Origin: Stutzerimonas stutzeri
GTDB taxonomy: Bacteria > Pseudomonadota > Gammaproteobacteria > Pseudomonadales > Pseudomonadaceae
Direction: 5' to 3'
DNA: 64,000 bases
NCBI RefSeq assembly: GCF_015291885.1
Contig: NZ_CP036186.1
Location: 2,369,001 to 2,433,000 of the forward strand
Of the stretch, positions 1 through 64,000 are shown in pieces; position 1 is the stretch's first letter; each line of letters opens with the position of its first letter. The translations under genes were made by a program, and so were the position numbers. The notes under the pieces were generated by a model. It was not told the DNA's origin. It worked only from the letters and a program-made list of their open reading frames with translations, and did not search any database.

Positions 1-1
1 A

Positions 2-592
2 GGTTACGAGGCTGGCCTGAGCCTCAAGCGCGGCACGCTCGGCAACAACCTGATGTATTTCGAGACGGGGCAGGGGAGCGCGCTGTCGGCAAACGCCCAT
101 CACGATGTCGATCAGCAGACCTGCGAGGCCCGCGCCTATGCGGTGGCCCGTCATTTCAATCCCTTCCTGGTCAACACCGTGGTCGGCTTCATCGGCCCGG
201 AGTACCTCTACAACGGCAAGCAGATCATCCGCGCCGGGCTGGAGGACCACTTCTGCGGCAAGCTGCTCGGCGTGCCCATGGGCTGCGACATCTGTTACAC
301 CAACCATGCCGAAGCCGACCAGGACGACATGGACATGCTGCTGACGCTGCTCGGCACCGCCGGCATCAACTTCATCATGGGCATTCCTGGGTCGGACGAC
401 GTGATGCTCAACTACCAGACCACCTCATTTCACGACGCGCTCTACGCGCGCAAGGTGCTCGGTCTGCGTGCGGCACCGGAGTTCGAGCAATGGCTGGCGC
501 ACATGGGCATCTTTCAGCAGCGCGACGGCCAACTGCGCCTGGGTAACGAGCTGCCATCCGCCTTCCGCCAGGCCCTGGCACAACTTTCCTGA
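2..592 (+). CDS. eutB: Ethanolamine ammonia-lyase large subunit, C-terminal part
   Basis: The frame is open from the window edge, so about 196 C-terminal residues of a roughly 460-residue protein are present. EutB is the catalytic TIM-barrel subunit of the adenosylcobalamin-dependent lyase that converts ethanolamine to acetaldehyde and ammonia. The visible part carries family sequence such as [20 protein letters not shown] and [18 protein letters not shown], followed by [20 protein letters not shown], which lines the active site and substrate pocket. The small-subunit gene eutC starts 26 bases downstream, the usual pairing in pseudomonads that use ethanolamine without a microcompartment. The acetaldehyde produced would be a natural substrate for the ExaC/AcoD-type aldehyde dehydrogenase found much further along the window, although the two genes are not linked. 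Confidence 0.95.
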
Positions 593-618
593 TTTCGCTC
601 ATTCATGCAGAGGTACGT

Positions 619-1428
619 ATGACTGATGACACCCCTGCCACAGAGAACCCGTGGCAACAGTTGCGCCAGTTGACCCCCGCGCGCATCGCGCTGGGCCGGG
701 CCGGCACCAGCCTGCCGACCGGCGCCCAGCTCGATTTCCAGTTCGCCCATGCCCAGGCACGAGACGCTGTGCACCTGCCATTCGACCACGCAGCCCTGCG
801 TGAAGAGCTGCACGCCCGGGGTCATGGCACGCTGCTGCTGCACAGTGCTGCCAGTGACCGCCACACTTACCTGCAGCGGCCTGATCTGGGCCGGCGTTTG
901 GACGACGCGTCCGCTGCGCTGCTGGATGATCACGTCAAGCAGCACGGCGGCGATCATGACCTGGCCATCGTCATCGCCGATGGTTTGTCATCGCTCGCCG
1001 TCAGCCGCCACAGCCTGCCTTTTTTAACGCGCCTGCTCGAACAGGTAACCGCCGAAGGCTGGTCGCTGGCGCCGATCACCCTCGTTGAGCAGGGCCGCGT
1101 GGCGGTGGCCGACGAAGTGGGCGAGCGGCTGGGGGCGAAGATGACGGTGATTCTGATCGGCGAACGGCCCGGGCTCAGCTCGCCGGACAGCCTCGGTCTG
1201 TACTTCACTTGGGCCCCACGCGTTGGCCTCAACGATGCCTACCGCAACTGCATCTCCAATGTCCGTCTGGAGGGTCTGAGCTACGGCATGGCCGCCTTCC
1301 GTCTGATGTACCTGATGCGCGAAGCCTGCCGGCGGCAACTCTCGGGCGTCGATCTCAAGGACGAAGCCCAGGTGCCTACGCTGGATGAGCAAGGGCCGGG
1401 TAATTTTCTGCTGCCAGACCGGACATGA
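619..1428 (+). CDS. eutC: Ethanolamine ammonia-lyase small subunit
   Basis: This 269-residue protein matches the EutC family in length and sequence, for example [19 protein letters not shown] and [19 protein letters not shown]. It forms the B12-binding face of the EutBC holoenzyme together with EutB. The ATG at 619 follows an AGAGG Shine-Dalgarno sequence, and only 26 bases separate it from the eutB stop, so the two genes are co-transcribed. No further eut gene follows. Downstream sequence changes abruptly to remnants of an integrative element, so this marks the edge of the conserved block. Confidence 0.95.
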
Positions 1429-1687
1429 CCGAATTCGCTGCTTGCCATTGTCCCGACTTTCCCGTTCCACCTGTTACCCAGCCCGCAGAATTCCCGTCGT
1501 GTCGGTCGCTGCGGGTCACGCTTCCAACTGCCGCACGCAGTGCGGCGTGAAATCCCCGTTCTGATCCTTGCGCGCATCGCTGAGTACAAGCTAGTTAAAG
1601 TATGTAGAGGTATTGGTGAATCAGTCGTTGAGGCTGGTGAAGTAGCCGCTGCTGGTCATGGCGTTTGAGGGCCGCGCCTATCGAGCC

Positions 1688-2429
1688 CTAGTCGTGATCC
1701 TGGAGGCGGTAGAGGCGGGCCGCACTGCGTGCAGCCGTAACGCCGAGAAGGGCTGCAACACCGAACAGTTTGCTTCGCGTGGAAGACGGCCGGCGGGGAA
1801 ATTGTTTGGTCCGATGGGTGGGGCCGGATACCCCGTGATCTTCAGGATTCAAGACCAGCAGCGGGGACATGGCTGGCGCCTTGGAGATGGCTGGAAAGGG
1901 AGGGGGCTTGCGCCCCCTTTTTAATTGGACGAGCCCGTATTCAGTGAGTGAAGCCGATGCATGGCCAGCTACGATCACGTGGTCGAGGGTGCGCACGTCG
2001 ACGAGTTCGAGCGCCTGCTTGAGGCGTCTGGTCAGTGCCTTGTCCGCTTCACTCGGCTCGGGGTGTCCACTCGGATGGTTGTGGGAGAAGAACACTGCCG
2101 CTGCGTTGAGGCGCAGGGCCTCCTTCACTACTTCGCGGGGGTACACCGAGGCCGCGTCGATCGTGCCGCGAACAGTTGACGTACTCGATCAGCCGATGCT
2201 GGTTGTCCAGGAATAGGGCAGCGAACATCTCATGTTCGAAACCTGCGACCTTGGTCTGCAGGAAGGTCTTGACGGTCTCTGGCGACGTGAATGCAGCGCC
2301 TCTCTTCATTTTCAGATCAATGGCCCGCCGCGCGGCCAAGAGAATCTGTTCAGAGGTTACCGGTACATAACGGCCCGCATAGTCTCGAATCAGCAGAATG
2401 GATTCGGCGGAAGAAGTGACGTTCGACAT
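1688..2429 (-). pseudogene. RadC-family JAB-domain protein, frameshifted
   Basis: The first frame (2429 down to about 2170) encodes the N-terminal RadC part, beginning MSNVTSSAESILLIRDYAGR and ending at [10 protein letters not shown]. The second frame resumes at about 2146 with [18 protein letters not shown], the JAB metal-site motif [17 protein letters not shown], and [19 protein letters not shown]. Intact homologues read through the junction as one protein, so a net shift of one frame near 2150-2175 (two bases lost or one gained) has broken it. The second frame also runs on past the usual RadC end through a hairpin, giving an unrelated tail. RadC-like proteins of this subgroup are typical cargo of integrative conjugative elements. 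Neither half would be functional alone. A sequencing error is the alternative explanation for the shift. Confidence 0.8.
1901..1922 (+). terminator. Rho-independent terminator
   Basis: AGGGGGC and GCCCCCT pair around a TTGC loop and are followed by a run of five T on the plus strand. Read on the minus strand, the same hairpin lies just beyond the expected end of the radC-like reading frame. It may therefore have served element genes on either strand. Confidence 0.6.
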
Positions 2430-2809
2430 GTCGGTGCTCCGGTTGCTCGGGCGAGATTGTCCGGAACCGACCCGGCAGAGCGCAAGCAGTCAGGGGGCGA
2501 AGCCGGCGCCAGCCGCGAAAACGCGACGCGGGTGAAGCCCTTGACGCGAGCACGCCGTGACAAGGTGAAGGAAAACAGCAAGTCCGCCCCATTAACTCTC
2601 TGGCACGATATGACAGGCAGCGATGCAAGCTGCGAGCGCAGGCTTTGCGCCTATCATCGTCCAATGCCGGGCCTCGATTGGCCGCTCGTGATCCGGACTT
2701 AAGAATAAGCCAGCCTGGCGCGCGGAAGCGTGTTATCAGCGTAGGGGTTATTTCGCCTGGGATATTGGGTGTTGCATTCTCAGAAACTGACGGAACGGAG
2801 GCCGCGGGA
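2430..2809. other. Gene-free stretch, integrative-element debris
   Basis: No reading frame in this 380-base stretch has a recognisable product. It lies directly upstream of the broken radC-like gene and contains GC-rich sequence of the kind found in element backbones. The last 30 bases hold the ribosome-binding region of the lipoprotein gene at 2810. I see no convincing promoter or repeat in it. Confidence 0.4.
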
Positions 2810-3412
2810 ATGAAAACGGGTGAGACGATATGGCTGGGCATACTGATGATGCTCATGACCGTTTCATTGGGAGGATGCCTCGACTACCGCGCCGGACGGC
2901 ATTGGGTGGCGGTTGGGAGCGGGGAGTGGGTGAGGATAGACAAGCCAGTAACGCTTTACGGCAGTACGATCGAGTCGCCGTATTTGATCTGGGCGCAGCA
3001 AACCTGCAGTTCGGCAGTGACCGTGGAAATCCAGAAGAGCGCCGAAGGGTCAACTCATTCGCTCTTCCTCATTCCGATTCTGCCAGGCGATTCGGTTGGC
3101 AACTCCGCCAAGACGAGCATTTTCGTTCGTGGTCCAGACTTGTCTGCGGGCTGCTGGAATGGAAAAGAACCTCGCATTTCGATCGAAGCGAATGGGATGG
3201 CGGTGCCCGATGCACAGGTGTCGTCGTGCAAGAAATCGGAAGCCTGCTGTTATGTGGACGTTCCTCGTAGCCGTGAGACGCTCGATTCGTTGATGATCTC
3301 GATCGATGGGCCGGATGGGCAATGTGCCTTCCCGCCGTTAGTTCTGCGCAGTACACGCCACATGTGCTTGCGCGGAACCCGCCTCGGCGGCTCTGAAAGT
3401 TGTTCTTATTAG
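2810..3412 (+). CDS. Putative lipoprotein of unknown function
   Basis: The ATG at 2810 is preferred over the earlier in-frame ATG at 2645. It follows an ACGGAG ribosome-binding site and opens a typical lipoprotein signal: MKTGETIWLG, a hydrophobic core, and the lipobox LGGC with Cys at about residue 23. The mature protein of about 178 residues has eight or more cysteines (for example QTCSS, AGCWNG, VSSCKKSEACCYVD), which suggests disulfide bonds in the periplasm. I do not recognise a family. It sits among element remnants and so may be element cargo or a short orphan gene. No operon partner is visible. Confidence 0.6.
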   Translation: MKTGETIWLGILMMLMTVSLGGCLDYRAGRHWVAVGSGEWVRIDKPVTLYGSTIESPYLIWAQQTCSSAVTVEIQKSAEGSTHSLFLIPILPGDSVGNSAKTSIFVRGPDLSAGCWNGKEPRISIEANGMAVPDAQVSSCKKSEACCYVDVPRSRETLDSLMISIDGPDGQCAFPPLVLRSTRHMCLRGTRLGGSESCSY

Positions 3413-3443
3413 AGGCCGTGATTGAGTCGTCCAAAACGCGGAC

Positions 3444-3470
3444 AAAAAAAAGCGCCCCTTCGGGCGCCCA
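3444..3470 (-). terminator. Rho-independent terminator (minus strand)
   Basis: Read on the minus strand, GGGCGCC pairs with GGCGC-type sequence around a GAAG loop and is followed by eight T. It lies between the lipoprotein stop and the DUF736 fragment. It would stop leftward transcripts before they enter the lipoprotein gene antisense. Confidence 0.65.
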
Positions 3471-3567
3471 ATGCTCCTCACTAGTTTGTGGAGAGCAAGC
3501 AGTGCGGGTCGTTACACCCCGCGCAAACCGTAGCGCACATGGCCCAGCGCATGCGGAACTGGCTCAC

Positions 3568-3597
3568 AAAAAAGCGCCCTGGATTGCCAGGGCGCCT
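3568..3597 (-). terminator. Rho-independent terminator after the DUF736 fragment
   Basis: On the minus strand GGCGCCCTGG and CCAGGGCGC form a long stem around CAAT, followed by six T. It lies immediately downstream of the DUF736 fragment stop at 3603, the expected place for that gene's own terminator. Confidence 0.75.
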
Positions 3598-3602
3598 TGC
3601 CG

Positions 3603-3764
3603 TCATTCGGTCTTGCTTCGGCTCCACATCAGTACGTGAGAGCCTTCGGATTCCTCCAGCAGTCGTGCGTATACGGTGGCGGGGAAAGCCGGATCATCGA
3701 GCGTGACCGACAGGTAGGGGCGATCGTTCTGGCTGAGCTTCTTCCAGGCGGCCCCGATCTCGAT
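3603..3764 (-). pseudogene. DUF736 family protein, 3' fragment only
   Basis: About 53 residues match the C-terminal half of DUF736 proteins: [19 protein letters not shown], then [17 protein letters not shown] and HVLMWSR before the stop. The N-terminal half of about 50 residues that normally precedes EIGAAW is absent in all frames upstream, so the gene is truncated. DUF736 proteins are small conserved components of plasmids and integrative elements. With the broken radC-like gene this marks a decayed element. The stop codon and downstream hairpin are preserved, so the break occurred on the 5' side. Confidence 0.7.
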
Positions 3765-4104
3765 GCTCAAGACGACCGTTCGATCACGCGCACTTGATGC
3801 AGGTCGCGACATTGCTTGCGCATCCAGCCGCGGCGGTGCGCGGGATTGGCTACCCGGAGGATGGTGGCGGATCGAATGGGCCGTATCCGAAGTGGCCTTG
3901 CTCGATATGCTCCACCACGATCGATGATCCTGCTACCCGCAGGAGCGCTATAGGTTAAAGCGTCGCTTGCAGTGGCCGTCGCAATGCCCAATTCCGGTAC
4001 GGCACAGGGCGACCGTGATAGGTGCCCGCCGCCGATTTCGCGTTAATGAGCTGAATCCAACGGCGGTGTCCTGCAACCCGGGTAGCCCTTGCGCAGGTCC
4101 GCTC
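3765..4104. other. Unassigned sequence at the right edge of the element scar
   Basis: No frame here gives a recognisable protein. A minus-strand frame ending near 3778 contains [19 protein letters not shown] and may be the end of another lost gene, but I cannot name it. The conserved minus-strand gene at 4105 begins chromosome-like sequence again. Confidence 0.35.
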
Positions 4105-5511
4105 TCATCGCCACGGGTGAGTCAGACGGTGCCATATAGAGCGCCGCGCTTGCGGTGGTTCTGGCCAGTGCGGCTTCTTGTTTTCGCATTGCACGATGCC
4201 GTTGGTGCCGAGCCTCAAGCGCCAGCGCTGGGCTGATGGAAAATGCTCACCGGGCTTGGTATGCAACAGCAGCAAGTTGTAGTCGTGCTGCTTCTCGATG
4301 GGGTGGGCCTGAACCGAGTCAGGGCTATCTTCGTCGTCCGTCCGGACAAACAGCTTGTTGTGATTGGCCTGGATCATCGCACACAGCTGTTCGCAATCCA
4401 GCGTGAGCCGCTCCCGGATCTCGTCGTGTTCCAGCGCAGCTTTGTCCAGATTGAGCAGCGCGCGATAGCAGATGATCTGCCGTTCCTCATTGGTGGCCCA
4501 CTTACCGGAGTGTTCCCGGACCAAAGGCGGCAGATCGGGCAGCTTGCGATAGTCGAGCCAGACCCACTGCTGGGCGAGCAGCTTTCGGGTGTAAGGCATG
4601 AGCAGGCGAATCTTCCAGCGCGGCTTACCCCTGCGCAGCCTGCGTGTGATGGCGGTAATCATGTCGTCGCGCAGCAGGTCACGGATGGCGTAAACCAACG
4701 CGATTACCAACAGAAGGGCGAGGGATAGCTTCTCGCTGGCGTCCCGCGCGTTAAACAGGAAGTAGGTGAAGAGCGACATGATCAGCATCGTTGATGCCGC
4801 CTTGACCAGCTTGTGGGTGCCGGCCCCCAGTTCCGTGATCTTCGAACGCAACAGCACCGGGTACTCCAGTAGCCGGTGATACAGCGCCATGCGGTTCCAT
4901 ATGCGTGTCGGGGTGCCGTGGAAATCGCTCGTGTACTCGAGTTCCTTACGGTATCTGAGTTCCTGGCGCAGAAATTCGGCCACCGCCTGCTTGAGCTCTT
5001 CATCAAGGGCGGCAAAACCCTCAAGGGTCATGCTTTCCAGCAGAAACTGTTCAGCGTGCCAAGAGAAGTAGATGTCCATCTGGCGGAAGTAGCGCTGCTG
5101 GTTGCTCTGCTTCGGGCTGGATTTACGCAAGCGCTGCGCAAAGTTCTGGCTGAGTCGCAGCGCACGCGCAATTGGCTCTGCAACTGCGTCGGAAGCAAGC
5201 ATTTGCTGGCGCAACCGCTCCATTGAGGCCTGGTATTGAAAGAACCAGGAGCCGTACATGATTTCGTAATGCGGTGAAAGCAGCACAAAAGATTGGTCTG
5301 CCTTACTGATGCGGTCCTTCGATGGCATACCGAGCAACCCGAAACTGTGTTTCAGGGTAGTGAAGAAGAAGTGCTCCTCCGACAGGGTCCAGGCCGACAG
5401 ATTGCTCTCGTGCGGGGTGAACAGATATAGCTCGATCTTGTGCCGTCCAGGCTGCTTCAGTGTGCGGGTCAGCTGCAGGCGGAAATCGCCCTTGCGCTTG
5501 AGTGAAAACAC
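4105..5511 (-). CDS. Membrane protein of unknown function, 468 aa
   Basis: This is a full-length reading frame with ordinary chromosomal codon use that I cannot assign to a family. It has a soluble N-terminal half starting MFSLKRKGDFRLQLTRTLKQ, rich in aromatic residues and basic segments. Two hydrophobic stretches at about residues 237-275 (STMLIMSLFTYFLFNA and LSLALLLVIALVYAIRDLL) form a membrane hairpin. A soluble C-terminal domain rich in charged residues follows. No catalytic motif is evident. It stands alone: the next gene on the same strand is an MFS transporter 337 bases upstream. Lack of Cys clusters, nucleotide-binding motifs or signal peptide leaves its role open. Confidence 0.75.
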   Translation of the reverse strand: MFSLKRKGDFRLQLTRTLKQPGRHKIELYLFTPHESNLSAWTLSEEHFFFTTLKHSFGLLGMPSKDRISKADQSFVLLSPHYEIMYGSWFFQYQASMERLRQQMLASDAVAEPIARALRLSQNFAQRLRKSSPKQSNQQRYFRQMDIYFSWHAEQFLLESMTLEGFAALDEELKQAVAEFLRQELRYRKELEYTSDFHGTPTRIWNRMALYHRLLEYPVLLRSKITELGAGTHKLVKAASTMLIMSLFTYFLFNARDASEKLSLALLLVIALVYAIRDLLRDDMITAITRRLRRGKPRWKIRLLMPYTRKLLAQQWVWLDYRKLPDLPPLVREHSGKWATNEERQIICYRALLNLDKAALEHDEIRERLTLDCEQLCAMIQANHNKLFVRTDDEDSPDSVQAHPIEKQHDYNLLLLHTKPGEHFPSAQRWRLRLGTNGIVQCENKKPHWPEPPQARRSIWHRLTHPWR

Positions 5512-5847
5512 GGAACCCCCGATGACAGTTGGACGCGCTCAGGATACCAAGCTTTGTCCGTGGGAGACCCCGAGAAGGTCCGGGCTTCCGGCTGAGATGC
5601 GCTATAACGCTTTATAAGTAAGCCAGTCGCATCAGAGTTTTCCACTATAATTATCCAAACCTCTCGCATGATCGTATATGGGTGCTTAGCAGTTGATGAT
5701 CTGCTAAGCACAGGGTGTAGATTCCGTCTGGCTCGCACGCTTCATATAGGGGGTATGAAGGCAGCGTGCGCTGCCGATAATTCACCAAGGGGCTGCACCA
5801 AGATGCAGCCCTGAGCCAGCATGATGACCAGTGAAGCCCGATTCTGA
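5512..5847. other. Intergenic stretch with one hairpin
   Basis: No gene is seen. GGGCTGCA and TGCAGCCC form an 8-bp stem at 5790-5811, about 40 bases beyond the MFS stop. It lacks a T-run, so it may be only an RNA-stabilising structure. The upstream region of the 468-aa gene is AT-richer, with TATAAG and TATAAT-like stretches near 5611 and 5645, but no promoter can be fixed. Confidence 0.35.
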
Positions 5848-7053
5848 TCAGCGACAGGCTCTGGCGGGGGTAGCGCCTGCCAAACCGGTCTGCCGACGCA
5901 GGTTGGCGATCTGAAGCAACGCACCAGCCAGCGCAACCGTGCCGGCACTGGCGGAAAGTGTCCAGATCGGCATTTGCAAGAGCAGAACAAAGCCTCCAGC
6001 TGCTGCACCGATGGCACTGCCCAGATACAGCGCTGACTCGTTCAAGGCAATCGCAAGGTTGCCGTCGCCCTCTACCTGGCGAGCCAAGATGAGCTCGTTG
6101 TTCTGGGGCACCTGCAACGCCCATCCAGCGGCTCCCCATATCGCGATGGGTAGCGCTGCGAGCCAGGCATTCAGCGACGCAGAAATGGGCAATAGGAAAA
6201 GCGAAGCGCTTAGGACCAGCATGATCGTAAGCGCTATCACCGGCCCTCTTAGACGATCAACCACCGGGCCTATCAGAAGGCTGCCCAGCACACCACCGAT
6301 GCCCCAGATCCAAAGGTACGGCTTTACCGAGCGCAGGGCGCCGTGATCAGGGTCGGCGAGCAGCGGCGCAATGAAGGTGTACATCCCGAGGCTGGCAATC
6401 GCCGCGAGCAGCGATACGAACAAGATTGTTAGCACATGGTTGTCAGAGAGAATGGCGACCTTTTCGCGGAGTGAGCTGGACGCCGCGCAAGGCAGCGAGG
6501 GGAGCAAGAGTGATAGCCCTAGAAAGGCTAGCAGGCCGAGCAGCGTGACCAGCCAGAGTGCGGCCTGCCAGCCCATCTGTTCCGCGATGACGAGGCTCAG
6601 CGGGACACCTAAAACTACGCCACTGGCCATCCCCCCCATAATGATTGCAATCGACTTGCCTCGCCGCTCTGCAGTCGATAATGCTGCTGACGCCCCGATC
6701 CCCATTGCCAGGTAGACGCCTGCGCCAGTCCCGGCGACCGCACGCCAGATCATCAAGGTAGTGAAATCAAGCGCTAGAGCGCTTGCTGCATTCGCAATTA
6801 CGAAGAGCCCGAGTGCGGCCAAAAGCCCCGTGCGTTGCCGATCAGGTGGCGTCAGCGCAACTAACAATGGCGAGCCGAGACCGTAGGCCAGGGTGAAGGC
6901 TGTTACCAACTGTGCTGCGATCGCAACGGAGACTGAGAACGAAGCCTCGATCAGGGGAATCAGCCCGGCTGTGACGTAGGAGGCCATGCCAAGTGCAAAT
7001 GCGCCGATGGCTATGAGATAAACCGAAAGAGAGTTGGAGGAGGGCGAGCTCAT
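5848..7053 (-). CDS. MFS transporter, AraJ/arabinose-efflux type (DHA1)
   Basis: The 401-residue product has twelve predicted hydrophobic segments and the drug:H+ antiporter-1 layout. After TM2 it has a shortened loop, PPDRQRTGLLAALGLF, and in TM5 a motif-C-like IIMGGMASGVVLGVPLSLVI with the GxxxGxxxG-P pattern that characterises antiporters. It would export a small molecule across the inner membrane. The ATG at 7053 follows GGAG ten bases upstream. It is transcribed away from the XRE regulator at 7405 across a shared 351-base region, so that regulator is a natural candidate to control it. The substrate cannot be told from sequence. Confidence 0.85.
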   Translation of the reverse strand: MSSPSSNSLSVYLIAIGAFALGMASYVTAGLIPLIEASFSVSVAIAAQLVTAFTLAYGLGSPLLVALTPPDRQRTGLLAALGLFVIANAASALALDFTTLMIWRAVAGTGAGVYLAMGIGASAALSTAERRGKSIAIIMGGMASGVVLGVPLSLVIAEQMGWQAALWLVTLLGLLAFLGLSLLLPSLPCAASSSLREKVAILSDNHVLTILFVSLLAAIASLGMYTFIAPLLADPDHGALRSVKPYLWIWGIGGVLGSLLIGPVVDRLRGPVIALTIMLVLSASLFLLPISASLNAWLAALPIAIWGAAGWALQVPQNNELILARQVEGDGNLAIALNESALYLGSAIGAAAGGFVLLLQMPIWTLSASAGTVALAGALLQIANLRRQTGLAGATPARACR

Positions 7054-7404
7054 AGGGCGGCACTCCAGCGCAACCAGGGGCGCGATCCCGTCCGAGCCCC
7101 ATCCTGTCGGGGTAGGCGTGGGAACTCGATTCTTGAGCAGTGCCAGATGCCGACTCTGCCAGTTTGTGTTCCATCCACATGCGACCCGACCGCCGGCTTG
7201 GAACGGTTAGTCTGGCAGCCTGATTTCTGCCACGTCCGCAGCTCGAAAATTGATGAGTGGACCATCGATGTTCTCCTGAATGAGCAAAGCCCGCATCAGC
7301 TTGGCCCTCGTTCTAGCGTGGCTTCGGCGGGCGACAAGCTATTCTTAGTACCGAAGCGATCCTGGTACAATTTGGTTAGTTATACTGTTACTAGGAGTGA
7401 TTGG
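7054..7404. promoter_or_regulatory. Divergent control region between MFS gene and XRE regulator
   Basis: This 351-base region separates two divergent genes. On the plus side, TTCTTA and TACAAT with an 18-base spacer, followed by TATACT at 7381, are possible promoter elements. AGGAG at 7393 is the ribosome-binding site of the regulator. The bases between 7340 and 7400 contain short inverted repeats of GTAC and AGTA, but no clean operator. Confidence 0.35.
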
Positions 7405-8265
7405 ATGAGTGCGCCCCGTAGCGATGAGCGAAACAGGGCAGAGCTTGCGGTCTTTTTGCGCAGCCGCCGTGAACGCATCGCACCGGAGGACGTTGGGCTT
7501 CCATCGGGTGGGAGGCGCCGTACGCCTGGCTTGAGGCGCGAAGAAGTTGCCGCGTTGGCGGGGGTCGGATTGTCTTGGTACACCTGGCTTGAGCAGGGAC
7601 GGGACATCGGCGTTTCAGCGTCGTTTCTCGAGAACCTTTCCAGAACGCTAAAGCTCGATGCGACCGAGCGGCGGCACCTGTTCCTGCTGGCGCACCAGCG
7701 ACTGCCCCCTGAGCCAGGAAAAACTTGGTGCGTGGTGCCTCCTTTGGTCCACCGCCTGATGGACGATCTAAAGTTGCGCCCGGCCTATATGTTGAACCTG
7801 AGATGGGACGTGCTGGCCTGGAACGCGGCCGCCGATAAGGTGTTCGGCTTTTCGCGTGTCCCGGTTGAGCGGCGCAACCTACTCTGGCTGTTGTTCACTG
7901 AATCTTCGTTCCGGAATTTGCTTGATCCATGGCGCGACCAGGCGTCACAGATACTGTCGAGCTTTCGGCGAGACTTCGTCAGGGCGCCGCTGGATCCGGA
8001 AATCGGAACATTGGTCAAAGATCTGGAAAAGTGCGATCCGTATTTCAAAATGTGGTGGAGGCAGCACGATATCCATGGCCCTTGCCAGGGTGTTCGATAC
8101 TTGCAGGTCCAGGAAGTCGGCGCTGTAGTGTTTGATCACACTTCACTGATGATCGATATTGACCGGGATTTGCGTTTGGTCTGCTATGCCGCGAAGGAGG
8201 GCCAGGTACAGAGCGCCCGGTTCGAACAATGGCTGACGGCCAGGTCTGAAAGTTCCGGCACTTAA
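7405..8265 (+). CDS. XRE-family regulator with MmyB-like ligand-binding domain
   Basis: The ATG at 7405 is chosen because AGGAG lies seven bases upstream and the homology begins there; the frame is open further upstream without a signal. The 286-residue product has an N-terminal helix-turn-helix with the family hallmark RRTPGLRREEVAALAGVGLS followed by WYTWLEQGRDIGVS. After residue ~110 comes the MmyB-like domain with LNLRWDVLAWNAAADKVFG and RNLLWLLFTE. Such regulators usually control one adjacent, divergently transcribed gene, here the MFS exporter. Ligands of the family are poorly known and fatty acids have been proposed for MmyB. No sign of damage. Confidence 0.85.
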   Translation: MSAPRSDERNRAELAVFLRSRRERIAPEDVGLPSGGRRRTPGLRREEVAALAGVGLSWYTWLEQGRDIGVSASFLENLSRTLKLDATERRHLFLLAHQRLPPEPGKTWCVVPPLVHRLMDDLKLRPAYMLNLRWDVLAWNAAADKVFGFSRVPVERRNLLWLLFTESSFRNLLDPWRDQASQILSSFRRDFVRAPLDPEIGTLVKDLEKCDPYFKMWWRQHDIHGPCQGVRYLQVQEVGAVVFDHTSLMIDIDRDLRLVCYAAKEGQVQSARFEQWLTARSESSGT

Positions 8266-8478
8266 AGTGCCAGGCGATCAGTCAGAATACGGCCTCGCGC
8301 GGTCGTCCTGCGCAATATGGTTGGACGAGAGGCCTCATCCCGTGAAACTCATCGGGTCATGATTGCTGTGGTTTACAGAAACACGATGCGTTGAGTAGCT
8401 CAAAAGAGGGAAGGATTGGTTAGGAGCCGCCTAGCAGTCCCAGCGCTCACTTCGTCCGAGTATCCAAGGGCTCGCCTG

Positions 8479-8519
8479 CATCCTTCAGGCAAGGCCCAAC
8501 GGGCCTTACCTGAAGGATG
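8479..8519. repeat. Long perfect-looking hairpin after the chemoreceptor gene
   Basis: CATCCTTCAGG, one unpaired base and AAGGCC pair with GGCCTT, one base and CCTGAAGGATG around a short CAAC loop. The stem is about 18 bp and ends seven bases from the chemoreceptor stop at 8526. No T-run follows on either strand. It is probably a 3'-end processing or stabilising structure, or an isolated palindromic repeat, rather than a classical terminator. Confidence 0.6.
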
Positions 8520-8525
8520 TCAGTC

Positions 8526-10523
8526 TCAGCGAACCTTGAATCGATTTACCACGGCGGTAAGGCGCCCGTTTGTGTTGAGCAGCGATTCGGTACTTCGGTC
8601 CACGCTCACTCCACTTTCCACCAGTTCGTCGACGACATGCCGCACGGCAACCATGTTTCGGTTGATCTCCTCAGCCACTGCGCTTTGCTCCTCTGCGGCG
8701 GTGGCGATCTGCGTACTCAAGTCGTTGATATGAACGACCGAGCTGGTCATCTCGTCTAGCCCGACAGTCACTTGAGCTGTCTTGTCTGCGGTTGCCTGAC
8801 AGCTGACTTTGGTTTGTTCCATGGCCTGGACCGCCGAACCCACACCCTGCTGCAACCGCTGCAGCGTTTCGTTGATTTCCGAGGTGCTCTGTTGGGTTCG
8901 GGCTGCCAAGGCCCTGACCTCGTCGGCGACCACCGCGAAACCACGTCCTTGCTCGCCTGCGCGCGCCGCTTCAATCGCCGCGTTAAGCGCAAGCAGGTTG
9001 GTCTGGCCGGCGATATCACCAATTACCCCTAGAACATCATTGATGCGTTGGGCGTCGGCCTCCATAGCCTGCACCTTGGCGGTCGCACTCTCAACTTCGC
9101 CTACCAGTGCCCGAACACTGTTTGAAGCATCGTCAACCACTCGTTTGGAGGATGCAGCGTTGTGATTGGCGGTTTGGGTGAATGTGGCCGTTTCGCTGGC
9201 ACTATGCGCCACGGACTCGGCGGTAGAGCTCATTTCGTTGATCGCGGTGACGGCCTGATCCGTCTCTGACGCATGTCGAGCCAGAGCCTCATTGGTTGTG
9301 CGCGACAGCTGTTTGAGCTGGCCAATTTCACTATGGATCTGGGTAGTGGCGTCACTTACATCGATCATCATCTTTTGCAGATAGACGATGAACCCGTTTA
9401 CCGAACGTGCGACCTGATCGACTTCGTCTTCACCTTTGATGTCGATTCGCTTGGTCAGGTCGGCATCGCCTGCGGACAAAGCATCGATGTTGGCGCGCAG
9501 CACTCCGAGCCGCTTCATCAACTGATTGAGAGCAAAGATCATCAGCGCCAGCAGAATCATGACCATCGGAATCTGTAGCGAAGCGAGCGTCTTGAGCATT
9601 GCGTCGCTTCGCGCCTCGAGCTGCGCTGTAGGTAGCGCAGCTGCGAGCAGCCATGGTGTGCCCGAGATAGGCGTCAGGAAGAAGCTGAAGTCCTCACCGG
9701 ATTTGCTTATGTAGTCCCGGCGCTGCAGCTGTTGCGGCTTGCCAAGCAATGCTTGTTGAACAGTAGCGATAAAGGGCGATTGGCTGGAAAGCTCCGACAC
9801 GTTGCGCAGCACCATGTTGCCGCTCAGCTGCGGCTGGTTGCTGAGGATTTTGCCGTCCGCCTCGACAATCATCACTTCGCCCTGGATCTCTTCCTGCTTC
9901 TCGGCAACCAGTCGATTGAAAAAGCCAAGTGTCAGGTCGATTGTCGAGACACCCCAAGCCGAACCGTCCTTGTATATGGTCATGGCGCAGTTGGTGCGTG
10001 GTTCCGCACTTGCGTCGTCTTTGTAAGCCGCGGCCCATACGCATTTCCCGCGCGGAGCCTGCATGCCCTCTCTGTGCCAAGGTTGTTCGAAATAGTTCAG
10101 GGATTCGGCAGAGTTCCAGTGCGTATTGACGACCAGCTTCCCCGACTGATCTCGATGAAAGAAGGTACTGTGCTTTGCACGCCCCGGCGTTCGGGCCCCT
10201 GACAATGGCCAGATTCCGCCGCCGAACACCTTCACGTCACCGTATTGATCGACCAGACCTGGAAGAACCCGGTCAATCTCATCGCTTTCCAGCATGGGAA
10301 TGGTCTGCGTAATGCTGCGGGCCTGGGCCTCGACCCGCGCCAGTTCCATCCCAATCTGCTCTCCAATTTCACTGACCTGCGACAGCACGATGGATTCACC
10401 TGCAGCCATGAGCTGTGGGGCAACGAAGCGCTTGATGCCAAGTATCGTGAGCAGCATGACCAGCAGTACGAAGCCGATGAAGGTGATGGTGTAACGTGCT
10501 TTTATGGTGTTGAGAGCGAACAT
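8526..10523 (-). CDS. Methyl-accepting chemotaxis protein with periplasmic Cache-type sensor
   Basis: The start at 10523 gives a 665-residue receptor beginning [20 protein letters not shown], a signal-anchor; the frame extends upstream but without family sequence. A periplasmic domain of about 300 residues (dCache-like, with the [13 protein letters not shown] and [18 protein letters not shown] regions) precedes TM2 near residue 340. HAMP follows, then the signalling domain with the conserved hairpin tip [20 protein letters not shown] and [20 protein letters not shown]. It therefore senses an external ligand and feeds the CheA/CheW array; the ligand is unknown. It ends at the long hairpin at 8479-8519. 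The sensor kinase and receiver genes upstream on the same strand might share function, but a 179-base gap separates them. Confidence 0.93.
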
Positions 10524-10702
10524 ATCTAGTGAGCCTTTAGACAGCCGACCGCTTCGGCGATGAATACGCTGTCGGTTGAGACCCAAGTGACTAATGGAGC
10601 GTCGCTGCATCACCCCGCTGAACGTGTGGGGCATACCGGCAACGCCGAACGGCGTCTCTGACGCCTCATCGACGAGCGCCGCGTTCCATGCGACGTAACA
10701 CG

Positions 10703-11140
10703 TCAATGTGAAGGATAAAGCTCTACAACCACAGCTGAATCTGGGCGGTCCATGGCCTGGTTCATGGCGTGGACCAATGTGGTTTGGGTAAAGGGCTTGG
10801 CCAGGGTGTGGAGCCGGCGGTTGCCCTCGGCCAGGTCTGCATAGCCGCTCACCAGAAGAACCGGCAATCCCGGACGTTCCGTCTGGATGGTTTCGGCCAG
10901 CTGAGCGCCAGTCATGCCTGGCATCATGTGGTCGGTCACCAGAATGTCGAAGTTGCCTTGTCGGCGCAGAAGGCTAAGCGCGGCCTCGCCATTGTCGACT
11001 GCAGTGACGTGATAACCGAGATCCTCGAGTAGCGCCGATGTGTTTTCTAGCACCAGCAGATCGTCATCCACCACGAGTACCGCCAGCGACACCTTTGATT
11101 GCGCACGTGGCATCAGCGTGCCTGGTAGCTCGATTGTCAC
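10703..11140 (-). CDS. Receiver-domain protein, probably the cut-off end of a hybrid kinase
   Basis: The product is a single CheY-like receiver with acidic pocket VLVVDDD, phospho-acceptor in [25 protein letters not shown] and Lys in TLAKPFTQ, and no output domain. It is in the same frame as the kinase at 11183-12991. Reading through the kinase stop gives TTIEL, a TGA codon, LPQGAAQQTKHDES and then this receiver. That is the linker expected in hybrid kinases, where IELWLP is common, so TGG to TGA is the simplest change. Candidate starts are GTG at 11140 and ATG at 11113, neither with a good Shine-Dalgarno sequence. It may thus be poorly translated, or expressed by coupling or readthrough. Confidence 0.7.
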
Positions 11141-11182
11141 TGACTCGTCGTGCTTGGTCTGCTGTGCAGCACCCTGCGGCAG

Positions 11183-12991
11183 TCATAGCTCGATGGTCGT
11201 GCCTCTGCCCGGACTGCTCTGGATCTCCAGGCGCCCGCCCGATTGCTCCGCCAGCCCGTGGGCCATGGAAAGGCCTAGGCCAGTGCCTTTGCCTGGTGCC
11301 TTGGTGGTGAAGAATGGGTCGGTGGCACGCGAGAGAATCTCCGCTGGCATTCCGCAGCCGTCGTCGCGAACGGTTAGCACGACATAGTCGCGCGGTTCAT
11401 GTCCGTCGTCCGCGGCCGCCGATCGACACTGACCTTCGACGCAAATGGTGCCGCCGCTGGGCATCGCATCGCGCGCATTGACTACCAGATTGGTCAACAC
11501 CATTTCGAGCTGGTTTGCGTCGACGAAAGCGGTTGGCAAGTTGAGCGGGAAGCGCATGTCCACCGTTATGTTCGCCTCGACCGAACGCTGCAGCAGTTCG
11601 CGCATACCCATCACCAGGTCCGGGAGGTAGACCGAACTGGGTCGAAGTTCCTGCTTACGGGCGAAGGTGAGCAATCTCTGAACCAGACCTGCACCGCGCT
11701 GTGTGGCCTGCAGCGCGTTCTCGATCAGGCTGTCGATGCGCACCTCGCCACTCGGAACCCTTTTGCGTAGCAGCTCAAGATTGCCGCCCACCACGGCCAG
11801 CAGGTTATTGAAGTCATGTGCGATGCCTCCGGTCAGCTTGCCGACGGCCTCCATCTTCTGCGCCTGACGCAGTGCAGCCTCTGCCTGACGGCGTTCGGTA
11901 ACATTCACCAGGCCGCCAAGAATGAGTGAGCCTCCCGTGGTGGCTTCGATGCGGGTCGAAGCGAGTACATCAACAAAGACGCCGGCCCTGGCGACCAGGC
12001 GATACTCGGCGTTGAGGCACTCGCCCGTTTCGAGCAGCGTTGGCCAATCCTGTTCGAGCATCTGCCTGGCCGATGTTTCCGTCATGAAACTGATCAGCTG
12101 ACGCCCAATCACATCGTCCCGGCGATACCCGACAAGGGCGAGCCAGGCGTCGCTTACCGACTCCAAGCGCCCGTCACGGTCCAGGGAGTGCAAGGGAAGG
12201 GGGGTTTTACTATATAGCTCCCTGAAGCGCTCCTCGCTCAAGCGCAATGCCGACGCCTCACGCTCGCTGAGGATTGCACGACGTCGGTCGTGCATTGAGG
12301 CGGCCAGGCCGAAGAACAGGACGATGAAAGTCGAGCCGGATACGGCCGAAGCGAGGGTCACAAGATCGAGGCCACCGCCGGTCGGCGCAGGCATCTCGAC
12401 ATCCATGGGGGTGAAGTGTGCACCGACCATCGCAGCGTAATGCATACCGGCGATGGCAAAGCCCATCGCTACAGCCGATACCCCTTGCAGCAGCGGCCGT
12501 GCGCCCTTGGTCGATAACCACAGGGCAACCGTGGAGGCGCCGATCGCGATAGCAAATGAAACCGCGACCCAGGTCCAGTCATAGCTCAAATCGGCGTGAA
12601 GGGTCATGGCGGCCATACCCATGTAGTGCATCGCGCCAATACCGAGCCCCATGAACAGGCCACCTACGGCCAGGGTTGCTCCGTTTGAACCTCTGATGCC
12701 TACGGCAAAAAAACTGACTGCGGTCACCACCATGGGTACTACAAACGACCAGACCGTCAAACCGAGGTCGTACTGAATCTCCACCCCGGGCATCCCGAAC
12801 GCCAGCATGCCGATGAAATGCATCGCCCATATGCTGCCCCCCATGCAGGCGGCTGCCGCTGCGAGCCATCCATGCCGCGCCCAGCCTTGGGCGACCCGGT
12901 TACGGCTGGCAAGGTCCAGAGCGGTGAAAGATCCGGCAATGGCGATCAGGATGGAGAGGCTGACCAGTGCGATGTTGTAGGTGGTATGCAT
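11183..12991 (-). CDS. MHYT-domain sensor histidine kinase, receiver cut off by TGA
   Basis: The 602-residue product starts with seven hydrophobic segments holding three MHYT signatures: WAMHFIGM near residue 58, GAMHYMGM near 120 and AGMHYAAM near 183. The MHYT domain is thought to bind copper and sense a diatomic gas. A PAS domain (about 255-360), the HisKA H-box IAHDFNNLLAVVGGN and the ATPase with NARDAMPSGG, DDGCGMP and GTGLGLSMAHGLAEQSGG follow. The protein stops at GRGTTIEL, and the receiver domain continues in the same frame beyond the TGA. The kinase core is complete, so it could still phosphorylate the separate receiver at 10703. No clear DNA-binding output is encoded beside it. Confidence 0.88.
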   Translation of the reverse strand: MHTTYNIALVSLSILIAIAGSFTALDLASRNRVAQGWARHGWLAAAAACMGGSIWAMHFIGMLAFGMPGVEIQYDLGLTVWSFVVPMVVTAVSFFAVGIRGSNGATLAVGGLFMGLGIGAMHYMGMAAMTLHADLSYDWTWVAVSFAIAIGASTVALWLSTKGARPLLQGVSAVAMGFAIAGMHYAAMVGAHFTPMDVEMPAPTGGGLDLVTLASAVSGSTFIVLFFGLAASMHDRRRAILSEREASALRLSEERFRELYSKTPLPLHSLDRDGRLESVSDAWLALVGYRRDDVIGRQLISFMTETSARQMLEQDWPTLLETGECLNAEYRLVARAGVFVDVLASTRIEATTGGSLILGGLVNVTERRQAEAALRQAQKMEAVGKLTGGIAHDFNNLLAVVGGNLELLRKRVPSGEVRIDSLIENALQATQRGAGLVQRLLTFARKQELRPSSVYLPDLVMGMRELLQRSVEANITVDMRFPLNLPTAFVDANQLEMVLTNLVVNARDAMPSGGTICVEGQCRSAAADDGHEPRDYVVLTVRDDGCGMPAEILSRATDPFFTTKAPGKGTGLGLSMAHGLAEQSGGRLEIQSSPGRGTTIEL

Positions 12992-13188
12992 AGGCGTCCG
13001 CTGGCAAAACGTCGACGTTGTTTAGTCTTGCAGAGAGCGCTGGTTGATTCATGAAACTCGACCAATGGCGCAGTACGGAAACCGGCTGAGGCTTCGCTTG
13101 AGGCGCAGTTTTTCATCGTGAGTAGGTTTTGGCCATTGGTGGGCCCCATATCCGTTTTCGCCACCCCTCCCTTTTTTCGCTTAAACTT

Positions 13189-13207
13189 GATGAGAATTAT
13201 TATCGCT
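13189..13207. promoter_or_regulatory. Fur-box-like site upstream of the two-component/TonB cluster
   Basis: GATGAGAATTATTATCGCT matches the Fur consensus at most central positions; the core TGAGAATTATTATC is the typical form. It lies about 35-50 bases upstream of the response-regulator start, where a repressor would block the promoter. The cluster ends in a TonB-dependent receptor, which makes iron control plausible. The match is imperfect. Confidence 0.45.
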
Positions 13208-13240
13208 AAAGCGATCGATCTACACTGACAAGGAGTGGTG

Positions 13241-13936
13241 ATGGGCGGGTATCTGGCGGATGTGCTGGTCATCGAAGACGATCAGGTCCTGAACACTCAG
13301 CTGGCTGAGTTGTTGAGCTTGCAAGGATATGCAGTGCGATCCAGTTTGTTGGGTGAAAGTGGGCTGGCAATGGCACTGGCGAGCGCACCGGACCTGGTGC
13401 TGTTGGATGTCATGTTGCCCGACATGAATGGACTGTCAGTATTGCGCCGGCTGCGGGAACAGCAGCAAACGCCAGTGATCATGCTAACTGCCTGCGGCGC
13501 GGAAGAAGAGCGTATTCGCGGCCTGCGGCATGGTGCGGACGACTACCTGGCCAAGCCTTTCAACCTGACCGAGCTGCAGCTACGCATCGATGCAATCTTG
13601 CGACGTACTCGCAGCGCTGATCATCGTGTGGCGCCGCCGCCTTCCTTGCAGGTTGATTCGCTGATCCTTGATCGCCACGGTTTACGGGCTTGGGTTGGCG
13701 AGCATGATCTGGCGTTGACGCCGCTACAGTTCCGGCTGCTCTGGCAATTCATGCTCCAGCGCGGAGAAGTCCTGAGTAAACCCTACCTCTATCGGGTGGT
13801 GCTGGAGCGTGAATACAGCGGCTACGACCGCAGCCTCGATATGCATGTCAGTCGGATCCGGCGCCGGCTGGAAGAGGCTGGCCTGGCTGCCGATCGTTTA
13901 CAAACGCTTCATGGCCGCGGTTACAGCTTTCAATGA
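13241..13936 (+). CDS. OmpR-family response regulator
   Basis: The ATG at 13241 sits six bases after AAGGAG, which would be too close for the upstream GTG codons at 13235 and 13238. The 231-residue product has a receiver domain (DVLVIEDDQVLN, LVLLDVMLPDMNG, LAKPF) and a winged-helix DNA-binding domain (ALTPLQFRLLWQFMLQRGEV, ending HGRGYSFQ). It is the partner of the kinase at 13933, whose start codon overlaps its stop as ATGA. The TonB receptor gene begins 85 bases after the kinase, so the pair may regulate that receptor. The Fur-like site upstream suggests iron limitation is one input. Confidence 0.93.
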   Translation: MGGYLADVLVIEDDQVLNTQLAELLSLQGYAVRSSLLGESGLAMALASAPDLVLLDVMLPDMNGLSVLRRLREQQQTPVIMLTACGAEEERIRGLRHGADDYLAKPFNLTELQLRIDAILRRTRSADHRVAPPPSLQVDSLILDRHGLRAWVGEHDLALTPLQFRLLWQFMLQRGEVLSKPYLYRVVLEREYSGYDRSLDMHVSRIRRRLEEAGLAADRLQTLHGRGYSFQ

Positions 13937-15273
13937 ACAGGCGTTTGTTCTGGAAGCTGTGCATGGGTGTGGCGCTGGGCAGCGTAGCGCTGTTCTGGGT
14001 CATCGCGCGACTGAGCGGCCAGGCTCAAGAGCAGATGAGTTTTATCGACGCCGAGCATCAGCACACGCTGCGCCAGTACGCGCAGCAGGCTGAGGCGCTT
14101 TATCAATTGGGCGATGCCCAGGCGTTGCAGGATTGGCTGCGCTCCTTGCAACAGCAGGAGCAGACCTGGGCCGCGATTGTCGAGCCACACCTACATGCAC
14201 TGGCAGGCAGTGAGCTGTCCGAGCGGTTTCTCAGTGAATTCAGTTTGGGGCGAGACCCTTCGTGGAAGATCCACCTCTATTTTCAGGACAACCCGATCAT
14301 GGACGTCCCATTCACCGATGGGCAGCGACGCTTTCTGATCCAGCTTCCGCAACGCATGCGCCCCGGACATTATTGGTATCCCGCACGCCTGCTGTTGGAG
14401 CTGGTATTGCCATTGGTGCTGCTGATGATTGGTTGCCTGTTGCTCTATCGCCATCTGATGCAGCCGCTCAATCGCCTGGAACAAGCGACCCGTCGCTTCA
14501 GCGAGGGAGACTATGACGCTCGAGCAGGGGTGTTGTTGGGCTCGCGCCGTGACGAGCTGGCAGGGCTGGCCGAGACTTTCGATGCGATGGCCGAGCGAAT
14601 CGGGGGGTTGATCATTGATCAGCGTCAGCGCCTGGCAGAGATGTCTCATGAGTTGCGTACGCCACTGGCCCGTATCGAGATGGCCGTCAGCCTTGCCGAG
14701 CAAGGTGCAGACTCGGCTACGTTGTTGCCGCGTATACGTCAGGACTGCTCGGCGATGCGATGTCTGGTCGAGGATTCGCTAACGCTGAGCTGGCTCGAAA
14801 CGGAGCGCCCCAGACTGCGTGACGAGACCCTGGATCTGATCGATCTGCTGGATAGCATTCTCGACGACGCCCGTTTCGAATTCCCTGATCGTCACATCGA
14901 CACGCAGCTTCCTACGGAGGCCGAACTGGTTGGCAGCTGCCACCGCGCGCTTGGCCAGGCTATCGAGAATATCGTGCGCAATGCGCTCGATCACACGCCG
15001 CCCGGCGCAAGCGTGCGCATTCAGTTGCGAACAGAGCCCCAGGCCTATCGTCTGGAAATCATCGATCAGGGCCCTGGGGTGCCGGAGGAGTGGCTCGAGC
15101 GCATCTTCCTGCCCTTCGAGCGCCTGAGTGAAGATAGAGCCGGTTACGGCTTGGGGTTGGCACTGGCTCAGCGACAGGTGAGCGCGATTGGCGGGCGGCT
15201 GTCTGCGCGCAATGACGAAGAAGGTGGCTTGTGTATGGGGATCTGGCTGCCCCGAGAGGGAAGCGCTGCGTAA
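13933..15273 (+). CDS. Sensor histidine kinase
   Basis: The 446-residue protein is a classic two-TM kinase: TM1 near residues 8-27, a periplasmic domain of about 125 residues, TM2 near 155-175 (LLLELVLPLVLLMIGCLLL), then HAMP, the H-box EMSHELRTPLARIEMAVSLA, and the ATPase domain with NALDHTPPGA, DQGPGVP and GYGLGLALAQRQ. It is translationally coupled to the response regulator. The periplasmic domain is acidic and I cannot assign a ligand. Context with a Fur-like site and a TonB-dependent receptor suggests metal or siderophore sensing. Confidence 0.92.
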   Translation: MNRRLFWKLCMGVALGSVALFWVIARLSGQAQEQMSFIDAEHQHTLRQYAQQAEALYQLGDAQALQDWLRSLQQQEQTWAAIVEPHLHALAGSELSERFLSEFSLGRDPSWKIHLYFQDNPIMDVPFTDGQRRFLIQLPQRMRPGHYWYPARLLLELVLPLVLLMIGCLLLYRHLMQPLNRLEQATRRFSEGDYDARAGVLLGSRRDELAGLAETFDAMAERIGGLIIDQRQRLAEMSHELRTPLARIEMAVSLAEQGADSATLLPRIRQDCSAMRCLVEDSLTLSWLETERPRLRDETLDLIDLLDSILDDARFEFPDRHIDTQLPTEAELVGSCHRALGQAIENIVRNALDHTPPGASVRIQLRTEPQAYRLEIIDQGPGVPEEWLERIFLPFERLSEDRAGYGLGLALAQRQVSAIGGRLSARNDEEGGLCMGIWLPREGSAA

Positions 15274-15358
15274 CAGTTGTAAAAGTAATACTGCTGCAGC
15301 ACCCCTCCGGCGAGAATGCTGAATACGAAACGTTCGCATTAATTGCCAGGGGTCTTCC

Positions 15359-17314
15359 ATGCAACATTGTCCATGCCCGCGCGCGGTACTCGGGACACTA
15401 TCGTTCGCCGCGCTTCTGACTGCCGTGCCTTGTCTGGCTCAGCCCTCTGAACCTCTGGAGTTAAGTGGCACCGAGGTTACGGCGCGCCACGTGCAAGATG
15501 ACAGCGTCGAAACCGAGCAGCTCCAGCATTACCAGGCGGCCGACCTGCAAGACGTGTTCGAGTCCAGCCCGGAGGTCTCTGTTGGCGGCGGCCCTGGCGT
15601 GGCTCAAAAGCTCTATCTGCGCGGTTTTGAGGATACGTTGCTCAACATTACCATCGACGGTGCCAGCCAGCCGGGGCAGACCTTTCACCACACCGGGCGT
15701 ATCGGTATCGAACCGGAGCTGCTCAAACGTGCCGAAGTAAGAGCCGGCACGGGCGACGCGACATCGGGTCCCGGTGCCTTGGGCGGCTCGATTCGCTTCG
15801 TCACCAAGGATCCGGAGGACCTGTTACGCGAGGGTGAGCGGGCCGGTGCGCTGGTAAAAGGCGGCTATTTCAGCAATGCCGAGGGCTTCAAGAGCAGCAC
15901 CAGCTTGTTCGGGCGGCTCAACGACGACTGGTCGGCACTGGCAGTGGCAACCTACCAAGATCAAAACGATTACCAGGATGGCAAGGGCCGTGATGTGCTC
16001 GGCACCGGGGCGCGGCAGCAGTTGGGTTTCGCCAAACTGGTCGGGCGTCTGAGCGATGAGCAGACGCTGCGGTTGTCTTATGAAAAACGCACCGATGAAG
16101 GCGAGCGCAGTCAGCGTCCGCAGTGGATTCCTAGCGGCTTCAATCCGCTTTTTCCGCTGGAGACGGAGCGCGAAACCTGGACCTTGAACTACGGCTGGAA
16201 TCCGCTGAACGATGAGCTGATCGATCTCGAAGTCACGACCTATCACACCTCCACCGAACTGCAGCAGGATGGCCGCTGGGGGCTGTATTTCGGCGACACC
16301 ACGAGTGAAGGGCTGGATGTACGCAATACGAGTGAGTTTGGCGCTCATCGCCTGGCCTATGGCGTCGACTATCGCGATGATGAGACCAGCCTCGGGCCCG
16401 CTGGCGACCGCAATCTGGACGAGGAAAAGGGCAGCGTACTCGGCTTCTACCTCCAGGATAGTTATCAGGTTACCGAGAAGCTGCTGCTCGGCATGGGTGT
16501 TCGCTATGACCGTTACCGTCTTGATGATCGGGACGGACAGGATTTCTCCGACGCCGGTTTCAGCCCGAACGTGAATCTGCGCTATCAACTGACGCCGCAA
16601 CTCGCGCTGCTCGCAGGTCATGCCCAAGCACTGCGTGGCGTACAGGTACGCGATGCGTTCAAGCTCGATGCTGCTGGCAACGACCCTGATCTTGATGCCG
16701 AAAAAGCTCGCACCAACGAAGTAGGGCTCGAGTTCCGCGAAGGCGGGCTTGAGCTATCGGGCAAGCTCTACGACACCCGTATCCGCGACGTGATCTATGA
16801 CCCCAGCGGCCGGCCCAATCTCTACGTGAATGGCGGCACGCTCAGAAGCCAGGGCGTGTTGCTGCAAAGCGCTTATCACTGGCAGCAACTGAGCATTGGA
16901 CTGAGCTACCACCATAACGACATCGAGCTCGATGGCGATGATCTGAATGTCTACGAGCACAACGGTCTGGGCACGACGCTTGGCGACACATGGATAGGCT
17001 TTGCCGACTACCGGGCCAATGATGCGCTGAGTTTCGGTTGGCAGGGTCGTTTCGTGACGTCCGTGGACTCGCTGCGCACTGGCGTCGGTTCGCTGGATAA
17101 GCCCGGCTACGGCGTACACGATCTCTATGCCCAGTGGTCTGCGCTACCCAATGATCGGCTGGTGTTGAACCTGACACTGAAGAACATTCTCGACAAACAG
17201 TACCTGGACCACGCCAGTAACGAGGATTTCGAACACATCCCGGGCTATGAAGGTGTGCGTGGCAGTTACGAGCCTGGCCGCGAGCTGCGCCTTGGTGTCG
17301 CGTTGCGGATCTGA
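15359..17314 (+). CDS. TonB-dependent outer-membrane receptor
   Basis: The 651-residue product has a signal peptide (cleavage after PCLAQ), a TonB-box-like LELSGTEVTA, a plug domain (LRGFEDTLLNITIDGASQPG, GALGGSIRFVTKDP) and a 22-strand barrel ending in the canonical aromatic-rich strand GRELRLGVALRI. The plug with GQTFHHTGRIGIEP resembles haem/haemoglobin-type receptors, but the ligand is not certain. Upstream two-component genes lie on the same strand, 85 bases away. The intergenic bases include a partly palindromic AATACGAAACGTTCGCATT. The gene looks intact, in contrast to the second receptor at 22224-24185. Confidence 0.9.
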   Translation: MQHCPCPRAVLGTLSFAALLTAVPCLAQPSEPLELSGTEVTARHVQDDSVETEQLQHYQAADLQDVFESSPEVSVGGGPGVAQKLYLRGFEDTLLNITIDGASQPGQTFHHTGRIGIEPELLKRAEVRAGTGDATSGPGALGGSIRFVTKDPEDLLREGERAGALVKGGYFSNAEGFKSSTSLFGRLNDDWSALAVATYQDQNDYQDGKGRDVLGTGARQQLGFAKLVGRLSDEQTLRLSYEKRTDEGERSQRPQWIPSGFNPLFPLETERETWTLNYGWNPLNDELIDLEVTTYHTSTELQQDGRWGLYFGDTTSEGLDVRNTSEFGAHRLAYGVDYRDDETSLGPAGDRNLDEEKGSVLGFYLQDSYQVTEKLLLGMGVRYDRYRLDDRDGQDFSDAGFSPNVNLRYQLTPQLALLAGHAQALRGVQVRDAFKLDAAGNDPDLDAEKARTNEVGLEFREGGLELSGKLYDTRIRDVIYDPSGRPNLYVNGGTLRSQGVLLQSAYHWQQLSIGLSYHHNDIELDGDDLNVYEHNGLGTTLGDTWIGFADYRANDALSFGWQGRFVTSVDSLRTGVGSLDKPGYGVHDLYAQWSALPNDRLVLNLTLKNILDKQYLDHASNEDFEHIPGYEGVRGSYEPGRELRLGVALRI

Positions 17315-17526
17315 ATGTATGCATGAAGGCGTGCGGTCGGATGACGACGATTGCGCGTGTTCCGGCAGCTCGCGGGGCTAGCAGGTGCCTCGCGGGCTGC
17401 AGTTGAAGCGCTCTCGGCACAGGCGCGACCGGTCATTCAGGCGGACACGCCGGCCACTTCTGGGTTATCCCGTGGATGTGCCCCAGCCGATCTCACAGCG
17501 AAGCGAAAGAGCTCTTCAGGGATGCG

Positions 17527-17847
17527 TCAGGGCAGGCTCGCTGCTTCGGGTACATAGATCATTCTTCCGTCGTTCAGTCGGTAGGTGATGCCGGCTTTGG
17601 CTCCCTGGCCTTCGCCGATTTCCCCGCTGGATTCGTACTGAGTCAGTTCCTGCCCGTCCTTGATCAGCATGCGCATGTTCGCTTCGCCGGGGTTCTCAAT
17701 CACCATGACCTTGTCCTGGCTGAATGGGTTGAGCGGGTTTTGCACGATGACGATAAGCAGAATGCCGATTACCACCAGAAACAGATCGATCAGATTCACC
17801 ACCGAAAGCAGGGGGTCATCGTCGTCTTCATGGTCAAGAAAACGCAT
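17527..17847 (-). CDS. DUF2149 membrane protein (ExbD-like partner)
   Basis: This 106-residue protein has an acidic cytoplasmic N-terminus (MRFLDHEDDDDPLLSVVNLI), one membrane segment (residues ~17-37, LFLVVIGILLIVIVQNPL) and a small periplasmic domain. That is the topology of ExbD/TolR, with an Asp inside the membrane segment as in those stator proteins. The family is DUF2149. Its start overlaps the stop of the MotA/TolQ/ExbB-type gene (ATGA), as expected for a two-protein proton channel. It is the last gene of the L31-receptor-cobN operon, so it probably powers the receptor or the CobN-like enzyme. Confidence 0.85.
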   Translation of the reverse strand: MRFLDHEDDDDPLLSVVNLIDLFLVVIGILLIVIVQNPLNPFSQDKVMVIENPGEANMRMLIKDGQELTQYESSGEIGEGQGAKAGITYRLNDGRMIYVPEAASLP

Positions 17848-18323
17848 CAGTGCTGCTCCACGGCGCGCTCGATGGCACGTAGTTCCTGCAACAGCCAGCG
17901 TCGCCGCACGGTAAGCACGTAGAAGCTGATGCTGGAGGCGACGAGCGCGAGAATCACGGCGGAAAAGGCTACTACCAGGTTATCGCCGATTCCCTTGGCA
18001 TCGCTTTCGGTGAGGGCGAGCAGGGCAGGTCCCATGGGGATCATGGTGGCGACAAGGCCCAGCATCGGTGCGCTGCGCGAGGCCACGCGCAGCCATTCCA
18101 GGCGTTGCATGATCCATAGTTCGAGGTCATCACTGGTGCCGCCATGCAGTGCCTGTTGCGCTGCGAGTACCGATCGGTATCGACCGCTTCGGCGTTGCAA
18201 GGCCTCCATGGCAAAGCTGCCCAGTGCAACAAAGGCGTACGCCAGCGCAGCGAGGATCAGCAGCAAAACGGGCACCAAGAAGATGCGGGTGAGTTCGTAG
18301 AGACTGGTTTCAAGAGCGTTCAT
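17847..18323 (-). CDS. MotA/TolQ/ExbB proton-channel family protein
   Basis: This 158-residue protein has three hydrophobic segments and the family signature around SAPMLGLVATMIPMGPALLA, followed by DNLVVAFSAVILALVASSIS. It is shorter than ExbB but has the same core. Its ATG overlaps the TGA of the cobN-like gene, and its own TGA overlaps the ATG of the DUF2149 gene, so the three are translationally coupled. The pair would form a proton-driven stator in the inner membrane, most simply energising uptake through the receptor encoded upstream or a process involving the membrane-anchored CobN-like protein. Confidence 0.88.
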   Translation of the reverse strand: MNALETSLYELTRIFLVPVLLLILAALAYAFVALGSFAMEALQRRSGRYRSVLAAQQALHGGTSDDLELWIMQRLEWLRVASRSAPMLGLVATMIPMGPALLALTESDAKGIGDNLVVAFSAVILALVASSISFYVLTVRRRWLLQELRAIERAVEQH

Positions 18324-21300
18324 TGGATTCGTTCGGTCAGAGTGATGGCCAGACGGCGGTTAGCGAACGCTTGACGCATTGCGCCAAGCAGCAGGCAGAC
18401 GAGCAGGGCGGCAATACCAAGGCCGATTCGCCATGGGTTGGGTGCTTCGGTCGGTTGTTCGGCGACTTCCTGCATGACCTGCCCGCGTACGGTTTCGCCT
18501 GCCATGGTGGCGTCAGAAGCGGGTGTGGCCGGCGAAGGTTGTGACACATCGAGAGCCAGCCCATACCCGACGGCCATCTGTTCGATGAATTCACGGGTGA
18601 TCGCCTCGCCTGTGTCGGCGCCGTGATCGCGGGTCAACACCTGCCAACGCTCGGTCAGCTCGCGGCGGGTGTCCTCGGACGCGTCCCAGTAGCCTTTGCG
18701 AATCGCCTCGACCATGCGCTCGATGAGCTGCGCCTGGGCGGTGGGGTTGTGTTCCTCGAACCATTGGCTCAGGCCGAGCTCGTGTCTGTCGGTGACGAAG
18801 GTGTCGTGCAGGGCCTGCCACTGATCGGCACGAACCAGGCTGCGGTCAGCTGCCTGCCAACCCCATAGGTTGTTGGCCACGTTCAGCACCTCCAGCGTGC
18901 CGGCGTAGCCCTCTTGTTGCATGGCCGTGATCCATTGCGGGTTCAGGTAGCGACTGCGCAGCTCTCGGGCGAGATAACTCGCCGCCCCAGTAGTCCGCGG
19001 TTCGCTTTTGCGTAGATCAGAGATATAGAGCGATGGGCTGGTGCCGTCGAGATGACGGGTCGCCAGAGACAGCCCGCCGAGAAACTCGAATGGATGATCC
19101 GTAGAAAGCACGCCATTCAGCTCGCTGGATCGGGCCATCACCGCCGCCTGGACACCCTTGAGTTGCTCAGCGAACAGGTTCTGACCGTCTATCTTTTCTC
19201 CCCAGCTCTTGGTGCCATAGCCATATTGCAGTCGTGAGAGGAATTGGTCGGCGAGCTGCGCCTCATCTTCCCATCGGGTCGAGTCAAGGGTGAGTTGAGA
19301 TACGCCGGTACCGTAATCGCCAGGCTCATTGCCAAACAGCCGTAGCTGAGACAGTTGTTCTGCGCTATCGGCATCGACGCCCTGGTCGCTTAGCCGTTGG
19401 GCCAGGGCTCTGCTATTGCTGGCCAGTACGTTGCCAGGCTCGTCGAGCGCCGCGAGCTGTTCAACCACATCGGCGAGCAAGCGCATGAAACCATCGAACT
19501 GGTCGCGATAAACGCTGGTGACCTGTACGACGACATCGATGCGCGGCCTGCCAAGTTCCGCTGCCGGAATAATCTGCAGCGCACGCACGCGTCCCCCGGT
19601 GTCCCAGACCGGCCGTACTCCCAGGGCATGCAGGATCTGACTTTCGAGGACGCCGAGATGGCGCATGGCTTCCGACGACCACAGACTGAAGGCAAGCTTT
19701 TGCGGCGTCTCGCCTTCGTGTTCCTCCCGGTAGCTCGCAAGCAGCTGCTCCAATGCCTTGCCGCCGGCCTCGTATGCTGTACGGGTCGGTAGTTTGTCTG
19801 CTTCAAACGCGTACAGGTTGCGCCCGCTTGGTACGTCTGGGTTGCGTACCGGGTCGCCGCCGGGGCCGGGGGCAATGAAGCCGCCGGCCAGGCCGGCCAG
19901 CAGTGCTTCGATTTCACCCGTCTCGGCCAGATTGGCGTCCAGATCGATTGCTCGCACGATTTGTTCGCGCAGACCTGGGTCATTGATCGAACCAGCTTGT
20001 TCGCCATTCCGAAGAAAGCGTTGCAGGGTGCGGTAGGGCAGACTCTTTTGCAGACCTGTGAAGTCTTCGGCCAGCGGTTCATCTTCGCTCAGCTTCAGCG
20101 CCTGCAGAAACGGCGGTCCCAGCTGCTGTAGCACTGTGGCCAGGCGGTGCTCTGGCGACGCCGCTTCGCCAAAGGTGTGTAGGCCCAGTGGCACATTCGC
20201 CTCGGCCATGTCGTGCAATCTATCGTGCAGCGCCTGAAGGAAGCCGTCTGGCTCGGTGTGCGTTCGCTCTTCGTTCCCGCCCAGGTCATCGAGCATCCGA
20301 CTTTGCAGCGCTAGCTGCCGGATACGCTCGACAGTGGCGTCGCGTACCGCGCCCTGATCGAGTTGCTGGTATTCGTGAATCAGTGCGTGCAGCTCTCGCA
20401 GCTCGTCGTAAAGACCGGCTGGGGCGAAAGGCGGCGTTTGGTGACTGATGATCACCGCACGACCGCGACGACGTGCCTGAATCGCCTCGCCGATATTGTC
20501 CTGAATATAGGGGTAGAACACTGGCAGGTCGCCTAGCGCCAGGAAGGGGTAGTCGCCGGCCGCCAGCCCTTTATTCTTGCCGGGCAACCACTCCTGGGTC
20601 CCGTGAGTGCCAAAGTGGATCAGTGCGTCGGCCTTGAAGCCGACTCGCAGCGCCTGATAAGCCGCCAGATAGAGGTGGTCCGGTGGGATCTTGCTGTCGT
20701 GATAAGCCTCGCCCGGGCGGCCGGCCCGCGGCGGTTGCGGTAGCAGCAATAACTTACCGAGGCGCACGGCCGGAATCACGAAGTGCAGTGCTCCATCGAT
20801 CTCGCGCAATGCCCAATGTGCCGCGGGATCACCCCAGCGTTCGTTCAGCGCGTGGCGGTCATGTTCGGGAAGGGTTGCCAGCCAGCGTTGGTATTGGTCC
20901 AACGACAACGTCAAGGCGAAGCCGTCAGCTAGCAATGTATCCAGTGTTTCCGGGCGGTAGTAACCGCCGAGCAGGCGCTGCGCGGTTTCGATCAGCTCAC
21001 TTTCATCGCTGGGCAGCACGTCATAACCGATTTGGCGCAATGCCAAGGAGAGCCGCGCCAGGCTGCGCGGCACGTTCAGATTTGATGCGGAAATGTTCTT
21101 TGCACCGTCGGGGTGGTTCCAGAAAATCACGGCCAGATGCTTTTCGGCTGGAGTCAGCCGGCGAAGACGAGACAGGCTGGCGACCTTGCCGAGTAGGGCC
21201 TCGAGCTGCTCCGGGATCGGCGTAGGCTCGCCATTCGTGATAGCGGCGATCACCAGTGGATCGGTCATGCCCCAGCTTTCCGGTACGGTCAGCATCGTCG

Positions 21301-22222
21301 CGGCGGTACGTGGCGTTACCCCGCTACTGGAGGCTCGCCAATGTGCCCGGTCCCCCTCGCGCCAGGTGAGAGTCGATAACACGGGGATGCCTAGCGCCAG
21401 GAATTCCGCCTGCCGAGCTGTACCGTTCTGCATGTGCTGCAGGTTGACCAATATCTCAATGCGAGCCGGCACGAGAACCTTGCTAAGCGCTTGTGGGTCT
21501 TTGTCATCCGCCCAGAATGCCAACGGTGCCTGACCACGGGCCTCGCTACGGCGGATGAGCTCATCGATCAGCTGAAGTTGGCCGTCGACCAGCGCACCGC
21601 GATGGATCGCGAACGCTACCCGTGGTGCCTGGGGCGCCCAGCGTTCGGCTCCCCAGGCTAGATAGTCGTCCAGAACTTCGAATGGGCCAGGTGCATCAGG
21701 ATGGTAGAAACCCGTGCTGGCGAGTTCGGTCGGGGGCGCAATGGATTCATTTTCAGCTCCGTCGTGCCGGGCGCGAAGGTAAGCGAACAGGTTTCGCAGG
21801 TTTTGCTCGCCGCCGTTTTCGTAGTATCCGATCAGCAGCCTCGCCTCGGCGGCGGGCAAGTTACCGGACGCGGGGGCGCCACCGCCTACGCGTATCCACG
21901 GTGTAGTAGTCGCGCTGAGTCGGTCGCCGAGAGCCTGCTGAACGGCGTTTAGGTCGGCGGGCCTAGGCGTATCCAGGATCAGTAGGGCAGCAGTTTCGTC
22001 CAGCCCCTTAGCGAAGGCGGCAGAGGATACCCGCGTACTACTCAGCGCAACGCCCGATTCGTTCGCCCAGCTGGCAAGCCGATCGAGCTTGCCTTGCAGC
22101 ACGAAGTCGGTTGTCACGACCTGTACCCGAAGCGCCCTCGGCTGCGCTGGCTCGGCAAAGGCAAGCGCACCCCAGCCGGCCAGCGCCAGGATGAGCAGGC
22201 TGGTTTGGATCAGGCAGTGCAT
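18320..22222 (-). CDS. Periplasmic membrane-anchored CobN-like chelatase
   Basis: The 1300-residue product carries the CobN/magnesium-chelatase-H fold, with hallmark GTHGTQEWLPGKNKGLAAGD and FWNHPDGAKNISASNLNVPR. Unlike the cytoplasmic CobN of cobalamin synthesis it has a cleavable signal (ends ALAFAEPAQP) and a C-terminal membrane anchor (PWRIGLGIAALLVCLLLG), so the catalytic body should face the periplasm. No CobS/CobT ATPase partner lies nearby. The setting, with a TonB-dependent receptor before and an ExbB/ExbD-like pair after, recalls the zinc-starvation cluster PA1922-PA1925 of P. aeruginosa (from memory). The start at 22222 is one base after the receptor's downstream stop, TGATATG. A role in handling a metallo-tetrapyrrole or metallophore is inference. 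Confidence 0.88.
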   Translation of the reverse strand: MHCLIQTSLLILALAGWGALAFAEPAQPRALRVQVVTTDFVLQGKLDRLASWANESGVALSSTRVSSAAFAKGLDETAALLILDTPRPADLNAVQQALGDRLSATTTPWIRVGGGAPASGNLPAAEARLLIGYYENGGEQNLRNLFAYLRARHDGAENESIAPPTELASTGFYHPDAPGPFEVLDDYLAWGAERWAPQAPRVAFAIHRGALVDGQLQLIDELIRRSEARGQAPLAFWADDKDPQALSKVLVPARIEILVNLQHMQNGTARQAEFLALGIPVLSTLTWREGDRAHWRASSSGVTPRTAATMLTVPESWGMTDPLVIAAITNGEPTPIPEQLEALLGKVASLSRLRRLTPAEKHLAVIFWNHPDGAKNISASNLNVPRSLARLSLALRQIGYDVLPSDESELIETAQRLLGGYYRPETLDTLLADGFALTLSLDQYQRWLATLPEHDRHALNERWGDPAAHWALREIDGALHFVIPAVRLGKLLLLPQPPRAGRPGEAYHDSKIPPDHLYLAAYQALRVGFKADALIHFGTHGTQEWLPGKNKGLAAGDYPFLALGDLPVFYPYIQDNIGEAIQARRRGRAVIISHQTPPFAPAGLYDELRELHALIHEYQQLDQGAVRDATVERIRQLALQSRMLDDLGGNEERTHTEPDGFLQALHDRLHDMAEANVPLGLHTFGEAASPEHRLATVLQQLGPPFLQALKLSEDEPLAEDFTGLQKSLPYRTLQRFLRNGEQAGSINDPGLREQIVRAIDLDANLAETGEIEALLAGLAGGFIAPGPGGDPVRNPDVPSGRNLYAFEADKLPTRTAYEAGGKALEQLLASYREEHEGETPQKLAFSLWSSEAMRHLGVLESQILHALGVRPVWDTGGRVRALQIIPAAELGRPRIDVVVQVTSVYRDQFDGFMRLLADVVEQLAALDEPGNVLASNSRALAQRLSDQGVDADSAEQLSQLRLFGNEPGDYGTGVSQLTLDSTRWEDEAQLADQFLSRLQYGYGTKSWGEKIDGQNLFAEQLKGVQAAVMARSSELNGVLSTDHPFEFLGGLSLATRHLDGTSPSLYISDLRKSEPRTTGAASYLARELRSRYLNPQWITAMQQEGYAGTLEVLNVANNLWGWQAADRSLVRADQWQALHDTFVTDRHELGLSQWFEEHNPTAQAQLIERMVEAIRKGYWDASEDTRRELTERWQVLTRDHGADTGEAITREFIEQMAVGYGLALDVSQPSPATPASDATMAGETVRGQVMQEVAEQPTEAPNPWRIGLGIAALLVCLLLGAMRQAFANRRLAITLTERIQ

Positions 22223-22223
22223 A

Positions 22224-24185
22224 TCAGAAACTCAGATTCACGCCGACGTGGTAAGTCCGGCCGGGTTCGGCGAAGCCGAAATTGTCGGACACATCGCTGA
22301 AGTCTTCGTCAGTGAGGTTTTCGATGCCGCCTCGAATGCTGAGATTTTCGGTGATGCGCTGGGTCAGTTCCAGGTACCACAGGCTGTAGGCCGGCACTGC
22401 ATAGGCGGTATTGCTGGAGTAGGTCAGCTAGCTGCCTACGTATTCGCCACGCAGTTGCCCGGTAAAGCGGGCGTTCGGTGTCCATTGCATTCGGGTGTTG
22501 GCCAGATGCCGAGCGCGATCACCCAGCCTGCGGTCGCCGCTACGGTCGATGGCGTCCAGATAGGTGTAGTTCAGATCCCAGCGCAGGTTGGCTGGTAGAT
22601 CCAAACCGCCACCCAGCTCGAGGCCGCGAATACGCGCCTTGTCGACGTTATCGTAGTTGCGTATCTCGCGGCCACGTTGGCCACAGCTCGCCACGCACAC
22701 GGTCTGGATCAGGCCGCGAACGTTGTTCTGGAACAGCCCAGCATTCAGCGACCAGCCGTTCGCCTGGTAGTCTGCGCTGAGCTCATAGGTGGTGTTCGTT
22801 TCGGGTTCGAGGTCTGGATTCCCGAAAATAGTGAACATTCCGCCGCCGCCAACGGCCGAATAGCCTGGCGACAGCTGCTTGAGCGATGGCGCCTTGAAGC
22901 CGCGGCCGCCGCCACCCTTGATCGTCAGTTCATCGTTGACGTGATGGACGAGGTAGGCGCGCGGGCTGTTGTGCCAGCCATATTCCTCGTGGCGGTCAAA
23001 ACGATTCCCCAGTACCAGCGACCAGGAAGGATCGAACTCGATTTCGTCCTGCAGAAACAACGCGCGATGAATGATGCTCGCATCGCCGGTAGAGAATCCT
23101 CCGTCCTCCAGTTGCTCGTTGCGCCATTCGCCACCGAGCGTCACCAGGTGCATGTCGGCCACCGGCATACTCAGGCTGCCGTCGACGATATCGTCGGTGA
23201 GTTCCTGGCGCGGCGAAGTGGGAATGACATCGTTGGTAAAACGGTTGTTACGCTCCAGGGTGTTGCGATAGGCGCGAAGCGAGCTGGCGCCCCACGACCA
23301 ATCACCACTATGGGCGATGGAGAATCGTTCGCGCTCGATGCGATCGCTGGACTCGTAGTCGACAGGCCTAGCACCTGCACGGCGCGTATTGCGCCAGCGA
23401 TCTTCCAGCCCGTTGGCGTAGGTTAGGTCGATTCGCTGAGCGGCGTCTGGCGTCCAGCTCAGAGAGACGCTGCCGCTATGGGCATCACGGCCTTCGATTT
23501 CCGACAGGGCTGCATCACGATGTAGGGGCGTTTCCTGCCGTCGCCGCGTCTCGCCGCTCAGTGACAGGCCCAGCACATCAGGTATCAGCGGGCCGCCGGT
23601 ATACACACCCAGCTGGTGCGTCTGGCCGCCCCGATCATCCTCGCGCACGCCACCATTGAGCTGTGCCGCACCATGCCAGGCGTCCGTGCTGCGACGGGTA
23701 ATGACGTTGACCACACCACCAAGCGCCTCGGAACCGTAGAGCGAGGACATTGGCCCGCGTATCACCTCGATTCGCTCGATGGCCTCCACCGGAACCCAGC
23801 CTAGATCGAAATCGGCATGGGCGACGGCGCCGCCGGCGGTATTGATGCGCTGTCCATTCACCAGCACCAACGTGTGCTCGCTCCCCATGCCGCGAATGCT
23901 CACACCGCGGCGAGTCATGCCGATGCCGGTGAATTGCAAACCTGGCGTGCCACGCAGGGCATCCTCCAGATCTTGAACCGGGCGCAGGGTCAATTCGTCG
24001 TGAGTGATGACGGTAACGCTCGCCGGCGCATCGTTCAGCTGACGCACCGTAGAGGTTGCAGTGACGACGGTGGGCTCCAGATGCAGCGCGTTGTCGGCGC
24101 CCAGCGCTGCCAGAGGCAGGCAAGCCAGAACGGAGAAGAGTCGAGCTGGGGAGCAAAGATCAGGAGTGCTGAAACGGCGGGACAT
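22224..24185 (-). pseudogene. TonB-dependent receptor with in-frame TAG at codon 586
   Basis: The first frame runs from 24185 to a TAG at 22430-22428 and encodes signal peptide, TonB-box region (EPTVVTATSTV), plug (GMTRRGVSIRGMGSEHTLVL) and most of the barrel. Beyond the TAG the same frame continues for 67 more codons through LTYSSNTAYAVPAYSLWY, GGIENLTDEDFSD and the final strand GRTYHVGVNLSF, stopping at 22224, one base before the cobN-like ATG. The conserved C-terminal strands and terminal Phe are thus separated from the protein by one amber codon. Without them BAM insertion would fail. The full gene would be 653 residues. Explanations are a nonsense mutation, an amber suppressor strain, or a sequencing error. 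AAGGAAG precedes the start. Confidence 0.85.
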
Positions 24186-24261
24186 CTAATCATCTTCCTT
24201 GGCTGATTGGGTGTAGCGATGCAAGCCGCACCGGCAGGGCGACTTTGCATCCGAGGGTGCA

Positions 24262-24519
24262 TCAGTTCTTTTTCGCGAAACCAGCGAAGCGCTTGTTGAA
24301 GCCGGCAATGCGGCCTTCGGTGGTGGTTTTGCGCTGTTTGCCCGTGTAGATCGGGTGCGACGCACTGGAAACATCGAGCGCGATATACGGGTAGGTATTG
24401 CCGTCCGTGTGCTGCTGGGTGCGATTGGTGTCGGCGGTCGAACCGATCAGAAAAAAGACGTCCGCCGCGGTGTCGTGAAACAGCACTGGGCGGTAGTAGG
24501 GATGGATACCTGGTTTCAT
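24262..24519 (-). CDS. rpmE2: 50S ribosomal protein L31 type B (zinc-free form)
   Basis: This 85-residue protein has L31 sequence ([48 protein letters not shown]) and no cysteine at all. It is therefore the type B form that replaces zinc-binding L31 on ribosomes under zinc starvation and so frees zinc. Such genes are Zur-regulated in many bacteria, and a matching palindrome lies 44 bases upstream of the start. It heads a run of five minus-strand genes. The receptor gene begins 76 bases downstream. Confidence 0.93.
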
Positions 24520-24562
24520 GAGTCCGTCCTTTCAGGAAGTACAATGTCGATGTCAGAAACAC

Positions 24563-24575
24563 GTTATAACATAAC
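24563..24575. promoter_or_regulatory. Zur-box-like operator
   Basis: GTTATAACATAAC matches the core of the enterobacterial and pseudomonad Zur consensus (GTTATANNATAAC) with perfect GTTAT/ATAAC arms. It lies 44-56 bases before the L31B start on the minus strand, a position suited to repressor control of the operon. Nothing similar is seen before the other four genes, which supports a single promoter. Confidence 0.75.
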
Positions 24576-24581
24576 GCTAAT

Positions 24582-24952
24582 GAGGCGAGCGAGACCCCAC
24601 TGGTGCTTAGCTGGGTGAAGCAGGGTAGGTATCGGAAAGGTAGCCTTGCCGCAAACCCATACGCATGTCGGGTAGTGGTGGGTGACTGAATGCGATATCG
24701 CGATGAGCGACCAGACGTTCTGCTCGTGATGCTCACCGCTCGGCACATTGGCAGTCAGCAGACGCATGCGTCAGGTCAGGTTACATATTGCGGATGTAGG
24801 TAATTGCGGAGTGGGGCGCGGTTCTGGATGAGCACTGGAATCTCACCAGAAGCACCGCGATGACATTCCGGTTATCCCATTTGAAACAGGGGGCGCCTAG
24901 GTAATTCCTTCAGGCTTATCTGGGCGCCTGTTCGCTGGTTTTCGCTATATGG
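24582..24952. other. Gene-free stretch between the Zur operon and ohr
   Basis: I find no convincing gene here; short frames lack start signals and familiar sequence. The right end holds an inverted repeat described separately. It includes several ATGCG/CGCAT inverted pairs near 24660-24770, without a clear function. Confidence 0.35.
24885..24932 (-). terminator. Possible terminator after ohr
   Basis: AACAGG plus GGCGCC on one side pair with GGCGCC overlapping CCTGTT on the other across a long loop, 20 bases past the ohr stop. On the minus strand three T follow. The stem is interrupted, so the call is weak. Confidence 0.3.
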
Positions 24953-25378
24953 TCACTTCAACACCAACCGCACGTCGATATTCCCGCGCGTTGCATTGGA
25001 GTAGGGGCAAACCTGATGCGCCGCGTCGATCAGGCGTTGAGCCAGATTACGGTCAAGCCCAGGCAGGCTGATCTGCAGCTCGACTTCCAGGCCGAAGCCC
25101 CCAGGGATCTGGCCAATACCGACATTGGCGGTAACGGCGGTCTCAGCCGGCAGCGCCTGTTTCTGTTGGCCCGCGATGAACTTCATTGCCCCGATGAAGC
25201 AAGCCGAGTACCCGGCCGCAAACAGCTGCTCCGGGTTGGTCGCTTCGCCGCCTTGGCCACCCAGCTCGCGAGGAGTGCTGAGGTTGACGTCCAATGCACC
25301 GTCAGACGATAAGGCTCGGCCGTCGCGACCTCCAGTGGTGGTTACGGTAGCGGTATAGAGAGCTTGGATGGATTGCAT
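24953..25378 (-). CDS. ohr: Organic hydroperoxide resistance protein Ohr
   Basis: The ATG at 25378 gives the standard 141-residue Ohr; upstream frame is non-homologous. It starts [20 protein letters not shown] and has both catalytic cysteines, in [12 protein letters not shown] and [13 protein letters not shown]. Ohr is a cytoplasmic thiol peroxidase that reduces organic and lipid hydroperoxides using lipoylated partners. Its repressor ohrR lies just upstream on the same strand, and two palindromes between them fit OhrR sites. Confidence 0.95.
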
Positions 25379-25410
25379 GGTCTTCTCCGTGGATGCTTTG
25401 TGATAATACG

Positions 25411-25420
25411 TTGCGCGCAA
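25411..25420. promoter_or_regulatory. ohr: Candidate OhrR operator, ohr-proximal
   Basis: TTGCGCGCAA is a perfect 10-bp palindrome about 33 bases upstream of ohr. Flanks CGTATTA and AGTAATTAG extend an AT-rich context. A near-copy lies 43 bases away. Paired sites between ohrR and ohr are the usual arrangement for this peroxide-sensing repressor, but the exact consensus in this genus is from memory. Confidence 0.5.
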
Positions 25421-25453
25421 AGTAATTAGCTGAAGAAGGTATGCTTGATTTAG

Positions 25454-25464
25454 TTGGCGCGCAA
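25454..25464. promoter_or_regulatory. ohr: Candidate OhrR operator, distal copy
   Basis: TTGGCGCGCAA repeats the proximal site with one inserted G, in the setting TTTAG before and GGTATT after. The two copies are centred 43-44 bases apart, about four helical turns, so two dimers could bind the same face. Confidence 0.45.
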
Positions 25465-25517
25465 GGTATTTTCGGGGCGGTTTGGGATACTCGAATAGGG
25501 GCAGCGACGAGCGGACG

Positions 25518-25967
25518 TCAGACCAGCTTTTGCAGCGCGCTGCGCAGCGCGACAATCTGGTCCTTCAGCGCAGCGATGGTTTCAGGGGACTGACCGCTTG
25601 CACCAAGGATATTCGTGGGAAAGCACTCGGCTTCTGCCTGCAAAGCGCGACCCTTCTCGGTCACTCGTAATTCGACTACGCGCTCGTCGTCGGTGCGTCG
25701 GGTCCGGGTGATAAAACCTTCAGCCTCAAGCCGTTTCAGTAGCGGTGTCAGTGAACCTGGGTCAGTCAACAGACGCGCACTGATGTCACCAACGGTGATG
25801 CCGTCCTCTTCCCAAAGCACCAGCATGGCCAAGTATTGCGGATAGGTCAGCCCAATTCGCTGGAGCATGGGTTTGTAGACCTTGGTCATCAGCAGCGAGG
25901 TTGAATGCAATGCGAAGCAAAGTTGATTGTCCAGCTGCAGTGCCGGGCAGGAGCGGGGCTTGGTCAT
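25518..25967 (-). CDS. ohrR: MarR-family organic-peroxide repressor OhrR
   Basis: The start at 25967 gives 149 residues beginning [20 protein letters not shown], where Cys17 is the peroxide-sensing cysteine in the conserved LDNQLCFAL motif. The winged helix follows ([20 protein letters not shown], wing near [10 protein letters not shown]). A second Cys near residue 121 (AEAECFPTN) could make it a two-cysteine sensor. Oxidation releases it from DNA and induces ohr, 139 bases downstream. The IS3 element begins about 170 bases upstream of the start, so its promoter region remains intact. Confidence 0.92.
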
Positions 25968-26202
25968 GATCGAAGAGGTCAGAGCGAGGTGAGCCGTAAC
26001 GTTATCGCCCAAACTCTTGGGGCGCAAATGTAATGCACTGCTGACGACGGTAGCGACGATGCATCCGTACATTCTTGCAGAGCCATCTATTCCGTTGAAA
26101 AAACGAATGCATGAAGGCAGAACTGAAATCCCGCCGCGTCAGGATAGTTGTCGTGTGAGTTGATTCGATGAGTCTTGGTCGGTGGGCGGAAGTGAGAGCC
26201 GT

Positions 26203-26703
26203 GTGGCGCGTTATTCGATAGAGCATCGGGAGTGGGTGGTGCGGCAAATGATGCCGCCCTTGAACCGGACGGTGCCGGAGCTGGTGGAAGCGACAGGCAT
26301 TACCGATGCCACCCTGTATGCTTGGCGCAAACAGGCCAGAGCAGCGGGAGCAGTGGTGCCGGGAGATGGACAGCAGGCCGACCAGTGGTCGAGCCAGGAC
26401 AAGTTTCGGGTGGTGCTGGAAAGCGCCAGCCTCAATGCGGCCGAGCTGGCGGAGTACTGCCGGCGCAAAGGCCTGTATGTCGAGCAGATTAAGGCCTGGC
26501 GCGAAGCCTGCGAGCAGGCCAACGGCTCGGTTCAGCCAAGCAAGACCCGGCGCGAGCGCGAAGAGGAAAAGGCCGCGAAGAAGCGCATCAAGCAGCTGGA
26601 GCGTGAGCTGCGGCGCAAGGATGCGGCGCTGGCAGAAACCGCGGCCCTGCTGGTGTTGCGAAAAAAAGCCGAGGCGCTCTGGGGGAAGGACGAGGACGAA
26701 TGA
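26203..26703 (+). CDS. IS3-family transposase OrfA
   Basis: The product has a helix-turn-helix (VPELVEATGITDATLYAWRK), a second HTH-like region (LNAAELAEYCRRKGLYVEQI) and a C-terminal leucine-zipper-like coiled coil rich in Arg/Lys/Glu. The GTG at 26203 (giving MARYSIEHREWVV) is chosen over the GTG at 26182 because only it has a GAGAG ribosome-binding site. Its stop overlaps the OrfB start as ATGA, so OrfB is made by coupling rather than by the programmed frameshift used in many IS3 elements. Confidence 0.9.
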   Translation: MARYSIEHREWVVRQMMPPLNRTVPELVEATGITDATLYAWRKQARAAGAVVPGDGQQADQWSSQDKFRVVLESASLNAAELAEYCRRKGLYVEQIKAWREACEQANGSVQPSKTRREREEEKAAKKRIKQLERELRRKDAALAETAALLVLRKKAEALWGKDEDE

Positions 26704-27749
26704 TCAGCGCCCCGGATCGCCGTGAAACCCTGCAGTTGATCGAGGAAGCCGTGGCGGCGGGAGCGCGGCGGGCGCAGGCCTGCGCCGAACTGGGCCTGTC
26801 GTTGCGCAGCCTGCAGCGCTGGCAGCACTGCCCGGAGGATCGGCGTCCTTCGGCACAACGAGCTGAGCCGGCCAACAAGCTGAGTCCGCAAGAGCGCCGC
26901 CGCGTGCTGGAGGCCGCCAACCAGCCCGAGTTTGCCAGCCTGCCGCCGCAGCAGATCGTGGCGCGGCTGGCCGATCAGGGCACCTGGCTGGCCTCGGAGT
27001 CGACCTTCTACCGGGTGCTGAAGGAAGCCGAACAGCAGCATCCGCGCGGCCGCAGTCGCCCACCGGTGAAACGAGCGCTGACGACCCATGTGGCCGACGG
27101 CCCGAACCAGCTGTGGTGCTGGGACATCACCTGGCTGCCGACCACGGTCAAGGGCCGTTACTTCTACTGGTACATGATCAAGGACGTCTACAGCCGCAAG
27201 CTGGTGGCCAACGAGGTGCATGAAAGTGAAAGCGCCGAGCAGGCCGCCCAGCTGCTACGCCAGGCCTGCCTACGTGAACAGCGGGCAGGCCAGCCGCTGG
27301 TACTGCACTCGGACAACGGCAGCGCGATGAAGGGCTCGACCATGCTGGCGGCCATGCAGAACCTGGGTGTGATGCCCTCGTTCAGCCGCCCGCGGGTGAG
27401 CAATGACAACGCCTATGCCGAGGCCCTGTTCCGCACGGCGAAGTACTGCCCGCTGTGGCCGGAGCGGCCCTTCGACACGCTGGAGCAGGCCAGGAGCTGG
27501 GTGAACCGCTTCGTGGACTGGTACAACCATGAACATCGCCACAGCGCCCTGAAGTTCGTGACCCCGGCGCAGCGACATACCGGCCAAGCGGAAGAGCTGC
27601 TGCGCAAGCGTATCGAGCTGTACGAGGCGGCACGCGCACGGTACCCGGAGCGCTGGAGCGGCGACATCAGGAACTGGTCACTGGCACCGATCGTGTGCCT
27701 GAACCCTGAGCGGGAAGCGGTACTGCAGCAAACATCAAAGGCAGCGTGA
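26700..27749 (+). CDS. IS3-family transposase OrfB (DDE integrase core)
   Basis: The 349-residue catalytic subunit has the DDE triad in LWCWDITWLP, VLHSDNGSAMKGS and SNDNAYAEALFRTAKYCPLW. The N-terminal region contains another HTH. Length and motifs are complete, so the element is likely still competent. The gene ends 5 bases before the right inverted repeat. Confidence 0.93.
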   Translation: MISAPDRRETLQLIEEAVAAGARRAQACAELGLSLRSLQRWQHCPEDRRPSAQRAEPANKLSPQERRRVLEAANQPEFASLPPQQIVARLADQGTWLASESTFYRVLKEAEQQHPRGRSRPPVKRALTTHVADGPNQLWCWDITWLPTTVKGRYFYWYMIKDVYSRKLVANEVHESESAEQAAQLLRQACLREQRAGQPLVLHSDNGSAMKGSTMLAAMQNLGVMPSFSRPRVSNDNAYAEALFRTAKYCPLWPERPFDTLEQARSWVNRFVDWYNHEHRHSALKFVTPAQRHTGQAEELLRKRIELYEAARARYPERWSGDIRNWSLAPIVCLNPEREAVLQQTSKAA

Positions 27750-27774
27750 CACGCTCACGCGACAACTACCTTGA

Positions 27775-28264
27775 AAATCGCCGAAATCAGCGAGCCTTGG
27801 TTATTGTTCTTTGCAAAATTGCATTCAACAGATTAGTTGGCGCTTATGACATCTTTTCGGTGTGATGGTGTTTTCAGCACGAAATAAAAACCGATCTCGA
27901 TGCGGTTTTCTACAAAAGTGCTGCGCTGTAATTTTAGCGATTCTATAACCTTTAATTTCGTCGCTTACAGCGCCGCAAGTGGAACCCCAAGCATACCGTC
28001 TGTCGGCACTTTTCTTGGTCTTCGTGACTTCATTTTTCACGAAGGTATTAATCCTATGTTCGTGAAAACCCATTAATACAAGCCTACGGCATTGATTCAA
28101 AACATCTCTACCTATCTTATGGATTAATTCTCAATCACTTATTTTGCGCTATTTCTCAATATATTTTTATAGAATGAAATGGGTGGCGAATTCTCAATCT
28201 GACGTGACTTATTCCTGTGGCTAGACTGCCGATCGAGATTAACTCGTTGCTCAAGAGGCCAGGC
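27775..28264. promoter_or_regulatory. AT-rich leader of nirK with hairpins and repeated motifs
   Basis: These 490 bases are clearly AT-richer than their surroundings and hold no gene. Structures seen: AAAACCG/CGGTTTT stem at 27887-27909 (bidirectional terminator type); CTTCGTGA/TCACGAAG inverted repeat at 28020-28044, with a third TTCGTGAA near 28062; three direct copies of TTCTCAAT at 28128, 28153 and 28191; and an ANR/DNR-like half site TTGATTCAAAACAT near 28092 that lacks the second arm. AAGAGG at 28254 is the nirK ribosome-binding site. One or more of these repeats probably bind a regulator of nitrite respiration, but I cannot name it. Confidence 0.45.
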
Positions 28265-29086
28265 ATGCGTCATTTATCAATAGCCTTATTGCTCGCGTTG
28301 CTTGTTTTACCTACTGCCCTTTGGGCGCAGACGAAATCCAGTAGCGATGTAAGTTATCGACCCGACGTCACGATTACATTGAGGACGGATATTGCTGACG
28401 GAAAGCTCGTTTACGTTAGTGAATCCGGCCCTACTCGTGGGCAAGTGAACCCCGAACTACGGGTTCCCGAAGGCGCCGTGGTGCAAATCAACTTGATAAA
28501 CGGCGACGGCGCGGTTCATGACATAGCGGTGCCGGAATTCGATGCCGGCTCCGGTGAGATTTCCGGGAAGGGTTCCGCGACTGCAATCGTGTTTCGCGCT
28601 ACCAAAAGTGGAACCTTCGAGTATTACTGCACGCTTCCAGGGCACAAGGCCGCCGGTATGTTCGGGAAGTTCATCGTTGGAGATGGCCCAGAGACGGTCG
28701 TCGAACAGGGCAAGGACCTTTCCAAGGACCCGACACAGGTCGGTGAGCCGGTCGGCAGTCGCGAACCGAAGAGCATCACCCTCGACTTGCGGACCACCGA
28801 GGAGGAGGGGCGGTTGAGCGATGGCAGCACCTACAAGTTCTGGACCTTCGACGGCACGGTGCCCGGGCCGATGGTGCGCATTCGCGAGGGCGATACCGTC
28901 ACGTTGAATCTCAGCAACGAGCCTGACAGTGCGCATATTCATTCCATCGATCTGCATGCGGTGACCGGACCCGGCGGCGGCGCCGCGGTCACTCAGGTTG
29001 CGCCTGGGCAGACCCGTTCGTTCACCTTCAAGGCGTTACAGCCAGGCCTCTACGTCTATCACTGCGCCACACCGATGGTTGCGCAG
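28265..29086 (+). pseudogene. nirK: Copper nitrite reductase, 5' part (interrupted by IS30 element)
   Basis: Codons 1-274 of a 459-residue NirK that would reduce nitrite to NO in the periplasm. A signal peptide (MRHLSIALLLALLVLPTALW) precedes an extra N-terminal cupredoxin domain with a full type-1 copper set (His85, Cys122, His127, Met132 in YYCTLPGHKAAGM). The first NirK domain follows with the HSIDLHA ligands (His226, Asp229, His231) and YVYHCATPMVAQ (His266, Cys267). The gene then runs into the IS30 element, adding GGCRS and a stop. The break falls between the type-1 Cys and His ligands, so no functional enzyme can form. The ATG at 28265 is favoured over GTG 28217 by AAGAGG and the signal peptide. 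Confidence 0.93.
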
Positions 29087-30199
29087 GGCGGTTGCAGGAG
29101 CTGAGTGCAACACGGTTATTGAATTGAAGCCGGAGCATCATGCCGCATTGCCATGGAATTTTGCATGACCTCTCCCATCACCTCGATGGGGCATTTGAAG
29201 TCGAAGCGCTTGCGCGGTCGCATGTTCAGTTGCAGCGCAATGGCGTCCAGCTTCTCCTGGCTATGTACCGACAGGTCTGTGCCCTTGGGCAAGTACTGGC
29301 GAATCAGGCCGTTGATGTTTTCGTTGCTGCCGCGCTGCCAGGGGCTGTGCGGGTCGCAGAAGTAGATCGCCACGCCGGTTCTTTGGGTGATCTCGGCGTG
29401 TCGCGCCATCTCCCGGCCCTGGTCGTAAGTCATGCTCTTGCGCATCTCCAGCGGCATGCTATTGAGCGCGGCGCTGAAGCCTTCCAGTGCCGAAGTCGCC
29501 GTCGCGTCGTTCATCTTCACCAACATCAGGTAGCCACTGGTGCGTTCCACCAGCGTACCGACGGACGAGGCGTTGGCCTTACCCTTGATGAGGTCGCCTT
29601 CCCAATGCCCCGGCATCAGCCTGTCTTCAATCTCCGGCGGGCGCACATGAATACTGACCATCTCGGGGATCTGGCCGCGCCGATCCACGCCACCAGAGCG
29701 CGGCCGGCGCGTCGTCTTGCCTTGGCGCAGACAGATGATCAGCTCCTTACGCAGCTCACCCACTGGCAGGGCATAGATCGCGTTGTAGATCGTCTCGCGA
29801 CAGACGTAGGCATCTCGCAGGTTGGGTATGTTCATGCTGCGCAGCTTGCCGGCAATCTGCTCGGGAGACAAACGCTCACGCAGCATATGGGTCACCAGTT
29901 CGAAGCGCTCGCTACCCGGCAACAGTTTTCGCATCGGTCGACAAACCTGGCGGCGGGCCTGCATTTGCTGCTGGGCCAGGCGGGCCGAGTAGCCACCGCA
30001 AGCACCTCGGTTACGGCGCAGCTCACGGCTGATGGTCGAAGGGGATCGGTTGATCAAGCAGGCAATCCTGCGCAGGCTGAAGCCTTGGGTACGACCGATT
30101 TGAATGGTGGCGCGCTCTTCAACGCTGAGTTCGGTATAAGACATAGGGGCAGCACCGTACCGGAAAGGTCAGGTGTTGCACTCAGTTTTTGCCGCCGCC
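29087..30199 (-). mobile_element. IS30-family insertion in nirK, 1113 bp, CAG target duplication
   Basis: The ends are 27-bp imperfect inverted repeats: left GGCGGTTGCAGGAG then CTGAGTGCAACAC, right (reverse complement) GGCGGCGGCAAAAA then CTGAGTGCAACAC, 22 of 27 matching. CAG at 29084-29086 is repeated at 30200-30202, the short duplication typical of the family. Removing 29087-30202 (1116 bases, a multiple of three) joins Gln274 to His275 and restores nirK. One intact transposase gene lies inside. The near-perfect ends and duplication imply a recent insertion. Confidence 0.93.
29116..30144 (-). CDS. IS30-family transposase
   Basis: The 342-residue protein starts with the family HTH (LSVEERATIQIGRTQGFSLR, RSPSTISRELRRNRG) and has the DDE core in MPGHWEGDLIKGKANAS, MTYDQGREMARHAEIT and SPWQRGSNENINGLIRQYLP. 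It fills the element from close to one end to close to the other and looks intact. It is antisense to nirK, so it adds no readthrough into the downstream nor genes. Confidence 0.95.
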   Translation of the reverse strand: MSYTELSVEERATIQIGRTQGFSLRRIACLINRSPSTISRELRRNRGACGGYSARLAQQQMQARRQVCRPMRKLLPGSERFELVTHMLRERLSPEQIAGKLRSMNIPNLRDAYVCRETIYNAIYALPVGELRKELIICLRQGKTTRRPRSGGVDRRGQIPEMVSIHVRPPEIEDRLMPGHWEGDLIKGKANASSVGTLVERTSGYLMLVKMNDATATSALEGFSAALNSMPLEMRKSMTYDQGREMARHAEITQRTGVAIYFCDPHSPWQRGSNENINGLIRQYLPKGTDLSVHSQEKLDAIALQLNMRPRKRFDFKCPIEVMGEVMQNSMAMRHDAPASIQ

Positions 30200-30202
30200 C
30201 AG

Positions 30203-30760
30203 CACATCAGCAACGGCATGTATGGGTTGATTCTGGTCGAGCCCGAGGGCGGGCTACCGAAGGTCGACCACGAGTTCTATGTGATGCAGGGCGAGCTGTA
30301 CACGGCAAACCCGAGAGGAGCCCGCGGGCTGCATGAGTTCTCGCTGGACATGCTACTGCGCGAGACGCCGCAACATCTGATGTTCAATGGTTCGAAGGAC
30401 GCTCTCACCAGTATCCATAAGATGGAAGTCAACACCGGTGACAGCGTGCGCATCTTCTTTGGTGTCGGCGGCCCGAACCTGATTTCCAGCTTCCATGTGA
30501 TTGGTGAAATCTTCGACAAGGTCTTCGATCAGGGGTCGCTCACCAGCCCGCCACTGACGGATGTGCAGACGACCCTCGTGCCGGCCGGCGGCGCCACCAT
30601 GGTCGAGTTCGTCGCGGACTACCCAGGCAAGTACATCCTGGTGGACCACGCCTTGTCGCGCGCAGAGAAAGGCCTGATGGGTGTGTTGACGGTGAAGGGC
30701 GATGCGGACGCTTCGATCTTTTCCAGCCCCGAACCGATTGACCCGCATTCCGGGCACTGA
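30203..30760 (+). pseudogene. nirK: Copper nitrite reductase, 3' part
   Basis: Codons 275-459 of nirK resume exactly after the CAG duplication with HISNGMYGLILVEPEGG, supplying the type-1 ligands His275 and Met280. The second cupredoxin domain carries the catalytic His372 in SFHVIGEIFD and the type-2 ligand His423 in ILVDHALSRAEKGLMG. Sequence favours the class II (AniA/Hyphomicrobium-like) NirK. This fragment has no start signal of its own except an ATG supplied by the element end, so it is unlikely to be translated usefully. Confidence 0.92.
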
Positions 30761-30803
30761 GAGCGGTTTCCCATACTGCAGCTGATGCTGCAAAGGAGAA
30801 GGC

Positions 30804-30929
30804 ATGCAGGCTCGAAAGTTATATGGCCCATTGAAGATTCTGAGTGTTGTCGTACTCGCGCTGATGTTTGGCGCAATGCTCTACGCGTTCACGATGACGC
30901 TCATTCACTGGACAGGCATCAATGTCTGA
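30804..30929 (+). CDS. 41-aa single-span membrane peptide between nirK and norC
   Basis: The frame from the ATG at 30804 encodes MQARKLYGPLKILSVVVLAL, a hydrophobic core to about residue 30, and ends HWTGINV. AAGGAG sits six bases upstream, a strong ribosome-binding site, and norC starts nine bases after the stop. The good start signal, the hydrophobic span and the tight packing support a real gene. It could be a small subunit or assembly factor for the NO reductase or its electron donor. I know no named family for it. Confidence 0.65.
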   Translation: MQARKLYGPLKILSVVVLALMFGAMLYAFTMTLIHWTGINV

Positions 30930-30938
30930 GGGCACGCC

Positions 30939-31781
30939 ATGAACAACCGCCAAGCGAGGCTCTTCGCGATTGCCGCAACCGGTGTGGCCACGCTCGTGTT
31001 CATCGGGCTGACAGTGGACAGTCACCGGCAGTTTCCAAAACTGACCAATGCCGAGAACATCACCGCGGAGGTCAAACACGGGATGGATGTCTGGCATAAG
31101 TACAACTGCATCAACTGCCACACGCTGTTCGGTGAGGGGGCCTACTACGCGCCTGATCTGACCAAGATCACCCAGCACCGCGGTGAGCCTTATCTCAAGG
31201 CTTATATGCGCGATCCATCGAAGTTCTATGACGAGAAGATCCATCGTCGCCTGATGCCCAAGCAGGATCTGGCCGAAGATGAAATCAGCGATCTGATCGC
31301 TTTTCTCGACTGGGTGAGCAAAGTCGATAACCAGGGCTGGCCACCTCGACCGATCCTGGTCACCGGTAGCTTCGTTCCGGGTGCCGACACTGGTGGTGGG
31401 CAGCGTGACGACCTGCCGGCGGGCGCGCGCCCGGTGGATGCCGACGATGACGAGCGAGCACTGGGTGAGCAGGTTTTCCGAGCGGCGGTACCCGCCTGCA
31501 ATGCCTGCCATTCCATCGCGCCCGGGGCCAACATGGCAGGACCGACGCTGGCAGGGCTTGCCACCCGTGCGGCGGAGATCGTGGCATCTCCCGACTACCA
31601 GGGCCAGGCCAGCGATGCTCGCGGCTATATTCGCGAGTCCATCGTGGACCCTAGTGCGCACATCATTCCCGGCGCTATGTACTCAGCCGACGGCACGTCA
31701 TTCATGCCAACGGGTTATGACAAGAGCCTGACGGACGAGCAGATCGATCAGCTGACGGCCTATCTCGAAACACTCAAGTGA
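30939..31781 (+). CDS. norC: Nitric oxide reductase subunit C with fused second cytochrome c domain
   Basis: Residues 1-145 are a normal NorC: N-terminal anchor (LFAIAATGVATLVFIGLTVD), haem site CINCH at 57-61 and axial Met106 in RRLMPKQDL. The usual NorC ends here, but this protein has a Gly/Asp-rich linker and a second cytochrome c domain with CNACH at 187-191 and a likely axial Met in TSFMPTGYDKSL, total 280 residues. The extra domain probably relays electrons from a soluble donor to the NorC haem. The start is supported by GAGGG. It lies 9 bases after the small membrane peptide gene and 59 bases before norB. Confidence 0.93.
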   Translation: MNNRQARLFAIAATGVATLVFIGLTVDSHRQFPKLTNAENITAEVKHGMDVWHKYNCINCHTLFGEGAYYAPDLTKITQHRGEPYLKAYMRDPSKFYDEKIHRRLMPKQDLAEDEISDLIAFLDWVSKVDNQGWPPRPILVTGSFVPGADTGGGQRDDLPAGARPVDADDDERALGEQVFRAAVPACNACHSIAPGANMAGPTLAGLATRAAEIVASPDYQGQASDARGYIRESIVDPSAHIIPGAMYSADGTSFMPTGYDKSLTDEQIDQLTAYLETLK

Positions 31782-31840
31782 CACGCGTACGGCCAAGCCT
31801 AATTCGGCCCGACCCACGTTCGCTTTAAGGGGAAACTACG

Positions 31841-33208
31841 ATGCGCTATCAGTCCCAATCGGTCGCCTACTGGTACTTCGCCGTCGCGATGGTGCTGTTC
31901 GGCCTGCAGCTGGTGTTCGGCCTGCTGTCGGCGACCAAATACATCGGGCCGGACCCGCTGCTGTACATCCTGCCGTTCGACGTGACCAAGGTGATCCACA
32001 CCAACCTGCTGATCGTATGGGTGCTGACCGGCTTCATGGGCGCGACCTACTGGATGATTCCTGAGGAGTCCCGCGCTGAGCTGCACAGCACCAAGCTGGC
32101 CTATGTGCAGTTGGTGCTTTGGACGCTGATGGGTGTTACGGCAATCATCGGCTACCTGTTCCGCTATGGCACCGGCAACAAGCTGCTCGAACAGCCGCTG
32201 CCGCACAAGATCGTCATCGTCATCTGCATGCTGATCTTCCTCTATAACATCGGCATGACGATCCGAAAATCGGGGCGCTTCACCACGACCGAGGCGGTGC
32301 TGATGATCGGTTTCGTCAGTGCTGCGCTTTTGTATCTGCCGGCATTGCTGCACTACGAGAACTACACGGTTTCGATCTTCTATCGCTGGTGGACGATTCA
32401 CCTCTGGGTTGAAGGCGTCTGGATGATGATCATGGGCGGCTTCCTGGCCTACCTGCTGATCCGCTTGTCCGGTGCGGATCGGGAAGTCATGGAGAAGTGG
32501 CTGTATGTGATTGTCGGCCTGGTGTTTATTGCCGGCATCCTCGGCACGGCACACCACTATTACTGGGTCGGCGTACCGACCTACTGGCTGCCGATCGGCG
32601 GGTTCTTCAGCGCGCTGGAGCCGCTCGCACTCGTCGGCATGGCCGCCTATGCCTACGGCGCCATGCGGCGCTCGGGGCTGGCGCACCCGAATACACTGGC
32701 GCTGCACTGGACGATCGGCAGCGCGCTGTTCTCCCTGTTCGGCGCCGGGCTGCTGGGCCTGGCGCACACCTGGCCGAGCGTCAACAAATGGACCCACGGC
32801 ACCTTGATCACCGCCATGCACGGCCATGCGGCGTTCTATGGGGCCTACGCGATGATTGTCATGGCGATGATCACTTATGCCTTGCCATCGCTGACTGCCG
32901 GGCGCCGGGAGCAGGGCACTGCGCTGGGCTACTGGGCGTTCTGGCTGCAGATCACCGGCATGTTCGGTATGACGCTGTCGTTCGCCACGGCTGGTATCGC
33001 GCAGGTCTATCTGGAGCGGATCATGGGCATGGGCTATCTGGATGCACAGCTCAAGATCCAGATCCATTTCGTGATGCTCATCGCCACCGCCTCGCTGTTC
33101 ACGGTGGGCGTTGCGCTGTTCATCTACGACTTCTTCCGCTACACGCCACGCTTTGTCCTGAACGATACGGAGCCTGTGCTGGCAGAGACGGAGGTGCGCC
33201 CAACGTGA
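31841..33208 (+). CDS. norB: Nitric oxide reductase catalytic subunit B
   Basis: The 455-residue subunit has twelve membrane spans and the haem-copper-oxidase-like ligand set: HTNLLIVWVLTGFMGATYW, RWWTIHLWVEGVWMMIMGGF, GILGTAHHYYWVG with the paired His of the FeB site, and ITAMHGHAAFYGAYAMIV with low- and high-spin haem ligands. It reduces two NO to N2O using electrons from NorC. AAGGGG precedes the ATG. Its stop overlaps the norQ start (GTGA). This is the short cytochrome-c-dependent NorB, not the quinol-dependent qNor. Confidence 0.96.
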   Translation: MRYQSQSVAYWYFAVAMVLFGLQLVFGLLSATKYIGPDPLLYILPFDVTKVIHTNLLIVWVLTGFMGATYWMIPEESRAELHSTKLAYVQLVLWTLMGVTAIIGYLFRYGTGNKLLEQPLPHKIVIVICMLIFLYNIGMTIRKSGRFTTTEAVLMIGFVSAALLYLPALLHYENYTVSIFYRWWTIHLWVEGVWMMIMGGFLAYLLIRLSGADREVMEKWLYVIVGLVFIAGILGTAHHYYWVGVPTYWLPIGGFFSALEPLALVGMAAYAYGAMRRSGLAHPNTLALHWTIGSALFSLFGAGLLGLAHTWPSVNKWTHGTLITAMHGHAAFYGAYAMIVMAMITYALPSLTAGRREQGTALGYWAFWLQITGMFGMTLSFATAGIAQVYLERIMGMGYLDAQLKIQIHFVMLIATASLFTVGVALFIYDFFRYTPRFVLNDTEPVLAETEVRPT

Positions 33209-34020
33209 CGTTGCCCGAATACCCGCCATTGGCGCAGGCAAGCGAGGAGGCGCCGTTCTACGTAGCGAGCGGTAATGAGGTCGCGATGTTCGAGCGCTGC
33301 CATGCGCGCGGCCTGGCGGTCATGCTCAAAGGGCCGACCGGCTGCGGTAAGACCCGCTTCGTCGAGCATATGGCCTGGAAGCTGGGGCGGCCGCTGATCA
33401 CGGTGGCCTGCCACGATGATCTGTCTGCCAGCGATCTGATCGGGCGCTTCCTCATTCGCCATGACGGCACCGTCTGGCAGGACGGCCCTCTGACCCGGGC
33501 TGTACGTGAGGGAGCCATCTGCTATCTGGATGAAGTTGTCGAAGCGCGGCAGGACACGGTGGTCGTCCTGCACGCTTTGACCGATCACAGGCGCCTGTTA
33601 CCGATCGACAAGACCGGTGAGTTGCTGATGGCATCACCAGGCTTTCAGTTGGTGATCTCCTACAACCCGGGCTACCAGCGCATGCTCAAGGACCTCAAGC
33701 CAAGCACGCGTCAGCGTTTCGTGGCTATGGATCTGGATTTCCCGGGCGAAGAGGAGGAGGCGAGGATCGTCCAGCGCGAAAGTGGTGTCGATGCACCGAC
33801 CGCGCGCGCCCTGGTCACGCTGGCGCGCAGGCTGCGAGCGCTGCGTGACCGTGGCTTGGCCGAGGTGCCCAGCACCCGCCTGCTGATCGCCGCAGGCGCA
33901 CTTTGCGCCGATGGCATAGCAGTTCGGGAAGCTTGCCTGGCGGCAATCGTCTCGCCCCTTTCGGACGACGAAGCGCTGGTCGGGGCGATGCGCGATCTGG
34001 TCGACGGAACCTTCATCTAG
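33205..34020 (+). CDS. norQ: NorQ, MoxR-type AAA+ activator of NO reductase
   Basis: The GTG at 33205 overlaps the norB stop and follows GGAGG nine bases upstream; the frame is open far upstream inside norB but that part is shadow. The 271-residue ATPase has Walker A GPTGCGKTRFVEHMA, Walker B AICYLDEVVEA and the sensor region QLVISYNPGYQ. NorQ works with NorD to insert the non-haem iron of NorB. The pair is complete here, so the NO reductase could mature even though nirK is broken. Confidence 0.95.
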   Translation: MTLPEYPPLAQASEEAPFYVASGNEVAMFERCHARGLAVMLKGPTGCGKTRFVEHMAWKLGRPLITVACHDDLSASDLIGRFLIRHDGTVWQDGPLTRAVREGAICYLDEVVEARQDTVVVLHALTDHRRLLPIDKTGELLMASPGFQLVISYNPGYQRMLKDLKPSTRQRFVAMDLDFPGEEEEARIVQRESGVDAPTARALVTLARRLRALRDRGLAEVPSTRLLIAAGALCADGIAVREACLAAIVSPLSDDEALVGAMRDLVDGTFI

Positions 34021-34023
34021 ACC

Positions 34024-36045
34024 ATGGCCGAAGCCGAAGAGGTTCTTTCCGACGCTGCGCGGCATGCGACGGTCTTCGCCCAACGCCTTTGGCGCCGCTA
34101 CAGCCCAGCGCCGGACGCACCGGCAAGTCTGCCCCTTAGCGAAGTGGCTGAGCGCCTGGAGTTGCTACTGGCGGCAGTATTCGGCAACAGCTATCGGCTG
34201 CGTATCGCCCAGCCGCCGGCACGACCGACCTTGCTGGCAGACTGGTTCGGCCGAAGTCCCAGGCCGCAGCGACTCGCGGCAGTGCCGGCAACCGATGGTG
34301 CGAGTATCTGGTTGCCGCGCACGCTGGATATCCCTGATCGCACACTTGCATCGACTCTCTACAAAGTGATGGCCTTGCAGCAGGCCATGCGTATTCGCCG
34401 GGGCTGTGCACTGCCCCAATGGCACAGTCTGCCGCCACTGGCTGGTGCGCTGTACCACCTGCTGGAAGCCCATGCGGCCGAGCGCGAGTTGTTAGAGGAA
34501 ATGCCAGGGCTTGCCGACTCGGCGCAGGCATTGCGGGCCTGCGCACTCGCGCGTCGTCCACCGCTGAGTGCATTCGGTTCGGCACGGCGGCCTTTGGAGG
34601 CTCGCGTGCGAGCGCTGTTGGTGGGCGAAGCGGATGGTTTTCCGCAATCGCCTACGCCAGAAACCTCATGCGAGTGGGCGACTCGATTGGTGGCCGAATG
34701 GGCGTTGGAACCTGCTTCTGGAGGACGCATCGGCCAGGAGCCGCTGTTCGCGGACTGGTGGACCGGAACGTTGCTGGCTCCTGCGATGCGCCATCAGCAT
34801 CATACGGTCGCTGCCCAGGCTTCACTCGACCCCACTCAGCCGGCGCCGCAGAGCGTGCGGCTCGAACGGCGACCCGATATTCGTCAGGCGCGCCCCGATG
34901 AGGATGAATCGGAGGAAAGCGGACCACTGATGATCCAGTTGGACGAGCCCCATCCCCATGCGGAAGACCCGATGGGCTTGCAGCGGCCCATCGATCGGGA
35001 CGATGCGGATGCCGAGCTGTTCGGTGAAATGCTCGGCGATCTTCCTCAGGCGCGCCTGGTGGCTTCGCCTGGGCGACCCAAAGAGGTGCTGCTGGCTGAT
35101 GATCCTCCTGACGCTTCGGCTACCGTGCTTGCGCCCGGCATTTCGGCTGCGCAACGAGGGATTGCCTATCCGGAGTGGGACTACCGCACGCAGCATTACC
35201 GCGAACAGAACGCCCTCGTTCAGGTAAGCGCAGCTCCGCCGGGTAATCCAGCCTGGGTAGCGGAAACGCTCGAGTCCCATCGAGGATTGCTGGAGGGGAT
35301 TCGTCGCCGTTTCGAATTGCTGCGCACCCATCGGGCCTGGTTGCGCGGTCAGGTCGATGGAGACGAGCTGGATCTGGATGCCTATGTCGATGCGCTAGCG
35401 AATCTGCGGGCGGGTAGCGGGCTGACCGACCGTCTGTACCGCACGCAACGTTGCGCGGAGCGGAACCTGGCCATCCTGCTGCTCATCGATGTCAGCGGGT
35501 CGACGGACAGCTGGATTTCCCAGGGGCGACGCGTGATAGATGTCGAGCGCGAAGCCCTGTTGCTGGTGAGCATCGCGCTGCAGAGCCTGGGTGCGCCCTA
35601 CGCGATCCAGGCATTTTCAGGGCAGGGCAGGGAAGCGGTGGTGGTCCGCGACATCAAGACCTTCGAGGAGGCTTATGGCCAGGAGGTGGCGCTACGCATC
35701 GCCTCCCTGGAGCCGGAGCATTACACCCGCTGCGGTGCGGCTATCCGTCACGCGAGTGCCAATCTCATGCACCAACCGGCGGCCCGTCGGTTGCTGCTGG
35801 TGTTGTCCGATGGCAAGCCCAGCGACAACGATGACTACGAAGGCCGATACGGAATCGAGGACACTCGCCAGGCAGTTCTGGAAGCTGCGCTGCAGGGCAT
35901 ATCGCCGTTCTGTCTGACCATCGACCGGCAGGCCAGCGCCTACCTGCCGCGGATATTCGGCGCGACCCGCTATGCGCTGTTGCCGCGTCCGGACCTGCTT
36001 CCCACGGTACTGCTCGACTGGATGAAGCGGCTGGTGCAAGGCTAG
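34024..36045 (+). CDS. norD: NorD, von Willebrand-A domain partner of NorQ
   Basis: The 673-residue protein starts three bases after norQ. Its C-terminal VWA domain has the MIDAS motif ILLLIDVSGSTDSW and TRCGAAIRHASANLM, and ends with DGKPSDNDDYEGRYG. It acts with NorQ in maturation of the NO reductase. This is the last gene of the nir-nor island; a LexA-box promoter begins 45 bases later. Confidence 0.93.
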   Translation: MAEAEEVLSDAARHATVFAQRLWRRYSPAPDAPASLPLSEVAERLELLLAAVFGNSYRLRIAQPPARPTLLADWFGRSPRPQRLAAVPATDGASIWLPRTLDIPDRTLASTLYKVMALQQAMRIRRGCALPQWHSLPPLAGALYHLLEAHAAERELLEEMPGLADSAQALRACALARRPPLSAFGSARRPLEARVRALLVGEADGFPQSPTPETSCEWATRLVAEWALEPASGGRIGQEPLFADWWTGTLLAPAMRHQHHTVAAQASLDPTQPAPQSVRLERRPDIRQARPDEDESEESGPLMIQLDEPHPHAEDPMGLQRPIDRDDADAELFGEMLGDLPQARLVASPGRPKEVLLADDPPDASATVLAPGISAAQRGIAYPEWDYRTQHYREQNALVQVSAAPPGNPAWVAETLESHRGLLEGIRRRFELLRTHRAWLRGQVDGDELDLDAYVDALANLRAGSGLTDRLYRTQRCAERNLAILLLIDVSGSTDSWISQGRRVIDVEREALLLVSIALQSLGAPYAIQAFSGQGREAVVVRDIKTFEEAYGQEVALRIASLEPEHYTRCGAAIRHASANLMHQPAARRLLLVLSDGKPSDNDDYEGRYGIEDTRQAVLEAALQGISPFCLTIDRQASAYLPRIFGATRYALLPRPDLLPTVLLDWMKRLVQG

Positions 36046-36090
36046 CGGCTCTTTGGAACCGCTCGATGAGTGACATGGTATCGCCCACTT

Positions 36091-36116
36091 GAATACTGTA
36101 TAAATAGACAGTATTC
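36091..36116. promoter_or_regulatory. imuA: LexA operator in a larger palindrome before imuA
   Basis: CTGTATAAATAGACAG at 36096-36111 fits the SOS box CTG-N10-CAG. Outer bases extend to perfect 9-bp arms GAATACTGT and ACAGTATTC. It lies about 90 bases before the imuA start and probably controls the entire mutagenesis operon. Confidence 0.85.
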
Positions 36117-36201
36117 ATGAGGTGAACTCCGTGTGCAGTGCATTCATTTCTTTCGTTCTTAAGGCATTCCCTAGGCGAACGCTGGTATCGAGGTTCGCCT
36201 G

Positions 36202-36819
36202 ATGGGAACGGTCGCAGCGCTTGAGGTCCTGCTCGATCAGCGTCGCATATGGCGCGGCCAGCCAGTTGCGCCCGCCGCCGGGGCGCAGCCGACAGGCCAT
36301 GCTCAACTGGACAGGCGTCTGCCTTCGGGCGGCTGGCCGCAAGCTGCACTGACCGAGATCCTGATGCCCGCAGCCGGGGCAGGGGAGCTACGTTTGCTGT
36401 GGCCAACCATTGCCCGCCTTACTGCTGCCGGCCAGCGCGTCGTGCTGGTGGCGCCGCCTTTCATTCCTTACCCGGCAGCATGGCTGGCAGCCGGTGTCGA
36501 CTTGCAGCATATGGTGATCATCCAGGCGACCGGCAAGGAAGTGTTGTGGGCGGCGGAGCAATGTCTGCGTTCCGGATGCTGTGCGGCCGTCTTGTGCTGG
36601 CCACAGCGTGCGGACGACCGCGGCATGCGCCGCCTGCAGGTGGCGGCCGAAAGCGGAGACAGTTTGGGTTTTGCTCTTCGTGATGTCAGTGAAGCAGTCA
36701 ATCCGTCGCCGGCGGCATTGCGTCTTGTGCTGGATACGCCGCCTGGATGGCTGCGGCTACTCAAATGCAGGGGTGGTGTCGTGCCTCAGACCTCGTTTGC
36801 TCTGGCCGAAGGGGCCTGA
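36202..36819 (+). CDS. imuA: ImuA, RecA-like SOS mutagenesis protein
   Basis: This 205-residue protein is the SulA/RecA-like ImuA, with LDRRLPSGGWPQAALTEIL and ARLTAAGQRVVLVAPPFIPY. Unlike RecA it lacks a clear Walker A. It works with ImuB and DnaE2 in error-prone lesion bypass. GAGG precedes the ATG at 36202. Many bacteria have a lexA2 gene in front of this operon; none is present here, so regulation must be by the chromosomal LexA. Confidence 0.88.
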   Translation: MGTVAALEVLLDQRRIWRGQPVAPAAGAQPTGHAQLDRRLPSGGWPQAALTEILMPAAGAGELRLLWPTIARLTAAGQRVVLVAPPFIPYPAAWLAAGVDLQHMVIIQATGKEVLWAAEQCLRSGCCAAVLCWPQRADDRGMRRLQVAAESGDSLGFALRDVSEAVNPSPAALRLVLDTPPGWLRLLKCRGGVVPQTSFALAEGA

Positions 36820-36823
36820 CGCG

Positions 36824-38236
36824 ATGCGCTGGGCTTGCATTGTTCTGCCGCAACTGGCGCTCGACGGGGTGCTGCGCGCGCAAGAAATTGGTGATGCACC
36901 GCTGGCCATGATCACCGGCGGCGCGCAACGAAGGCTATTGCAAGTAGTCAACGTGCCGGCACGCCAGCGTGGGCTACGTCCGGGCATGACGCTGACTGCG
37001 GCACAGGCTCTGGTGCGAGACTTCATCCGGGTTGAGTACGACACTCGCGAAATAGAGCGTTCGGAGCGCTTGCTGGCGGCCTGGGCCTATCGCTTCAGCT
37101 CGCATGTCAGTCTGTTCTATCCACGCGCCTTGCTGCTGGAGGTGGAGTCCAGCCTTGCACTCTTCGGTCCCTGGCCGCAGTTCGAGGCCAGATTGCGTCA
37201 GGAGCTTACCGATCTCGGCTTTCGTCACCGCATCGTGGTGGCACCAAATCCCGTTGCGGCACGGGTGTTGGCAAATGTTCACGATGGCCTGGTGGTAGAT
37301 GAACAGAGCCTGCTCGAGACGCTCATGCCGCTTTCGCTGGAGCGCCTCGGTCTACCGCGCGACGCTGCCCGGAGCTGTCAACGCATGGGGATACGCACGC
37401 TGCGCCAGTTGTTAGCGCTGCCTCGTGCGGGGCTGGCTAAACGGTTTACTGCAGAAGTGCTGTTGCAACTTGACCGCCTGCTGGGGCAACAACCTATAGC
37501 GCTGGATTATTTCCTCCCGCCTGAGCGTTTCGAGCAGCGTCTGGAGTTCAATTTCGATGTCGAGTCAAATCAGGCGCTGTTGTTTCCGCTGCGGCGCTTG
37601 TGCGCGGATCTGGCTGCCTTTCTCCACGGTCGCGATTGTGGTGTAGAGCGCTTCGTGTTGCACATGGAGCACCGCTCAGCCGCGGACAGCCGGCTCGATG
37701 TGGGGTTGCTGAGCCCGGAGCGCGAGAGTGAGCGGCTTTTCGAGCTGGCACGCGCGCGGCTGGAGCGCCTGCAGCTACCGAGTGCGATGCAGGCGCTACG
37801 ACTGGTGGCTGAGGATTTACCGGTGTTCGTGCCTGAGCGCCGCGAGCTGTTCGATGATCGCCCACAACGTAGCCTGGTCTGGCAGCAGCTGCGGGAGCGT
37901 TTGCGGGCTCGCCTCGGTGAGGAGGCGGTTCTAGCGTTGCATGCGCGGGACGATCATCGTCCAGAACATGCCTGGCGGCTGGCTACCGAGAATGGCTCGG
38001 GCAGTCATGCATCCGTTGCTCAGCGCCCCGGATGGTTGCTCCCACAGGCGAAGCAGCTGAAAGAGAATGAGGTGCGGATTCTGGGCGGTCCAGAGCGAAT
38101 CGAGTCCGGCTGGTGGGACTCGGACGATATCCGACGTGACTACTTCCTGATCGAAACCCGCTCTGGACAGCAGGGCTGGGCCTATCGAGCGTTCGGGGAG
38201 GCGGGCCCTCTGATGCTGCAGGGTTGGTTCGCATGA
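36824..38236 (+). CDS. imuB: ImuB, catalytically inactive Y-family polymerase homologue
   Basis: The start at 36824, five bases after the imuA stop, begins [20 protein letters not shown]. The 470-residue protein resembles DinB-type polymerases but lacks the acidic catalytic residues. It serves as the hub binding the beta clamp, ImuA and DnaE2. Family sequence includes [20 protein letters not shown] and [20 protein letters not shown]. Its stop overlaps the dnaE2 ATG (ATGA). Confidence 0.92.
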
Positions 38237-41200
38237 ATCTGCCCGATTACGCGGAGCTGCATTGCCTGTCCAACTTCAGCTTTCAGCGCGGTGCGTCAAG
38301 CGCACTTGAGTTGTTCGAACGTGCTCGCCAGCATGGCTACAAGGCGCTGGCCATTACGGATGAATGCTCCCTGGCAGGGATCGTGCGTGCGTGGCAGGCC
38401 GCCAAGGAGTCAGGTGTGCCCTTGATCGTCGGCAGCGAGATGAAGGTCGAGGATGGCCCCAAGCTGGTGCTGTTGGTGGAGAGCATTCAGGGCTACCAGA
38501 ATCTTTGCCGCATCATCACTCTGGCACGCCGGCGTGCGCAGAAAGGGCAGTACCGCTTGCTGCGCGAGGATATCGACCAGTCGGCGCAGGGGCTTCTAGC
38601 ACTCTGGCTGCCCAAGCTCGATGACAACGAAGCCCATGGTCGTTGGCTCAGTAAGCGCTTTGGTGATCGCCTCTGGCTGGCGGTCGAATTGCACTACGGT
38701 AGTGATGACGCACGGCGTCTCGCACATTGTCGGGCTTTGGCTGAATCCTTCGGCATCGCCTTGGTGGCTGCCGGCGATGTCCATATGCATGCCCGCGGAC
38801 GGCGTGCGCTGCAGGATTGTCTGACAGCCATTCGTCATCACTGCAGCGTTGCCGAGACCGGGCAGCGACTTTTTCCCAATGGTGAGCGTCACCTTCGCTC
38901 GCGGGATCAACTGACCGAGCTATACCCAGCCGCGCTGCTCGATGAAACGCTGAGGATTGCCGAGCGCTGCCGGTTCGATCTTGGCGAGCTGCGCTATGAG
39001 TACCCCCACGAACTGGTACCGCCTGGTCAGACAGCTACCCAATGGCTGCGCCATCTGACGGAGCAGGGGGCGCTTTCGCGCTGGCCCGAAGGCACTCCTG
39101 CGGTCGCCCGTGAGCGGATCGAAAGCGAACTCCAGTTGATCGCCGAGCTGGGTTACGAAAGCTATTTCCTGACCGTGCACGACATCGTTCGCTTTGCGCG
39201 CGAACGCAGCATTCTCTGTCAGGGACGCGGGTCTGCCGCCAATTCCACGGTCTGTTACGCACTTGGCATCACCGAGCTGGATCCGTCGCAGCGGCACATG
39301 CTGTTCGCCCGCTTTCTATCGAAGGAGCGCAACGAGCCGCCGGATATAGATGTCGACTTCGAGCATGATCGGCGCGAGGAAGTCATTCAGTACATCTTCC
39401 GTCGCTATGGCCGCGAACGTGCGGCATTGACCGCTGTGGTCAGCAGCTATCGGGGAGCTGGAGCTGTGCGAGACGTGGCCAAGGCGCTGGGTTTGCCGCC
39501 CGATCAGGTCAGTGCGCTGGCGGATTGCTGCGGTCACTACAGCAGCGCGCCGCCAGCGCCCGAGCGCCTTCGCGAGGCGGGCTTCGACCCGGACAATCCG
39601 TTGCTGCGTCGGGTGCTGGTGCTGACTGGCCAACTGGTGGGCTTTCCCCGTCATCTGTCGCAGCATCCAGGCGGTTTCGTCATTTCCGAGCGGCCGCTGC
39701 AGACGCTGGTGCCGGTTGAAAATGCCGCGATGGCAGAACGCACCATCATTCAGTGGGACAAGGATGATCTGGACCTGATGGGGCTGCTCAAGGTCGATGT
39801 TCTGGCGCTGGGCATGCTCAGCGCGTTGCGTCGCTGCTTCGATCTGATCGAGCGATATCGAGGCCAGCGCTGGACGCTGGCCAGCCTGCCACAGGAGGAC
39901 CCGGCGACCTACGCCATGATCTCGCGCGCCGATACCGTCGGCGTATTCCAGATCGAGTCCCGTGCGCAGATGGCCATGCTGCCCAGGCTTCGTCCGCAGA
40001 CCTTTTATGACCTGGTCATTCAGGTGGCCATCGTGCGGCCAGGGCCGATCCAGGGCGATATGGTGCATCCCTATTTGCGTCGGCGTAACGGTGAGGAGCC
40101 GGAAACCTATGCGTCCGAAGAGCTTCGTACCGTGCTCGAGCGAACGCTGGGTGTTCCGCTGTTTCAGGAGCAGGTCATGGAGCTGGCCATCGTCGCGGCC
40201 GACTACACGCCTGGCGAGGCAGACCAGCTGCGTCGCTCCATGGCGGCATGGAAGCGTCATGGGGGTCTCGAGCCGCACCGGCAGCGGCTGACCGAGCGCA
40301 TGCTCGCCAATGGTTATCAGGCTGAATTCGCCGCGCGCCTGTTCGAACAGATCAAGGGCTTCGGCAGCTATGGCTTCCCCGAATCCCACGCAGCCAGCTT
40401 CGCCTTGCTGTCCTATGCCAGCAGTTGGTTGAAGTGTCACGAGCCGGCGGCCTTTGCCTGTGCCCTGATCAACAGCTGGCCTATGGGCTTCTACAGTCCT
40501 GACCAGATTCTTCAGGATGCGCGCCGTCACGGCATCGAAATACGTCCGGTCGATATTCGTTTCAGTGACTGGGAATGCTCGTTGGAGAGTGGCGAGCAAG
40601 GTGACGCTGCCATCCGGCTGGGCTTGTGCCTGGTGCGTGGTTTTAACGAAGAGGTCGCGCAACGCCTGGTACTAACCCGGCGGCAGGCGGCGTTTGTCGA
40701 TATAGAAGATGTTTGTCGGCGCGCAGCGCTGGATCAGCGTTCGCGGGAGCTGCTTGCCGATGCCGGCGCGCTACGAGGCCTTGTGGGGCACCGCCACAGA
40801 GCCCGTTGGGCCATTGCTGGTGTCGAGGAGCAGATGCCACTGTTCGCCGGGCTGGTGGCACAGGATTCTGCAGTGACGCTGCCGCTGCCCAGCGTGGCTG
40901 AAGATATGCAGAGCGATTATGAGCTGCTTGGAACCACTCTCGGCCCGCATCCTTTGAAACTGCTGCGTACGGCCTTGCGGGCCAGGCGCTGCCTGGCGTC
41001 CAAGGACCTGATCGGCGTGGCGAGCGGGCGTCAGATACGGCTGGCGGGGCTGGTGACCGGAAGGCAAAAGCCACAAACAGCCAGTGGCGTGATCTTTGTG
41101 ACACTGGAAGACGAATTCGGCATGGTCAACGTCGTGGTGTGGCACCACCTGGCAGAGCGGCAGCGCCGAGCGCTCATCGGTTCGCAACTGTTGCAGGTGG

Positions 41201-41310
41201 AGGGCAAGCTGGAAAGTCAGGATGGTGTCAGGCATCTGATAGCAGGACGGCTGACCGACTTGACTGCGCTATTAAGTGGGTTGGATGTGCGCAGCCGTGA
41301 CTTCCACTGA
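38233..41310 (+). CDS. dnaE2: Error-prone DNA polymerase DnaE2
   Basis: The 1025-residue protein is an alpha-subunit-like C-family polymerase. It has a PHP domain ([20 protein letters not shown]), the palm with catalytic acids in [40 protein letters not shown], and a C-terminal OB fold ([20 protein letters not shown]). Length is typical of DnaE2 rather than DnaE1 (~1170). The ATG at 38233 overlaps the imuB stop; the TTG at 38224 is less likely. It performs SOS-induced translesion synthesis with ImuA and ImuB. Confidence 0.96.
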
Positions 41311-41440
41311 TCATCCTAGGCAACAAACGCTTCGTGATCGGTGTGACAGGCGGGGTGACTTATGTCAACCGAGCCACTAGAATGCTTGCCCATTCTGGGG
41401 CCGGAACGCCCGGCTTATGTCTGTGCAACGAGGAAAATCC

Positions 41441-42751
41441 ATGCAAGTTTCTGTTGAAAGCACCTCCGCTCTTGAGCGCCGCATGACCATCGGCGTGCCG
41501 GTCGAGCGCATCGAGACCGAAGTCAACAAGCGTCTGCAACAGACCGCCAGCCGTGCCAAGATTCCTGGATTCCGCCCCGGCAAGGTGCCGATGAGCGTAA
41601 TCCGTCAGCGTTACGAAGAAGCGGCTCGCCAGGAAGCCCTGGGCGACCTGATTCAGTCGACCTTTTATGAAGCCATCGTTGCCGAGAAGCTGAACCCGGC
41701 TGGCGCTCCGTCTGTCGAGCCGAAAGTGTTCGAAAAAGGCAAGGACCTCGAGTACGTCGCCACATTCGAAGTATTCCCGGAGTTTGAGGTCGCTGGCCTT
41801 GAAGCCATCGAGATCGAGCGCCTGCAGGCTGAAGTGGCCGATAGCGACGTCGACAACATGCTGGAAATCCTGCGCAAGCAGAACACTCGCTTCGAGAACG
41901 TCGAGCGTGCTGCCGAAGACGGCGACCAGCTGAACATCGATTTCGTCGGCAAGATCGACGGCGAGGCCTTCGCTGGTGGCTCGGCCAAGGGCACTCAGCT
42001 CGTTCTGGGCTCGGGTCGCATGATCCCTGGTTTCGAAGACGCCCTGGTCGGTGCCAAAGCCGGTGAAGAGCGCGTGATCAACCCGACTTTCCCCGAGGAT
42101 TACCAGAACCTCGATCTGGCAGGTAAAACCGCCGAGTTCACCGTTACCGTGAACAGCGTTGCCGCTCCGCAGCTGCCGGAACTCAATGACGAGTTCTTCG
42201 CTCAGTTCGGCGTGCAGGAAGGCGGCGTAGAAGGCTTCCGCGCCGAAGTCAAAAAGAACATGGAGCGCGAGCTGCGCCAGGCCATCAAGACCAAGGTGAA
42301 GAACCAGGTCATGGAAGGTCTGGTAGCTGGCAATCCGATCGAAGTACCCAAGGCGCTGATCGACAACGAAGTGAACCGTCTGCGCGTCCAGGCCGTTCAG
42401 CAGTTCGGCGGCAACATCAAGCCTGACCAGCTGCCGGCTGACCTCTTCCAGGAGCAGGCCAAGCGTCGCGTCGTTCTAGGCCTGATCGTGGCTGAAGTGA
42501 TCAAGCAGAAAGAGCTGAAGCCCGATGAAGCTCGCGTTCGCGAGCTGATCGAAGAGATGGCTTCTGCCTATCAGGAACCGGAGCAGGTAGTTTCCTGGTA
42601 CTACAAAAATGACGAGCAGTTGAACGAAGTGCGTTCGGTTGTGCTCGAAGAGCAAGTTGTAGATACTGTCCTGCAGCAGGCTAAGGTGACCGACAAGTCG
42701 GTCTCCTACGAAGAAGCTGTCAAGCCTGCGGAAGCCCCGCAAGCTGCCTGA
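41441..42751 (+). CDS. tig: Trigger factor chaperone
   Basis: The 436-residue product begins [20 protein letters not shown] and has the ribosome-binding signature [17 protein letters not shown]. The FKBP-like domain ([20 protein letters not shown]) and the long helical arms follow. It binds L23 at the ribosome exit and helps fold nascent chains. The ATG at 41441 follows ACGAGG; the earlier ATG at 41417 has no support. It heads the conserved tig-clpP-clpX-lon-hupB-ppiD order. Confidence 0.97.
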
Positions 42752-42776
42752 TTTCTTCACATATTCGAGTGCACAA

Positions 42777-42810
42777 ACATAAGCCAGCCTCGTGCTGGCT
42801 TATGTCTTTT
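42777..42810 (+). terminator. Rho-independent terminator after tig
   Basis: ACATAAGCCAGC and GCTGGCTTATGT pair perfectly over 12 bp around CTCGT, followed by CTTTT. It lies 26 bases beyond the tig stop and separates it from clpP. Confidence 0.85.
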
Positions 42811-42840
42811 AAGGCATGACATAGGGAGTATCGTTGGAAC

Positions 42841-43479
42841 ATGTCCCGCAATCCTTTTATGCAAGTTCCGGACATTCAGGCCGCCGGCGGCCTGGTCCCG
42901 ATGGTGATCGAGCAATCCGCACGCGGTGAGCGCGCCTATGACATCTATTCCCGTCTCCTGAAGGAGCGGGTGATCTTCATGGTCGGCCAGGTCGAAGACT
43001 ACATGGCCAACCTGATTGTCGCGCAGATGCTGTTCCTCGAGGCCGAAAACCCTGAGAAGGACATTCATCTGTACATCAACTCCCCGGGTGGCTCGGTAAC
43101 TGCCGGCATGTCGATCTACGACACCATGCAGTTCATCAAGCCTGACGTGTCGACCATCTGTATCGGCCAGGCCTGCTCCATGGGAGCTTTGTTGTTGACT
43201 GGCGGCACCGCTGGCAAGCGTTATTGCCTGCCGCATTCACGCATGATGATTCACCAGCCGCTTGGTGGCTTTCAGGGTCAGGCTTCGGATATCGAGATTC
43301 ACGCGCGTGAAATCCTCACCATCCGTGAGCGTCTGAACAAGGTGCTGGCTCACCATACCGGTCAGCCGATGGATGTGATTGCCCGCGATACCGACCGCGA
43401 CAACTTCATGAGTGGAGAAGATGCCGTCAAGTACGGGCTGATCGATCAGGTTCTGACTCAGCGTCAAATGGCGGTTTAA
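42841..43479 (+). CDS. clpP: ATP-dependent Clp protease proteolytic subunit
   Basis: The 212-residue serine protease has the catalytic triad in [20 protein letters not shown] (Ser), [19 protein letters not shown] (His) and [13 protein letters not shown] (Asp). It forms the tetradecameric chamber fed by ClpX, encoded next. The N-terminal stretch [20 protein letters not shown] is the processed leader. No sign of damage. Confidence 0.98.
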
Positions 43480-43508
43480 TCTCTACAGCCAGCGATATGC
43501 GGCTGCTC

Positions 43509-43530
43509 CGTGGGCTTGAAAAAGCCCACG
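43509..43530 (+). terminator. Hairpin between clpP and clpX
   Basis: CGTGGGCTT and AAGCCCACG form a 9-bp stem around GAAA. No T-run follows, so it may attenuate or protect the clpP message rather than end all transcription into clpX, which starts 46 bases later. Confidence 0.5.
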
Positions 43531-43576
43531 ATTGCCTTCATCTTGTGTTTCAAGCCTTCCCGATTGGATCGATCGA

Positions 43577-44857
43577 ATGACTGACACCCGCAACGGCGAG
43601 GACTCCGGCAAACTGCTCTATTGCTCTTTTTGCGGCAAAAGCCAGCATGAAGTACGCAAGTTGATCGCCGGGCCCTCCGTTTTCATCTGCGACGAGTGCG
43701 TCGACCTGTGCAATGACATCATCCGCGAGGAGGTGCAGGAAGCTCAGGCCGAGAGCAACGCGCACAAACTGCCTGCGCCGAAGGAGATCAGCGGCATTCT
43801 CGACCAGTACGTCATTGGTCAGGAACGCGCGAAGAAAATCCTGGCAGTAGCCGTTTACAACCATTACAAACGCCTGAACCAGCGCGACAAGAAAGAAGAA
43901 GTCGAGCTGGGCAAGAGCAACATTCTGCTGATCGGCCCTACCGGCTCTGGTAAGACGCTGCTGGCCGAAACGCTGGCCCGTCTGCTCAATGTTCCCTTCA
44001 CCATCGCTGATGCAACCACCCTCACTGAGGCGGGTTATGTGGGTGAGGACGTAGAGAACATCATCCAGAAGTTGCTGCAGAAGTGCGATTACGATGTAGA
44101 GAAGGCCCAGATGGGTATCGTTTACATCGACGAAATCGACAAGATCTCGCGTAAATCGGATAACCCATCGATCACTCGTGATGTGTCCGGCGAAGGTGTG
44201 CAACAAGCCTTGCTGAAGCTGATTGAAGGTACTGTGGCATCTGTTCCGCCGCAGGGTGGTCGCAAGCATCCACAGCAGGAGTTTCTGCAGGTCGATACGC
44301 GCAACATCCTGTTTATTTGTGGTGGAGCTTTCGCTGGGCTGGAAAAAGTCATTCAGGGTCGCTCTACGCAAGGCGGCATCGGCTTCAACGCTGAGGTGCG
44401 CAGCAAAGATCCGGGCAAGAAGATTGGCGAGGCTCTGCGCGCCGTTGAGCCGGATGACCTGGTCAAATTCGGCCTCATTCCCGAGTTCGTCGGTCGCCTG
44501 CCGGTGATCGCCACACTCGACGAGCTCGATGAGGCGGCACTGATCCAGATTCTCACCGAGCCCAAGAATGCGCTGACCAAGCAATATGCCAAGCTGTTCG
44601 AACTCGAAGGCGTGGATCTGGAATTCCGTTCGGATGCCTTGAAGGCAGTTGCTTCTCGTGCGCTTGAACGCAAGACCGGGGCACGTGGGCTGCGTTCGAT
44701 CCTCGAGGGTGTGTTGCTGGACACCATGTATGAGATTCCTTCGCAGAAGGATGTCAGCAAGGTGGTCATTGATGAAAGCGTGATCGAAGGCACATCTCAG
44801 CCGCTGCTGATTTACGAGAACGCTGAACCGCCAGCCAAGGCTGCGCCTGACGCGTGA
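43577..44857 (+). CDS. clpX: ClpX AAA+ unfoldase
   Basis: The 426-residue protein begins [20 protein letters not shown], its zinc-binding domain with two CxxC motifs (CSFC, CDEC). It then has Walker [16 protein letters not shown], Walker [12 protein letters not shown] and the ClpP-docking IGF loop (GGIGFNAEV). The ATG at 43577 replaces an upstream in-frame start that lacks homology. It recognises tagged substrates and feeds ClpP. Confidence 0.98.
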
Positions 44858-44863
44858 TCGAAC

Positions 44864-44885
44864 AAAGGGGCCTGCGGGCCCCTTT
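44864..44885 (+). terminator. Hairpin terminator after clpX
   Basis: AAAGGGGCC and GGCCCCTTT pair around TGCG seven bases after the clpX stop, followed by GCATTTGG. The stem is strong; the T-run is built partly from the stem itself. Confidence 0.7.
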
Positions 44886-44901
44886 GCATTTGGTCTGCCT
44901 C

Positions 44902-44930
44902 CTTGTTTTTTGCGGTGCGTGCCCTCATCT
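44902..44930 (+). promoter_or_regulatory. lon: Possible sigma-32 heat-shock promoter of lon
   Basis: CTTGTT and CCCTCATCT separated by 14 bases resemble the heat-shock pair CTTGAAA and CCCCATNT. They lie about 60 bases before the lon start. lon is heat-shock controlled in gammaproteobacteria, which makes this the likely promoter. Confidence 0.4.
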
Positions 44931-44989
44931 TTGCTGCAAGGGTATTGCCCGTCCGTTTACCGCCGTATGGCCGTCGTAGAGCTGAATTT

Positions 44990-47386
44990 ATGAAGACAAC
45001 CATCGAATTGCCCCTTTTGCCGCTGCGCGATGTGGTGGTTTATCCCCACATGGTGATACCGCTTTTCGTTGGCCGTGAAAAATCCATCGAAGCGCTCGAG
45101 TCCGCCATGTCCGGCGATAAGCAGATCCTGCTATTGGCGCAGAAGAATCCTGCCGATGACGATCCCGCTGAGGACGCGCTGTACCGCGTCGGCACCGTGG
45201 CCACCGTGCTGCAGTTGCTCAAGCTTCCAGACGGCACCGTGAAGGTGCTGGTCGAGGGAGAGCAGCGGGGCGTGATCGAGCGCTTTGTCGAGGTTGACGA
45301 TCATTGCCGCGCTGAGGTTTCGCTGATCGACGAAGCCGAAGTCGATGCACGCGAGTCGGAAGTGTTCACCCGTAGCCTGCTCAGCCAGTTCGAACAGTAC
45401 GTTCAGCTGGGCAAGAAGGTCCCTGCAGAGGTTTTGTCCTCCCTGAGCAGCATTGATGAGCCGGCCCGCCTGGTGGATACCATGGCGGCGCACATGGCGC
45501 TGAAGATCGAGCAAAAGCAGCAGATCCTGGAGATCACTGACCTGCCGGCCCGAGTCGAGCACGTGTTGGCGTTGCTGGATGCCGAAATCGATCTGTTGCA
45601 AGTGGAAAAGCGCATCCGCGGCCGTGTGAAGAAGCAGATGGAGCGCAGCCAGCGCGAGTACTACCTGAATGAGCAAATGAAGGCCATTCAGAAAGAGCTC
45701 GGCGATATCGACGAAGGCCATAACGAAATCGATGATCTGAAGAAGCGCATCGAGAATGCTGGGCTGAGCAAAGACGCCTATACCAAAGCTCAAGCCGAGC
45801 TCAACAAGCTCAAGCAGATGTCGCCGATGTCCGCCGAAGCCACAGTGGTACGTACCTATATCGATTGGTTGGTAAACGTGCCTTGGAAGGCTGCCAGCAA
45901 GGTCCGCCTGGACCTGACCAAGGCCGAGGAAGTGCTCGATGCCGATCACTACGGCCTGGAAGAAGTGAAAGATCGTATTCTCGAGTATCTCGCCGTGCAG
46001 AAGCGTGTGAAGAAGCTCAAGGGCCCGGTACTCTGCCTGGTTGGCCCGCCCGGTGTCGGCAAGACCTCTCTGGCCGAATCCATTGCGCGTTCGACCAACC
46101 GCAAGTTCGTGCGCATGGCCCTTGGTGGTGTGCGTGACGAGGCCGAGATCCGCGGGCATCGCCGTACGTACATCGGCTCCATGCCAGGCCGCTTGATCCA
46201 GAAAATGACCAAGGTTGGGGTGCGCAACCCGCTGTTCCTGCTCGACGAGATCGACAAGATGGGCAGCGACATGCGTGGGGATCCGGCTTCGGCGCTGCTC
46301 GAGGTCCTGGACCCAGAGCAGAACCATAACTTCAACGACCACTATCTTGAGGTCGATTACGACCTTTCCGATGTGATGTTCCTCTGCACTGCCAACTCGA
46401 TGAACATCCCGGCGCCCCTGCTAGACCGCATGGAGGTCATTCGGCTCCCCGGCTATACCGAGGACGAGAAGATCAACATCGCGACGCGCTATCTGGCACC
46501 CAAGCAGATCCAGGCCAATGGCCTGAAGAAAGACGAGTTGGCCTTTCAGGAGTCTGCGATCCGGGACATCATCCGCTACTACACCCGCGAAGCCGGAGTG
46601 CGTAGCCTGGAGCGCCAGCTGGCCAAGGTCTGCCGCAAGGTGGTCAAGGAGCACGCTTCGGATAAGCGCTTCCACGTGAACGTGGATGCAGACTCTCTCG
46701 AACACTTCCTGGGCGTTCGCAAGTTCCGCTATGGTCTTGCCGAGCAGCAGGATCAAGTGGGTCAGGTCACTGGTCTGGCTTGGACTCAGGTCGGGGGTGA
46801 ACTGTTGACCATCGAGGCTGCTGTGGTGCCCGGCAAGGGGCGTCTGACCAAGACTGGCTCCCTGGGTGAGGTAATGGGCGAATCGATCACTGCAGCGCTT
46901 ACAGTGGTTCGTAGCCGCGCCACAAGCCTGGGATTAGCCGCCGATTTCCACGAGAAGCAGGATATTCACATCCACGTACCTGAAGGTGCGACGCCGAAAG
47001 ATGGTCCGAGTGCGGGTATTGGCATGTGCACATCGCTGGTTTCTGCGCTCACTCAAATACCCGTGCGCGCAGATGTCGCAATGACCGGTGAAATAACCTT
47101 GCGCGGGCAAGTGCTTGCTATTGGTGGACTGAAGGAAAAATTACTTGCTGCACACCGTGGCGGGATCAAGACGGTGATCATTCCGGAAGAAAATCAGCGT
47201 GATCTGAAAGAGATTCCTGAAAATATTAAGCAAGACCTGCAGATTAAACCGGTGAAGTGGATTGACGAAGTCCTGCAAATTGCGCTGCAATACGCGCCGG
47301 AGCCCTTGCCCGATGCGGCTCCCGAGATTGTTGCAAAGGACGACAAGCGCGAGCCTGATTCCAAGGAGCGAATCAGCACGCATTAG
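44990..47386 (+). CDS. lon: Lon ATP-dependent protease
   Basis: The ATG at 44990 begins [20 protein letters not shown], the usual Lon start; the upstream frame has no homology. The 798-residue enzyme has the substrate-binding N-domain, AAA+ module with Walker [16 protein letters not shown] and [20 protein letters not shown], and the protease domain with the Ser-Lys dyad ([15 protein letters not shown] and [15 protein letters not shown]). It degrades misfolded and regulatory proteins. Slight variation in codon use is seen near the 3' end (47050-47260), which is AT-richer. Confidence 0.98.
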
Positions 47387-47400
47387 TCTGGAAGGCCACA

Positions 47401-47429
47401 TTGACACACTTCAGGTGCCCTTGTTTAAT
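47401..47429 (+). promoter_or_regulatory. hupB: Sigma-70 promoter of hupB
   Basis: TTGACA and TTTAAT with an ideal 17-base spacer lie 15 bases after lon, about 90 bases before hupB. This is the best-matching housekeeping promoter noticed in the window, in keeping with high HU expression. Confidence 0.7.
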
Positions 47430-47516
47430 CGGCCTCTTGTGTCATAGCCATCTAGCACCGCTTTGCTTACACCCGAAAATTAAAGATACGACTCAACAGA
47501 AATAAGGGGACTTAGA

Positions 47517-47789
47517 GTGAACAAGTCGGAACTGATCGATGCTATCGCTGCATCTGCTGATATCCCAAAAGCTGTTGCTGGCCGCGCGCTGGATGCAGTG
47601 ATCGAATCTGTCACCGGTGCCCTGAAGGCTGGTGACTCCGTGGTACTGGTTGGTTTCGGTACTTTCGCTGTCAAGGAGCGCGCTGCGCGCACTGGTCGCA
47701 ACCCGCAGACTGGCAAGCCGATCAACATCGCCGCTGCCAAGATCCCGGGTTTCAAAGCTGGCAAGGCTCTGAAAGACGCTGTCAACTAA
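47517..47789 (+). CDS. hupB: DNA-binding protein HU-beta
   Basis: The 90-residue protein starts at GTG 47517 after AAGGGG and reads [20 protein letters not shown]. The DNA-binding arm [20 protein letters not shown] is intact. HU bends and compacts DNA as a nucleoid protein. The gene sits between lon and ppiD as in pseudomonads generally. Confidence 0.97.
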
Positions 47790-47908
47790 GCGTTTTTCTA
47801 CCCGGCCAGTCAGCTTGCGCTGCTCTGGCTCGGGGCGGTTGTTGAGCAGGCCTGGCCTGCTGCAGTCTGGCTTGGGGGAATAAGCCCAACCGCTCCAAAA
47901 GCTCCGAG

Positions 47909-47938
47909 AAGGCGCATCCCTGGATGCGCCTTTCTTTT
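47909..47938 (+). terminator. Rho-independent terminator after hupB
   Basis: AAGGCGCATCC and GGATGCGCCTT pair around CT and are followed by TCTTTT. It ends the hupB message before ppiD, which starts 57 bases later. Confidence 0.85.
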
Positions 47939-47994
47939 ATCTGGTTTCCACCCGTGTTGCGCATCCCATCGCGCCGCAGACTCCTGGGGGTCGC

Positions 47995-49851
47995 ATGCTT
48001 CAAAACATCAGGGACAATTCACAAGGCTGGATAGCCAAAACGATCATCGGCATCATTGTGGTGCTGCTGGCGCTGACTGGCTTCGATGCCATTTTCAACG
48101 CCGCCAGCAATAGCCAGACTGCGGCAAAGGTCAACGGCGAGGAAATTCCCCGCTACGACCTTGACCAGGCGATGAACATGCAGCGCCGCCAGCTGGCTCA
48201 ACAGCTCGGCCAGGACTTCGATGTCTCGCTGCTCGATGATCGCTTGCTGCGTGATTCCGCGCTCGGCTCACTGATCGATCGTATGCTGCTGCTGCAAGGC
48301 GCCAAGAGCGCTGATTTCGCCTTCTCGCGCGAAGCGCTCGATCAACTGATCCTGCAGACCCCCGAATTCCAGGTCGATGGCGCCTTCAGTGCCGCCCGTT
48401 TCGATCAGGTCATCCAACAAATGGGCTATTCCCGCCTTCAGTTCCGTCAGCTGCTTGAGCAGGAGATGCTGATCGGTCAGCTGCGCGCCGGCATTTCCGG
48501 GACCGGTTTCGTGACCGATCAACAGGTCGAGAACTTTGCTCGGCTCGAGATGCAGACTCGCGATTTCGAAACCCTCACCATTCCCGCCCAGCACGAGACG
48601 ATCGAAGTCAGTGACGAGCAAATCGAAGAATATTACCAGACCAACGCTGACCGTTTCCGCACACCCGAGCAGGTCATCGTCGAATACGTCGAGCTGAAGA
48701 AAGAGTCGTTCTTCGATCAGGTCGAAGCGTCCGACGAGGAGCTGCAGGACCTGTATCAGCAGCAGATCGCCAATCTGGACGAGCAGCGCCGTGCTGCGCA
48801 CATCCTTATCGAAACCGGCGGCGAGCTGAGCGACGAAGAGGCTAAAGCGAAGATTGAAGAAATCGCTGCTCGAGTGAAGGGTGGCGAGGACTTTGCTGCT
48901 ATAGCCAAAGAAGTTTCGCAAGATCCAGGCTCTGCCAACGAAGGCGGCGATTTGGGTTTTGCTGGCACTGGCGTCTATGACCCTGCGTTCGAAGATGCTC
49001 TGTATGCGCTGAACGAAGGAGAAGTCTCGGCCCCGGTCCAGTCGGAATTTGGCTGGCACATCATCAAGCTGCTCGGCGTACAGTCGCCCGAGGTTCCATC
49101 TTTCGAAAGCATGAAGCCTGAACTGGTGCGCGAGCTCAAAGCGCAGCAGGTCGAGCAGCGTTTCGTCGAAATCAGCAAGCAGCTGGAAGATGCGGCATTC
49201 GAAGCATCCGATCTGACGCAACCCGCTCAGGAACTTGGCCTGATGGTGCAAACTACCAACGCGTTCGGTAGAGAGGGCGGTGAGGGTATCTCTGCCAATC
49301 GTCAGGTCATCCAGGCAGCCTTCAGTGATGAGGTGCTGGTGGACGGGGCCAACAGTAGCGTCATTGAACTCGACCCCGAGACCTCCATCGCGCTGCGTGT
49401 CAAAGAGCACCTGAAACCTGCTGCAATCCCGCTCGCAGACGTGCGTGACGATATCGTCGTGCAGCTTCAGCGCAGTCTGGCGGCCGAAACGGCGCGTACC
49501 CAAGGTGAGCAGCTACTGGCTGAACTGCGCGACGGAAAGCAGCCCGATGGTCAGTGGCAGCCCGTAGAAGCAGCAGCGCGTAGCCAGGAAGGTGTTGCGC
49601 CTGCGCTGCTGCAGGCCGTGTTCCGCATGCCGCGTCCGCAACAACAGGACAAGCCGAACTACACTGGGGTGGCTTTGGGCAATGGCGACTACGTCGTGGT
49701 TCGGCTAAATGGCGTTAATGAGCCGGAAACCGCACTGTCCGATGAAGAGAAGCTGAACTACCGGCGTTTCCTGGCTTCGCGCATTGGTCAGCAGGACTTC
49801 GCGGCTTATCGTCAAAAGCAGCAGGCCGCGGCGAAAATCGAAAGGTTCTGA
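47995..49851 (+). CDS. ppiD: PpiD, membrane-anchored periplasmic peptidyl-prolyl isomerase
   Basis: The 618-residue protein has a short cytoplasmic N-terminus and one anchor (TIIGIIVVLLALTGFDAIFN, residues ~16-35). The SurA-like chaperone region and a parvulin domain follow (AAHILIETGGELSDEEAKAK, GDLGFAGTGVYDPAFEDALY, GWHIIKLLGV). It assists folding of proteins leaving the Sec translocon. Its ATG lies 57 bases downstream of the hupB terminator hairpin. Confidence 0.96.
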   Translation: MLQNIRDNSQGWIAKTIIGIIVVLLALTGFDAIFNAASNSQTAAKVNGEEIPRYDLDQAMNMQRRQLAQQLGQDFDVSLLDDRLLRDSALGSLIDRMLLLQGAKSADFAFSREALDQLILQTPEFQVDGAFSAARFDQVIQQMGYSRLQFRQLLEQEMLIGQLRAGISGTGFVTDQQVENFARLEMQTRDFETLTIPAQHETIEVSDEQIEEYYQTNADRFRTPEQVIVEYVELKKESFFDQVEASDEELQDLYQQQIANLDEQRRAAHILIETGGELSDEEAKAKIEEIAARVKGGEDFAAIAKEVSQDPGSANEGGDLGFAGTGVYDPAFEDALYALNEGEVSAPVQSEFGWHIIKLLGVQSPEVPSFESMKPELVRELKAQQVEQRFVEISKQLEDAAFEASDLTQPAQELGLMVQTTNAFGREGGEGISANRQVIQAAFSDEVLVDGANSSVIELDPETSIALRVKEHLKPAAIPLADVRDDIVVQLQRSLAAETARTQGEQLLAELRDGKQPDGQWQPVEAAARSQEGVAPALLQAVFRMPRPQQQDKPNYTGVALGNGDYVVVRLNGVNEPETALSDEEKLNYRRFLASRIGQQDFAAYRQKQQAAAKIERF

Positions 49852-49900
49852 TCGCGACTTTATGAGCGATGATCGGCCGGTTGTCTCGGTTGATCACTTT

Positions 49901-49935
49901 GACAACGCCCCGGCTGGTCCGGGGCGTTGTCGTTT
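49901..49935 (+). terminator. Terminator between ppiD and the convergent minus-strand cluster
   Basis: GACAACGCCCCGG and CCGGGGCGTTGTC pair over 13 bp around a short loop and are followed by GTTT on the plus strand. It lies between the convergent ends of ppiD (49851) and the DHODH-like gene (49954) and may serve both. Confidence 0.75.
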
Positions 49936-49953
49936 CTGCCACAGAGTTGTCGC

Positions 49954-50799
49954 TCAGCGGAGCAGGTGACGTGCCAGCCACGGCCCCTGGTGCAGCAGCG
50001 CTGTGTGAACCTGCACCAGTTCGGCGCCGGCATCCATACGCGCTTGCAAATGGTTCGCCGTCTGGATGCCACCAACAGAGATCAATGCCATGCCCTGGCC
50101 GCAAAAGCGCCGCAAGCTCTCGATCTGTTCACAAGCTAGTGCCTGTTGTTTCGAGTCCTGCCAGGCGCGGTAGCGCTCGCGCGTCGCTGGTGGTCCTGGA
50201 TCATGTGCAGCTAACAGCCCGTCGAACTTGAGGTCAAGCAACATGCTGGCTAGCAAAAAGGGAACCTGCTTTGGCAGGCAGCGTAGCTTCGCTATCAGCG
50301 GTACCTGGCGTTTGCCCTCCAGATTCAGCTGTCGATGTTCCTCACGTAGGGCAGCGAGGAGGTTGCGCAGCCGCACGGCATGAGAGAGCAGCGGTGCGCT
50401 GGCCGGGCCGATCAGGTTCAGTACCAGATAGTCCGCATGGGGCCAGGCTTTGCGCAGCATGGCGCAGGTATCCGCTGCTGATCGTCGCGCATCCAGGGTC
50501 AGGTTTATTCCGAGGCGTGCCTCGCCGCGAGATATCGGCTCCAGTTGCGCTAATCCATCCGCGGTCAGGCTACCGATCTCGTTGAAGCCGAATCCCAGCG
50601 CAGCCACCCGCCGCGCGAGACGCCCGTTGCGATCGTAGCCGGCGGCGATACCTAGTGGGGACGGAAAGCTCAGGCCCATCACGGTAAGGGGGCGGCTCGG
50701 CACGGTCCGCGGCAGACGACAGGCGACATCGGCCAGAGTTAGTGACAGCTGCTGTGCCAATGAGCGGCGTAACGCGTGCAGGGTGCGTCTGCTATCCAT
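49954..50799 (-). CDS. Dihydroorotate-dehydrogenase-like flavoprotein lacking catalytic residues
   Basis: The 281-residue protein has the DHODH TIM-barrel outline: FPSPLGIAAGYDRNGRLARR, GFGFNEIGSLTA and the FMN-phosphate end region LISVGGIQTANHLQARMDAG. It is shorter than PyrD (~340). The orotate-binding NRMGFNN segment is missing, with the chain going straight from EPIS to RLGINL. The position of the catalytic Ser motif SSPNTPG reads IGPASAP, and the conserved TNTT is AAHDPG. It therefore cannot be a normal PyrD and is probably a repurposed FMN protein. The start overlaps the SerC-like stop by 8 bases; it is the last gene of the pqqA2 cluster. Confidence 0.8.
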   Translation of the reverse strand: MDSRRTLHALRRSLAQQLSLTLADVACRLPRTVPSRPLTVMGLSFPSPLGIAAGYDRNGRLARRVAALGFGFNEIGSLTADGLAQLEPISRGEARLGINLTLDARRSAADTCAMLRKAWPHADYLVLNLIGPASAPLLSHAVRLRNLLAALREEHRQLNLEGKRQVPLIAKLRCLPKQVPFLLASMLLDLKFDGLLAAHDPGPPATRERYRAWQDSKQQALACEQIESLRRFCGQGMALISVGGIQTANHLQARMDAGAELVQVHTALLHQGPWLARHLLR

Positions 50800-51892
50800 G
50801 CTTACGCTCGAAATCAGTCATGAATTCCACCAGGCGCGCCACTCCGTTCAGAGGCATGGGGTTGTACAGGCTTGCTCGTATACCGCCGATCGCAGCGTGG
50901 CCGCGCAGGTTGGCCAGGCCGTTACGCTCGGCCAGGGTCAGAAAGGTGTCAGTCAGGCCGGGCTCGGTGAGTTGGAAACAGACATTGATTGATGATCGGT
51001 CTGCGGGGAATTGCGGACATTGGTAGAAGTCGCTGTGGTCAACGCAGCCGTACAAAAGGCGACTTCTTTGCTGAGCTGCAGCAGCCATCGCCGGAACGCC
51101 GCCGTTGCGTCGTATCCAGCGCAGCATCAGCCCGGTCACATAGAGGGCGAAGGTTGGCGGAGTGTTGAAGCGGCTCTGCTGCTCGGCCTGCATTGCATAA
51201 CTGAACGCGGCTGGCAGGCCGGGTGGAGGCGCTCGCAGAAGATCGTTGCGGATGATCACCAGGCACAGCCCGGCCACGCCGAGATTCTTTTGCGCGCTGG
51301 CATAGATCAGGCCGAAGCGCTCGAGCGGAAGCGGCCGGGTAAGAAAGTCGGAGGTCATGTCCGCCACCAGCGGCACTTTCAATTCGGGAAATTCATGTAG
51401 CTGCAGCCCGTTACCCGTCTCGTTGCTGGTGACATGGCAGTAGCCAGCCTGAGGATCAAGCTGCCATTGAGCGGTCGGGGGCAGGGCGGTGAAATCCTGT
51501 GCTGCACCGCTGGCGATGATATTGACAGCGCAGTGCCGACGCGCCTCGCCAATAGCCTTGCGTGCCCAGTATCCGCTTTCCAGGTAATCGGCACGTTGAC
51601 CAGGCTGTAGCAGGTTGAGGGGCAGCAGGCCGAACTGTGCAGATGCACCGCCCTGCATGAAGAGCACTTGGTAGCTGCACGGAATCGCCAGCAGCGCGCG
51701 AAGGAGCTCTTCAGTCTCGGCCATCAGCCGCTTGAAGGATGCGCTGGTGAATGGCTGCTCCAGTATGGAAAAACCCGAACCACACCAGTCAGGCAAATCT
51801 TCGCGGATTTGCCCGAGCACCTCTGCCGGCAACATCGCGGGGCCAGCGGCGAAGTTGTAGTTTGTGTGTCGCTCAGAAGAGGTGCAGACCAT
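50792..51892 (-). CDS. Phosphoserine-aminotransferase-like PLP enzyme (SerC paralogue)
   Basis: The 366-residue protein aligns with SerC throughout: NYNFAAGPAMLPAEVLGQIR, FMQGGASAQFGLLPLNLL, YCHVTSNETGNGL and the PLP lysine (Lys202) in GLIYASAQKNLGVAGLCLVI. The core motifs are kept, so it should be an active aminotransferase using phosphoserine or a similar acid. Housekeeping serC normally lies near pheA/gyrA, so this is probably a second copy specialised for this cluster. It overlaps the membrane-protein gene by 20 bases upstream and the DHODH-like gene by 8 downstream, showing it belongs to the same transcript. Confidence 0.88.
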   Translation of the reverse strand: MVCTSSERHTNYNFAAGPAMLPAEVLGQIREDLPDWCGSGFSILEQPFTSASFKRLMAETEELLRALLAIPCSYQVLFMQGGASAQFGLLPLNLLQPGQRADYLESGYWARKAIGEARRHCAVNIIASGAAQDFTALPPTAQWQLDPQAGYCHVTSNETGNGLQLHEFPELKVPLVADMTSDFLTRPLPLERFGLIYASAQKNLGVAGLCLVIIRNDLLRAPPPGLPAAFSYAMQAEQQSRFNTPPTFALYVTGLMLRWIRRNGGVPAMAAAAQQRSRLLYGCVDHSDFYQCPQFPADRSSINVCFQLTEPGLTDTFLTLAERNGLANLRGHAAIGGIRASLYNPMPLNGVARLVEFMTDFERKHG

Positions 51893-52370
51893 GAGCGCCG
51901 GCCGCCATCAGGAACAAGAGGGGAAAAGAGAGGATGGTGTTGCTACGCGACGAGAGGAAGGTTATCCGTGAGCACCGGACCCGCTCCTCCAGCGTTGCCG
52001 GAACAAAGCCGAGTAGCTTTTTCTGATGAGGCCAAAGTACCAGCCAGAGGTTGAGCAGCATGAGGGTGCCAATCCATGCGCCAAGTCCGATCACTGCCAA
52101 CGGACCTTGCAGCAGCAGGGCATCGACCAGCCAGCCACGCTGCCAGAGCATGAACATGCCAGATACCCAGACCACCACGGAGGCGTAGCGAAAGATGCCG
52201 TGTTCACGCTTTATCCGTACCTCGAGGTCGCGATTCAGCGTGGCGGTATCGATGCCGTTCTGCAGCGGGACGAAGCGCGGGTTCTGAATGAAGTTGGCGT
52301 AGTTGTGCCCAACCCAAACCAGCGCGAACAGCAGATGCGCGTAGCGGGCCAGCAGATCGAGCATCGTCAT
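51873..52370 (-). CDS. PuuD N-terminal-like four-span membrane protein
   Basis: The 165-residue protein has four hydrophobic segments and sequence typical of the Urate_ox_N/PuuD membrane domain: LLARYAHLLFALVWVGHNYA, NLWLVLWPHQKKLLGFVPAT and SSRSNTILSFPLLFLMAAGA. In PuuD this domain precedes a cytochrome c; here it stands alone. Conserved His residues in the spans (RYAHLLF, VGHNYAN) could hold haem, so an electron-transfer role is possible. Its ATG overlaps the stop of the 33-aa peptide gene (ATGA), so translation is coupled. Confidence 0.8.
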   Translation of the reverse strand: MTMLDLLARYAHLLFALVWVGHNYANFIQNPRFVPLQNGIDTATLNRDLEVRIKREHGIFRYASVVVWVSGMFMLWQRGWLVDALLLQGPLAVIGLGAWIGTLMLLNLWLVLWPHQKKLLGFVPATLEERVRCSRITFLSSRSNTILSFPLLFLMAAGAHGLHLF

Positions 52371-52468
52371 GCGCCCACCAGCCAGTAACGCAGCAGCAGG
52401 TAGCAGCCGAGCGTCAGCGTGAGACCTGCGCTGAGGGTGCCGCCGAACGAGTCATGGGGCAGTTTCAC
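52367..52468 (-). CDS. 33-aa membrane peptide between pqqE2 and the PuuD-like gene
   Basis: A GTG at 52468, inside the end of the pqqE-like gene, opens a frame beginning MKLPHDSFGGTLSAG and continuing with one hydrophobic span, LTLTLGCYLLLRYWLVGA. The stop overlaps the next ATG as ATGA. Overlap at both ends, hydrophobicity and a complete frame support a real small gene bridging the operon; without it there would be an 81-base gap. It may be a small subunit of the PuuD-like membrane protein. GTG start and short length keep this a moderate call. Confidence 0.55.
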   Translation of the reverse strand: MKLPHDSFGGTLSAGLTLTLGCYLLLRYWLVGA

Positions 52469-53597
52469 GTTCCACCCCCTGACTTGCCTGTCGGGCGATC
52501 AGCGTGCCTTGCGGGCGCGTGGCATCCTGCGCCAGATCAACGGCCTGACGGACCAGCTGATGATGCGGCGACTTGCTGCACGCCGGGTCGGTATTGGCAC
52601 CGTCGCCCGTGAGCAACAGAGCCTGACAGCGACAGCCACCGAAGTCCTTTTCCTTCTCGTCGCAGCTGCGGCAGGGCTCGGGCATCCAGGTATCGCCGCG
52701 ATAGAGATCGAACACCGGCGAGTCGTGCCATATCTGCTCCAGGCGTTGCTGGCGCACGTTGGGAAAGGTGATGTGCTTGAAGTTGCTGGCTTGCGAGCAG
52801 GGCAGCACGTTGCCGTTGGGCGCGACGGTCACGTGAATGGCGCCCCAACCATTCATGCAGGCCTTCGGGCGGCCTTCGAAGTAGTCCGGGATGACGAAAA
52901 AGATGGTCAGCCGCTCACCGAAGCGTTCGCGCGCGGCATGCACTTGGCCCTCGGCGCGCTGCAGCTCGGCGTGCGTCGGCATCAAGGCGTCGCGGTTGAG
53001 CAGGGCCCAGTTGTAATACTGCACGTTGGCCAGCTCCAGGTATTCCACGCCCAACTCGACGGCAAACTCTATGATGTCCGGCACCTGGCCGATGTTCTGC
53101 CGGGTGATCGGTACGTTGAGCACCATGGGAAAGTCCATTGATTTGATCAGCTGTGCCATGCCGAGCTTGCGCTCCAGCACATCGACTCCGGCCAGCTGGC
53201 GTGCCACGTCATGGTCGGTGGACTGAAAGCCGAGCTGAATGTGGCGCAGCCCCGCATCCTTCAGGGCGCGCAGACGCGCTTCGGTCAGTCCTATGCCCGA
53301 GGTGATCAGGTTGGTGTAATAGCCCATGCGGTCGGCTTCGGCGACCAGCGTTTCGAGGTCCTTGCGCAGGGTGGGCTCGCCGCCGGAGAAGCCGATCTGC
53401 ACCGCACCCATGGCGCGGGCCTGAGCCATCACGTCGATCCACTCGTCTGTGCTGAGCTCGTCCCGACGGTAATCAGCGAAGTTGCGTGGATTACTGCAGA
53501 ACACGCACTGCAACGGGCATTGATATGTCAGCTCCAGCAGCAGCCAGACCGGGTTGCCGCTGCCATCAAGCCTTAGCTCGGATCCAGCCCTTGGCAT
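52452..53597 (-). CDS. PqqE-like radical SAM peptide cross-linking enzyme (second copy)
   Basis: The 381-residue protein has the radical SAM triad C27-C31-C34 in TYQCPLQCVFCSNP and the SAM GGEP motif in QIGFSGGEPTLRKD. The SPASM auxiliary-cluster cysteines include PKACMNGWG, the [15 protein letters not shown] block and DPACSKSPHH. All key residues of PqqE are kept. PqqE forms a C-C bond between Glu and Tyr of PqqA when bound to PqqD. Similarity to the canonical PqqE at 59675 is clear but only moderate, so this is an old paralogue, not a recent duplication. Its start overlaps the pqqD-like gene by 32 bases. Confidence 0.9.
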   Translation of the reverse strand: MPRAGSELRLDGSGNPVWLLLELTYQCPLQCVFCSNPRNFADYRRDELSTDEWIDVMAQARAMGAVQIGFSGGEPTLRKDLETLVAEADRMGYYTNLITSGIGLTEARLRALKDAGLRHIQLGFQSTDHDVARQLAGVDVLERKLGMAQLIKSMDFPMVLNVPITRQNIGQVPDIIEFAVELGVEYLELANVQYYNWALLNRDALMPTHAELQRAEGQVHAARERFGERLTIFFVIPDYFEGRPKACMNGWGAIHVTVAPNGNVLPCSQASNFKHITFPNVRQQRLEQIWHDSPVFDLYRGDTWMPEPCRSCDEKEKDFGGCRCQALLLTGDGANTDPACSKSPHHQLVRQAVDLAQDATRPQGTLIARQASQGVERETAP

Positions 53598-53859
53598 GGG
53601 ACACCTCCAGGAAATTCAGAACGCCTGCACGGATCGCGTCGATGGCGGATGCGTTGTAGTCGCAACCCAGCTGCTCGATCAGCTCGACGACGCTCGTGCT
53701 GCCATCGCAGCGCTTGAGAATGTCGCCAGCGGTGGCATTGAGCTTGACGATGCCTTCGGGGTAGAGCAGCACGTGAGCCTGCTGGGAATCCTCCCAGCGG
53801 AACAGAAAAGGTGGGCGGATCTCGTAGCGGTCGGTCGGCGCTATGGTTGTTGTTTTCAT
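53566..53859 (-). CDS. PqqD-like peptide chaperone (second copy)
   Basis: The 97-residue protein matches Pqq[41 protein letters not shown] and AGVLNFLEVSHAKGW. PqqD is the RiPP recognition element that presents the precursor peptide to PqqE. A GGAGC ribosome-binding site precedes the ATG at 53859. It lies 55 bases after the pqqA-like gene and overlaps the pqqE-like gene, as in standard pqq operons. Canonical pqqD is at 59425. Confidence 0.92.
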   Translation of the reverse strand: MKTTTIAPTDRYEIRPPFLFRWEDSQQAHVLLYPEGIVKLNATAGDILKRCDGSTSVVELIEQLGCDYNASAIDAIRAGVLNFLEVSHAKGWIRAKA

Positions 53860-53877
53860 CGTTCAGCTCCTCGCGGA

Positions 53878-53908
53878 ACCGGCGTGGGACGCATGGCCCG
53901 ACGCCGGT
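53878..53908 (-). terminator. Hairpin between the second pqqA and pqqD (attenuator-like)
   Basis: ACCGGCGT and ACGCCGGT form an 8-bp stem with a 15-base loop, seven bases after the pqqA-like stop. No T-run follows. The canonical pqqA is also followed by a hairpin (57540-57561), so both precursors may be expressed above their enzymes. Confidence 0.5.
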
Positions 53909-53914
53909 CAAGGC

Positions 53915-53989
53915 TCAGCGCACGTAGACGTACGCGGTGACTTCGAAGCCCAGACGCAGATCGCAGAAGTCCGGATCGATCCACTGCAT
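53915..53989 (-). CDS. Second PqqA-like precursor peptide, 24 aa
   Basis: The ATG at 53989 follows AAAGGAG at ideal spacing. The peptide starts MQWIDPDFCDLRLG and ends FEVTAYVYVR. It keeps the Glu16-Val-Thr-x-Tyr20 core (EVTAY) where PqqE makes its Glu-Tyr cross-link in PqqA, and the RxGFEVT recognition stretch. It differs from canonical PqqA by an N-terminal MQWIDPDFC with a Cys and an extra Tyr after the core (YVYVR). It leads the seven-gene minus-strand cluster. I infer it is a real substrate of the neighbouring PqqD/PqqE-like pair. Confidence 0.88.
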   Translation of the reverse strand: MQWIDPDFCDLRLGFEVTAYVYVR

Positions 53990-54400
53990 GGCGTATCTCC
54001 TTTCATGTTGTCGTTGGGAAATGCGGTACCGCAGCTCGAAGCTAAGGCGCTTTGCAGAGGCGTCTAATAAGACTTTGGGGTCGGTTTTGCAGGCTTTTGG
54101 TCGTGCTTTTCTTGCGCTCGGAGAATATTTGCGCTGTGGTTCTGCGCCCTTGTCCGGGGTCATTTTTGCCGCGTGGATGAGGGGCTAGCCTGTGCGGCTT
54201 TTTGGTCGAGAAACGCGCGTCGGAGATAGGCTAGAAGCCGCGATACAGCGGGCTGTGCGCCTTGGCATCTACTACCAAATGAGGAGTCCTCCGCTGCCAT
54301 GGGTGCATACCGGAGCCTGGAGCGGGCTGCCTAAGATCGGTCCATGCCCTGCGCACTTCCCGGCGCAGGCTCCGACAAGCAGAAGAAAGAGAGGCCCATC
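53990..54400. promoter_or_regulatory. Divergent control region between second pqqA and exaC
   Basis: These 411 bases separate the minus-strand pqqA2 cluster from exaC and hold no credible gene. T-rich tracts at 54070-54170 (TTTTGCAGGCTTTTGG, TTTTCTTGCG) probably belong to the pqqA2 promoter. AGAGAGG at 54388-54394 is the exaC ribosome-binding site. Short TACCAAATGAGGAG-like sequence near 54270 resembles an RBS but leads nowhere convincing. I could not find a clear activator site. Confidence 0.4.
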
Positions 54401-55921
<1,521 letters not shown>

Positions 55922-55929
55922 TGAGGGCC

Positions 55930-55961
55930 CCGGTGCGTTAGCTCCAACGCGCCGGTTATTT
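55930..55961 (+). terminator. Terminator after exaC
   Basis: CCGG, one base and GCGTT pair with AACGC, one base and CCGG, followed by TTATTTT. It lies nine bases after the exaC stop. Confidence 0.65.
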
Positions 55962-56039
55962 TGCTACGCACGTCAAGTGCAGGATCCTGTGCCGCTTCTG
56001 CAATAATCCCCTTTGAATCGAGCACAAGATTCCTATCGC

Positions 56040-56064
56040 AACGCGGCTTCGGCCGCGTTTTTTT
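56040..56064 (+). terminator. Second terminator before the ene-reductase gene
   Basis: AACGCGGC and GCCGCGTT pair around a TTCG tetraloop and are followed by a run of T, a textbook rho-independent terminator. It insulates the ene-reductase gene from exaC. Confidence 0.85.
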
Positions 56065-56163
56065 ATGGCCATGCAAGACCAGCCATCGCTGGCATCGAAC
56101 TCCCGCCCGCACAAACCCCTCACATCAGCATGTCCCCAGTGCTGCAAAGATGAGGAGATCACC

Positions 56164-57282
56164 ATGTCGCAACTGCTCGAGCCCTATTCGCTGAAACACC
56201 TGAGCCTGCGCAATCGTGCGGTCGTCGCGCCCATGACCCGGGTCAGCGCCGAAGCCGAGGGCACGGCCAACGAGCTGATGCGCGATTACTACGCGTCGTT
56301 CGCCAAGGGCGGCTTTGGCCTGATCATCAGTGAGGGCATTTATACCGATACGGCCTACAGCCAGGGCTACTTCAACCAGCCGGGTCTGGCCACAGAAGCT
56401 CATCGAGATAGCTGGCGTCTGCCAGTCGAGGCCGTACACGAAGGCGGGGCCGCTTTTATCGCCCAGCTCATGCACGGTGGCGCGCAGACCCAAGGCAACA
56501 TCCACCATGCCCGGCATGTCGCGCCCTCGGCAGTGCAGCCTAACGGATCTCAGCTGACGTTCTACGGTGGCGAAGGGCCCTATGCGACTCCCGCACAAAT
56601 GGGCGAGGACGACATCCAGGAAGCTATCGCGGGCTTTGCACTAGCTGCTCGCCATGCGCGAGCGGCCGGCTTCGATGGCGTCGAGCTGCACGGCGCCAAT
56701 GGTTACCTGTTGCACGAGTTCATCAGCGCCGAGTTCAACCAGCGCGACGATCACTGGGGTGGCGATTTCCTGGATCGCTTGCGCATGCCGCTGGCTGTCA
56801 TCAGCGCGGTACGGGCGGAAGTCGGCAACGATTTCCTGGTGGGTATACGCCTGTCCCAAAGCATGGTGAGCGACAGCAGGCTGAAGTGGGAGGGTGGGGT
56901 AGAAGAGGCGCAAACCCGTTTCGCTGCCCTGGCAGAAGCCGGCCTCGATTATCTGCACGTCACCGAACCCGAGGCTGCTGCACCGGCTTTCAGCGACGGG
57001 CCGAGCTTTGCAGCGATTGCCAAGAGCAGCGTCTCGCTTCCCGTGATCGGCAACGGCGGCATCGTGAGCGGTGATCAGGCCGACGAGCTGCTTGCTCGCG
57101 GAGATATGGACCTGGTGGCCGTTGGCAAGGCTGCGCTGGCCAACAACGACTGGCCGCTGCGGATCCAGCAGGGCTTGCCACTAAGTGATTTCGACAGCGC
57201 GATGTTCGCACCGATGGCGACCATCACCAACGAGTTGGCGTGGCGCAACGCCAATGGTCGGCCCGCGCTGCATGCGAGTTGA
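56164..57282 (+). CDS. Old-yellow-enzyme family NADH:flavin oxidoreductase
   Basis: The start at 56164 gives 372 residues beginning MSQLLEPYSLKHLSLRNRAV. It is an FMN TIM-barrel of the OYE family: VAPMTRVSAE at strand 1, LMHGGAQTQGN, the substrate-binding pair in GVELHGANGYLLHEF, FNQRDDHWGGDFLDRLRMPL, and the C-terminal FMN-phosphate motif VIGNGGIVSGDQA. Such enzymes reduce activated C=C bonds. It lacks the C-terminal iron-sulfur domain of larger relatives. GGAG precedes the start. Its position between exaC and pqqA may be incidental. Confidence 0.88.
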   Translation: MSQLLEPYSLKHLSLRNRAVVAPMTRVSAEAEGTANELMRDYYASFAKGGFGLIISEGIYTDTAYSQGYFNQPGLATEAHRDSWRLPVEAVHEGGAAFIAQLMHGGAQTQGNIHHARHVAPSAVQPNGSQLTFYGGEGPYATPAQMGEDDIQEAIAGFALAARHARAAGFDGVELHGANGYLLHEFISAEFNQRDDHWGGDFLDRLRMPLAVISAVRAEVGNDFLVGIRLSQSMVSDSRLKWEGGVEEAQTRFAALAEAGLDYLHVTEPEAAAPAFSDGPSFAAIAKSSVSLPVIGNGGIVSGDQADELLARGDMDLVAVGKAALANNDWPLRIQQGLPLSDFDSAMFAPMATITNELAWRNANGRPALHAS

Positions 57283-57461
57283 CACCTCGGGGCTGGCAGG
57301 CGCTAGCTGATACCGAGCTGCAGCGACTTGCGTTCTCAGGGCTTACGGCACTACCAACGCATGTCGCTGTCTCCTTCCAAAGTACCATTCTGTTTTAGGC
57401 AGAATAAGGGGCTTAATTGGGCTGTCGGAATCTTCCGGCACCATAAAAAGAGGACCGACCT

Positions 57462-57533
57462 ATGTGGACTAAACCCGCCTTCACCGACATGCGTATTGGT
57501 TTCGAAGTCACCATGTACTTCGCTAACCGCTGA
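57462..57533 (+). CDS. pqqA: PQQ precursor peptide PqqA (canonical)
   Basis: The 23-residue peptide begins MWTKPAFTDMRIG and ends FEVTMYFANR, the standard PqqA with cross-linked Glu15 and Tyr19. AGAGG lies at good spacing before the ATG. It starts the pqqABCDEH operon and is followed by a strong hairpin, so PqqA is likely made in excess over the enzymes. Confidence 0.97.
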   Translation: MWTKPAFTDMRIGFEVTMYFANR

Positions 57534-57539
57534 TGAATC

Positions 57540-57569
57540 AGCCCCGGCTCATGCCGGGGCTTCGCTTTT
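57540..57569 (+). terminator. Attenuator-type hairpin between pqqA and pqqB
   Basis: AGCCCCGGC and GCCGGGGCT pair around TCAT, followed by TCGCTTTT. Partial termination here would raise pqqA above pqqB-E. Confidence 0.75.
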
Positions 57570-57580
57570 AGGGGCTGTCC

Positions 57581-58492
57581 ATGTTCATCCGTATTCTCGG
57601 TTCCGCCGCGGGCGGAGGCTTTCCGCAGTGGAACTGCAACTGCGCCAATTGTGCGGGCCTGCGCGCCGGGACACTCAATGCCAAGGCCCGTACCCAGTCC
57701 TCAATCGCCATAAGCGACAACGGTGTTGACTGGATTCTGTGCAATGCTTCGCCGGACATCCGCGCGCAGCTGGAATCCTTTCCAACCCTGCAGCCAGCTC
57801 GAGCACCGCGTGATACCGCGATCGGCGCGATCGTGCTACTGGACAGCCAGATCGACCACACCACTGGCTTGCTGACCTTGCGCGAAGGCTGCCCACACGA
57901 AGTCTGGTGCACAGAAATGGTCCATCAGGACCTGACTACCGGTTTCCCGCTGTTCAACATGCTCAAGCACTGGAACGGTGGGCTGAAGTGGAACGCCATC
58001 GGGCTGACCGGCAGCTTCACGATTCCCTGCTGCCCGAACCTGCATATCACGCCGATCCCGCTGCGCAGCTCAGCGCCGCCGTATTCGCCGCACCGCAATG
58101 ACCCGCACCCCGGCGACAACATCGGCTTGCTGATCGAAGATCGCAAAACCGGCGGCACGTTGTTCTATGCACCTGGGCTGGGCAAGGTCAGTGACGAGCT
58201 GCTCGACATCATGCGCAAGGCCGATTGCCTGCTGGTCGACGGAACACTCTGGCGCGACGACGAGATGCTCGTGCGCGAGGTCGGCACCAAGCTCGGCAGC
58301 GAAATGGGGCACCTGCAGCAGAGCGGTCCAGGCGGCATGATCGAGGTGCTCGATGGCATGCCCGCCGTCCGCAAGATTCTCATCCACATCAACAACACCA
58401 ATCCGATCCTCGATGAGGATTCCGTCGAGCGCGAAATCCTCGGTGAACACGGAATCGAAGTTGCCTTCGACGGCATGAACATCGAGCTATAA
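57581..58492 (+). CDS. pqqB: PqqB, metallo-hydrolase-fold protein of PQQ synthesis
   Basis: The 303-residue protein begins [20 protein letters not shown], unmistakable PqqB, with the zinc-binding cysteines in [12 protein letters not shown] and His/Asp motif [18 protein letters not shown]. It hydroxylates the cross-linked Glu-Tyr product. It has no counterpart in the minus-strand pqqA2 cluster. It starts 48 bases after pqqA, beyond the hairpin. Confidence 0.97.
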
Positions 58493-58506
58493 CGTGGCCT
58501 AGTGAA

Positions 58507-58532
58507 CGCGATGCGACTGAAGTCGCATCGCG
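58507..58532 (+). other. Intercistronic hairpin between pqqB and pqqC
   Basis: CGCGATGCGAC and GTCGCATCGCG form a perfect 11-bp stem with a TGAA loop, 15 bases after pqqB. No T-run follows; it may stabilise the processed message. pqqC starts 48 bases later after AAAAGGAAAG. Confidence 0.55.
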
Positions 58533-58579
58533 GGTCGAGTCACGCACATCGGAATGTTTAGAAAAGGAAAGACACTGCC

Positions 58580-59332
58580 ATGATCCTGCCAGCCATGAGC
58601 CCCGCGGAATTCGAACAAGCGCTGCGCGCCAAGGGCGAGTACTACCATATCCATCACCCGTTTCACCGGGCCATGTACGCAGGGCAGGCGACGCGCGAGC
58701 AGATTCAGGGCTGGGTCGCCAATCGCTTCTATTATCAGGTGTGCATTCCGGTGAAGGACGCGGCGATCATGGCCAACTGTCCGGACCGCGACACGCGCCG
58801 GGAGTGGATTCAGCGCATCATCGACCATGATGGAGCCCCGGGCGAAGAGGGCGGCATTGAAGCCTGGCTACGGCTGGCCGAGGCCGTCGGGCTGGAGCGC
58901 GAACAAGTGCTGTCGCAGGAACTGGTGCTGCCTGGGGTGCGTTTCGCCGTGGATGCCTACGTCAACTTCGCTCGTCGCGCCAGTTGGCAGGAAGCCGCCA
59001 GCAGCTCGCTGACCGAACTCTTCGCCCCGACCATCCACCAGTCGCGTCTGGACAGCTGGCCGCAGCATTATCCGTGGATTGATGCATCGGGTTATGACTA
59101 CTTCCGCAAGCGCCTGAAGGAAGCGCGTCGTGATGTCGAACACGGCCTGCGTATCACCCTGGATCACTACCGCACCCGCGAGGCGCAGGAGCGCATGCTG
59201 GAGATCCTCCAGTTCAAGCTCGACGTGTTGTGGAGCATGCTGGACGCCATGAGCATGGCCTACGAGCTGGATCGCCCGCCGTACCATACCGTGACCCGCG
59301 AACGTATCTGGCACAAGGGAATCAGCTTCTAA
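58580..59332 (+). CDS. pqqC: PqqC, cofactorless oxidase that completes PQQ
   Basis: The 250-residue protein has full-length PqqC sequence: [40 protein letters not shown] and [20 protein letters not shown], covering the active-site His and Tyr residues. It catalyses ring closure and the eight-electron oxidation of AHQQ to PQQ. No paralogue accompanies the second pqqA cluster. Confidence 0.97.
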
Positions 59333-59424
59333 TCACAGGCTCTTGTAGGTTGGGCTTCAGCCCGCCGCCAGCGAGCAAAATGATTCGGCCAGGCTGCCAG
59401 CCTGCCTTTGGCGAGACATTGACC

Positions 59425-59703
59425 ATGAGCGACATCCAACTAACCCAGATTCCCGTTTTTCGACGTGGCTACCGCTTTCAATGGGAACCCGCGCAGAACT
59501 GCCATGTGCTGCTCTACCCGGAAGGCATGATCAAGCTCAACGAGAGCGCTGCGGCGGTGCTGACTGAAGTCGACGGGACACGTAGCGTCGGTGCCATAGT
59601 GGCCGATCTGCAGGCTCGCTATCCCGAGGCTGAAGGGATTCAAGAAGATATCGTCGCGTTCCTGGAGGTTGCCGTTGAACGGTTCTGGATCGAGCTTCGC
59701 TAA
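59425..59703 (+). CDS. pqqD: PqqD, precursor-peptide chaperone (canonical)
   Basis: The ATG at 59425 gives 92 residues with the typical [20 protein letters not shown] and [20 protein letters not shown]. It binds PqqA and delivers it to PqqE. The gene overlaps pqqE by 29 bases. A 92-base gap from pqqC contains ordinary spacer. Confidence 0.95.
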
Positions 59704-60829
59704 ACCCGGCTACGAGCCCGGCCCGCCGCTCTGGCTGCTGGCGGAGCTGACTTATCGTTGCCCGTTGCAATGCCCGTATTGCTCCAATCCGCTGGATTTC
59801 GCCCGCAGCCATGAAGAGCTGACTACCGCCGAGTGGATCGAGGTGTTCCGCCAGGCACGCGAGATGGGCGCGGCCCAGCTGGGCTTCTCCGGTGGCGAAC
59901 CGCTGGTACGTCAGGACCTTGCGGAGCTGATCGAGGCGGCGCGAGGACTCGGCTATTACACCAACCTGATCACGTCGGGCATCGGCCTGACTGAAGATAA
60001 GATCGCCAGCTTCGCTGAGGCCGGGCTGGACCATATCCAGATCAGCTTCCAGGCCGCCGACGAAGAAGTGAACAACCTGCTCGCCGGCTCGAAGAAGGCT
60101 TTTGCACACAAGCTGGAAATGGCTCGCGCAGTTAAGAAGCACGGCTACCCGATGGTGCTCAACTTCGTCACCCATCGGCACAACATCGATAACATCGACC
60201 AGATCATTCGTCTGTGCATCGAGCTCGAAGCCGATTTCGTAGAACTCGCGACCTGCCAGTTCTACGGCTGGGCTGAACTTAATCGCGCCGGACTGCTACC
60301 GAGCAAGGAGCAGCTGATACGTGCCGAGCGCATCACCAACGAGTGGCGCGACAAGCTTGCCGCCGAAAACCATCCGTGCAAACTGATCTTCGTCACGCCC
60401 GATTACTACGAGGAGCGCCCGAAGGCCTGCATGAACGGTTGGGGCAACCTGTTTCTCGACATCACCCCGGACGGTACGGCGCTGCCTTGCCACAGTGCGC
60501 GGCAGTTGCCGGTGGAGTTTTCCAACGTGCGCGAGCACAGCATCGAGCACATCTGGCGTCATTCCTTCGGCTTCAACAAATTCCGCGGCTATGACTGGAT
60601 GCCGGAGCCGTGTCGCAGCTGCGACGAGAAGGAGCGGGACTTCGGCGGCTGCCGCTGCCAGGCCTTCATGCTCACTGGCGACGCTGCCAACGCTGACCCC
60701 GTGTGCAGCAAGTCGGCACACCACGGCAAGATCCTTGCGGCTCGCGATCAGGCGGATCACGGCGCGCTGGGGCTCGATCAGCTGCAGCACCGCAACGAGA
60801 AGGCCTCCAAACTGATTCTGAAGGTATGA
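59675..60829 (+). CDS. pqqE: PqqE, radical SAM Glu-Tyr cross-linking enzyme (canonical)
   Basis: The TTG at 59675 is chosen because GGAGG lies six bases upstream; the TTG at 59669 would abut it. The product of about 384 residues has [20 protein letters not shown] with the radical SAM triad, [11 protein letters not shown], and SPASM cysteines ([36 protein letters not shown]). It matches PqqE of pseudomonads along its length. Its stop overlaps the pqqH ATG. Confidence 0.95.
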
Positions 60830-62769
60830 AATCGCCGATCGAGAACGCATCCGCTAATCCCGGCTCCGGCACTGAGCGTCTGCCTTACGGCTTCTGGCCC
60901 AGCGAGTGGAGCGCGGATGCAGCCGCGGCTGCGAGTCAGGACTACGCTGAGCTGCGTGCCGGGCACGGCGGGCTGTTCTGGATCGAGTACGACCCCGTTC
61001 AAGGGCGCTGCACGCTGTGGTTCTGGCAGGCCGGCAGCGCACGCTGCGTGACCCCGGACGGCTTTTCGGTACGCAGTCGCGTCTATGAATACGGCGGCGG
61101 TGCGTTCTGTCTGACCGGACAGGGCCTTGCCTTCGTCAACGAGGCGGATCAGCAGATCTACCTGCAACTGACCGCTGATGTCGATTCCGCAACACAGCCA
61201 GTAGCTCTGACCGCAGAGCCTGACTGCCGATATGGCGATCTGCAGCATGACCCCGTCAGCGATGCGATCCTGGCGCTGGAGGAATCCCGAGAGGCCGTTG
61301 GCGTGGTGCATCGTCTGGTGAGTATCTCCCTGGTCGACGGCGCACGTCGGGTTATTGCCGAGGGAGGCGACTTCTATGCCTCTGCGGTGCTCAGTCCGGA
61401 CGGCGCGCGGATGGCCTGGATCGAATGGGATCGACCGGAGCAGCCCTGGACCTCGACGCGTCTGTGCGTGGCTGAGCGGCTGCCCGATGGGCGTTGGGGC
61501 CGCAGACGGTGTCTGGCCGGCGCGGAGGGTGGCGAGTCCTTGCAGCAACCACGCTTCGCCGTCGACGGCCGGCTGTATTGCCTCAGCGACCGTCTGGGTT
61601 TCTGGCAACCCTGGTATGAGGCAGACGGCCAACTGATTCTCCATCTGCTGACCACATCCGGTGAGGCGGACGCGGCACAGGACTTCGACTGCGCCCCGGC
61701 CCCCTGGCAGCTGGGTACCACCAGCTACCTGCCGCTGGCTGGTGGCGGCCTGTTGTTGACGCATATGGTCGATGGTTATGGCTGGCTGTTCGAGCACGGT
61801 GCCGATGGCAGCCGGCGCCAATTGGCAGCGGATTTCACTCGCTGCCGCCAATTGGCCGTCAATCAGTCTCATGTGTTCTGTATCGCTGGCTCCCCGGTGC
61901 GAGTACCAGCTGTGCTTGCCATCGAAAGGGCCAGTGGAACGGTGCAGATTCTCGCCGGCGGAGCGCAGCCGCTGGCGGTCGATCAATTGTCGCGCCCACG
62001 GCCCATGCGCTATCCGACCGGCGATGGCGAGGTCGCTCATGCTTTCTTTTATCCTCCCGCCAATGCGGACTACCACGGCGAGCCGGGGGCCTTGCCGCCG
62101 CTGGTGGTATTCGTCCATGGCGGGCCGACGTCGGCGAGCTATCCGGTGTTCGATCCGCGCATTCAGTACTGGACCCAGCGCGGTTTCGCCGTGGCAGACG
62201 TGAATTACCGCGGCAGCAGCGGCTTCGGTCGTGCCTACCGCCAGCGCCTGCATGAGCAATGGGGCCTGATTGATGTGGAAGACGCCTGCCAAGCCGCGCG
62301 AGCGCTGGTGGAGCAGGGGGTGGTTGACCCGCAGCGGTTGTTCGTTCGAGGCTCCAGTGCGGGTGGCTACACCGCGCTTAGTGCGCTGGCAGCTACCAAT
62401 CTGTTCCGGGGTGGCGCCAGTTTGTACGGCGTCAGCGACCCACTGGCACTGCGCCGGGTTACGCACAAGTTCGAGGGGGACTACCTGGACTGGCTGATTG
62501 GCGATCCCCAGCGAGTGCCAGGGCGCTTCCAAGAGCGTGCGCCATTGCATAACGCCGAGCAAATAGATGCGCCAGTGATCTTCTTCCAGGGCGGGCACGA
62601 CGCCGTCGTCCTGCCCGAACAGACCGAGTCGATGGTCGCGGCTTTGCGCGGTCGTGGCGTCGAGGTGGAATACCGGCTGTACCCCGAAGAGCGCCATGGC
62701 TTTCGTCAAGCAGCCAATCTCGCGGACGCGTTGGAGCATGAGTTGGGTTTTTACCTACGGTTGCTATGA
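60826..62769 (+). CDS. pqqH: PqqH, prolyl-oligopeptidase family S9 hydrolase
   Basis: The ATG at 60826 overlaps the pqqE stop (ATGA). The 647-residue protein has an N-terminal beta-propeller and a C-terminal alpha/beta hydrolase domain with the nucleophile [17 protein letters not shown], Asp in [15 protein letters not shown] and His in [14 protein letters not shown]. The oxyanion region is [18 protein letters not shown]. It occupies the place of pqqH (PA1990) in P. aeruginosa and may help degrade the precursor peptide. Role inferred from context. Confidence 0.88.
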
Positions 62770-62883
62770 GCCGTCCCGCCACGCCCGAAAACGCGCCATC
62801 CATTAGCATTAGGCGCATTGCTTTACCCGAGCAATGCAGTAGGCTTGCGCCCGTTGTTACAAAAAATAAAAAAGGCCGCAGTC

Positions 62884-64000
62884 ATGAGCCCGAATATCAG
62901 CCTCCAGCGCAAATTCGTCTCCCCGGAAATCATCTTTGGGGCGGGCTGCCGCCATAGTGTCGGCACCTGCGCCGCCAACTTTGGTGCGCGAAAGGTGCTG
63001 GTGGTGTCTGACCCAGGCGTCGTCAAGGCTGGCTGGGTGGCGGACGTGCAGGCAAGCCTTGATCGGCAGAATATTGAGCACTGCCTGTTCACTGGCGTTT
63101 CCCCAAATCCTCGCTGCGAAGAGGTGATGCTCGGCGCCGAGCTGTATCGCAGCGAAGGCTGCAACGTGATCGTCGCAGTCGGTGGTGGCAGTCCGATGGA
63201 TTGCGCCAAGGGCATCGGCATCGTCGCTGCTCACGGGCGGCATATTTATGAATTCGAAGGAGTAGACACCCTTCGCGTGCCCAGCCCGCCGCTGATTCTG
63301 ATTCCGACTACCGCCGGCACCTCGGCGGATGTCTCGCAGTTCGTGATCATTTCCAATCAGCAAGAGCGGATGAAGTTCTCCATCGTCAGCAAGGCAGCCG
63401 TGCCGGATGTCTCGCTGATCGATCCGGAAACCACCCTGAGCATGGACCCATTCCTTTCCGCCTGTACCGGCATCGATGCGCTGGTGCATGCCATCGAGGC
63501 CTTCGTTTCGACTGGCCACGGCCCGCTGACCGACCCCCATGCGCTGGAAGCCATGCGGCTGATCAATGGCAATCTCGTACAGATGATCGCCAATCCGGCC
63601 GATATCGCCCTGCGCGAACAGATCATGCTCGGCAGCATGCAGGCAGGGCTAGCCTTCTCCAACGCGATTCTCGGCGCGGTGCATGCCATGTCCCACAGCC
63701 TCGGCGGCTACCTCGACCTGCCCCATGGTGTCTGCAACGCCGTGCTGGTCGAACATGTGGTGGCATTCAACTACGACGCGGCCCCGGAGCGGTATCGCAA
63801 GGTTGCGGAGACTCTGGGGGTCGACCCTCGCGGATTGAACCACCGGCAAGTGCGCGAGCGGCTGATGCAGCACCTAATCGACCTCAAACAGCAGATCGGC
63901 TTCCGTGAAACGCTGAGCCTGCACGGCGTTAACCTCTCCGATATCCCTTTCCTCTCGCAACATGCGATGCAGGACCCCTGCATCCTGACCAATCCACGCT
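62884..64000 (+). CDS. ercA: Iron-containing alcohol dehydrogenase ErcA, 3' end beyond window
   Basis: The frame is open to the window edge, giving the first 372 residues of a roughly 387-residue protein. It has the NAD-site VAVGGGSPMDCAKGIGIVAA, PTTAGTSADVSQFVI, and the metal-binding region with HAMSHSLGGYLDLPHGVCNA. Homologues called ErcA (PA1991) follow pqqH in P. aeruginosa and take part in regulation of ethanol oxidation. The start is ATG 62884 with weak AAAGG-like sequence upstream, 114 bases after pqqH. Confidence 0.9.
   Translation, partial: MSPNISLQRKFVSPEIIFGAGCRHSVGTCAANFGARKVLVVSDPGVVKAGWVADVQASLDRQNIEHCLFTGVSPNPRCEEVMLGAELYRSEGCNVIVAVGGGSPMDCAKGIGIVAAHGRHIYEFEGVDTLRVPSPPLILIPTTAGTSADVSQFVIISNQQERMKFSIVSKAAVPDVSLIDPETTLSMDPFLSACTGIDALVHAIEAFVSTGHGPLTDPHALEAMRLINGNLVQMIANPADIALREQIMLGSMQAGLAFSNAILGAVHAMSHSLGGYLDLPHGVCNAVLVEHVVAFNYDAAPERYRKVAETLGVDPRGLNHRQVRERLMQHLIDLKQQIGFRETLSLHGVNLSDIPFLSQHAMQDPCILTNPR

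Follow-up and report, generated by a model that had tools for sequence, protein, structure and literature searches.

A second pqqA-pqqD-pqqE cassette in Stutzerimonas stutzeri as a candidate oxygen-independent module for a PQQ-type quinone

A stretch of Stutzerimonas stutzeri DNA of 64,000 nucleotides (contig NZ_CP036186.1; hereafter the window) carries, in addition to a canonical pqq operon, a second set of pqqA, pqqD and pqqE genes followed by four genes of other families. Comparison of the sequences suggests, with a probability that we put at roughly 0.6, that these seven genes form an O2-independent module whose product is PQQ or a closely similar PQQ-type quinone, induced at low O2 and operating alongside the canonical route. 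A 2025 study of Hyphomicrobium (PMC12423496) speculates that such a cluster serves PQQ synthesis in the absence of oxygen; the carriers that it lists are S. stutzeri, Halomonas sulfidovorans, Methylophaga nitratireducenticrescens and Azoarcus sp. DN11. To this our analysis adds an FNR/Anr box at pqqA2, a narXL-ubiT context, active-site changes in the SerC-like and DHODH-like proteins and a 33-residue microprotein; section 2.9 of that paper makes no mention of an FNR box, the peptide or the active-site changes. A literature search for PqqA, an aminotransferase, DHODH and a radical SAM enzyme together found nothing; among the matches listed, names of the pqqA2/pqqE2 type gave nothing on target and anaerobic PQQ gave a single soil-amendment paper.

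Gene layout and family assignments

The initial annotation described seven minus-strand genes running from pqqA2 to a DHODH-like gene, and all of them are present, in that order and at the positions it gave, among the reading frames of the window. They are listed here with the canonical operon:

53915-53989, minus strand: pqqA2, 24-residue precursor with E-x3-Y, sequence MQWIDPDFCDLRLGFEVTAYVYVR; its C-terminal RLGFEVTAYVYVR is invariant wherever pqqA2 was found
53566-53859, minus strand: pqqD2, peptide chaperone of the PqqD family
52452-53597, minus strand: pqqE2, from the radical SAM/SPASM family that cross-links Glu and Tyr, with its cluster cysteines present
52367-52468, minus strand: 33-residue microprotein gene, GTG start, one hydrophobic stretch, motif PHD[SA]-x2-G
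51873-52370, minus strand: PuuD-like membrane protein gene, part of Urate_ox_N, invariant His12/22/57/160
50792-51892, minus strand: SerC-like gene, encoding a PLP enzyme of class V that lacks the phosphate-binding residues
49954-50799, minus strand: DHODH-like gene, its product retaining several residues of the FMN/phosphate site but neither the NRxGFNN segment nor TNTT
57581..60829, plus strand: canonical pqqB, pqqC, pqqD and pqqE, the partner route, with a pqqA motif near 57491

A gap of 55 nt separates pqqA2 from pqqD2, and every junction from pqqD2 onward overlaps, as had been claimed: by 32 nt between pqqD2 and pqqE2, 17 between pqqE2 and the microprotein gene, 4 between the latter and the PuuD-like gene, 20 between the PuuD-like and SerC-like genes and 8 between the SerC-like and DHODH-like genes.

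Family profiles place PqqA2 in TIGR02107 (32.1 bits, cut-off 20), PqqE2 in TIGR02109 (501, cut-off 381) and PqqD2 in TIGR03859 (79.4, cut-off 46), although PqqD2 stays below the cut-off of NF002535 (84.2 against 101). The PuuD-like protein matches Pfam Urate_ox_N (40.6, cut-off 26.9) and no NCBIfam model; the SerC-like protein passes NF003764 (444, cut-off 253) but not TIGR01364 (409.5, cut-off 443.6); and the DHODH-like protein passes Pfam DHO_dh while falling below all NCBIfam DHODH cut-offs. The 33-residue peptide has no match in the profile search. Like canonical pqqABCDE, the cassette encodes members of the PqqA, PqqD and PqqE families. PqqB and PqqC are encoded in the canonical operon, whereas neither occurs among the seven cassette proteins, which agrees with the earlier description of the back half; the profiles likewise find no exporter-like gene among the seven. 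The cassette fits the gene set proposed for Hyphomicrobium denitrificans, pqqAED-puuD-serC-pyrD (Hden_0548-0553), where, according to PMC12423496, the same families lie together and apart from a canonical pqq operon; the order there is pqqAED, in contrast to A-D-E in S. stutzeri.

The front half has what a Glu-Tyr cross-link calls for, as first proposed: E-x3-Y in PqqA2, PqqD2 itself, and the radical-SAM and auxiliary cluster cysteines of PqqE2. The ten PqqE cysteine columns (three radical-SAM, seven auxiliary) are invariant in 27/27 aligned rows. The E-x3-Y motif reads EVTAY in PqqA2 and EVTMY in canonical PqqA, and the invariant tail AYVYVR has MYFANR as its canonical counterpart. Between PqqE2 and the paralogue encoded in the same genome the identity is 52%, and an unrooted PqqE tree splits 23 cassette rows from four canonical rows at 100/100; the PqqE of plasmid L202 is a cassette gene, although a best-hit rule labelled its row 'E1' in that tree, a label that accounts for the tree's counts of 22 'E2' rows and two changes.

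Active sites of the downstream proteins

Residues were counted in 51 sequences each of the SerC-like and DHODH-like families, with two decayed loci (L058 and L059) left out of these counts and of those for the 33-residue peptide; we take the E. coli SerC numbering and roles, and likewise the DHODH numbering, to apply to the aligned positions. The SerC-like protein is 47% identical to the SerC phosphoserine aminotransferase of its own genome and shares with it the PLP lysine (Lys198 position) and the Arg335 position, both kept in 51/51 sequences, but not the phosphate-binding set His41/Arg42/Arg329: His41 is replaced by Phe, Arg42 by Thr, Ser or Gly (Arg in 0/51, with one gap), and Arg329 is Arg in 0/51. 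The DHODH-like protein is homologous to class 2 dihydroorotate dehydrogenase PyrD and retains AAG-D, Lys217 and the VGG glycine; the NRxGFNN segment of PyrD is missing in 51/51 and the TNTT motif is also lost, with Asn246 changed to His or Phe and Thr247 to Asp. Judged from these alignments, both proteins lack residues by which phosphoserine and dihydroorotate specificity are defined, and the DHODH-like protein may be without FMN. The possibility that they are spare housekeeping copies was rejected, as the genome holds a separate SerC and a separate PyrD-type reading frame and the cassette versions lack the defining residues. RefSeq names the SerC-like protein phosphoserine transaminase and, in one of the two plasmid records, the DHODH-like protein dihydroorotate oxidase.

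The PuuD-like protein, for which the initial annotation raised haem binding as a possibility, has 165 residues, among them invariant His12, His22, His57 and His160, and its Pfam match spans profile positions 152-238 of 295; Urate_ox_N was found in 57/57 relatives scanned. It shares this domain with the membrane part of the cytochrome c urate oxidase PuuD, which, as described in PMC4562309, is an 8-helix domain fused to a CXXCH cytochrome c, whereas the 165-residue protein contains no CXXCH. A search of the PDB gave no sequence match for the family. We considered whether this is a common membrane protein adjoining the cassette by chance, and rejected it: a family 29-39% identical occurs in 98/390 order-level genomes, and the six of these 98 loci that were inspected have no pqqA, pqqD or pqqE match nearby. 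The 33-residue microprotein is conserved in 53/59 loci; with six second copies of already counted genomes set aside, it is present in 47 of 53 distinct loci and missing from six.

Inheritance, promoter region and context

The pqqE2, puuD-like and DHODH-like genes occur in the identical 31/56 genomes of the genus, two further genomes bearing scars of the cassette, and DHODH-like and pqqE2 occur in the identical 10/151 Marinobacter-family genomes. The cassette recurs in other Pseudomonas, in these Marinobacter genomes and on two alphaproteobacterial plasmids. Separate occurrence of the two halves, which the initial annotation had named as counting against its proposal, was thus never seen for three genes in the genus and two in the Marinobacter family. 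The halves are one unit, inherited together, and a reading as unrelated neighbours was rejected on this joint occurrence. Simple redundancy with the canonical operon is unlikely, as the annotation had held. That operon, correctly placed by the annotation less than 4 kb away, begins about 3.5 kb from the cassette (pqqB at 57581, pqqC at 58580, pqqE at 59669). Canonical pqqE was found in all cassette genomes tested (31/31, 10/10 and genome G108), and pqqB with pqqC in 6/6; since canonical pqqE is also common where the cassette is absent (21/25 genus and 80/141 Marinobacter-family genomes), this co-occurrence is weak evidence.

Two features precede pqqA2 in the window:

54150..54163, minus strand: degenerate FNR/Anr-like site ATGACCCCGGACAA, aligned with perfect TTGAT-N4-ATCAA boxes of other Pseudomonas
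54061..54105, minus strand: conserved leader block ACCAAAAGCC...CCCAAAGTCTTATTAG

In 22 distinct non-Stutzerimonas regions, which are kin by descent and represent about four lineages, the box at pqqA2 scores 10/10 in 16, 9/10 in three, 8/10 in one and 7/10 in two, so that 19/22 have at least 9/10. Among 2200 dinucleotide shuffles of these regions, two reached 10 and 28 reached 9, and a perfect box lies elsewhere in two of the same 22 loci. Canonical pqqA regions reach only 6-7 (n=30), an ill-matched control in that 27/30 are Stutzerimonas. Loci L177 and L203 have no good box. The Stutzerimonas boxes score 6-8 of 10, as shuffles do; the window's own site, at 6/10, is no better than shuffles and is supported only by its aligned position and a [TA]TGAC-N6-CAA core present in 29/29 distinct Stutzerimonas regions. 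For Stutzerimonas, a strong Anr box was rejected.

In Marinobacter, 9/10 loci have matches to narX-narL-ubiT upstream of the cassette, the genes being named from one locus, whose genome also has narH, narI, nosZ, nrdD and nrdG within about 25 kb. On a Methylovirgula plasmid a Crp/Fnr gene precedes pqqA2. The Stutzerimonas cassette adjoins exaC and the canonical operon. In the Hyphomicrobium work, regulator mutants show a joint drop of the cluster and the denitrification genes, sHdrR/SoxR is needed for the transcripts of Hden_0551-0553, and P. aeruginosa and K. pneumoniae, which have the canonical route only, are cited as making no PQQ anaerobically (PMC12423496).

A possible route and the competing readings

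In the module that we favour, PqqD2 and PqqE2 would cross-link Glu and Tyr of PqqA2, which needs no O2, and a shared protease would release the linked residues. In place of PqqB, the PuuD-like membrane protein would act, perhaps together with the 33-residue peptide, oxidizing the ring with oxygen from water and passing electrons to the respiratory chain. The SerC-like PLP enzyme would target an alpha-amino group of the cross-linked pair, and the DHODH-like protein, provided that FMN is its cofactor, could dehydrogenate the N-C(COOH)-CH2 ring edge, which has the atom pattern of dihydroorotate, replacing the O2-using PqqC. The initial annotation preferred a different RiPP-derived molecule or a membrane redox cofactor; the FNR/Anr boxes of relatives, the narXL-ubiT genes of Marinobacter and the 2025 paper (PMC12423496) instead favour an O2-independent counterpart of the canonical route. 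Counted against this counterpart are the shuffle-like Stutzerimonas box, the kinship of the 22 box regions, the lack of a good box at L177 and L203, the doubt over FMN in the DHODH-like protein, the siting beside exaC and the canonical operon, the missing peptide in 6/53 loci and a transaminase expected to strip a nitrogen that PQQ keeps.

This last point gives rise to the reading that the cross-link leads to a different quinone or heterocyclic cofactor, because the transaminase removes an amino group which in PQQ would be retained. The conserved PLP lysine and Arg335, with the phosphate-binding residues gone, make another amino acid substrate likely for the SerC-like enzyme, and the AYVYVR tail also differs from MYFANR; E-x3-Y is nevertheless retained, none of the lineages inspected has a new dehydrogenase in its cassette, and among the contexts seen are PQQ/alcohol oxidation genes and, in Marinobacter, denitrification genes; we regard a different cofactor as possible but unlikely. 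Its more specific form, a distinct PQQ-like cofactor made without O2 for alcohol oxidation during denitrification, is a tentative and rather improbable proposal; here water-based ring oxidation at the membrane would be combined with removal or movement of one nitrogen by the transaminase and a flavin ring dehydrogenation. A cassette that merely boosts the cross-linked precursor, leaving canonical PqqB and PqqC to finish with the remaining proteins as accessories, is favoured by canonical pqqE in every cassette genome tested and by pqqB and pqqC in the six tested for them, but PqqB uses O2, and the joint retention of the puuD-, serC- and DHODH-like genes with the FNR box goes unexplained. PqqC also uses O2 (PMC12423496), and we hold such precursor supply to be a slim prospect. 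Slimmer by far is a modified peptide for signalling or metal binding with no tie to redox cofactors: the 13 C-terminal residues of PqqA2 show no variation in the 58/58 loci where it was found, but canonical PqqA varies equally little in these loci, the enzyme families are oxidative and an exporter-like gene is absent from the seven.

The last step of the canonical route, by PqqC, consumes O2, but denitrifiers that oxidize alcohols or methanol need PQQ in its absence. If the O2-independent reading is true, the module would close this anaerobic-PQQ gap, give the cofactor a second biosynthetic route and supply two altered enzymes, the SerC-like and DHODH-like proteins. With the FNR box, the active-site changes and the common inheritance of the genes, a printed speculation becomes directly testable.

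The seven-gene cassette and its inheritance

The initial annotation placed seven minus-strand genes at window positions 49954-53989 (pqqA2, pqqD2, pqqE2 and genes for a 33-aa peptide and for PuuD-like, SerC-like and DHODH-like proteins), and the window sequence bears out this placing, the overlap at every junction from pqqD2 onward and the presence of canonical pqq within 4 kb, its PqqA motif lying ~3.5 kb away. exaC and the canonical pqq genes occupy the opposite strand. In a family profile search PqqA2, PqqD2 and PqqE2 pass the TIGRFAM cut-offs, with PqqD2 below that of a second, stricter profile model. PqqE2 and its canonical paralogue in this genome share 52% identity, and a midpoint-rooted tree of PqqE separates 23 cassette rows, including those of two plasmids, from 4 canonical rows at 100/100. 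An old-yellow-enzyme family gene lies between exaC and canonical pqqA (56065-57282); its best NCBIfam match, mycofactocin OYE, is below cut-off.

The cassette is real and conserved. Whether its pqqADE2 and serC/DHODH halves occur apart in other genomes was the initial annotation's own test; PqqE2, PuuD-like and DHODH-like proteins always occur together, in the same 31 of 56 genus genomes with none of the three in the other 25 (matches were counted as present at identities of at least 84%, 87% and 52%, respectively), and PqqE2 and the DHODH-like protein share the same 10 of 151 Marinobacter-family genomes. Scars of a lost cassette remain in two of the 25 lacking genomes, as a DHODH-like fragment (G030) or serC-like and DHODH-like fragments (G038). 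These scars, at the decayed loci L058 (8567-8764) and L059 (8292-8784), adjoin exaC. The PuuD-like protein is found in 34 of 398 family genomes, namely the 31 of the genus plus G058, G074 and G108, each of which holds the whole cassette. A scan of named genomes gave 31 cassette loci, all Pseudomonas or Stutzerimonas and unchanged in gene order, and the cassette is also plasmid-borne in Acidibrevibacterium and Methylovirgula. In single genomes the DHODH-like gene is broken across two frames (G043), pqqD2 and pqqE2 are shortened (G018), or the serC-like and DHODH-like genes are both split (G879); pqqA2 was not found at the G044 locus (L060), where exaC runs directly into pqqD2.

Canonical pqqE accompanies the cassette in 31/31 genus genomes, 10/10 Marinobacter-family genomes and G108, and pqqB and pqqC were found in all six cassette genomes tested; the pqqE co-occurrence is weak evidence because canonical pqqE is also common in cassette-free genomes (21/25 in the genus, 80/141 in the Marinobacter family). 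The PqqC matches of genomes G691 and G708 each contain one in-frame TAA within the aligned stretch, which may be only the match extending beyond the stop.

Gene neighbourhood and upstream region

The Stutzerimonas cassette neighbours exaC and canonical pqq. In nine of ten Marinobacter loci the cassette is preceded, in most cases immediately, by genes that match narX, narL and ubiT of G691, and the tenth (L177) adjoins the canonical pqq operon. In G691 NarL and UbiT score above the NCBIfam cut-offs and NarX below, and narH, narI, nosZ, nrdD and nrdG, each of which exceeds its cut-off, are found within ~25 kb. On the mobilizable Acidibrevibacterium plasmid an M48 metalloprotease gene follows the cassette (L202 14423-15601), and its product may supply the otherwise missing peptide cleavage. 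In G108 a PqqF-like M16 peptidase (TIGR02110, below cut-off; L139 4134-6590) is encoded ~1.5 kb from the cassette.

The 250 bases upstream of pqqA2 were scored for TTGAT-N4-ATCAA, the FNR/Anr consensus, in 51 distinct regions (22 non-Stutzerimonas, 29 Stutzerimonas). The 22, which share descent and represent about four lineages, gave 16 perfect boxes, three at 9/10, one at 8 and two at 7, compared with 2 perfect and 28 at 9 among 2200 dinucleotide shuffles; a perfect box occurs elsewhere in the locus in two of the same 22. Pseudomonas and G108 have the box at -173 to -178, Marinobacter has it at -217 to -219 and the Acidibrevibacterium plasmid at -108. Canonical pqqA upstream regions (n=30) reach a top score of only 6-7, a control that is ill matched because 27 of the 30 come from Stutzerimonas. 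The 29 Stutzerimonas regions score 6-8, the same as shuffles. Two features were located in the window:

54150-54163, minus strand, FNR/Anr-like site at the aligned position, core [TA]TGAC-N6-CAA
54061-54105, minus strand, conserved leader block upstream of pqqA2, with ACCAAA and CCAAAGTC-TATTAG

Despite the shuffle-level score, the first keeps its core in 29/29 Stutzerimonas regions, and the window's cassette has a weak putative FNR site. The leader block is possibly a second regulator site; an ACCAAA block also occurs in most Marinobacter loci inspected for it. A Crp/Fnr family regulator gene precedes the cassette on Methylovirgula plasmid pHY1 (L203 9143-9829).

Conserved residues of the cassette proteins

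Proteins were compared over 59 loci (53 distinct), with the two decayed loci excluded. PqqA2 ends in RLGFEVTAYVYVR in 58/59 loci (52/53 distinct), L060 being the sole miss. The 33-aa peptide, with a PHD[SA]-x2-G motif and a single hydrophobic stretch, is found in 53/59 (51 by motif search and two later; 47/53 distinct) and is absent, among the 59 checked, from five Marinobacter loci and the Methylovirgula plasmid; on the Acidibrevibacterium plasmid its frame is present though the record annotates no gene there.

PMC4562309 reports that PuuD itself is a membrane urate oxidase of 8 helices that also carries a cytochrome c domain. All 57 of 57 PuuD-like proteins scanned match Urate_ox_N, and His12, His22, His57 and His160 are invariant in the family. 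A 29-39% identical PuuD-like membrane family occurs in 98 of 390 order-level genomes, and no pqqA/D/E matches lay near it in six loci inspected (L144-L149).

For the SerC-like enzyme, residue numbers and roles follow E. coli SerC. The PLP lysine and Arg335 are retained in 51/51 different sequences, His41 is replaced by Phe and Arg42 by Thr/Ser/Gly in 50 of 51 (one gap in each case), and Arg is found at the Arg329 position in none; both plasmid copies show this same pattern. The DHODH-like protein lacks the NRxGFNN segment and retains Lys217 in 51/51 different sequences, with His (40) or Phe (11) at Asn246 and Asp at Thr247 throughout; residues vary at the catalytic-Ser column (Gly in 29, Ser in 9, Ala in 8 and others in five), in a loop whose alignment is uncertain. 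At 235 and 234 aa the two plasmid copies are shorter, and that of Methylovirgula is without the Asp motif.

Proposed chemistry and published work

PqqE2 would make the cross-link, as expected from its family membership. The PuuD-like protein may oxidise the ring using water, the SerC-like enzyme may carry out PLP chemistry on a free amino group, and ring dehydrogenation would fall to the DHODH-like protein, whose relative oxidises the same N-C(COOH)-CH2 pattern. More speculatively, a transaminase could retain both nitrogens, passing the amine from the Glu side to a ring carbonyl so that the ring is closed at a higher oxidation level.

Our literature search, covering open-licence papers, found no experimental test of the cassette. 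PMC12423496 (Mol Microbiol 2025) describes the same cluster in Hyphomicrobium, lists S. stutzeri among its carriers, reports lowered Hden_0551-0553 transcripts in regulator mutants, cites work in which canonical-only P. aeruginosa and K. pneumoniae gave no anaerobic PQQ, and speculates that the cluster completes PQQ synthesis without oxygen. An oxygen-independent PQQ module has already been proposed in print. The cassette is best read, with a probability of roughly 0.6, as such a module for PQQ or a near-PQQ product, of which the window would hold a Stutzerimonas member, and its interest rests on this putative chemistry.
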